Below are positions 1-32,331 of a stretch of 32,331 nt of DNA, in pieces. Where the stretch lies: IMG/VR virus record IMGVR_UViG_3300050121_000217, positions 1 through 32,331 of that record, one strand, 5' to 3'. The notes under the pieces were generated by a model. The model saw only the letters and a list, made by a program, of their open reading frames with translations. It had not been told where the DNA came from and did no database searches. Every line of letters begins with the position of its first letter. Position 1 is the stretch's first letter. This DNA comes from a virus. A program made the position numbers and the translations under genes.

Positions 1-62
1 TTTTTCGCCCCCAAATTTGTTTTTGCCAAACCTGGGTTACCCCGCCTCTTTTCTTGCAAATA

Positions 63-1112
63 TTAGTATTTCTCTATTTTAGAATCTGGCATCTCTTTAT
101 AGCTTTGTATTAAGTCTTCTACTTTTTCTAAGAATTCTTTTTTGAGAACCACACTTACATTTTTAAGAGGATTTAAAGATAGTGCCATAAAGCTAAGAGA
201 AAAGCTTGTTTCTGACTTAGTATTTTGAACTATTTTAGACAGTTTATCATTTGCATATTTAACATCATAATCGGACATTGCAGAGATCAACCTTAATAAA
301 TCGTTAATTAACACCCTGTTTTCACGATCAAAATCGCTCAACAATTCTTCGTATTCTTTTACAGTATTTGATTGCTCCCCGAATTTGTTTTTATCATAAA
401 GTGAGTAGAATTTATTAGATAGTAATATTCTATTGGTTTCTTCTTTATATTTTTCTTTATCAATAACTTGGCAATTTCCATAATTTTCTATCTTTAATAT
501 GTGATATATAACCGCAAACATAAAAGTGTAGTTGCATCTATCTAACTCTCTGCTTAGTATTTTAATAAGTTTTTCAGCTTTACAATTTATAAAAATGTAA
601 TTTCTCTTCACTTCATTTCCTTGGGGATCAAATGTACTATATGCAATCCATCTATTTAATGGAGTATTTTCTTTAACTATACTGTGTTCCTTAATAAACT
701 CTTCATCCAAATCTTCATTTTTATTAATGTACTCACATATTTTATCAGAATCAATATTTAAGATTGACATTTTCAAATTAATGAAATCAACTAATGTTTC
801 TGGAATTGGAATTTTACGTTCTATTTTATCAAAATTCAAAAATAATGTGTTTTTATCCAATTCATCAGAAGATATATCTTCTGTAACTTTAGCCATGAAT
901 TTCTCATAACCATTTGGATTTCCGCTAATATAAACAATTATATCTTTAAATAAAGTATTTTCAATCTGCTTTATATCACCCTTTTCCAGTTTAGAAATAT
1001 AAGCTGGACTTTTATTAATGTGCTCAGCTAAATCTTTTGACTTTACATTGTATTGTAACCGCCATTCCTTTATTTTTCGACCTATTTCAAGAGTCATCTC
1101 TATCTTAGCCAT
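63..1112 (-). CDS. XRE-family helix-turn-helix regulator with a long C-terminal region of unknown role
   Basis: The N-terminal 60 residues form a Cro/C1-type HTH: IGRKIKEWR, then SKDLAEHINKSPAYISKLEKG, where the PAYISKLEKG stretch is the usual recognition helix. The remaining ~290 residues are charged and mostly helical; I recognise no domain, HExxH motif or membrane segment. The open frame reaches 1142, but I chose the ATG at 1112 because AGAGGTGA sits seven bases upstream and the HTH starts directly after it. A TTGACT-17-TATTAT promoter lies just upstream. The gene is divergent from the broken gene at 1552 across a region with paired palindromes, the layout of an autoregulating repressor that also controls its neighbour. 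DNA binding is well supported by family knowledge; the target and the C-terminal function are inference. It could equally be the control gene of a lost mobile or defence locus. Confidence 0.8.
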   Translation of the reverse strand: MAKIEMTLEIGRKIKEWRLQYNVKSKDLAEHINKSPAYISKLEKGDIKQIENTLFKDIIVYISGNPNGYEKFMAKVTEDISSDELDKNTLFLNFDKIERKIPIPETLVDFINLKMSILNIDSDKICEYINKNEDLDEEFIKEHSIVKENTPLNRWIAYSTFDPQGNEVKRNYIFINCKAEKLIKILSRELDRCNYTFMFAVIYHILKIENYGNCQVIDKEKYKEETNRILLSNKFYSLYDKNKFGEQSNTVKEYEELLSDFDRENRVLINDLLRLISAMSDYDVKYANDKLSKIVQNTKSETSFSLSFMALSLNPLKNVSVVLKKEFLEKVEDLIQSYKEMPDSKIEKY

Positions 1113-1130
1113 ACAATCACCTCTAATATT

Positions 1131-1159
1131 ATAATACCACACTCGAGCCTTGGAGTCAA
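1131..1159 (-). promoter_or_regulatory. Sigma-A-type promoter of the XRE regulator gene
   Basis: Read on the minus strand, TTGACT (1159-1154) and TATTAT (1136-1131) are separated by exactly 17 bases, with TG one base before the -10 (extended -10). The predicted start near 1124 falls at the ribosome binding site, so the leader would be almost absent. Confidence 0.65.
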
Positions 1160-1180
1160 TTATTTTTAGTAAATTTTTAA

Positions 1181-1200
1181 ATAGTAAATTAATTTACTAT
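1181..1200. promoter_or_regulatory. 20-bp perfect palindrome, candidate operator 1
   Basis: ATAGTAAATT is followed immediately by its exact reverse complement. The core TAAATTAATTTA recurs at 1214-1225, with centres 29 bp apart, close to three helical turns. The palindrome lies between the two divergent promoters. Binding by the neighbouring XRE protein is inference. Confidence 0.55.
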
Positions 1201-1206
1201 AATTCA

Positions 1207-1235
1207 TTGACAATAAATTAATTTAGTGATATAAT
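1207..1235 (+). promoter_or_regulatory. Consensus sigma-A promoter with candidate operator 2 in its spacer
   Basis: TTGACA (1207-1212) and TATAAT (1230-1235) are both perfect consensus with a 17-bp spacer. The spacer holds the second TAAATTAATTTA core (1214-1225), so a bound repressor would block polymerase directly. Transcription would start near 1242 and run towards the hairpin at 1264-1297 and the broken gene at 1552. Confidence 0.8.
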
Positions 1236-1263
1236 GATAAAATAATAACCCGTTATAAAAGAA

Positions 1264-1297
1264 AAAAGCGTGATGGATTGTGTCCATCACGGCTTTT
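1264..1297 (+). terminator. Intrinsic terminator or attenuator about 25 nt after a strong promoter
   Basis: AAAAGC-GTGATGGA pairs with TCCATCACGGCTTTT across a 5-nt loop, giving about 14 pairs with one bulged C, followed by a T run. The matching A run on the left would let it also stop minus-strand transcripts. Its position between the promoter at 1207-1235 and the gene at 1552 suggests attenuation or a ~55-nt RNA. Confidence 0.6.
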
Positions 1298-1442
1298 CAG
1301 AAGTTAAAACAACTCATACATTATGTGATTATATTGTTACATATTTATTATAGATGATTATGAGTGTTTTGTAAATGCTTTTGCTAAATTTTCTACATAC
1401 GAGAGGTGAAATTTAAAAGTAGAAAGTTCTTTTGTTTTGGGA

Positions 1443-1514
1443 AACGATACACTATTAACAGAAGAACGTACTACTCACAAATAAACAAATTATAAATAGT
1501 ATCGTTCGTACGTT
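1443..1514 (+). other. Interleaved inverted repeats in the leader of the broken gene
   Basis: AACGATAC (1443-1450) is the reverse complement of GTATCGTT (1499-1506), and AACGTAC (1465-1471) of GTACGTT (1508-1514). The two pairings cross, so they would form a pseudoknot or two alternative folds. They may instead be protein-binding half sites. The rest of 1298-1551 holds no gene that I can see. Confidence 0.35.
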
Positions 1515-1551
1515 ACTTTGCTATTTATATAAATTAAGAGGAGAAAAATTA

Positions 1552-2332
1552 GTGACAAATCATTTTAGTGGTCATTTTGGACTAAATATCAGCGGACATG
1601 TAGATATTGATTTTATAGATATTAATTTGAATACAGATACCCATTTATATCTTGACCCTTGCCTTTTAGAAGGTTCAGCCGATATCTTTAGTAAAGATTG
1701 TACTGAGATAATCAATAGTTTTTTTGATAAAATATTTGATTGTTGTGAACAACACGATTTAGATAAACTTTACTCTTTACTTGAATTTGCACATGAACCT
1801 AATGAAACTAAGTTAGGAATTTCACAAAATCAATCTATGGGCAGAGGCACAACCGCAGAAGCATTATTTGCAATCTACAACAAATAATCTTGGAGTTTAT
1901 TGGAATGTAACAACAAAATCTTGGCAAGATCTTTTTGCTTCTCCATTAATAGTCGATGCAATGAATATTTTGCTTGTGCCTAAAAATATTGTAAGGAGTA
2001 ATTATTTTTATTCCACTGAAAAATATATATGGGATCAGATACTTTCACGAAGACAAAAACACCATCTAGACAACTTAACTCCTTTAGCTCAAAAAAAATA
2101 TAAAAAAGACGGTTCCATATACTATGTGAAGCCAACAAAGGACACTTTATATCAAGTTGAAGTTAAAGGGAAGCCACAGAAAAGCTTTGCTGAAAATTAC
2201 ACAATTACAAATCCAGAAGCAATAAGAAAATTTAGAGATGATATGGCAAAGAAATCAATTTCAAATGATTATAGTTTGTCAAATTTTGAATTAGACAAAA
2301 TTGTATACAGTATAAAATCAAATGTTGCATAA
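1552..2332 (+). pseudogene. Broken gene of an uncharacterised family: N- and C-terminal parts in different frames
   Basis: A good AAGAGGAG site sits 8 bases before a GTG at 1552. The first frame gives 111 residues (…SGHVDIDFIDINLNTD… to ALFAIYNK) and stops at about 1887. A second frame, open from about 1868 to 2332, continues with YWNVTTKSWQ and ILLVPKNIVR and ends in a lysine-rich tail. I recall longer single proteins of roughly 400 residues carrying both kinds of segment, which suggests that a middle segment was deleted and the frame lost. I do not know the function. Neither piece would be a complete protein. The strong promoter and operators upstream suggest that the intact gene was tightly controlled by the divergent XRE protein. 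The alternative, two small overlapping genes, is less likely because the second frame has no ribosome binding site at its start. Confidence 0.6.
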
Positions 2333-2367
2333 TTCATTTTGTAGTTTATAATAACCAATAAACCACA

Positions 2368-2399
2368 CAGCCCCCCTCAACCTAAATTGAGAGGGGCTG
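2368..2399. terminator. Bidirectional terminator between the broken gene and ppdK
   Basis: A GC-rich stem of 12 pairs in 13 positions (CAGCCCC-CCTCAA against TTGAGAGGGGCTG) with a 6-nt loop lies between two convergent genes. T-rich or A-rich sequence flanks it on both sides. Confidence 0.7.
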
Positions 2400-2429
2400 T
2401 ATTTATAAAATCTTATACAATTTCAAAAA

Positions 2430-5069
2430 CTATTTGCTTTCGCTCATCTCTTTAATTCTTGCCTGTGCAGCAGCAAGCCTTGCTATTGGCACACGGAAAG
2501 GAGAGCATGAAACATAGTTAAGCCCTGCAAAGTGGCAGAATTCCACTGAGCTTGGGTCTCCGCCATGTTCGCCGCATATGCCAAGCTTAATGTCTGGTCT
2601 TGTCTTTTTGCCAAGCTCCACTGCATATTTCACGAGCTTGCCAACACCTTGTTGATCAAGCCTTGCAAATGGGTCAGACTCAAATATTTTCTTCTCATAA
2701 TAATCGCCGAGGAATGCTCCAGCATCGTCCCTAGAGAAACCATAAGTCATTTGAGTTAAATCGTTTGTACCAAAGCTAAAGAATTCAGCTTCTGTTGCAA
2801 TTTCGTCAGCAAGTAGTGCCGCACGAGGAATCTCAATCATTGTACCAACTTTATAATGTAAATCCACGCCGCTTGCTTTGATAAGCTCATCAGCCACACG
2901 CACAACAATATCTTTAACATATTTAAGCTCACGAACTTCGCATACAAGAGGAATCATGATTTCAGGAACCATTTCCCAATTAGGATGACGCTTTTTGACG
3001 TTTAAAGCAGCTTCAATGACAGCGCGTGTCTGCATCTCTGCAATTTCAGGATATGAAACAGCAAGACGACAACCACGGTGACCCATCATTGGGTTAAATT
3101 CATGAAGGCTCTCAATTTTATTCTTAAGCTCTTCAAAGCTAACTTTCATCTCAATAGCAAGTGCCTTGATGTCGTTATCTTCTTTTGGTAGGAATTCATG
3201 AAGTGGTGGATCTAAATAACGGATTGTAACTGGTAACCCTTGCATTGCTTCATATAAACCCTCAAAATCGCCTCTTTGCATTGGAAGAAGTTTTTCGAGT
3301 GCTTTGCGACGTTGTTCCACTGTTTTTGAAATAATCATTTCACGAATGGCGAAAATACGGTCGGTTTCAAAGAACATATGCTCTGTACGGCAAAGTCCAA
3401 TGCCTTGTGCGCCAAATTTGAATGCTTGCTCAGCATCTTTTGGCGTATCAGCGTTTGCACGAACTGCAAGTGTGCGGATACCGTCTGCCCATGCCATTAA
3501 TTCTTCAAAATCACCAGAAATTCCAGCCTCAACAGTTGGGATTGACTCTGCATAAATGCAACCGGTTGCGCCATCAAGAGAGATATAGTCGCCCTCTTTA
3601 ATGTTTTTGCCATCTATTTCAAAGAATTTCTTATCTTCATGCATTGTAATATCGCCACAACCAGAAACGCAACAAGTACCCATTCCACGAGCAACCACAG
3701 CAGCATGAGAAGTCATACCGCCACGAACTGTGAGAATACCTTGTGCCACAGCCATACCTTCAATATCTTCTGGAGAAGTTTCAAGACGAACAAGCACGAT
3801 TTTCTCGCCCTTTGCTGCCCATTGACACGCATCTTCAGCAGTGAACACAACTCTGCCACAAGCAGCTCCAGGAGATGCAGGCAAGCCTCTGCCAACAATC
3901 TTTGCAGTCGCTATAGCTTTTGTATCAAATTGTGGGTGAAGCAGGCTATCAAGTTGTTTTGGCTCAACCTTAAGAATTGCTTCTTCTTTTGTGAGCATTC
4001 CTTCTGCCACAAGATCAACTGCAATTTTAAGAGCAGCAGCAGCAGTACGTTTGCCGTTACGTGTTTGTAGCATGTAGAGTTTGCCGTTTTCAATTGTGAA
4101 TTCCATATCTTGCATATCACGATAATGCTTTTCAAGCCTGTTTGAAATGTCTACAAATTGTTGATATACTTCTGGCATAACGCCTTTTAGTTGATCAATT
4201 GTTTGTGGTGTACGAATACCAGCAACAACGTCTTCACCTTGTGCATTCATTAAGAATTCGCCATACAGCTTATTCTCACCAGTTGAAGGGTTACGTGTGA
4301 AAGCAACGCCTGTGCCTGAAGTTTCGCCCATGTTACCAAATACCATAGACTGCACATTAACAGCAGTGCCCCAGCTATAAGGTATCTCATTCATACGGCG
4401 ATAAGTATTTGCTCTTGGGTTATCCCATGAACGGAATACAGCCTTAACAGATTCCATAAGTTGAATTTTAGGGTCTGATGGGAATTCTACGCCTTTTTTC
4501 TCTTTGTAGTATGCTTTAAACATAGCTACAAGAGTCTTCATATCGTCAGCGTTAAGCTCAATATCTTGCTTTACGCCTCTTTGTTTTTTAAGTGAATCTA
4601 TGATTTTTTCAAAGTTCGTCTTTGGTACATCCATAACAACGTCTGAGAACATCTGGATAAAGCGACGATAAGAATCATATGCGAAGCGAGGATTACCTGT
4701 TAGTGCAATAACTCCCTCGATAACTGTATCGTTTAAGCCAAGGTTGAGTATTGTATCCATCATGCCTGGCATTGATGCCCTTGCACCTGAACGTACTGAA
4801 ACTAAAAGTGGATTCTTAACGTCTCCAAACTTTTTGCCACAGATTTCTTCCATCTTTGAGAGATACTCATAAATCTCATTTTCAATGTCTTGTGAAATTT
4901 TTCTGCCATCATCATAATAACGGGTGCAAGCCTCAGTTGTGATTGTGAAACCCTGTGGAACTGGCATACCGAGATTCACCATTTCTGCGAGATTACAACC
5001 TTTTCCGCCGAGCAGATTTTTCAGCTTACCGCTGCCTTCTGAGAAAAGATAAACATACTTGTGACTCAT
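2430..5069 (-). CDS. ppdK: Pyruvate phosphate dikinase
   Basis: It interconverts pyruvate, ATP and Pi with phosphoenolpyruvate, AMP and PPi in the cytoplasm. In anaerobes it often runs in the glycolytic direction to save ATP equivalents. The 879-residue product has the usual family length. The nucleotide-binding N-terminus starts with GGKGCNLAEM; the swivelling phosphohistidine domain has GGMTSHAAVVARG with the catalytic His at 455; the PEP/pyruvate TIM barrel carries GTMIEIPRAALLADEIA, FFSFGTNDLTQMTYGFSRDD and GICGEHGGDP with the catalytic Cys at about 832. The open frame extends to 5111, but I chose the ATG at 5069. It has AGGAGGT at good spacing and it fits the predicted transcript start, whereas the earlier ATG would lie within a few bases of that start. 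It is monocistronic, with its own promoter and terminator. Nothing looks degraded. Confidence 0.97.
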   Translation of the reverse strand: MSHKYVYLFSEGSGKLKNLLGGKGCNLAEMVNLGMPVPQGFTITTEACTRYYDDGRKISQDIENEIYEYLSKMEEICGKKFGDVKNPLLVSVRSGARASMPGMMDTILNLGLNDTVIEGVIALTGNPRFAYDSYRRFIQMFSDVVMDVPKTNFEKIIDSLKKQRGVKQDIELNADDMKTLVAMFKAYYKEKKGVEFPSDPKIQLMESVKAVFRSWDNPRANTYRRMNEIPYSWGTAVNVQSMVFGNMGETSGTGVAFTRNPSTGENKLYGEFLMNAQGEDVVAGIRTPQTIDQLKGVMPEVYQQFVDISNRLEKHYRDMQDMEFTIENGKLYMLQTRNGKRTAAAALKIAVDLVAEGMLTKEEAILKVEPKQLDSLLHPQFDTKAIATAKIVGRGLPASPGAACGRVVFTAEDACQWAAKGEKIVLVRLETSPEDIEGMAVAQGILTVRGGMTSHAAVVARGMGTCCVSGCGDITMHEDKKFFEIDGKNIKEGDYISLDGATGCIYAESIPTVEAGISGDFEELMAWADGIRTLAVRANADTPKDAEQAFKFGAQGIGLCRTEHMFFETDRIFAIREMIISKTVEQRRKALEKLLPMQRGDFEGLYEAMQGLPVTIRYLDPPLHEFLPKEDNDIKALAIEMKVSFEELKNKIESLHEFNPMMGHRGCRLAVSYPEIAEMQTRAVIEAALNVKKRHPNWEMVPEIMIPLVCEVRELKYVKDIVVRVADELIKASGVDLHYKVGTMIEIPRAALLADEIATEAEFFSFGTNDLTQMTYGFSRDDAGAFLGDYYEKKIFESDPFARLDQQGVGKLVKYAVELGKKTRPDIKLGICGEHGGDPSSVEFCHFAGLNYVSCSPFRVPIARLAAAQARIKEMSESK

Positions 5070-5120
5070 ATCAGATACTACCTCCTGATTTTTAATATAA
5101 TTATTTTGCATACCCTAGTA

Positions 5121-5126
5121 TTATAT
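5121..5126 (-). promoter_or_regulatory. Extended -10 promoter of ppdK
   Basis: On the minus strand TGATATAAT gives a consensus -10 with the TGn extension; no convincing -35 is visible. The predicted start near 5114 yields a ~45-nt leader before the ATG at 5069. The rest of 5127-5470 is AT-rich, and I see no gene in it. Confidence 0.55.
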
Positions 5127-5471
5127 CACGCAAATTTTCTTTTTTCCATATTTTTTAGTATTTATTTTAATATATTTATAGTTTTTTTATTAAAAATATT
5201 AAATTTGGATTAAATTCATACGAATATAATGAAATATTATTTAATTCTTAGAAAAAAGGAGTTAAAAAACAAACGGCAAATATTTTTACTTTTCAGAAAA
5301 GTTAAAGATACTTAGGTAAATAATATGTTTTAAGACAAACCTTCGGCTCACGGTAAACGCATGGAAAAAACCAAAAAAATCTTTTAAAATCAGCAATAAA
5401 TCGCTTAAATATGCAGTTTTTGATTATGTTAATCTTTCGTGCGTTTTCCGTGCTCTCATACAAGAATGTTA

Positions 5472-5500
5472 TTGACTAAAATGATTATATGTGATAAAAT
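5472..5500 (+). promoter_or_regulatory. Promoter of tRNA-Ala
   Basis: TTGACT (5472-5477), a 17-bp spacer and TAAAAT (5495-5500) with an upstream TGn extension place the transcript start about 9 nt before the mature tRNA. Confidence 0.75.
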
Positions 5501-5515
5501 CATATTTGACAATTT

Positions 5516-5591
5516 GGGGGTGTAGCTCATCTGGTAGAGTGCTTGACTGGCAGTCAAGAGGTAAGGGGTTCGAGTCCCCTCATCTCCACCA
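5516..5591 (+). tRNA. tRNA-Ala, anticodon GGC
   Basis: The 76-nt cloverleaf has a 7-bp acceptor stem with the G3-U70 pair that identifies alanine tRNAs. The D arm starts GCTC, the anticodon loop is CTGGCAG (anticodon GGC), the T arm is GGGG-TTCGAGT-CCCC, and the 3' CCA is encoded. It has its own promoter upstream and a terminator 25 nt downstream. tRNA 3' ends are common integration sites, but I saw no second copy of this 3' end in the window. Confidence 0.97.
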
Positions 5592-5616
5592 TCTCAGTAC
5601 CCTAATATTGATACAA

Positions 5617-5646
5617 CGAAAAGCCCTTGATTTCAAGGGCTTTTCG
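5617..5646 (+). terminator. Rho-independent terminator after tRNA-Ala
   Basis: CGAAAAGCCCTTG and its exact reverse complement form a 13-bp stem with a 4-nt loop, containing GGGCTTTT at the 3' side. It ends the tRNA transcript. Confidence 0.8.
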
Positions 5647-5744
5647 CTGTTTTAGGGCTTATTTTTTGATTCATTTAATGTACATTTATGTAGATTTTTT
5701 CGCCTTACATAAGATGGATGCACACCCCTAAGAAAAATTCTACC

Positions 5745-5800
5745 CAACGTGGAATACTATAGGCAACGTGTAATAGTGTTGAGGCATCGTGTAATAGTTG
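5745..5800 (+). repeat. Three degenerate ~20-bp direct repeats
   Basis: CAACGTGGAATACTAT (from 5745), CAACGTGTAATAGTGTT (from 5764) and CATCGTGTAATAGTTG (from 5785) are spaced 19 and 21 bp apart. The third runs straight into the long hairpin at 5800-5875. There are no spacers, so this is not a CRISPR array. Confidence 0.6.
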
Positions 5801-5875
5801 TACCCCCCCTAAAAAAAATCCCGCAAGCTGGAATTTAATTGCCATGCTTGCGGGATTTTTTTTTAGGGGGGGTAC
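5800..5875. repeat. Very long near-perfect hairpin with C7/G7 and A8/T9 tracts
   Basis: The left arm (5800-5828) and right arm (5846-5875) are reverse complements over 29 pairs with one extra T, around a 17-nt loop. The inner part, AATCCCGCAAGC against GCTTGCGGGATT with A and T runs, is a textbook bidirectional terminator. The outer C7/G7 blocks are unusual for one. A diverged copy of the outer end (CACCCCTAAGAAAAATTC, from 5732) precedes the direct repeats, hinting at a small ~150-bp MITE-like unit. It separates the tRNA region from the minus-strand gene ending at 5993. Confidence 0.65.
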
Positions 5876-5992
5876 TACTTGATAAAATCCTCATTTTTTA
5901 AACATCCTTTAATTCGGTTTGATTGTAAAACTAAATGTAAGCGTCAAACCACAGCCACATATTCAACATCGGCAATTGGTGATATAATACCT

Positions 5993-6622
5993 CTAAAAAC
6001 AGGAGGTATTAATCGCATGCGATATGACAGTTGTTATCAAATTACTCTTTACCTTATAATCCTCTTTGAAATTCTTGATAAGATAGGCATACTCAATTAC
6101 ACGGTCTAAAAAGCTTTTACTGTCAATATCATAATTATATAACTCTAAAATTTTGATATATTTTTCGTTTTCTTCGTCAATTTCAATTTCATGAGGTACA
6201 TTCTTAGCAATATAATCAAAGAAAGCACTTCTTTTCAAGCCTGCTCTTCCAATAGTGAATTTGCCGTAATTCCGTAGTTCTATTTTATCATCCTCTATGT
6301 ATGAACGTGTGTTAAATATCTTTTTATAAGAATAAGGTATCACAATTTCAACAACTTGACCAATTGTTTCAGAAGGAGATTTTACTGGAAGACTTACAAG
6401 TATACCACTTCTATTATTTACTGTGGAATTATGCTCATACCAATCAATTGGGCAACACCATACAGCTCCATGTTCGTTTTTTAGCTCATACGTTTTAATA
6501 GGTTCTGTAACGCCTTGAGGATTGCCCCATATTCTTTCTCCCACTAAATTAAACTCAGCAATCTTACTTTTTAAAACATTACTTATTTTTATTGCTGATG
6601 CTTTATTGTCGATTCTCTTCAT
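5993..6622 (-). CDS. Protein of unknown function, 209 residues
   Basis: I do not recognise this protein. It is soluble-looking, with no signal peptide or membrane segment, rich in Lys, Glu, Ile and Asn. The middle has WGNPQGVTEPIKTYE and WCCPIDWYEHN, and the C-terminal third is charged and helical with EIEIDEENEKYIKILELYN. The start at 6622 is preferred over the ATG at 6634 because GGTG lies close upstream only for the later one. It stands alone, facing away from the lipoprotein gene, with the long hairpin at 5800-5875 downstream as a likely terminator. A weak inverted repeat (5985-5994 with 6002-6011) overlaps the stop codon. The low-GC, single-gene setting in a region of repeats suggests accessory DNA. 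Confidence 0.65.
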   Translation of the reverse strand: MKRIDNKASAIKISNVLKSKIAEFNLVGERIWGNPQGVTEPIKTYELKNEHGAVWCCPIDWYEHNSTVNNRSGILVSLPVKSPSETIGQVVEIVIPYSYKKIFNTRSYIEDDKIELRNYGKFTIGRAGLKRSAFFDYIAKNVPHEIEIDEENEKYIKILELYNYDIDSKSFLDRVIEYAYLIKNFKEDYKVKSNLITTVISHAINTSCF

Positions 6623-6944
6623 GTTTTTCACCATTTTTATTATTATTTATTTTTTTAAAATAACTTGTATTTGATATTTTAAAATATTTTCATTTAATGC
6701 TTAATTTATCAATATGAACTTCATTGCCTGCATAAAAACACTCCAATTCAAAGAAAGTGCAAGTTTAAATAATTGGCAACATTTATGTATAATTATATAT
6801 TATATCAATTTTTTAATCAACTAATTTTCGATATACTTATTCATATAAAGATTGCAATATAAACTGACCAACTATTTTTAAAAAATTAACTAACATATAT
6901 TAGCTTGTTGAACTTATTCAATTTATTAAACCTAGAATAGAGCA

Positions 6945-7174
6945 TTGAAGAAATTTTTTAATTCGACACAATTTATTGTTATACTTATAATATTTTTCGA
7001 CACAATTTATTGTTATACTTATAATATTTTTTGTGCTATTTCTAATTGTAGCTTTTAATTACAATAATATTTTTCCTGTAAAACAAACTTATAATGATAC
7101 GGATATATTAAATAACTTTAAAGCCGATTCAACTATAAATAATGATTTTGTTGGATTTGCAATATTTTTGATTT
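6945..7174 (+). pseudogene. Small membrane-protein ORF disrupted by a 34-bp tandem duplication
   Basis: From a TTG at 6945 the frame encodes a KKFFNSTQ-type basic start and then enters the duplicated unit (6962-6995, 6996-7029). Because 34 is not a multiple of three, the duplication shifts the frame. With one copy removed, the sequence reads as one 65-residue ORF ending at 7174, with a hydrophobic helix (FIVILIIFFVLFLIVAF) and a short polar tail. The start is uncertain (TTG with a weak purine-rich upstream stretch), and the intact gene may have been longer. I see no other gene in 6623-7262; that stretch is very AT-rich. A 10-bp inverted pair (GCAAGTTTAA at 6759, TTAAACTTGC at 7190) brackets this ORF. 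Confidence 0.4.
6962..7029 (+). repeat. Exact 34-bp tandem duplication
   Basis: Two adjacent copies begin TTCGACACAATTTATTG and end in TATAATATTT. Each contains TTCGAC followed 18 bp later by TATAAT, so the event may also have duplicated a weak promoter. The lack of divergence implies that it is recent or actively unstable. Confidence 0.85.
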
Positions 7175-7262
7175 AACTATAAAATAAACTTAAACTTGCT
7201 TACATAATATGTTGATTAATGCAATAATTTATGATAAAATAAGTAAACATGGAGGGAAATAT

Positions 7263-8636
7263 ATGAAAATTAAATTTAATGCATTCTTAGCATCTATTAT
7301 TATTTTAACAACTTTATCATCTTGTTCAAGTGTTTCAAATGGTTTAAAAGAAGGTCTTAATTCAGCTAAATCACAAATTTCATCAACAATAAATGATTCT
7401 TCATCGAATTTATTATTAAGTAAAAGTAATTCGATTGTTTCAAGCTCTCAATCATCCAAAGCAGCAGTTGTTACACAAAAAGTAAGTGGCAACCTAAAAG
7501 TAAGTTATATAGATGTAGGTCAAGCGGATAGCATATTAATAACACTAAATCAACATTCAATGCTAATTGATGCAGGAAACAACGAAGACGGTACAACTGT
7601 CGTTAATTACATTAAATCTCAAGGTGTTAGTAAGTTTGATTATGTTATTGGTACACATCCACACGAGGATCATATCGGTGGCTTAGATAATGTTATTAAT
7701 ACATTTAGCATTAATACAATAATAATGCCAAATATTACGAGTACAACAAAGACATTTGAGGACGTACTTACAGCAATAAGTAATAAAAAACTAAAAATAA
7801 CAAAACCAGTGTCAGGCACAACTTATTCATTAGATGGAGCGGTCATAACCATATTAGCACCAAATAATAGTAGTTATGATGATTTGAATAATTATTCAGT
7901 AGTGATTAAACTTGATTATGGTAAAACCTCTTTCATATTTGCTGGAGATGCAGAAAATATATCTGAATCTGAAATGCTATCTAAAAAATATAATTTAAAA
8001 TCCGATGTCTTAAAGGTTGGACATCATGGGAGTGATTCTTCTACAACTTCTAATTTCTTAAAAGCTGTAAGCCCTAAATATGCAATTATATCTGTGGGAA
8101 CTGGTAATACATATGGTCATCCAACGCAAAATACTTTGAATAAATTAAGCACTGCTGGAGTTATAGTTTATAGAACTGATTTAAGTGGTACTATTATTGC
8201 AACAAGTGACGGTAATACAATTAAATTTGACAAACAAGCTTCACCTATAAAACCACAAGCACCTCCTGTTTCTTCAATTGTTTCAACAGTATCAAAAGTT
8301 GCTTCGTCAAATATTACTTCATCAATACCAACTGTTATTTCATCTGGAGCCACTGCAACAACATCTAATATAACACTTGTGAGTTTAACAAGTCCAATTT
8401 CAAGAAATGCAATTGCAACCATCGCTATTAAAGGAAAGCCAAACACAGAATATAGCATTGCAGTTCATTATAGTTCTGGGGATTCTAAGGCTTCTGGTTT
8501 AGAAAACAAAGTATCAGATGCAAACGGAGATGTTTCTTGGTCATGGAAAATTGGTGGTCAGACAACATTGGGGACTTATGGTATAACTATTAGTGGAGGT
8601 AGCCAAACATTAAATTCTAATTTTACAGTTCAATAG
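7263..8636 (+). CDS. Secreted metallo-beta-lactamase-fold lipoprotein (ComEC-like hydrolase domain)
   Basis: The ATG at 7263 follows GGAGGG at good spacing; the frame opens earlier, but the signal peptide starts here. Residues 1-20 form a lipoprotein signal (basic start, FLASIIILTTLSSC), so the protein should be anchored outside the membrane. A Ser/Asn-rich linker follows. The metallo-beta-lactamase domain shows SYIDVGQADSILI, HPHEDHIGG at residues 132-140, a FAGDA motif, and GHHGSDSS then GHP, as in the C-terminal nuclease-like domain of ComEC. After a Ser/Thr/Pro-rich linker, the last ~90 residues look like an Ig-like beta sandwich. Such stand-alone proteins occur widely in Firmicutes. The substrate is not known; extracellular nuclease or phosphodiesterase activity is inference. 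No ComEC membrane channel is encoded nearby, so a direct competence role is unlikely. Confidence 0.85.
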   Translation: MKIKFNAFLASIIILTTLSSCSSVSNGLKEGLNSAKSQISSTINDSSSNLLLSKSNSIVSSSQSSKAAVVTQKVSGNLKVSYIDVGQADSILITLNQHSMLIDAGNNEDGTTVVNYIKSQGVSKFDYVIGTHPHEDHIGGLDNVINTFSINTIIMPNITSTTKTFEDVLTAISNKKLKITKPVSGTTYSLDGAVITILAPNNSSYDDLNNYSVVIKLDYGKTSFIFAGDAENISESEMLSKKYNLKSDVLKVGHHGSDSSTTSNFLKAVSPKYAIISVGTGNTYGHPTQNTLNKLSTAGVIVYRTDLSGTIIATSDGNTIKFDKQASPIKPQAPPVSSIVSTVSKVASSNITSSIPTVISSGATATTSNITLVSLTSPISRNAIATIAIKGKPNTEYSIAVHYSSGDSKASGLENKVSDANGDVSWSWKIGGQTTLGTYGITISGGSQTLNSNFTVQ

Positions 8637-8663
8637 AATGTTGATATCTAATATATAATATTT

Positions 8664-8700
8664 TTGCCTCATAATCTTTTAAGGTTAAGAGGCAAGTTTT
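8664..8700 (+). terminator. Probable terminator of the lipoprotein gene
   Basis: TTGCCTC (8664-8670) pairs with GAGGCAA (8689-8695), extended by TAA/TTA after a mismatch, and is followed by GTTTT. The stem is short but well placed 28 nt after the stop codon. Confidence 0.5.
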
Positions 8701-8748
8701 ATAACAAAAAATCCATTCAGCGTTATGCGGGGGGCAATTAAAAAATAA

Positions 8749-8770
8749 ACTGTACCCTATAGAATGGACA
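8749..8770. mobile_element. Possible solo terminal repeat of an IS3-family element
   Basis: Read on the minus strand, TGTCCATTCTATAGGGTACA resembles terminal repeats of IS3-family elements as I remember them. No transposase frame or partner end is visible, so at most a remnant is left. Apart from this and the terminator, 8637-9079 holds no gene that I can support. Confidence 0.3.
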
Positions 8771-9079
8771 ACGAAAAGGTGTAGTAACCCGTTTTGTGGA
8801 CACAAAAAAAGTGCAAACAATTGCTTGTCGTCTTTACCATATTTATGTTGATTTATTGGATAACATAGGATATACTGTTAAGTGAAAACAAAGTGTTTTT
8901 TTAGTGTTGTTAAAAATCGCATATTGCCTATAATTACCAGTTGATAAATAAGTTATTTAAATTTGGTTCTAAAAAATCAATGGCATTGATCAATCATTTT
9001 TATGAATATTTATCAGATATTATATTAGAGTTTTTATTGCCACTGCTAGTTTATGTTAACAGATAATTTGGAGGTACAT

Positions 9080-10573
9080 ATGTATTCAGTAAATCTATAT
9101 GCTTTGTCTCGAATAAATGACAAAGATATATTTTCCAAATATTATAATTTCTTATCAAAAAGGAAAAAGAAAATTGTCGTAAAAAAACATGAACAAGAGT
9201 CACTAAAAACTTTAGTTGATACTTTGATTGCTAATGATATAATTTTAGATGAATTAGATTTCTTTTTTTATAATTATGCAATTCCGCAAATTGGCAAAGA
9301 GTTTGATATATTGAAAATTGATGATAACTATGTACTAAATATTGAACTTAAAAGCCAACCAGTTACAGAAGAGGCAATGAAAAATCAATTATTAAGAAAC
9401 AAATATTATTTAAGCCATTTGCAACAGGAACAATATTTTTTCACATATGTTGATTCTATAAATAAATTTTACACCTTAAGTAAATCTTCTAAATTGCTGG
9501 AGTGTAGTATTTCTCAGCTAATTACTATACTAAAACAAATGTCCAATCCGTATAGAGAAAATATTGATCAGCTCTTCCGTATATCAGATTTTTTGGTGTC
9601 TCCATTGAATACGCCTCAAGAGTTCATAAATGATGATTATTTTTTAACACAGCAACAAGAAGATTATAAAAATCAAATTCTAAATATTATTAGCAATAAA
9701 CGGTCGGATTTACACCAATTTTTCAGTATTAAAGGATCGCCAGGAACAGGTAAGACTCTACTTCTTTATGATATTGCTAAAAAGCTTTGTGATGAAAACG
9801 ACTGCTGTATGATCCATTGTGGAAATCTCTCTAATGGTCATTTGTATTTAAATACAAAAATCAAAAATTTAGATATCATATCAGCAAAGCAAGCTGGAAC
9901 AATAGAGGATTTTTCAAAATTTAATTTTATATTTGTAGATGAATCACATCGAATTTATAATAGCACGTTTAATCGTATAGCTGATTCTGTAAAACAAAGT
10001 AACACAACTTGCTTTTGGAGCCTAGATGCCAGACAAACGCTTTCCAAGGCTGAAAGACGTAGGGATATCGCTTCAAATGTTTCGGCATTACCTACACTTA
10101 TTGAATATAAATTATCGGATAAAATTAGAACCAATGTTGAACTTGCTAGTTTTATTAAAGCTTTGTTTGATTTAAGTAAATGCCAAAAGAATCAAATATA
10201 CACAAATGTAAGGATTTCTTTTGCAAACACGCCACAAGAAGCGAAAAAATTAATAGTATATTACAAAAATTTGGGGTATGTATTTATACATTGTACACCC
10301 TCTTCATATTTTTCTAGTTCCTTAGATGCTTATCGTGGTACCTATAACACACATAGTGTGATTGGACAAGAGTTTGATAATATATTAATGGTAATGGATA
10401 AACATTTTTACTATGATCAACAAGGCAAGCTACAAGCTACAACCCATCCCAATCCTGATTATTTATATGATAAATTATTATATCAAGGATTAACTCGTGT
10501 TCGTGAGAAATTAAGCATCATTATAATTGAAGATGAATCTCTGTTTAATAGCATAATTTCAATTGTTTTATAA
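9080..10573 (+). CDS. PD-(D/E)XK nuclease-like domain fused to a DUF2075 (Schlafen-type) ATPase/helicase
   Basis: The ATG at 9080 follows GGAGGT at good spacing. The N-terminal ~200 residues contain GKEFDILKIDDNYVLNIELK, which fits a PD-(D/E)XK nuclease core (Asp76, Glu89, Lys91). Residues 219-226 are a Walker A motif (GSPGTGKT), and FIFVDESHR is the Walker B. SLDARQTLS resembles helicase motif III, and the C-terminus ends with the superfamily 1 motif YQGLTRVREKLSIII. This matches DUF2075 proteins, a group-3 Schlafen-like helicase family. The product is probably a nucleic-acid motor with its own nuclease. The setting, beside a Gabija-like pair and broken accessory genes, suggests phage or plasmid defence; that role is inference. 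It appears to be a single-gene unit. An alternative is a general repair helicase. Confidence 0.8.
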   Translation: MYSVNLYALSRINDKDIFSKYYNFLSKRKKKIVVKKHEQESLKTLVDTLIANDIILDELDFFFYNYAIPQIGKEFDILKIDDNYVLNIELKSQPVTEEAMKNQLLRNKYYLSHLQQEQYFFTYVDSINKFYTLSKSSKLLECSISQLITILKQMSNPYRENIDQLFRISDFLVSPLNTPQEFINDDYFLTQQQEDYKNQILNIISNKRSDLHQFFSIKGSPGTGKTLLLYDIAKKLCDENDCCMIHCGNLSNGHLYLNTKIKNLDIISAKQAGTIEDFSKFNFIFVDESHRIYNSTFNRIADSVKQSNTTCFWSLDARQTLSKAERRRDIASNVSALPTLIEYKLSDKIRTNVELASFIKALFDLSKCQKNQIYTNVRISFANTPQEAKKLIVYYKNLGYVFIHCTPSSYFSSSLDAYRGTYNTHSVIGQEFDNILMVMDKHFYYDQQGKLQATTHPNPDYLYDKLLYQGLTRVREKLSIIIIEDESLFNSIISIVL

Positions 10574-10689
10574 GCTCACTTGGAATGTGTATAGTTATTT
10601 TAAAGAAATTATTAAAAGCAACCATTTAAAAAGTGAGTGCTTTGGGTGGTAACACATAAAATTTGAAACCACGTATTATCATTTTTGCG

Positions 10690-10842
10690 ATGGCGTATCA
10701 ACATTTTGAATTAAATAAACGAAAACACTTAGCACCATGCGGAATGACATGCTGTGATTCCCTGTTTTATCGAAAAGAAATATATGAAGCTGCAAGAAAC
10801 TTTAAGAGCATGATTGAAAAGTTTGAGTATGACAAATTTTAA
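10690..10842 (+). pseudogene. DUF3795-family remnant (N-terminal 50 residues)
   Basis: The 50-residue frame reads MAYQHFELNKRKHLAPCGMT and then continues to YDKF and a stop. The segment LAPCGMTCCDSLFYRKEIYE matches, from memory, the start of cysteine-rich DUF3795 proteins, which are usually ~150-200 residues with further Cys clusters. Those later clusters are missing here. There is no good ribosome binding site. I interpret it as a truncated relic. Nothing else is visible in 10574-10979. Confidence 0.5.
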
Positions 10843-10979
10843 TGCATTTCAGCAATACCAGTATTCAAATAGGTAGTAGAATGGCAATTTGTTAAATCCT
10901 AAAGTATGCATTATCCATACAATCAGTTTTCTATTGTGGGCATTTGACGATGACTTATAAATATAAAGGATGTATTGAA

Positions 10980-11956
10980 ATGATAGACAAAGGAAATGTC
11001 TCCTTTTTTAATGGTAAGAGTATTGTAAAACATACAAACACAAACCAGAAAATTTATCACTACACATCTCCGATGGGTCTTTATTCCATTATAGAAAATA
11101 AAAGGGTGTGGTTTACAGACTGCCAATTTATGAATGACATGTCGGAATTTGTGTACATCAAAAAAGTTCTTTTACATGCCCTAGACTCGAAAGAATGGAA
11201 AAACGTCAAAGATATGCAGGAGTATGCAGACTATATTTTGTCGACTCCTTATCAATCATTTGAATTAAATGAACATGACGCAAATAAGCCATTTTCTTTC
11301 TGTTTTACTGATTCAAGATATTACTTATTTTGTACATCACTAAAATCAGACAGCCATAATATGTGGAGCTATTTTATGCATAATGGAAATTATACAGGCT
11401 ATAACATTGGTTTTGATGTTGCCCGATTTGTTAATCTATTTTCGTCTTTTCCTGGCGTAACTTTAACACATGGAAAGGTAATTTATGATGAGGATGAACA
11501 AGTGAAACAGGTAAAAGACAAAATAGGTCTTCTCAATATTCAATTTGAAAAAGAATTGGAAAAAAAAGCAAATATTCTGATCAACATGGAAATGAGTATG
11601 ATCCAGAAGAAATTTTTATTAACGAATATCAAGATAATCTATCTGAATTTTTGCAAGAACGTTGTCTGTTTTTTAAACACCATGCATTCGCAAGTGAAGA
11701 CGAATATCGTTTTGTGCTAAAAGTGAAATGCAACTATGCTGGAGATAATTTAATATTAAAACATCGAATTGGAAATAATGGAGTTATCATTCCTTATAGA
11801 GAGTTTAGCTTTGATCCTAAACAGGTTATTGATAAAATTATTTTAGCTCCAATGATGGAAAAGGAAATTGCTAAAGCAGGTCTAATTAGTTTATTGGGAC
11901 TTTCATATGAAAAGCAGTTTGATATTAAGTATTCTGAGATTGATGTCCGCTTTTAG
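10980..11956 (+). pseudogene. DUF2971 protein gene split by one -1 frameshift in an A8 run
   Basis: The ATG at 10980 follows AAAGGATG. The first frame shows the DUF2971 start (YHYTSPMGLYSIIENKRVWFTDCQFMND in two adjoining segments) and FCFTDSRYYLFCTSLKSDSHNMWSYF in the middle. After the run of eight A (11560-11567) this frame drifts into unrelated sequence. The -1 frame continues as a proper DUF2971 tail (FFKHHAFASEDEYRF, then IILAPMMEKEI) to 11956. Joining at the A run gives 325 residues, a normal length. DUF2971 proteins are of unknown function and common in accessory and defence regions. The shift could be a true mutation, phase variation, ribosomal or polymerase slippage on A AAA AAA G, or a sequencing error, so the gene may still yield some full-length product. 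Confidence 0.7.
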
Positions 11957-12048
11957 TATTAAGATTTTTCAATCACTTTCCAATCGTTCATTTAAATTCG
12001 AAATTAAAAAAATATGCGAAATTTACGACCATTGAAAGGGGTAAAGTT

Positions 12049-12255
12049 ATGTTAAACCAGAATCACGCACAAAAGAATATTGCTGCAAAACTAAGTAACG
12101 ATCAAAAACTAAGCATTAAAAACTTTATACAAGGTTCAATATATTGTTTTTGTAAGAATTGTCTGAATAGATGGTTTGCAGCAAGAGATTTATTTGGCGG
12201 TGAGAATTTCTATTGGGGACGGCATCAAGTGAAACTGCTCAACATTTTTATGTAA
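12049..12255 (+). pseudogene. N-terminal fragment of an uncharacterised small protein gene
   Basis: The ATG at 12049 has AGGGG eight bases upstream and encodes 68 residues. The first ~54 (including FIQGSIYCFCKNC and WFAARDLFGGENFYW) look like the start of a longer conserved small-protein family that I recall without a name. The last ~14 residues (RHQVKLLNIFM) look like out-of-frame translation, because the same bases in another frame encode the tail of an acetyltransferase. Two genes therefore appear to have been fused by deletion near 12215. The shortened product could still be translated, but it is unlikely to be functional. Confidence 0.45.
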
Positions 12256-12338
12256 AATTAGGTTATACTGCAATCGATAGTTTTATATTAACCAAGGAAC
12301 CACTTGAAATTATTTTTTTAGAAGAATATATAAAATAA
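12219..12338 (+). pseudogene. C-terminal remnant of a GNAT-family acetyltransferase
   Basis: In the frame starting at 12219 the sequence reads TASSETAQHFYVKLGYTAID and then ends FILTKEPLEIIFLEEYIK before a stop. The AxxFYxKLGY pattern is the typical C-terminal part of GNAT N-acetyltransferases, where the acetyl-CoA domain closes. The N-terminal ~100 residues, including the acetyl-CoA loop, are absent. The remnant overlaps the end of the preceding fragment in a different frame, marking a deletion junction. Confidence 0.6.
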
Positions 12339-12433
12339 AAGGTTCTTGAATAAAAACAATCAGCAACATCTCAATTCACATTAGGCTCATAATGGGAAGT
12401 TGAAAATTTGGGCGAGATATAGGAGGCTTGTTA

Positions 12434-13303
12434 ATGGATAATATAAATTCTATACAGAAAGCAATATCACTTTCACGTCAAATACAAGAACATCTTAACA
12501 AAGATATACTTAAGGAAGGACAGCCACTTATAATTTTGGAGAAATACGAATGGCTTCGTGAAGTGTTATCTTTGCTTGCGAAACAATCCAATCTTTTAGA
12601 AAGTTGTATTTTGCTATTGGAAAATAATATGGAGCAAGAGGCATATATTCTTGCCCGAAGCCAATTTAATAACATGCTTTGGATTTCATATATATGTAAT
12701 GATAATAATAATGTGAGGGTAAAAGAATATTTTTATGAGCCCCATATAACTCAACTTCAGCAACTTAATAATATAAAAAAATATTTGCTTCATTTACCAG
12801 AAGATACCCAACAATTTGAGAAATTTTCTACGCTTGATTTAGGGACTATAGTTTCAAATATTGATAAGATTAAAGCTATACTCAAAGCCGAAGGATATGT
12901 TGTAGATAACCCTCAGAAACCTTTAAGAAATAAGAACATTTTCGAATTAACCGATAAGGATCCATTGTTGCTTGGAATGTATAATTCTTTTTATAATGAT
13001 GCCAGTAAATTTGAACATGCTGATATATCAACTGTGAAAAATTATAGAAATTCGGTTGTAGATGATGTTTCGACTAATATTGCATTTGTATTTGATTTGA
13101 GTAAATCCAATAATGTTTTATGGAAGTCGGTTTTTAATTATACTCTTACAATCCTTTTTCAATCAATTAATACTTTATATATTCGTATTAAGAAATATGA
13201 TAATCACTTGTTTGATTTCAAGCAATTTGAAGAAGCTGATTTTTGTTCCGTCATTGTTAATATCAAAACTGCATCTGATATAGTCGACTCTATAACGGAA
13301 TAA
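12434..13303 (+). CDS. DUF5677-like protein of unknown function
   Basis: The ATG at 12434 follows AGGAGG by seven bases; a TTG two codons earlier is less well placed. The 289-residue product is all-helical and soluble, with no signal peptide. LLESCILLLENNMEQEAYILARSQF followed by an aromatic, Tyr-rich helix, and later YNSFYNDASKFEHADISTVK, resemble DUF5677 proteins, which carry similar Arg and His positions in paired helices. That assignment is from memory and moderate. The function is unknown. The gene lies 161 bp before the Gabija-like pair on the same strand. No terminator is visible between them, so it could be co-transcribed, but each has its own strong ribosome binding site. It may simply be another accessory gene. 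Confidence 0.6.
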   Translation: MDNINSIQKAISLSRQIQEHLNKDILKEGQPLIILEKYEWLREVLSLLAKQSNLLESCILLLENNMEQEAYILARSQFNNMLWISYICNDNNNVRVKEYFYEPHITQLQQLNNIKKYLLHLPEDTQQFEKFSTLDLGTIVSNIDKIKAILKAEGYVVDNPQKPLRNKNIFELTDKDPLLLGMYNSFYNDASKFEHADISTVKNYRNSVVDDVSTNIAFVFDLSKSNNVLWKSVFNYTLTILFQSINTLYIRIKKYDNHLFDFKQFEEADFCSVIVNIKTASDIVDSITE

Positions 13304-13464
13304 TTTACTACTAAAAAATTGTATTCAATGGCAACAAATGAAGTTTCTTATTAAAATGCACTTCTTATTATCCATAGTATTCCTGTTTTAGAATACAAAG
13401 TTATTATCATGACTGACAAAAAAACTTAATTGACCTATTGCCATAGATCAAGACGGAGGCTATT

Positions 13465-15093
13465 ATGAAAATTGAGAAAATCAAAATAACTAACTATAAA
13501 CTTTTACGCGATGTTGAGTTAGAGCTTAATGAGGGAACGAACATTTTTGTTGGCCAAAATGATTCAGGGAAAAGCTCAATCTTAGAGGCAATCTCCATTG
13601 TGACAACTGGAAAACTCGACGGCTATGTGTTTGAACGTCAAATCAAAGCCAATATATTCAACAGCATTGTACGGAAAGAGTATGTTGAGTCGTTAAAATA
13701 CTATCCTGATGTATTGGAGCCGCCTCAAATATTGTTTGAAGCGTATTGTGAAAATGCAGATGTAAACAGAGAATATGCTGGTACAAACAATTTTTACAAT
13801 GAAGATGTACCTGGAATTAGAGTCTTGGTGTCCTTTGATTCAGAGTACGCAAATACTTACTGTAAAATGCTTAAATGTGGAGACATATATGATATTCCAA
13901 TTGAATTCTACAAAGTGACTTATACATACTTTAAGGGTGAAAAAGTAATATACAGATTTTGTCCGTTGAAGGCTGCAATCATTGACACGACACGAAAAGA
14001 CTATTCTTATGTAGTTGACCGATTTGTTTCTGAGAACATCACCGAATATCTTTCAGGGCAGGAACAAGTTGATCTTAGCACTGCGTACCGTAAAAGCAGA
14101 AATTATTTTCATACGAACGATACAGTTATAAAACTTAATGAAAGCGTCAAGAAAAACGTACATATTGGGGAACGGACAATCTCCATTGATTTAAAAGAAG
14201 AAGATATTGATGATTGGAAAAAGCAGATGTCAATCGTTGTGGATGACACGCCATTTGAAAATATTGGATTTGGAAGCCAGAATATCATCAAAATTGAGTT
14301 GGCACTAAAGCATACTACAGAACAGGTTAACATGGTTCTTATGGAAGAGCCGGAAAACAATCTTTCCTTTACTAACATGCAGAAATTATTGAAACACATA
14401 CAGAAAAGTAATGATAAGCAAATATTTATTTCCACTCACAGCAGTTTTGTTGCTAATAAGCTCGGATTGGAAAATTTGTTCGTTATTAATTGCGGTAATG
14501 CTGTATCCTTGCGTAAATTGAATGAACAGGCGAAACGATATTTCAAAAAGCTTCCGGGCTATGATACGCTACGTCTTGTCCTTGCCGAAAAAGTAATCTT
14601 AGTGGAGGGTCCTACGGATGATTTGATCATCCAGCGTGCCTTCATTGATGAAAATGGAGTATTGCCGTCTGAGCAAGGTATTGACATCATTGTTGTGGAT
14701 TCTCTCGCATTTAAGCGTTACAGCGACATTGCTATTCTAATGAAGAAAAAAGTGCGTATTGTTACAGACAATGACGGCTCAATCCAAGAGAATGTAATCA
14801 ACAAGTATGCTGACTATCTGGGAAGTGAATACATTGAGATAGTTCATGAGACAAACGAAGCACTCAGAACAATTGAGCCAAGTATAGTAGATGTGAATTG
14901 TGAAAACAGTATCCCTACAGAATCGTTCAAACAAGCGATCTCAAAGAGCAATTCCATGATGAAAAAAAGTAAAGATCAAATCCTTGATTTTATGAAAAAT
15001 AACAAAGTGGAATGGGCGATGAGGGTTTTTGAGGCAACAGACAAGATTGTTTATCCGAGGTATATAAAAAATGCTATCAAAGAATTTAATTAG
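13465..15093 (+). CDS. gajA: OLD-family ATPase/TOPRIM endonuclease, GajA-like
   Basis: The ATG at 13465 follows ACGGAGG. The N-terminal half is an ABC/SMC-type ATPase: KIKITNYKLLRD, Walker A GQNDSGKSS (30-38), Walker B MVLMEEPEN (about 290-298), and the switch IFISTHSSF (about 320-328). The C-terminal half is a TOPRIM nuclease domain: VILVEGPTDD with the metal-binding Glu near 381, and VRIVTDNDGS near 432-441. At 542 residues it is close to GajA. In Gabija systems GajA is a nucleotide-sensing DNA-nicking enzyme that assembles with the helicase GajB. Here the next gene is a UvrD-type helicase overlapping by 23 nt, the expected order. All core motifs are intact. The alternative is another OLD-helicase pair outside strict Gabija. 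Confidence 0.75.
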   Translation: MKIEKIKITNYKLLRDVELELNEGTNIFVGQNDSGKSSILEAISIVTTGKLDGYVFERQIKANIFNSIVRKEYVESLKYYPDVLEPPQILFEAYCENADVNREYAGTNNFYNEDVPGIRVLVSFDSEYANTYCKMLKCGDIYDIPIEFYKVTYTYFKGEKVIYRFCPLKAAIIDTTRKDYSYVVDRFVSENITEYLSGQEQVDLSTAYRKSRNYFHTNDTVIKLNESVKKNVHIGERTISIDLKEEDIDDWKKQMSIVVDDTPFENIGFGSQNIIKIELALKHTTEQVNMVLMEEPENNLSFTNMQKLLKHIQKSNDKQIFISTHSSFVANKLGLENLFVINCGNAVSLRKLNEQAKRYFKKLPGYDTLRLVLAEKVILVEGPTDDLIIQRAFIDENGVLPSEQGIDIIVVDSLAFKRYSDIAILMKKKVRIVTDNDGSIQENVINKYADYLGSEYIEIVHETNEALRTIEPSIVDVNCENSIPTESFKQAISKSNSMMKKSKDQILDFMKNNKVEWAMRVFEATDKIVYPRYIKNAIKEFN

Positions 15094-16198
15094 ATGCGCT
15101 GCTGCTGGTGCTGGTAAGACATGGGGAATTTGCCATGACGCTTTGGAAATAGTTAATGCGGGTGCAGATGAAAAAGTATTAATAACGACCTATACCAATA
15201 AAGGTGTAGAAGCTGTTGAAAAAGAGCTAAAAAAACAGAATTTTGGAGTTCTTGATAATCGTGTTGTTGTTAGCTCATGGTATCAATTTTTGCTTCGTGA
15301 TCTGATTAGACCATACCAAACTTTTTTGACAGGCATAAACGAGGTTAAGTCCTTTGACTTTTCTAATATGTATAGCAAAACCAATTATGGCAGAACCGGA
15401 ACAAGAGCACGTTATGTGAATCGCAATGGAGATGTTAAAGCTAATTATGCCAGCGAAATGGTGACACAGTTAGATAAATTAAGTGGTGGGAAAGTATTGC
15501 AGCGGTTAGAGGCAATATATTCTTATGCTTTCGTTGATGAAATTCAGGATATGGCTGGCTATGACTTGGCAATAATTGATATGCTAATAAACTCTTCTAT
15601 TTCTACGGTTTGTGTCGGGGATAACAAACAAGCAACATACAGAACACATAACACACAAAAAGGCAAAAAACAAACTGGAGCAAATGTTTGGGTGTACTTC
15701 TATGATGTTAAAAAAAGAGGTTTTGCCGAAATTGAAGACAACTTATGCAGTCGTAGATTTAACAAAAAAATCTGTCAGTTTGCTAATAAGGTTTTTCCTA
15801 ACGAAAACAATATCACTACTTGCATGAATGAAAAAACCGTGCATGATGGTGTGTTTCTTATTCGTCCTGAGGATGTTCCAGTATATTACGACTGTTACAA
15901 GCCAATCGTGCTAAAGTATGATAAAACCACACCTACAGGAGGCTATTCTTCATTTAATTTTGGACAGTGTAAGGGGATGACTTTTGAACGGGTTCTGATA
16001 TATCCCAATAAACCTCTGCTAAAATTTATATGTGGTGAAGATCTTAGCAGCCCAGCAAAATATTACGTAGCTTTCACCCGTCCTAAATATAGTCTTGCTA
16101 TCGTGGTCGAAGATATGAGAATTTCTAATAGCTTTCATAAGACAATAATTAGCACCGAAAGCACAGAAATATCGGCTTGGGTATACAATGAACAATAG
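15071..16198 (+). CDS. gajB: Compact UvrD-type (superfamily 1) helicase, GajB-like
   Basis: The ATG at 15071 lies inside the end of the upstream nuclease gene (23-nt overlap), implying translational coupling. In 375 residues all main superfamily 1 motifs appear in order: Walker A AAAGAGKTWG (10-19), Ia TTYTNKGVEAVEKEL, II YAFVDEIQDMAG, III TVCVGDNKQATYRT, a motif IV-like SRRFNKKICQFAN, V GQCKGMTFERVLI, and VI YYVAFTRPKYSLAI. The protein is clearly shorter than the ~490 residues I recall for the founding GajB, with little room for 1B and 2B subdomains. In Gabija the helicase partner senses or processes DNA ends and activates GajA. A complete defence role is inferred from the pairing. I see no terminator after the stop. 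Confidence 0.72.
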   Translation: MLSKNLIRCAAAGAGKTWGICHDALEIVNAGADEKVLITTYTNKGVEAVEKELKKQNFGVLDNRVVVSSWYQFLLRDLIRPYQTFLTGINEVKSFDFSNMYSKTNYGRTGTRARYVNRNGDVKANYASEMVTQLDKLSGGKVLQRLEAIYSYAFVDEIQDMAGYDLAIIDMLINSSISTVCVGDNKQATYRTHNTQKGKKQTGANVWVYFYDVKKRGFAEIEDNLCSRRFNKKICQFANKVFPNENNITTCMNEKTVHDGVFLIRPEDVPVYYDCYKPIVLKYDKTTPTGGYSSFNFGQCKGMTFERVLIYPNKPLLKFICGEDLSSPAKYYVAFTRPKYSLAIVVEDMRISNSFHKTIISTESTEISAWVYNEQ

Positions 16199-16412
16199 TT
16201 TGATATTTCAGTTATCCATATAATGTCAACTAAGTCGAAAATTTCAGAGCACCAATAAATCGGTAGATTCATTTGATACTGCAATATAATTATAAGATGT
16301 ATATGTTGCATTCAATATGGAACCATGTAATAACTGGTTTAGTACATCTTTATAAATGATTCCCGCAAGGTAAACATTTCTGTTAGCCTTGTGTCTTTTG
16401 ATTCATTGAATA
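16199..16412. other. Probable prophage left boundary (attachment site region)
   Basis: This gene-free stretch separates the GajB-like gene (plus strand) from the last recombinase gene (minus strand). Prophages of this type carry the serine recombinase next to the attachment site, so the crossover is probably here or in the recombinase tail. I cannot name the core sequence, because the other end is outside the window. Confidence 0.4.
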
Positions 16413-18005
16413 TTATATTATCCAAGGCAATTCTGTGCCATCCTTAAAGGCAAAAGTGATTGCATGCTCCGTATGTACCGTTACTAGTTCCACTGCTGCT
16501 TGCCAAAGTGCCTCATCAAACTCTGTTAGAAGTATATCACTTTCACTGAGCATTTTGAGAAACGCTTTTATATGCTCACGCTTGGCGGCTCTCTCCAGCC
16601 GTTTTTCAATAATTTGAGAATGCTTTCTTTTGACTGTTTCATAACGTTCAACCAAGGCGGTATATCTTTTTTGGTATTCAGCCTGGTCAATGGCTGAATG
16701 GGCATTTTCGTCAACACATTCTTGAATCTTATTCAGAGCCACATCACTTTCACCTTGAAGTTTAATGCTCTCTTTGTCAAGGGTTGTGCTATCAGTTAAG
16801 GTTTCTATGATAAGCCCACAGCTTGTAATAATTTCACCTTTGTTTTCAATTAGGCTGTTAAATGCTCCCACAAATGCTTGCTTGAGAGTGTCCTCATAAA
16901 AATGCGGTGTTTTGCATTTGTCGGCGTTTTTAAACTTCCCATTGCATTGCCATATTATTTTTCTGTATTTGCTTGTGGAGTGCCAAACTTTACTTCCGTA
17001 AAAGCTACCGCATTCACCGCAAACAACCTTGCTTGAAAAGCACCCACCACTGGTTGTATATCGTCCTTCACTTTTTCTCTTTTTGAATTCATGCTGTGCA
17101 AGGTCAAATACTTCAGATGAAATAATGGCAGAGTGGCTGTGTTCAACATAGTACTGTGGCACCTCACCCTCGTTTACCTTTTTCTTTTTAGTGAGAAAAT
17201 CTTCTGTAAATTTCTTTTGAAGAAGTGCCGAACCTTTGTATTTCTCGTTTTGAAGTATACTCTCAACAGTACTTGATTGCCATATAACTTTGCCAGACGG
17301 TGTTGGTACACCACTTGCTGTTAAATGCTTTGCAATACTTGATGGTGCTTTTCCCTCAAGAAACAGCTTATAAATGAGCCGAACAACCTCGGCTTGCTTT
17401 TCAATAACTTTAGGTCGCCCATCTTCACCCTTTTCAAAGCCGAGGAAATGCTTGTATGGTAGGCTAACTTTTCCATCTGCAAAACGTTTGCGTAAACCCC
17501 ATGTAACGTTTTCACTGATTGACCTTGATTCTTCTTGTGCCAGTGAGCTCATTATAGTTATAAGCAATTCACCCTTACTATCAAGAGTGAAAATATTTTC
17601 TTTCTCAAAATAAACCTCAACGCCTTTTTCTTTAAGTTGCCGCACTGTGGTAAGCGTATCAACGGTATTGCGAGCAAAGCGGCTCACGGACTTTGTTATT
17701 ATCATGTCAACTTTGCCATTCAAGGCATCAAAAATCATCCTATTAAAGCCATCACGCTTTTTGGTACTGGTTGCTGAAATGCCCTGGTCTGTGTAAACCT
17801 CAACCAAATCCCATAGGACGTTTGCATTTATGTAATTTGTGTAATAATCCATTTGTGCATCAAAGCTTGATAACTGTTCATCATTATCAGTTGAAACTCT
17901 TGCATAGGCAGCCACTCGCTTTTTGGCTGATATTCCTACAAAATTTGGTGAGAAACGATTTACAATGGCTGGTATGCAGGTTACTACTGTTTTTGCTGTT
18001 TGCAT
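16413..18005 (-). CDS. Large serine recombinase 1 (prophage integrase/excisionase class)
   Basis: The 530-residue product has an N-terminal resolvase/invertase domain with VAAYARVSTD (nucleophile Ser38) and ITKSVSRFARNTVDTL with the conserved arginines. A recombinase domain follows (GFEKGEDGRPKVIEKQAEVV, then IAKHLTASGVPTP). A zinc ribbon comes next (VCGECGSFYG, later CNG and CKTPH), and a long coiled coil spans about 430-500. The ATG at 18005 has AAGGAG upstream and overlaps the preceding recombinase by 22 nt, so the two are translationally coupled. It is the last phage gene at the left end of the prophage, where the attachment site is expected (16199-16412). Two adjacent recombinases may act together or at different steps. 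No catalytic residue appears lost. Confidence 0.93.
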   Translation of the reverse strand: MQTAKTVVTCIPAIVNRFSPNFVGISAKKRVAAYARVSTDNDEQLSSFDAQMDYYTNYINANVLWDLVEVYTDQGISATSTKKRDGFNRMIFDALNGKVDMIITKSVSRFARNTVDTLTTVRQLKEKGVEVYFEKENIFTLDSKGELLITIMSSLAQEESRSISENVTWGLRKRFADGKVSLPYKHFLGFEKGEDGRPKVIEKQAEVVRLIYKLFLEGKAPSSIAKHLTASGVPTPSGKVIWQSSTVESILQNEKYKGSALLQKKFTEDFLTKKKKVNEGEVPQYYVEHSHSAIISSEVFDLAQHEFKKRKSEGRYTTSGGCFSSKVVCGECGSFYGSKVWHSTSKYRKIIWQCNGKFKNADKCKTPHFYEDTLKQAFVGAFNSLIENKGEIITSCGLIIETLTDSTTLDKESIKLQGESDVALNKIQECVDENAHSAIDQAEYQKRYTALVERYETVKRKHSQIIEKRLERAAKREHIKAFLKMLSESDILLTEFDEALWQAAVELVTVHTEHAITFAFKDGTELPWII

Positions 18006-19312
18006 GAGTTGTTACTCCTTTTCAAATATTCAAGCCGATGTTCTCGTGCCTGTTGTTTTGCTTCATCGCTCCAACTATCTTTGCGTGATTTATTTTCCCA
18101 TGATTTTTTCACTAACCTACCATCAAAAAATACAAAGACCAGCTTGTTAAACTCTGGCACTTGAATTTCCTTGATATTCTTAACAAATGTCGATTCATCA
18201 AAACTTGTTATCCCTAAAACCTCAGCTGTTATAGAAAGCAAAATATCCTCTGGAATTTGCTTGGTATGACAGAACGATTTACCAAACTGTAGGTAAGTGG
18301 AGCAGTTCCACGAAATACATCCATGAACAGTTTTTCGCTTGTAGTGCTTACCGCAACAAGTGCAGTGAATTTTCCCTGTGAATGGGTAATGGCTGGTTGC
18401 TTTTTGCCCATAATTTTTCGCCCTGTTCTCTGCCATAATGTCTTGTGCCGTTTTAAAGGTTTGTGCATCAATTATTAAGGGATGGGTGTTTTCTGCATAA
18501 TACTTTGGAAGAACACCTTTATTCCACACCAGTGCTTTGGTTAAATGGTCTACACGATATTTTTTTTGTAAAAGAGCATTTCCAGTATATTTTTCGTTTT
18601 TAATAATGGCAGCAATGCGTTCCGAATTCCAAGTGCCACCCATTAAGGTTGCTACATTCATATCTCGCAGTTTTCTTGCAATTAAGCTACAGCCCATGCC
18701 ATTTATGTAATCATCAAAAATCATTCTAACAATTTCTGCTTGCTCTGGGTCGATTTCAATATCACCTTTTATAATATTGTACCCATACATAAACCGTAGA
18801 TTGGCAAGTTCACCATCCTGAAACTGCTTTCGTATTCGCCATTTGCAATTTTCACTTACAGATAAGCTTTCTGCTTGTGCAAATGAAGCGAGGATGGTAA
18901 GCATTAACTCACCATCCCCACTCATACTGTGGATATTCTCTTTTTCAAATAAGACATCAACATTAAGGCTTTTAAGCTCACGAACTACTTCAAGCATTGT
19001 TACGGTATTCCTAGTGAGCCTGGAGATTGATTTTGTAATAATCATATCAATTTTTCCATTACGGCAATCTGTAAGTAGCCTTTGGAACTCTGGTCTGTTT
19101 TCCTTTGTGCCAGATAGTGCTTCATCTGAATAAACACCCATGTACTCCCAACCACGTTGATTTTGAATATATTCGCTGTAATAGCTTATCTGTGCTGACA
19201 ATGAATGGAGCATTGCATCTTTGCCACTTGATACTCTTGCATAGGCAGCAACACGTTTTTTAGCTGGTGCTTTTGGTGCTAAAGGCTCGGTTCTCGTTAT
19301 GTTTAGTTCCAT
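17984..19312 (-). CDS. Large serine recombinase 2
   Basis: The start at 19312 (MELNITRTEP) has GGGAG upstream, giving 442 residues. The catalytic domain has VAAYARVSSG (Ser28) and ITKSISRLTRNTVTMLEVV. The recombinase domain (EIDPEQAEIVRMIFDDYING, later IARKLRDMNVATL) and a zinc ribbon (HCTCCGKHYKR, WNCSTYLQFGKSFC) follow. It resembles recombinase 1 in plan but is clearly diverged and lacks that protein's long C-terminal coiled coil, ending in a basic, Gln-rich tail. The pair, with the small SHOCT-like protein upstream, is a layout seen in clostridial prophages and integrative elements. Whether both are needed for integration cannot be told from sequence. Confidence 0.92.
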   Translation of the reverse strand: MELNITRTEPLAPKAPAKKRVAAYARVSSGKDAMLHSLSAQISYYSEYIQNQRGWEYMGVYSDEALSGTKENRPEFQRLLTDCRNGKIDMIITKSISRLTRNTVTMLEVVRELKSLNVDVLFEKENIHSMSGDGELMLTILASFAQAESLSVSENCKWRIRKQFQDGELANLRFMYGYNIIKGDIEIDPEQAEIVRMIFDDYINGMGCSLIARKLRDMNVATLMGGTWNSERIAAIIKNEKYTGNALLQKKYRVDHLTKALVWNKGVLPKYYAENTHPLIIDAQTFKTAQDIMAENRAKNYGQKATSHYPFTGKIHCTCCGKHYKRKTVHGCISWNCSTYLQFGKSFCHTKQIPEDILLSITAEVLGITSFDESTFVKNIKEIQVPEFNKLVFVFFDGRLVKKSWENKSRKDSWSDEAKQQAREHRLEYLKRSNNSCKQQKQ

Positions 19313-19370
19313 TAAAATCACTCCCTCTAACACCCATGTTAAACCTAATCTTGATACATAGCAAGTCAAT

Positions 19371-19532
19371 TTAGTGGCATAAACTGCCGATAATAGGTTG
19401 GTATTTGGCTATCAGCTTTGTATCAATTTTACGGTACTCTCGGTCAGTTATAAGCCCTTTCGAGAGCATGGATTTTGCAATGGAAATTGATACTCTATAA
19501 TTCTTTTCACGTTCAAACTGTTCGTGCGTCAT
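19371..19532 (-). CDS. Small SHOCT-like protein upstream of the recombinases
   Basis: The 53-residue frame starts MTHEQFEREKNYRVSISIAK and contains MLSKGLITDREYRKIDTKLI, a helix-turn-helix pair of the short C-terminal (SHOCT) type. It ends at 19371, 58 nt before the recombinase 2 start. It overlaps the upstream gene by 20 nt, so it is probably translated by coupling; no strong ribosome binding site is seen. Proteins of this size and pattern often accompany serine recombinase pairs and might help assembly or act as a directionality factor, which is inference. Confidence 0.75.
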   Translation of the reverse strand: MTHEQFEREKNYRVSISIAKSMLSKGLITDREYRKIDTKLIAKYQPIIGSLCH

Positions 19533-19953
19533 CGCTTTCACCCTCTTTAGAAAATCTTGATTTTATGAAACAGGCATGACCACAAAATTTACGGTTCTTA
19601 TTGCCATAGCTCTTAAATTCATTGCTGCAGTAGGCACATTTAATCTTGTATATGGAATTCTTAGTAAGTAATTCTTTGTGGGAATACCACCATGCAAATC
19701 GGCATTTATCAGAACAATATTTTCTAGGTTTACGTTTTGGCTCTTGATTTAGATGCTTGCCACACTGTTTACAGATTGTGTTATCCTCTTGTGCTGTTTC
19801 TTCCTTAAATTGAATTTCCGAAACTATATTTTTATTACGTCTGCAAAAGGATTTAACTGTGTTTTCAGAAAGACTTAAGGAAGTAGCTATCTGAAAATAG
19901 CTTTGTCCCACTTGACGCATCTGATTTATTTTATCTTTTTGATCAGTATTCAT
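19513..19953 (-). CDS. HTH and zinc-finger protein, often annotated sigma-70-like phage regulator
   Basis: The ATG at 19953 follows AAGGAG closely; the longer frame to 19992 would start inside the terminator hairpin. The 146-residue product begins with a helix-turn-helix (about residues 12-40; GQSYFQIATSLSLSENTVKS), like the DNA-binding part of sigma-70 region 4 or a Hin-type HTH. Two cysteine pairs follow in tandem (CKQCGKHL with YCSDKC, and CAYCSNEF with FCGHAC), suggesting two zinc ribbons. It heads the recombination operon and sits right after the late-operon terminator, so it may control or accompany the recombinases. No sigma region 2 is present, so it is not a full sigma factor. Confidence 0.75.
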   Translation of the reverse strand: MNTDQKDKINQMRQVGQSYFQIATSLSLSENTVKSFCRRNKNIVSEIQFKEETAQEDNTICKQCGKHLNQEPKRKPRKYCSDKCRFAWWYSHKELLTKNSIYKIKCAYCSNEFKSYGNKNRKFCGHACFIKSRFSKEGESDDARTV

Positions 19954-19983
19954 ATATCTCCTTAAAAAATATTTTTGCAAAAT

Positions 19984-20019
19984 ATAGCCCACAGGCTAAT
20001 TAGTTAGCCTGTGGGCTAT
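19984..20019 (-). terminator. Terminator of the late (lysis/tail) operon
   Basis: A perfect 16-bp stem (ATAGCCCACAGGCTAA and its reverse complement) with a 4-nt loop is followed on the minus strand by TATTTTGC and a T-rich stretch. It closes transcription after the amidase, just before the recombination genes. Confidence 0.8.
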
Positions 20020-20052
20020 TTACTTTTTGCCTTTCGTAATATATAAGTGTAA

Positions 20053-20151
20053 TCACCATATGAAAGAATGTTCTGTTCCTTTTGCAATTATTTCATCTGA
20101 ATGTGGTTTGACCCACTTATTGGGTCTATCCACTTTGCAGGCATACTGCAC
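20053..20151 (-). CDS. Possible 32-residue ORF
   Basis: A GTG at 20151 opens a short frame (VQYACKVDRPNKWVKPHSDE, ending in FIW). There is no clear ribosome binding site and I recognise no family. The composition, Trp- and Pro-containing without low-complexity drift, looks protein-like. Apart from this the 20020-20270 stretch holds only a small inverted repeat (GACCCA/TGGGTC near 20109-20125). Confidence 0.25.
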   Translation of the reverse strand: MQYACKVDRPNKWVKPHSDEIIAKGTEHSFIW

Positions 20152-20270
20152 TGATTTTTCGCATTTATGCGGTGGAAGTGGTTAAGGCAACATATTTGCT
20201 TTAATCACTTTTCTTAATTCATAAGCTTTTACATATAGCCTCAATCACCGCAAACTTCAGTTAATTATAT

Positions 20271-20969
20271 TTAAACAATAAAACTATCAAACCCAGCTGC
20301 TTTAAGTTTAGTAACCATGGCATCAGCATTAGCTTTAACAGAGAACGCACCAACCTGCACTCGATAAATTGTAACTGGAGTTACTGGAGCTGCTTGCTTC
20401 TTTGAAATACCAAGTGCCTTAACTATCCCATTAACATATGCTCTTGCAATTGCATCTTTGCTCGCTAAAATCCACTGTGCAGTTGCCAAATTATCATGGA
20501 AATTTGTCTCAATTAGCACAGGAACAATCCCTTGTTGAAATGGACTTCTAATTTCACCATAACCGGCACCGCTAAAAGCTAACATCCCGTTTTGTAGTGA
20601 TTCAGAACGATTTGACTTAATAGGACAAACTGCATTTAATTCATTAATAATTGCATTTGCAAGTGCCTTACTTGCTGCACTGGTTGGATGATACAGCCCC
20701 ACAGTGCCACTTGCTCTGCCACCACCGCCCGCATTTGAATGAATAGCAATGTAAGTATCACAGCCTTTATCTTTCGCTTCTTTAGGTCTTCCGTTTAAAT
20801 CAATACCCATTGATAAAGTTGCCATTACGGTTTCACAGTCATATTCGGCGTCAAGAATGGCTTTGACTTTTCCAGCCAAAGCCTCCATTTGAGCTTTTTC
20901 ATTGGTGTTTCCTGTACAATAAGTATTTGATGGCTGATTTGATGGACTTAAATATATTTTTTTAGACAT
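20271..20969 (-). CDS. Endolysin: N-acetylmuramoyl-L-alanine amidase with a half SPOR repeat
   Basis: It cleaves the bond between muramic acid and the stem peptide, releasing phage. The ATG at 20969 has GGAGG upstream and overlaps the holin stop by 8 nt. The Amidase_3 domain covers about 1-185, with Glu24 in NTNEKAQ, the metal-binding His77 in YIAIHSNAGGGG and the catalytic Glu154 in PVLIETNFHDN. The first zinc-ligand His of the classical PGHGG motif is replaced (LSPSNQPSNT), a difference I also recall in related phage enzymes. Residues 201-232 (YRVQVGAFSVKANADAMVTK onward) match the first half of a SPOR peptidoglycan-binding domain and then stop. It has no signal peptide, as expected for a holin-dependent lysin. 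Confidence 0.9.
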   Translation of the reverse strand: MSKKIYLSPSNQPSNTYCTGNTNEKAQMEALAGKVKAILDAEYDCETVMATLSMGIDLNGRPKEAKDKGCDTYIAIHSNAGGGGRASGTVGLYHPTSAASKALANAIINELNAVCPIKSNRSESLQNGMLAFSGAGYGEIRSPFQQGIVPVLIETNFHDNLATAQWILASKDAIARAYVNGIVKALGISKKQAAPVTPVTIYRVQVGAFSVKANADAMVTKLKAAGFDSFIV

Positions 20970-21372
20970 TCTTATCTCCTCCATTATGTAGTTGTGTTAA
21001 TACTTCCTTAAGCTTTTCTGGAATAGGTAACCCGATACGTGCCGTGTTTTCTAAAAGGCTTACACCTTCGTTTGAAATGTAGAATACGATTACTGCTGTT
21101 CTTACTGCACTGCCACTACCAAGTATATGCATGTCAATAATATGACCTACAGCTACAAGTGCGAAGATAAGCACCTTTTTAAAAATGCCTCTAGCACCAA
21201 CATCACTTGATAATTTCTTTTCAAGTACTGCACACATTACTCCTGTGATATAGTCAATCACTACAAGAGCAATCAGTGCATATACAAGACCATCAAGTCC
21301 TCCCATAAGCCACCCCATCCAACCACCTAAAGCAGTTATTGCTATTTGAATTGCGTTCCATGTCATTTTCAT
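20962..21372 (-). CDS. Phage holin (holin_4/TcdE-type family)
   Basis: The start at 21372 has GGAGG eight bases upstream and gives 136 residues. It has a hydrophobic N-terminal segment (GGWMGWLMGGLDGLVYALIA), a second (LVVIDYITGVMCAVL), and a third around VLIFALVAVGHIIDM, with the DYITG motif typical of this holin family. The charged C-terminal tail (LPIPEKLKEVLTQL) is cytoplasmic. It oligomerises in the membrane to let the amidase reach the cell wall. It lies directly before and overlaps the amidase gene, forming a lysis cassette. Confidence 0.92.
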   Translation of the reverse strand: MKMTWNAIQIAITALGGWMGWLMGGLDGLVYALIALVVIDYITGVMCAVLEKKLSSDVGARGIFKKVLIFALVAVGHIIDMHILGSGSAVRTAVIVFYISNEGVSLLENTARIGLPIPEKLKEVLTQLHNGGDKNV

Positions 21373-21445
21373 TTTCTTTTCCTCCATTTTTTTATTGAAA
21401 TATATAAAAGCACTCATTTCTGAATGCTTAACTGTTAATATGTTT

Positions 21446-23578
21446 TTAAGTATCTAAATAATGTCCTACAAAGTGGCTGAACATCATATCACCCATTTGG
21501 TTGTAACCCTCATTTGATGGATGCACACCACCAGTAACAAAAACTTCTGTTGTACTGCTCCAAGGATTTACCGCTTGAGTTAAGCTTGTAAATCCGAAGT
21601 CGCTATCAAAAGTAGAAGCAATTCCAACTATAGATACCTTTGAGTTGTAACCAATAAACTGTGTAAGTATAGACTGGCAAAATGCTAATACTTGAAGATG
21701 TCTTGCCATGTCGTGAGCAGTGTTGCCATAATTTGTACCTAGTCCGTTTTGATCTGCATAAAATTGTGGTAATACAATAAATATCCTTGTACCCACCCAC
21801 TGTGCAAGTATCTTATCCACAAGCGTTTTAATGCGAGCTATACAAGTATTGCTTAAAATCAAAACATCAGGATACTTACCATCTGCCATACCAAAAACAT
21901 CATTAGTGCCAAGAAATATTTGCACGTAGTCAGGTTGCGTGAGGCTATTAACTGTTATATAATTTGCAAAGTCCACTTGGCTTGCGCCACTATTCCAAAA
22001 GGGTGAGCCACTTGAAATAAAGCTTGCAGTACTCCAACCTCCATATCCCTCGTGCTTATTCGTACTCCCTTGAGTTCCTATGAATTGTAGATTGTTAGTA
22101 CCAAACATTGCATCTGCTTGTGCTTTAAACTCGGTTATAAATACCCCTGCATTTGTGAGGCTATCACCAATACATAACATTTTCTTGTTTAATATTGCAG
22201 ATGAAATGTTCACAATCCTAATATTAATAGTGCCAGAACTGATTATGTTCATATTGTTATCATAAATATTAACTGTCAAAACCTTTGTGCCAATGTCTCC
22301 AATTACTGCAGTATAACACCATTTGCGTTTAAAGGTCTTACCAATAGAGCAGCTATAGACAAAATGATAGTTTAATATATTTCCACAATGGCATATCTGT
22401 TTGTTGTAAATCTCTATTGACTTGCCTACAGCCACACATAATTCGTTCGGTAACATTAGCTGAAAGAAATCATTGTTAAAATAATAGCTTGGCAATTTTA
22501 CTCCAAAATCTGTATATGGAGTTGAAACAGAGCCTTGTTCAAGCTGTAGTAATCCGTCACTTGGGTAATATGATACTCGTATATAATAGCAGTTTGCAGG
22601 AGTTGTAAAGGCTGATGCACTTCCTACACCACTTATCCAAACTTTGTTTATGTCATATAAGGCGTGAGCTCTAAATGAGTTTTTTATATAAGTTGTGTTT
22701 GGTGTAACAGGAATAAATTCACTTGCATAAAATCCACTTGAAAGATTGAGTGCACCAGTTGATGGAACTACAGAATATCCCGATACTGCATTTGCTAAAT
22801 TAAACAGATTCTTTTGTGGCACAACATCCTTGACAAGAGAATAATCAACACTTTTTGACGGTAACAAATACAATGGATCGTTGTTTCTTTGTCTCATATA
22901 ATTTGTGTTGAAGTAATAGAATGGCTCATAAAGAGTTGGAACTGTGTTTAGTTCAACTTGCATATCAAGTAAAGTTAAATCGGCAGAATAAAAAGTAACC
23001 CTCATAAAAGCTGTAAGTGCTGGAGTTGTTATATTTGTGTTTGCGAGTGCCCCTGTACTATTTGTTGATATAATCACCTTAGAAGAATTAAAATATTCAA
23101 GCCAGCGAAACGCCTTGTTTAATGCATATACTGTGCTTGCAAGAACTGGAATATAGTCGCTTGCTGTGTATGTTGCATTTGCATACAAGGCACCTCCAGT
23201 ACCATACATTCCAACATTTAAAGTATATGGATTACATAAATTTTTAACTGATTGTTTGAAGAATGAAGTTTTAGGCTCATTTACGGAACCAGTAGCTATT
23301 CCTGTGGCTTGATATGTCCCACCAACAGTCCATGCGCCGCTAAACCAATAGTACCATTTGCCGTCTGCTGTTACTAAATAAATGCCTGTTGTACCTGCTG
23401 GAAATGCCGCTTGTAATGCCGCAAGTGTTGCATAGACAGCTTTTGGTGAAGCATTGCCAATGTTATTTATTTGAGTAAGAGCAACACTCGTATTATTATC
23501 AATGTAAGCATTATTGCTGTTTTGTGTATCTTTTGTGACCTGTACACTCATATCTAACGTTAATTTATTTAATGGCAT
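21446..23578 (-). CDS. Tail-tip/receptor-end protein with duplicated middle module and C-terminal SGNH hydrolase domain
   Basis: The ATG at 23578 follows AGGAGGT. The N-terminal ~90 residues resemble a tail-attachment segment (KAVYATLAALQAAFPAGTTG, a phage-fibre repeat also seen elsewhere). Two related ~105-residue blocks follow: one from NLCNPYT (about 113), the other from NLFNLANAV (about 258), each with Y-A-S-D/E-(F/Y)-IPV, then a beta pattern and LLDMQ/LLQLEQ. They are probably carbohydrate-binding beta modules. The last ~240 residues form an SGNH/GDSL esterase fold: CIGDSLTN with Ser473, GYGGWS, LGTNDV, and GVHPSNEGYNQMGD with His686. The position three before that His is Gly instead of the usual Asp. 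It probably trims or deacetylates surface glycans during adsorption; the substrate is unknown. Confidence 0.85.
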   Translation of the reverse strand: MPLNKLTLDMSVQVTKDTQNSNNAYIDNNTSVALTQINNIGNASPKAVYATLAALQAAFPAGTTGIYLVTADGKWYYWFSGAWTVGGTYQATGIATGSVNEPKTSFFKQSVKNLCNPYTLNVGMYGTGGALYANATYTASDYIPVLASTVYALNKAFRWLEYFNSSKVIISTNSTGALANTNITTPALTAFMRVTFYSADLTLLDMQVELNTVPTLYEPFYYFNTNYMRQRNNDPLYLLPSKSVDYSLVKDVVPQKNLFNLANAVSGYSVVPSTGALNLSSGFYASEFIPVTPNTTYIKNSFRAHALYDINKVWISGVGSASAFTTPANCYYIRVSYYPSDGLLQLEQGSVSTPYTDFGVKLPSYYFNNDFFQLMLPNELCVAVGKSIEIYNKQICHCGNILNYHFVYSCSIGKTFKRKWCYTAVIGDIGTKVLTVNIYDNNMNIISSGTINIRIVNISSAILNKKMLCIGDSLTNAGVFITEFKAQADAMFGTNNLQFIGTQGSTNKHEGYGGWSTASFISSGSPFWNSGASQVDFANYITVNSLTQPDYVQIFLGTNDVFGMADGKYPDVLILSNTCIARIKTLVDKILAQWVGTRIFIVLPQFYADQNGLGTNYGNTAHDMARHLQVLAFCQSILTQFIGYNSKVSIVGIASTFDSDFGFTSLTQAVNPWSSTTEVFVTGGVHPSNEGYNQMGDMMFSHFVGHYLDT

Positions 23579-23581
23579 AAT

Positions 23582-24484
23582 TTAATTACCTCCTGCTAAA
23601 GCAATATCTGATAAATCCTTTAGGAAAGTACCTGTGATAATTTTATCTTGTATAGGATTATCAAAATAAAAATCATAAGATACAACCCTTGTAATGAACG
23701 GTGTGCTGCCATTTATCGTTATGAAATCTCCAACATCAAAACTATCTTCTGTCATTACATTGGGAGGATAGTTTCTTTGCAAATTTACAATATCAACATC
23801 ACAAGAAATTACTGGGCTACCTTGCGTATAATCTGTAGTGCTTCTCAAATTAACTAAGTTATTACCAAAACTGAACACCGGGTCTGGTGGAAACCTTTGA
23901 TAACTAATTTGTGCAACTGCGTTGATTTGGAAATTATTAAAGTAAAATTCAAATCCAAAATATGAAGCAAGTTTCAGCAGAAGAGAGCGAACAGATATTT
24001 GCGTTGTACCTGTGTAAGTGAAAAAACCACCAGCAGTTGGGCTACCAATAGTCGTAAACTCTGCATTTGCACCCGACACATTTAAAATATCTGTAATTAT
24101 CATGTCTATTGAGCCTGTTGATGTGTAGCCCACATCAATCAAATAATTATTAAGCCTGTAACTAACGTGTTCTGCGGATATATTTATAACATTGTTGCTA
24201 CCGGTGTCTGAAACCATCCTTGATATGTCATACCTTTGGTCAACTGTTATGCCAAGTACTCCACTATCCGGAAGACCTGTTATTTCAAATATTGCTCCTT
24301 GTACTGCAAACCGACTACAAGGATTATCAATTGCAATGCTAAAATCAAGTGTATGCCCTCTCATAAGCTCTCTTTTACGAACCATATCAAAAGCTTTGTC
24401 TGTAATGCCAAGACAATTGTTTGGTGAGTTTTTGTTATAAAATTTTATTTTTTTATTTAGGTTTTCTAAAATTAAAAAAGCCAT
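23582..24484 (-). CDS. Tail hub/Tal-like protein (short, no hydrolase domain)
   Basis: The ATG at 24484 immediately follows the Dit stop codon, with GGAGTG just upstream. The 300 residues match the N-terminal hub region of phage tail proteins of the prophage endopeptidase tail group: an initial beta segment, ITDKAFDMVRKRELMRGHTL, HVSYRLNNYLID, then LLLKLASYFGFEFYFNNFQI and a closing beta segment with DVGDFITING. Longer relatives continue into a peptidase or fibre; here the protein stops and the separate 710-residue gene supplies the receptor end. It forms the trimeric hub below Dit at the tail tip. The assignment rests on position and fold-like pattern. Confidence 0.75.
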   Translation of the reverse strand: MAFLILENLNKKIKFYNKNSPNNCLGITDKAFDMVRKRELMRGHTLDFSIAIDNPCSRFAVQGAIFEITGLPDSGVLGITVDQRYDISRMVSDTGSNNVINISAEHVSYRLNNYLIDVGYTSTGSIDMIITDILNVSGANAEFTTIGSPTAGGFFTYTGTTQISVRSLLLKLASYFGFEFYFNNFQINAVAQISYQRFPPDPVFSFGNNLVNLRSTTDYTQGSPVISCDVDIVNLQRNYPPNVMTEDSFDVGDFITINGSTPFITRVVSYDFYFDNPIQDKIITGTFLKDLSDIALAGGN

Positions 24485-25309
24485 TTACACTCCCATCTGT
24501 GGTGATAAAGTCACCGCCACTGCTAAATTATTCGGAAAAGCTCCTGCAACGCCACTTATATTAATGATTGTATTTCCAGTCCATAAATCAAAAAAATCCA
24601 TTTTCGTAGGGTCTAAATACGGTAAAAAGTTTGAATTATCTGAAAGTTTTGTTACGGTCATTGCATCACAATCAATAGAAATTGTGTCCCATAGTACCGC
24701 TTGTAAGATTTTAAAACTATGACCGTTATATACCAACGTTGTATTAACTGGTATATAACCGATTATTTTAATCATTGGCTTTACCGTCTTATTTCCTGTG
24801 ACCACAAATTTCATATCACCGTTTGTAGAAAAATCTTGAACATAGGTAAGTCCGTCTGAATCAAGGGTTGCTGTATTATATAACAAATTGGCAGGTGTTA
24901 GATAAACACCATTTAACTTCGCCCAAGGTGGATTACACTCAAATTGTATTTGCCCTATTTTCCTATCTTGTGTATTCACAAAGCTTATCGAAGAATATAC
25001 TTTAGCCATATAATAACGGTCTGAAGTATCATCAAATGATAATTGCTTTGATTGTCCACATATATTTGATAACCAAGCAACAATATTATCAGTATTTAAT
25101 CGAAGTTCATCATAGGTTCCATCAAAATATATATCTGTTGTGATTACACGAACCCCATAACCACCAATGCCAAAATCAATAACTCCATCAAATCCTGAAA
25201 TTTGCTTTACGTATTTTTGTTGTTCTGGTAATAGACTGTGTGTTTCTGTATCACATGATAGATCAAAATAGGAGCTATGTATTCCACCATAAGTAAATCC
25301 ACCTATCAA
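24485..25309 (-). CDS. Distal tail protein (Dit-like)
   Basis: Translation begins at a TTG whose bases overlap the tape-measure stop (TTGA), with GGGGGTG upstream. The 274-residue product starts GGFTYGGIHSSYFDL, the typical first strand of Dit proteins (SPP1 gp19.1 type), and contains a double-beta-barrel N-terminal half (GGYGVRVITTDIYFDGTYDE, then WLSNICGQSKQLSFDD). A galectin-like C-terminal half has NGDMKFVVTGNKTVKPMIKI. Dit hexamers join the tail tube end to the hub. It lies between tape measure and hub, the usual siphovirus order. Confidence 0.85.
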   Translation of the reverse strand: MIGGFTYGGIHSSYFDLSCDTETHSLLPEQQKYVKQISGFDGVIDFGIGGYGVRVITTDIYFDGTYDELRLNTDNIVAWLSNICGQSKQLSFDDTSDRYYMAKVYSSISFVNTQDRKIGQIQFECNPPWAKLNGVYLTPANLLYNTATLDSDGLTYVQDFSTNGDMKFVVTGNKTVKPMIKIIGYIPVNTTLVYNGHSFKILQAVLWDTISIDCDAMTVTKLSDNSNFLPYLDPTKMDFFDLWTGNTIINISGVAGAFPNNLAVAVTLSPQMGV

Positions 25310-27705
25310 GCTGTCACCCCCTGTGCTCTATTTCTTGACTGAGTTTGATTTGCAATTGCTTGTGATACAAGTGGTGATATTATTCGTGACAACTCTTTTT
25401 CACCTATTTTTATAACATTCACAAGTTGCCCAGCACCATAATTGTTTGTATTATTAACTGTTTGCCCTGCGGTATTTCCGTTTGCAGTAATACCCGATTG
25501 TATATTCATGTTGCCTACTGATGTGAGTCCTTGCATAGCTAAGGCTGCCTTTTTAGTAGTAGCTTGTATGCCCTCAACCACTCCAAGACCTAAGAAATGA
25601 CCGATTTCATCTCTCATTACTCCAGATGGGGATTTTATATTGAAGAAGCTTTTAAATCCGTCCATTATGCCTTTTCCTGCTTTTTGAACACCACTCCATA
25701 TTGCAGAGCCTGCGTTTGTCATGCCATCGATAATTCCCTGAATAATAGCAAGTCCAAGTTTTCCCCAATCATAGTTTTGGAACTTATCTTGAATTTTTGT
25801 GATGAGTTTAATAATTCCTCCGATTATTTGAGGAATCGCTTGAATAAGTCCAGTTACAATTGCAGCTATTATTTCAATAGCAGCAGTAATTAAAAGTTGT
25901 ATGTTATCGGGATTTGTAAGAAAATCAATTAAAGTAATTATGATTTGAATTGCCGCATCTATGAGTTGTGGTAATGCTTTAACTATACCCTCCACTAATG
26001 ATTTGATAAGTTTTGGCACTGCTTTAATAAGCTCTGGTAAAGCTACTATTAGTCCATCTACTAAAGCTAAAATAATCGCAATTGCAGCATCAATAAGTTG
26101 TGGCAATGCTTTTATTAAAGCACCCACAATAGCTATAATGATTTTAGGTATCTCTTTAATAAGCGTTGGTAATGCTTGTGCTAAACCGTTAATAAGAGCA
26201 AGTATTATTTGTATGGCAGCATCTATTAGCTGTGGTAGTGCCTTAACCAGTGCATCAACTAATGACACGATAAGTTTTACAGCCATTGGAATCAGTTTAG
26301 GCAATGCTTTTACTATTCCGTCAACCAGTGTTTGTATCATTGTTATAGCAGCATTTATAAGCATTACGCCATTCTTATCAAGTAATCCTATAAATGCATT
26401 TAGAAGCTGTATTACTCCATTTGTTAAAGCAGGGATAACAATAGGCACCGCCTTAACCAGTGCGTTTACAATAGATGTTAAAACCTTTACAACAACAGGC
26501 ACTAGCTTTGTAACTCCGCTTGAAATGCTTGAAATTCCACTCACAAGCCCATCACTCAAAGTTTTACCAAAAGCATCAAAATTACCTGTTTTGAGTGCTG
26601 TGCTCAAATTTACAGCTAGGTTTTGTGCGAGTGAAACAAAGCCTTGTAATTGTGGCATTAATGCACCTGCAAGAGAGCTCGCCATACCACTTGCACTCAG
26701 TTTTAACGCTTCAATGTTATCGCCAAATTTATCAAGGCTTTCGTTTGTTTCATTTGATATTACCGCACCGGTTTTATGAGCTTCATCTGATAATTTTGCA
26801 AGTTCTGCACCACCTGCGTTTATAATTGGGTTTAAATCCATAGCAGACTTTCCGAATAGTTTTAATGCCAAAGCATTTCGTTCAGTTATGTTACTCATTC
26901 CGTGTAACTTATCAAGAGTTTCCGTAAAAACTTGATTACTGTTTCTTAAATGACCATCACTGCCAACAACGGACACGCCTAGTTGTTTGAATGCATCTGC
27001 CTGAGTTCCTGTACCTTTTTCTGCTGCTGACATTGCTTTTATAAGCTTTGACTGACTTCCAGTAATGCTCTCAATTGATACATCAAGTTTAGTTCCTGCA
27101 TATGTTAATTCTTGTATGCGTTCAGCAGACAGTCCATACTTTTCTGCCATTGTTTGCACTTGATCTGCATTTTCAGCAGATTTCATAACCATTCCACCAA
27201 TACCAACTGCTGCAGCTCCAACTGCAGCACCCATTCCAGCAACGGCAGTTACCATACCTTTGGCGGCTGTACTTACACCATTCTTCAACTTTTCAAAGTG
27301 TTCACCCAAATTGAGGGTTGATTTACTTGTCTGTTCTTCATGGCTTTCAACAGTTTCAAGCCTTGTCGCACAATCTGATAATTCTCTGTTATTTGCATTA
27401 AGCCTCTGTGTTTCATTATTAAGCCGAATTTCAAGCTCTTGTGCGGCTCTGCTTGTAGCACCTTCTGCAGCAGCAACACGTTCATATTCGCCCCTTAGGT
27501 TTGCCACTTTTTGTTGTTGTAAAGTAATTAACTGATTAAGTGAAGAAGTACGTTGTTCTATGCCTTGTGCAGAAGCACCCCAATCACCAAGTGAAGCAGC
27601 ACTGGCTCTAAATCCACTTTCAACCACTCGCATACTACGATTAATCTCTGCCATTTGAGTTTTAAAATCTGTTGTATCTGCACTTATTCGTGTGCTTATT
27701 GCCAT
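25306..27705 (-). CDS. Tail tape measure protein with long hydrophobic repeat region
   Basis: The ATG at 27705 has AGGAGGTG upstream. Of 799 residues, about 1-130 are a coiled coil (MAISTRISADTTDFKTQMAE, then Glu/Arg-rich heptads). A glycine/alanine hydrophobic segment follows (AVAGMGAAVGAAAVGIGGM), then the phage tape-measure core (YGLSAERIQELTYAGTKLDV, later LKLFGKSAMDLNPII). From about 395 to 640 there is an unusual series of leucine/isoleucine-rich helices with ALPQLIDAA(I)xII and NGL/DGL. After that comes GAIWSGVQKAGKGIMDGFKS-type sequence with NIKSPSGVMRDEIGHFLGLG, a frequent tape-measure ending. It sets tail length and is ejected with DNA. Its length suggests a tail of roughly 120 nm by the usual ~1.5 Å per residue rule. 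Confidence 0.93.
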   Translation of the reverse strand: MAISTRISADTTDFKTQMAEINRSMRVVESGFRASAASLGDWGASAQGIEQRTSSLNQLITLQQQKVANLRGEYERVAAAEGATSRAAQELEIRLNNETQRLNANNRELSDCATRLETVESHEEQTSKSTLNLGEHFEKLKNGVSTAAKGMVTAVAGMGAAVGAAAVGIGGMVMKSAENADQVQTMAEKYGLSAERIQELTYAGTKLDVSIESITGSQSKLIKAMSAAEKGTGTQADAFKQLGVSVVGSDGHLRNSNQVFTETLDKLHGMSNITERNALALKLFGKSAMDLNPIINAGGAELAKLSDEAHKTGAVISNETNESLDKFGDNIEALKLSASGMASSLAGALMPQLQGFVSLAQNLAVNLSTALKTGNFDAFGKTLSDGLVSGISSISSGVTKLVPVVVKVLTSIVNALVKAVPIVIPALTNGVIQLLNAFIGLLDKNGVMLINAAITMIQTLVDGIVKALPKLIPMAVKLIVSLVDALVKALPQLIDAAIQIILALINGLAQALPTLIKEIPKIIIAIVGALIKALPQLIDAAIAIILALVDGLIVALPELIKAVPKLIKSLVEGIVKALPQLIDAAIQIIITLIDFLTNPDNIQLLITAAIEIIAAIVTGLIQAIPQIIGGIIKLITKIQDKFQNYDWGKLGLAIIQGIIDGMTNAGSAIWSGVQKAGKGIMDGFKSFFNIKSPSGVMRDEIGHFLGLGVVEGIQATTKKAALAMQGLTSVGNMNIQSGITANGNTAGQTVNNTNNYGAGQLVNVIKIGEKELSRIISPLVSQAIANQTQSRNRAQGVTA
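25940..26260 (-). repeat. 132-bp (44-residue) internal repeats in the tape measure gene
   Basis: Copies of the segment encoding ALPQLIDAA recur at about 25955, 26087 and 26219, exactly 132 bp apart. The alternate half (PTLIKEIPKII, PELIKAVPKLI) is related, so the true unit is near 22 residues. Base identity is high enough that unequal recombination could change copy number. Confidence 0.75.
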
Positions 27706-27718
27706 GGTGCTTCACCTC

Positions 27719-27979
27719 CTAGTGTAACTTGTTTAATAATTCTGACGTACCCCCTGTGACTTTCCTATATGGCTTTCCATCACGATAGACAATGCCACCG
27801 TTTGTTTCTGCTTGTAAACTACCTTTACCATGTGTGTTTGCAAACCAAGTATAAAAGGGGAGTAATGTTTCAATATCTGTTTCATCAAGGTCTTTTAGGT
27901 TCGTTGCAGGGATGAGCTGCATTACTCTGTATTCAAACTCATAAATCCAATAATATAGCGGAGAAGTATTTTCTACTTC
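27719..27979 (-). CDS. C-terminal part of tail assembly chaperone, reached by -1 frameshift
   Basis: The frame is open through GGC GGG GAA GTA GAA and encodes EVENTSPLYYWIYEFEYRVM followed by the sequence up to LLNKLH before the stop at 27719. The upstream chaperone gene ends ATG GCG GGG AAG TAG; a -1 slip on the GGGG run (27979-27982) enters this frame two codons before its stop. This gives a ~190-residue long form as in lambda gpG/gpGT. A separate start at the internal ATG near 27922 lacks a ribosome binding site. The long form links tail tube subunits to the tape measure. The gene order supports this assignment. Confidence 0.75.
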   Translation of the reverse strand, partial: EVENTSPLYYWIYEFEYRVMQLIPATNLKDLDETDIETLLPFYTWFANTHGKGSLQAETNGGIVYRDGKPYRKVTGGTSELLNKLH

Positions 27980-28287
27980 CCCGCCATTGCGTTTGGGATG
28001 CTACCACTCATCATTGAAGCGGCACGAACTGTGATTGCACCAATTACAGACATAACGTCACCAATATCCATGTATTTATCAATATCCGCAATGGTGAGTT
28101 TATCTCCAAATATTTCACACAATAAGTCCGCCATGCTATCCATATCCTTATCACTTATGTTTGCTTTATCTAAATCCTTAAACTTCAAGGCTTTTTTAAG
28201 AATCCCCCAAGGAATTATCCTTCTTGAGTGTTCTGCAATGATTTCATCGTTTTCATCATACAAGGTTACTTTTATTGGCTCTGCCAT
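27973..28287 (-). CDS. Tail assembly chaperone (gpG-like short form)
   Basis: The ATG at 28287 follows GGAGTGAT. The 104-residue acidic, helical protein begins AEPIKVTLYDENDEIIAEHS and ends MMSGSIPNAMAGK. It lies between the major tail protein and tape measure genes, the fixed position of tail chaperones in siphoviruses. It binds the tape measure and recruits tube protein during assembly. Its last codons carry the slippery GGGG that yields the long form. Confidence 0.8.
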   Translation of the reverse strand: MAEPIKVTLYDENDEIIAEHSRRIIPWGILKKALKFKDLDKANISDKDMDSMADLLCEIFGDKLTIADIDKYMDIGDVMSVIGAITVRAASMMSGSIPNAMAGK

Positions 28288-28308
28288 ATAATCACTCCAA
28301 TATATTTA

Positions 28309-29232
28309 TTATGCTGTTGTAAATTTTATAATAGTTGCTGCAAGAGTTTGACCATAAATATCACGGACTGCAGTAATAATAATATTGTAAACAGTAGCTG
28401 CAGTTAGATTGCCGGTGCAATTAACAGTAACTATTTTCCCAAATGCATCAACACTTAAAGTTGCTGCAACAACACTGCTATCTGTGGTTTTTACAAGTGT
28501 AATAGCACTATAATTTGCAAGTGCATTATTAAAGGTTAATACTGGTTTTGTACTAATCACAACAGCCGTTGCATTATTAAGTGGGTTTGCTGTTATAGTT
28601 ATTGCCGCAGGAGTAGTGCCCACTGTAAGTGGGGTTTGTACTTGATTAAACCAGTTAGTAGCTCCTGTGAATGCAACGTCATTTGTATCTGCAAAAATAG
28701 ATTTGACTGACTTTGTGGTTGCATCAGGAAGTGTAAACAAGTACTCTGTATAAATTGCGGTGTATTCCAAATCCACAGTTTTAACGTCCACCTTTTCAGC
28801 TACAGTTTTTGCACCAGTGGATTTAATAGAAAACTTTCCTTTTAGAAACTGGAAATACTGATATATGTTTAAATCTGCATCAATCATAAGCCTTCCGCTA
28901 ACTGCAAAATACGGTCTTTCATTTACGTTTGCAGCATCAATCATAATACCTTTAGAGGCGTCATATGGTTTTCCAGTATAAAGGGCAACCTTTGAAACAG
29001 GTACACCGCTTATAACTATTTTTACTGTTGTTTCGCCATCTCGGACCCTTATTTTCTTAGATACATTGTCATAGTACCCTATACTTGTATCTATTTTTGC
29101 ATCCATCTGAATTTCACCTGCAGGAGCAAGATACGATACAGCACCTGCAATATATCCAAGAGATGTATCGCTTGTGACCTGAGCCACATTTAAACTATCA
29201 ATACCAACAATCTCGCCATATTGATTATCCAT
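28309..29232 (-). CDS. Major tail (tube) protein with C-terminal Ig-like domain
   Basis: The ATG at 29232 follows GAGAGGAT. Residues 1-205 form a beta-rich tube protein (SLNVAQVTSDTSLGYIAGAV, then KKIRVRDGETTVKIVISGVP, then LDADLNIYQYFQF-like segments). Residues ~210-307 are a bacterial Ig-like SbsA-type domain (ITANPLNNATAVVISTKPVL, DAFGKIVTVNCTGNLTAATV, and DIYGQTLAATIIKFTTA). Such domains decorate the outside of phage tails and may bind host surface sugars. Position and size agree with a siphovirus tube protein of about 300 residues. Confidence 0.85.
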   Translation of the reverse strand: MDNQYGEIVGIDSLNVAQVTSDTSLGYIAGAVSYLAPAGEIQMDAKIDTSIGYYDNVSKKIRVRDGETTVKIVISGVPVSKVALYTGKPYDASKGIMIDAANVNERPYFAVSGRLMIDADLNIYQYFQFLKGKFSIKSTGAKTVAEKVDVKTVDLEYTAIYTEYLFTLPDATTKSVKSIFADTNDVAFTGATNWFNQVQTPLTVGTTPAAITITANPLNNATAVVISTKPVLTFNNALANYSAITLVKTTDSSVVAATLSVDAFGKIVTVNCTGNLTAATVYNIIITAVRDIYGQTLAATIIKFTTA

Positions 29233-29236
29233 TCAT

Positions 29237-29596
29237 TCAAATCCTCTCAAAAAAATTAAATTCCCCACGCCACCCATAATGGTTGGTATCTGGGAAATAC
29301 GGTGTGTTTGTGCCACCACCTGTGGCATTTGAAAAACCCGCTATTTTCATAGCGAGTATTATTGTTTCTGGTACATTTTCAAGTAAACTACCATCTCTTG
29401 TGTAAAAGCTCACTTGCACTGTGTTGCTTCTGCTTGTTTCCCTATTATCAGCAAAGGAGGGGCTCTCACTATGAATTACTTGATATACGATAAAAGCATC
29501 AGGCAATTGTGCAGTAGTATCATAAAATCTTGCGGCTTCCACGTGGTAGCCGATATATTGCAGTGCAACATATGTTTTTTTATAAATACTACTCAA
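29237..29596 (-). CDS. Tail terminator/tail-completion protein candidate
   Basis: The frame starts at a TTG (29596) within the end of the HK97-gp10-like gene (8-nt overlap), with an AGGAAGCAGG-like stretch upstream. The 119 residues (YVALQYIGYHVEAARFYDTT, later NTVQVSFYTRDGS and TPYFPDTNHYGWRGEFNFFE) show the alpha/beta pattern and the position of tail terminator proteins, just before the major tail gene. Function is inferred mainly from gene order. The TTG start is unusual but is the only good choice near the overlap. Confidence 0.7.
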   Translation of the reverse strand: MSSIYKKTYVALQYIGYHVEAARFYDTTAQLPDAFIVYQVIHSESPSFADNRETSRSNTVQVSFYTRDGSLLENVPETIILAMKIAGFSNATGGGTNTPYFPDTNHYGWRGEFNFFERI

Positions 29597-30008
29597 AAGG
29601 CATACCTGCTTCCTTTAATACTTCAATCATAATGCGTTTTATCCTTGCTTTACTGAATGCTTTTTTCATTACTGGATCTGCTGGCATTGTGGGAGTTCCA
29701 TATTCAACAAACACAGCATGCCAGGATTCTGGACCAGTTATAGTGTCTATTCCTACATATACATAGGTTCTATTACCTTCTTGTTTTATGTCTCCAATAA
29801 TAACCCCTTCAAGAGTAGCTCCAGTGAGCTTATGTTTAATTGCCCATTTGCGAATATCCTCATAGGCTGGAATAGCTGCTTTTTCAACCGCTTTTTTTAA
29901 AGCTTCATCAATGTTTCTGCCTGCATCTTCAATTTCTTTAAGATATTCATCAAGCCCTGTTAGTTCAAATCGTACTATGGGCAGATTACTTGGGGTGAGT
30001 ATTGCCAT
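29589..30008 (-). CDS. HK97-gp10-family phage protein
   Basis: The ATG at 30008 overlaps the stop of the head-closure gene by one base (TAATG). The 139 residues contain FELTGLDEYLKEIEDAGRNI and the later HAVFVEYGTPTMPADPVMKK, the family's hallmark E-(F/Y)GTxxMPAxPFxxxA pattern. It takes part in head-tail joining or tail completion. The coupling and order match other HK97-like phages. Confidence 0.9.
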   Translation of the reverse strand: MAILTPSNLPIVRFELTGLDEYLKEIEDAGRNIDEALKKAVEKAAIPAYEDIRKWAIKHKLTGATLEGVIIGDIKQEGNRTYVYVGIDTITGPESWHAVFVEYGTPTMPADPVMKKAFSKARIKRIMIEVLKEAGMPFE

Positions 30009-30373
30009 TATGCATTTACCATCGCTTTCACCTTGATTTGCATAAACCTATGTCTTTGATCCACATCATCAATTCCAACTATTTGATAAACCATGCCATC
30101 GTCTCTGATTATTCTGCAAGTATTTGTAATTGCGAAGTTGTATCTTACTGTTACAGTAGCAGAGTTTTTAACTTGTGCGCTTTCAGCTACCCATACTTCA
30201 TTACCAAAAGCATTCTGCCATTTTGCAAATATATATTTTGGTTGTTCTGTATCAGAAATGTTACCAATATCAACCCAAATGTCTTTATTAAAGCCACTTG
30301 AACCAATCGTTTTAAGGTTATGTTGTATTCTGATTCTTGTTCTAAGTTCACCGATACTTATTTTTATAGGCAC
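30008..30373 (-). CDS. Phage head closure protein (head-tail adaptor)
   Basis: The start is a GTG at 30373 with AGGAGGG about 10 bases upstream. The 121-residue beta-barrel protein has ELRTRIRIQHNLKTIGSSGF, then WVDIGNI and a C-terminal IIRDDGMVYQIVGIDDVDQR, the usual SPP1 gp16/HK97 head-closure pattern. It forms the ring that seals the connector after packaging. The stop couples to the next gene. Confidence 0.9.
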   Translation of the reverse strand: MPIKISIGELRTRIRIQHNLKTIGSSGFNKDIWVDIGNISDTEQPKYIFAKWQNAFGNEVWVAESAQVKNSATVTVRYNFAITNTCRIIRDDGMVYQIVGIDDVDQRHRFMQIKVKAMVNA

Positions 30374-30387
30374 AATATCACACCCTC

Positions 30388-30663
30388 CTAAAACATCTCA
30401 AGCCGTATACTGGAAAGTAGTATTTTAAGGCTTTTTAAAAGTTCATCATAATTTGCAGTTTCTCTGTTCTCAAATAGATAAGCAACTGAAAAGAGCATAG
30501 ATGTTTTTATTATTTCTGGTACTTCTTCAAACTCTGAGATCTTAAACCTTAAAATATCCTCACAGAGGTTCTCGGCAGTTAAAATAAGGCTTTGGATGAG
30601 GGCATCCTCATCAGTATTCTCAAGCCTTAAATATTGTTTTGCTTGCTCAAGTGTAATAACCAT
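30388..30663 (-). CDS. Head-tail connector protein (gp6-like)
   Basis: The ATG at 30663 is preceded by GGTGAGGGT. The 91-residue helical protein opens VITLEQAKQYLRLENTDEDA and has LILTAENLCEDILRF and MLFSVAYLFENRETANYDEL, typical of HK97 gp6 connector proteins, which form a ring under the portal. It lies between the capsid and head-closure genes, as expected. Confidence 0.9.
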   Translation of the reverse strand: MVITLEQAKQYLRLENTDEDALIQSLILTAENLCEDILRFKISEFEEVPEIIKTSMLFSVAYLFENRETANYDELLKSLKILLSSIRLEMF

Positions 30664-30704
30664 ACCCTCACCGTCCTTTCGACACTGTTATTTAAAAAAT
30701 GTCT

Positions 30705-31901
30705 TTATGCTTTCATTTGAAGAATTTTTATTGCTTCGCTCAGAGTAAGTTTTCCGTCAACTCTTTGTGTTGCTCTAAACCCTACTTGTCCCGTTGCAGC
30801 ATAAAGCTCATTTAAGCGCTGAAATGCTCTGCCTTGTCTATCGGCAATCCAGTAATACGAATAATCGCCGAACGAGATAGTTTTAGCAGCAGCTTCTATT
30901 GTAGGGACATAGGTTGATGTCTTTACTGGTCTATTGAGGATTGTATCCGGTTGTCCTGCTTGAATTGACGGTTGCCACAAGTATTGATTTGTATTATCTT
31001 TGAGTTTTCTAATGGCTTTAATAGTTGAATCGTTGGTTAGAAACACTGCATTCTTGCGGTATGGTTCTCTTAAGCTATGATACAAATCTATTAGCTCATC
31101 AAACGTAATTGTTGTGGTACTTGCAGTAGTTACACCCAGTTCACCGCTTGTGAAAATACCAGTAGGTTTTGCCGTACCGTTTCCTGTGATAAAGGCTTCC
31201 TCTTCAGCTCTACCAATTCTGCGTGCAAATTCGCGAGCAATGTATGAAGCTAAATCAAACACACTATCGTTTAGGAGTTCTTCAGATATTTTAAGCATAG
31301 TGGTAAGTTTATGAGCACCGATAGTTACAAGACCAAATGCATTATCAGCTTCGTGCATTGGTGCTTCTTCATCTGTCCAATCAGCAGTACCTTTTGATGC
31401 CACAACAGGTATTTTTTTATCACCGCTTGATGTTGTAATAACATTTGCAAGCTGTCTGATTATATTTACATCATTGAGGGATTCGATGAGTGTTGCTTCA
31501 AATTCATCAGGAGCAAGGACGCCACCTTCAGAATCTGTTCCAACTTGCAGAGCATTTTGGACATCAAAGCTGTTTTTGTTTCTCATGGATTTCCAGAATG
31601 CCTGTTTGTATTCGTCCGTTGCTCTTGGACGGATATTCTCTGCCTTTAAATCAATTGATGCATTTGGTTTTGTAAATATTGGTGAATTAACAGGCTTTGA
31701 AAGCTCTAAATCGAGTGTCTGTTGTCTTTCAAGCCTCTCAATTTCTTTACCGAGATTTACAACATCGGATTCCATCTTTTCATAAGTTACTGTGTCCTCT
31801 GCTGAAATCAGTCCATCATTGCCACGTTTTGTGTCCAGAAATGACTTAGTGGTATCCCATGCCTTTGCTCTCTTTTCACGTAATTCTAAAATTTTACTCA
31901 T
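30705..31901 (-). CDS. HK97-family major capsid protein
   Basis: I chose the ATG at 31901 over that at 31907 because AGGAGG lies 8 bases upstream of it and only 2 from the other. In 398 residues the N-terminal ~100 form the coiled-coil scaffold (delta) domain, normally removed by the prohead protease. The capsid fold follows with GGVLAPDEFEATLIESLNDV, KTIPVVA-type and TMLKISEELLNDSVFDLASY segments, ARRIGRAEEEAFITGNGTAK, and FRATQRVDGKLTLSEAIKIL at the end. The ClpP-like gene upstream fits this maturation. No defect is visible. Confidence 0.96.
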   Translation of the reverse strand: MSKILELREKRAKAWDTTKSFLDTKRGNDGLISAEDTVTYEKMESDVVNLGKEIERLERQQTLDLELSKPVNSPIFTKPNASIDLKAENIRPRATDEYKQAFWKSMRNKNSFDVQNALQVGTDSEGGVLAPDEFEATLIESLNDVNIIRQLANVITTSSGDKKIPVVASKGTADWTDEEAPMHEADNAFGLVTIGAHKLTTMLKISEELLNDSVFDLASYIAREFARRIGRAEEEAFITGNGTAKPTGIFTSGELGVTTASTTTITFDELIDLYHSLREPYRKNAVFLTNDSTIKAIRKLKDNTNQYLWQPSIQAGQPDTILNRPVKTSTYVPTIEAAAKTISFGDYSYYWIADRQGRAFQRLNELYAATGQVGFRATQRVDGKLTLSEAIKILQMKA

Positions 31902-31916
31902 TTTCATTTCCTCCTG

Positions 31917-32331
31917 TTATTTTATTAAATTTAGCCTTGTATCTAACACGCTTATCGGTGTGCCTATGGGTTTTTCTTTGTGGGGTAGTTTACTTAAAGT
32001 TGAATTAGTAACAGCCAATCTGCTAAAAACAGCACCCTCATTTGATGGTACTGCTTCAGCGGTATCTTTTTGAAACATGATGCTATCTGCAAAGCCGAGT
32101 TCTACTGCTTTTCTTGCATTCATCCAGCTTTCTGCATCCATCATGTTTGATAGTTTTGAACGTGACATACCTGTTTTCAGTGTATAGGCATTAATAATCG
32201 ATTCTTTGACTTCACTGAGCATTCCAATTGCTTTTTGCATATCCTCAGTGTCACCCATCGCAATTGTCATTGGGTTATGGATCATTATGCAAGCAACAGG
32301 TGATATTTGTACCTCGCCACCTGCCATAGCA
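31917..32331 (-). CDS. ClpP-type prohead protease, C-terminal part (runs off the window)
   Basis: The frame is open to the right edge, so the start and the catalytic Ser lie outside. Visible are the ClpP-fold segment AMAGGEVQISPVACIMIHNP with the catalytic His in IHNP, the helix EDMQKAIGMLSEVKESIINA, and MMDAESWMNARKAVELGFAD, where the third catalytic residue normally sits. The last ~50 residues form a phage-specific tail. It processes the capsid scaffold domain and lies just upstream of the capsid gene. Confidence 0.9.
   Translation of the reverse strand, partial: AMAGGEVQISPVACIMIHNPMTIAMGDTEDMQKAIGMLSEVKESIINAYTLKTGMSRSKLSNMMDAESWMNARKAVELGFADSIMFQKDTAEAVPSNEGAVFSRLAVTNSTLSKLPHKEKPIGTPISVLDTRLNLIK

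What the first reader, a model, noticed from the sequence alone, without database searches (positions are those of the whole stretch)
13465..16198. Compact Gabija-like defence pair with a shortened GajB
The OLD nuclease keeps its ATPase and TOPRIM motifs, and the overlapping second gene carries all superfamily 1 helicase motifs in only 375 residues. That is over 100 residues less than I recall for the founding GajB, with little room for the 1B/2B subdomains. If it is active, it would be a minimal Gabija or a distinct OLD-helicase subtype.
Basis: partly seen in the sequence, partly recalled or inferred. Interest (0 to 1): 0.72.

Follow-up and report, generated by a model that had tools for sequence, protein, structure and literature searches.

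The report
Compact Gabija with 2B-less helicase
This is a two-gene bacterial defence system of the known Gabija kind, from a widespread branch in which the helicase has naturally lost its regulatory 2B subdomain, so it offers a ready-made test of which parts of the helicase Gabija needs.

Summary
The pair is real and intact: gajA 13465-15093 (542 aa) overlaps gajB 15071-16198 (375 aa) by 23 bp. GajA carries every ATPase and two-metal TOPRIM catalytic residue checked. GajB carries SF1 motifs I-VI. PADLOC's 2023 models already name both proteins, and two of its GajB models are equally short (365 and 369 positions). The shortness is therefore neither truncation nor unique. In 43 pairs from plasmids, genomes and viral contigs GajB is 337-412 aa, adjacent to a GajA relative. 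These GajBs form one clade (100/99), separate from PcrA/UvrD and nested inside GajB, beside the branch with B. cereus GajB. Their GajA partners form a matching clade (r = 0.94). The saving is specific: the 2B subdomain (103 residues in B. cereus GajB) is 11-16 residues here, while 1B is kept (80 against 83). Likely mechanism: GajB docks on a GajA tetramer through 1A/1B and works as an unrestrained DNA-dependent ATPase/translocase gating the nuclease. Defence activity, complex formation and helicase activity are inferred, not shown. No paper I found describes the 2B-less branch.

The parts
13465..15093 (+). gajA: class 2 OLD-family nuclease, ABC-type ATPase plus TOPRIM, 542 aa
   Evidence: PADLOC GajA E 1.7e-166; Pfam AAA_15 and OLD-like_TOPRIM; AF2 pLDDT 82, best PDB hit BcGajA 8sm3_A E 1.5e-17
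13552..13575 (+). GajA Walker A, residues 30-37 (GQNDSGKS)
   Evidence: K36 conserved in 43/43 short-class GajAs
14581..14775 (+). GajA TOPRIM, residues 373-437, with E381, D385, D435, D437; E471 and K514 lie further downstream
   Evidence: Pfam PF20469; aligned to BcGajA E379/E383/D432/D434/E513/K541
15071..16198 (+). gajB: short UvrD-like SF1A helicase, 375 aa, lacking subdomain 2B
   Evidence: PADLOC GajB PDLC00148 (369 positions) E 4.6e-92; AF2 pLDDT 88.3, pTM 0.86
15071..15093 (+). 23-bp overlap of gajA and gajB
   Evidence: the same 23-bp overlap in Planococcus and Xanthomonas pairs
15101..15121 (+). GajB motif I (Walker A), residues 11-17 (AAGAGKT)
15278..15517 (+). GajB subdomain 1B, residues about 70-149 (kept)
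   Evidence: 80 residues against 83 in BcGajB
15536..15550 (+). GajB motif II, residues 156-160 (DEIQD)
   Evidence: D, E, Q, D invariant in 43/43
15908..15943 (+). GajB residues about 280-291: the place where 2B is inserted in canonical GajB (12 residues instead of 103)
16413..19369 (-). two tandem large serine recombinases (16413-18005 and 17984-19369) bordering the pair; context, not part of the system
   Evidence: Pfam Resolvase, Recombinase, Zn_ribbon; the same neighbourhood in other viral contigs
9053..10573 (+). Nhi/AbiO-like defence gene in the same island; context
   Evidence: PADLOC AbiO E 4.5e-150, Nhi E 3.5e-146

Best explanation
An intact two-gene Gabija system of a widespread, monophyletic short subtype. 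[quoted passage not shown] GajB is a minimal SF1A motor of 1A, 1B and 2A with no 2B subdomain. Most likely working, inferred from B. cereus Gabija and Rep: GajA forms a multimer, probably a tetramer. GajB docks on the GajA ATPase domain through 1A/1B. GajB then binds exposed DNA ends or single-stranded DNA of incoming phage or plasmid DNA and hydrolyses ATP, acting as a translocase or unwinding motor without 2B autoinhibition. This relieves or directs GajA so that its TOPRIM domain nicks and degrades the DNA. Shown: sequence, motifs, 2B loss, clade membership, constant pairing, predicted fold. Inferred: complex formation, DNA activities, trigger, defence.
For: Profile hits over the full length of both proteins. 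Catalytic residues conserved in 43/43. Every short GajB found with its upstream gene intact in the fetched DNA sits directly next to a GajA relative. Short GajBs one clade 100/99, and intermediate plus short nested within GajB beside the BcGajB branch (96/85), away from nine PcrA/UvrD. GajA clade matches; Mantel r 0.941, 0/2000 permutations. 2B is 11-16 residues in all 43 against 103 in BcGajB, 1B kept. AF2 GajB aligns to PcrA 1qhg Z 25.4 and BcGajB 8sm3_B Z 19.9; its residues 2-226 align to BcGajB 9-224 at 2.7 A (8tjy_B). Literature: BcGajB residues 1-223 bind GajA and 224-416 do not (PMC10822852); the interface is 1A/1B (PMC10781630); Rep without 2B is an activated helicase (PMC6158625; PMC13238157). 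Defence island: Nhi here, type III R-M in L153.
Against: B. cereus GajB showed no helicase activity alone or with GajA (PMC10681800), so the motor role is open. The GajA residues that contact GajB in B. cereus (K94, R97) are not conserved here, though they also vary among canonical GajAs. Motif V loses the T and H of TxH and the Q-motif segment is missing. No complex was predicted and no activity tested.
Confidence: 0.72

Rival explanations
1. A decayed or truncated Gabija in which GajB lost part of its gene and the pair is inactive.
For: GajB is 119 residues shorter than the founding member.
Against: Same length and same missing segment in 43 pairs across several phyla; catalytic residues invariant; both frames open; predicted fold of high confidence.
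Confidence: 0.05
2. GajB is not a motor on DNA but a DNA-terminus sensor and (d)NTP hydrolase, as proposed for B. cereus GajB, so 2B is dispensable because no unwinding is needed; cells die by nucleotide depletion and nicking.
For: BcGajB lacked unwinding activity (PMC10681800) and is reported as a (d)ATP/(d)GTPase stimulated by DNA (review PMC10568477). The short clade keeps all ATPase motifs while losing 2B and the motif V TxH.
Against: Rep without 2B unwinds better, so loss of 2B fits a motor equally well; Gabija in P. aeruginosa PA14 is non-abortive and acts on DNA ends (PMC12407980).
Confidence: 0.3
3. An independent pairing of a stand-alone OLD nuclease with an unrelated short UvrD-like helicase, a separate system that only resembles Gabija.
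For: Long stems on both clades (1.29 and 0.93); GajA about as short as class 1 OLDs.
Against: GajB nested in the GajB clade with 99/98 separation from PcrA/UvrD and two other helicases, and 96/85 beside the BcGajB branch; class 2 catalytic residues conserved; matching GajA and GajB distances. In the GajA tree the deep branches near stand-alone OLDs are weak (84/55), so this is not fully excluded for GajA.
Confidence: 0.1

Closest known systems
Gabija of Bacillus cereus VD045 (GajA 578 aa, GajB 494 aa; PDB 8SM3, 8J4T)
   Same: OLD nuclease followed by an adjacent UvrD-like helicase; same catalytic residues; GajB 1A, 1B and 2A; both predicted folds match
   Different: GajB here lacks 2B and the N-terminal Q-motif segment, has an extra stretch after motif III and a changed motif V; GajA is about 40 residues shorter after the DxD motif
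PADLOC-DB GajA PDLC00102/PDLC00098 and GajB PDLC00148/PDLC00140
   Same: Full-length matches at the same lengths (532-534 and 365-369 positions); this is the same subtype, already named Gabija
   Different: No structural or functional description of the subtype found in the papers searched
Planococcus lenghuensis plasmid pair WP_077591370/WP_198038787
   Same: Closest named relative found: GajA 49.2%, GajB 46.6% identity, same 23-bp overlap
   Different: On a mobilisable plasmid, between an IS21 element and an integrase region
Class 1 OLD (P2 Old, Thermus scotoductus OLD, PDB 6P74)
   Same: ATPase plus TOPRIM; fold match Z 21.1 to 6P74
   Different: Class 1 are lone genes; this one is always next to a helicase and groups apart from three stand-alone OLDs

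Membership tests
Gabija, broad sense (class 2 OLD plus UvrD-like helicase) | GajA-type OLD nuclease recognised by GajA models | tested here: met
   PDLC00102 E 1.7e-166; best non-Gabija model shown, AriA, E 2.7e-23
Gabija, broad sense (class 2 OLD plus UvrD-like helicase) | Adjacent UvrD-like SF1A helicase recognised by GajB models | tested here: met
   23-bp overlap; PDLC00148 E 4.6e-92
Gabija, broad sense (class 2 OLD plus UvrD-like helicase) | ATPase and two-metal TOPRIM residues of class 2 OLD (E400, E404, D455, D457, T506, E508, K562 of BpOLD) | tested here: met
   E381, D385 (D for E), D435, D437, T469, E471, K514, matched by alignment through BcGajA and the order of residues described in PMC6755086
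Gabija, broad sense (class 2 OLD plus UvrD-like helicase) | Helicase groups with GajB, not with house-keeping PcrA/UvrD | tested here: met
   49 GajB rows together 99/98, nine PcrA/UvrD outside
Canonical (B. cereus type) Gabija architecture | Four-subdomain GajB with 2B | tested here: not met
   12 residues in place of 103; 11-16 in all 43 of the clade
Gabija, broad sense (class 2 OLD plus UvrD-like helicase) | 4:4 GajA-GajB complex | not testable with these tools
   No complex prediction available; GajA-binding region 1A/1B is kept
Gabija, broad sense (class 2 OLD plus UvrD-like helicase) | Both genes needed for anti-phage defence | not testable with these tools
   needs phage assays
Class 1 stand-alone OLD | Single gene without a helicase partner | tested here: not met
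   helicase partner in every relative with intact flanks

The most novel reading that the evidence does not exclude
A mechanistically distinct Gabija branch in which loss of 2B makes GajB a constitutively unrestrained motor, so that control has moved to GajA or to the changed motif III/V region, giving a different trigger or target range (for example conjugating plasmids) from canonical Gabija.
Probability: 0.25. Interest if true: 0.7.

Novelty: new variant of a known kind. Interest (0 to 1): 0.45.

Why it matters
Whether GajB is a real helicase, and what its 2B subdomain does, is open: B. cereus GajB has 2B yet showed no unwinding. Here evolution has deleted 2B in a whole clade while keeping the motor motifs and the GajA-binding subdomains, which predicts that 2B is dispensable for Gabija function and makes that testable directly. 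The branch is not rare: relatives occur on over a thousand enterobacterial plasmids as well as in several phyla.

Tried and rejected
ApsAB (anti-plasmid helicase/nuclease plus Argonaute-like pair) was considered from memory and rejected: its paper describes an SF2 helicase with a PD-(D/E)XK domain, not OLD/UvrD. The idea that E. coli UTI89's Gabija might be the short type on pUTI89 was checked and dropped: no such pair is annotated on that plasmid. Known phage genomes gave no match to GajB, and a single-sequence scan of viral contigs gave none; the alignment-based scans then found many. The genome search 'relatives' is not available for a virus record. Paper searches for a described short or 2B-less GajB found none, but most subscription journals are not held. 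An effort to map the conserved GajA-GajB contact residues failed because these positions vary even among canonical pairs.

Full report
WHAT IS THERE. The window is an IMG/VR virus record of 32,331 bases. Its right part is a prophage read from the minus strand: capsid, tail, holin and endolysin, ending in two tandem large serine recombinases (16413-19369). To the left, on the plus strand, lie gajA (13465-15093, 542 aa) and gajB (15071-16198, 375 aa), overlapping by 23 bp. Further left are a DUF5677 gene, a DUF2971-like gene that appears split between two frames, an Nhi/AbiO-like defence gene, a metallo-beta-lactamase-fold gene, a tRNA-Ala and a pyruvate phosphate dikinase gene, which looks like bacterial chromosome.

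IDENTITY. PADLOC models name both proteins with full-length matches: GajA PDLC00102 E 1.7e-166, GajB PDLC00148 E 4.6e-92 and PDLC00140 E 8.7e-91. The last two models have 369 and 365 positions, so short GajBs were already in that 2023 library under the name Gabija. The predicted GajA (pLDDT 82) has BcGajA as its best Foldseek match, E 1.5e-17, and TsOLD as best VIA-align match, Z 21.1. The predicted GajB (pLDDT 88.3, pTM 0.86) has a Gabija complex chain as its best Foldseek match and aligns to PcrA at Z 25.4 and BcGajB at Z 19.9.

IS THE HELICASE TRUNCATED? No. Relatives were collected from plasmids, genomes and viral contigs. In all, 43 short pairs were compared: GajB 337-412 aa and GajA 518-640 aa by longest open frame, the GajA gene directly upstream, mostly with an overlap. 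Canonical GajBs sampled the same way are 502-651 aa, and an intermediate group is 457-477 aa (the B. cereus row there is the 469 residues read from a PDB alignment, full length 494). In sampled genomes the short type was found in 6 of 398 of the phylum of a Clostridia MAG and 11 of 398 of the phylum of Microvirga (Pseudomonadota), counting matches whose open frame is 350-414 aa. It also has relatives on more than a thousand plasmids, mostly Klebsiella and Escherichia, where the identity is only about 24-29%.

WHICH PART IS MISSING. Published subdomain limits of BcGajB (1B 73-155, 2B 314-416; PMC10681800) were carried over by alignment. 1B: 83 residues in BcGajB, 80 in the window, 71-94 in the clade. 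2B: 103, 12 and 11-16. The 2A part before 2B is also shorter (91, 55, 51-61). The Q-motif segment before motif I is reduced. In addition the clade has a stretch after motif III with a conserved T, and motif V reads NxGxxKG instead of TxHxxKG. Motifs I, Ia, II, III, IV and VI keep their key residues. The intermediate group is also reduced in the 2B region (17-67 residues), so the loss may have come in steps; this is inference.

PHYLOGENY. In a 63-row GajB tree the 42 short GajBs are one clade (100/99), next to the intermediate group (98/89). With nine PcrA/UvrD rows as outgroup and two long rows removed, GajBs stay together (99/98) and the short plus intermediate group lies beside the BcGajB branch (96/85). 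The GajA tree gives the same short clade (100/99) and the same sister (99/94), apart from three stand-alone OLDs; its deepest branches are weak. Distances in GajA and GajB agree (Mantel r 0.941, 0 of 2000 permutations; related sequences are not independent, so this shows co-inheritance rather than a probability). The window's nearest kin in both trees are Planococcus L045, viral contig L085, L054 and L046.

HOW IT PROBABLY WORKS. Known for B. cereus: GajA tetramer with GajB dimers on either side (PMC10781630); GajB 1-223 binds GajA while 224-416 does not (PMC10822852); GajA nicking is inhibited by nucleotides (PMC8136825). Known for PA14 Gabija: non-abortive, acts on phage DNA ends not protected by RecBCD (PMC12407980). 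Known for Rep: removing 2B activates unwinding but impairs displacement of bound proteins (PMC6158625; PMC13238157). The short GajB has exactly the parts that bind GajA and burn ATP. I infer that it docks as in B. cereus and acts as an unrestrained motor, or alternatively as an end sensor and ATPase. A testable corollary from Rep is that it would be poorer at pushing proteins off DNA and so favour naked DNA ends.

CONTEXT. Several viral contigs carry the short pair directly beyond a pair of serine recombinases related to those of the window (L085, L087, L090, L103, L133). In L153 the order is holin, endolysin, an HTH-gene homologue, recombinases, Gabija, type III restriction-modification, then a second recombinase pair facing the first. 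L150 and L151 carry nicking-initiator and amidoligase genes instead of lysis genes upstream, so they look like other mobile elements. Whether the pair is inside the element (cargo beyond the integrase) or in the bacterial flank of the insertion site was not settled: no attachment site was determined.

VERDICT. A genuine, intact Gabija of a widespread short subtype. As an annotation it is ordinary and already covered by PADLOC; as architecture, a clade-wide loss of 2B, I found no description. Interest is moderate because it makes the role of GajB and its 2B testable.

Noticed in passing
window 9053-10573 (+): Nhi/AbiO-like nuclease-helicase defence gene (PADLOC E about 1e-146 to 1e-150), making the flank a small defence island.
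   Followed up: partly
window 10944-11956 (+): DUF2971/PDC-S31-like gene appears as two overlapping frames (10944-11720 and 11651-11956), which looks like a frameshifted gene.
   Followed up: no
window 16413-19369 (-); L085, L087, L090, L103, L133: Tandem large serine recombinases next to short Gabija pairs of different sub-clades in several viral contigs: a recurrent neighbourhood, cargo site or insertion preference.
   Followed up: partly
L048, L049 and about 1,700 plasmid records: A divergent branch of the short pair (GajB 340 aa, about 25% identical GajA) sits beside vapBC on Klebsiella and E. coli plasmids.
   Followed up: partly
L070, L102, L104, L105, L106: Intermediate GajBs (457-477 aa) with a reduced but different 2B region, sister to the short clade.
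   Followed up: partly
window 7209-8636 (+): Metallo-beta-lactamase-fold gene with weak matches to defence-associated MBL proteins (LmuA, PDC-M48B) and to the ComEC C-terminal domain.
   Followed up: no
L098/L146: The GajA of this viral contig is broken into two open frames (191 and 330 aa) ahead of an intact short GajB: a possibly inactivated copy.
   Followed up: no
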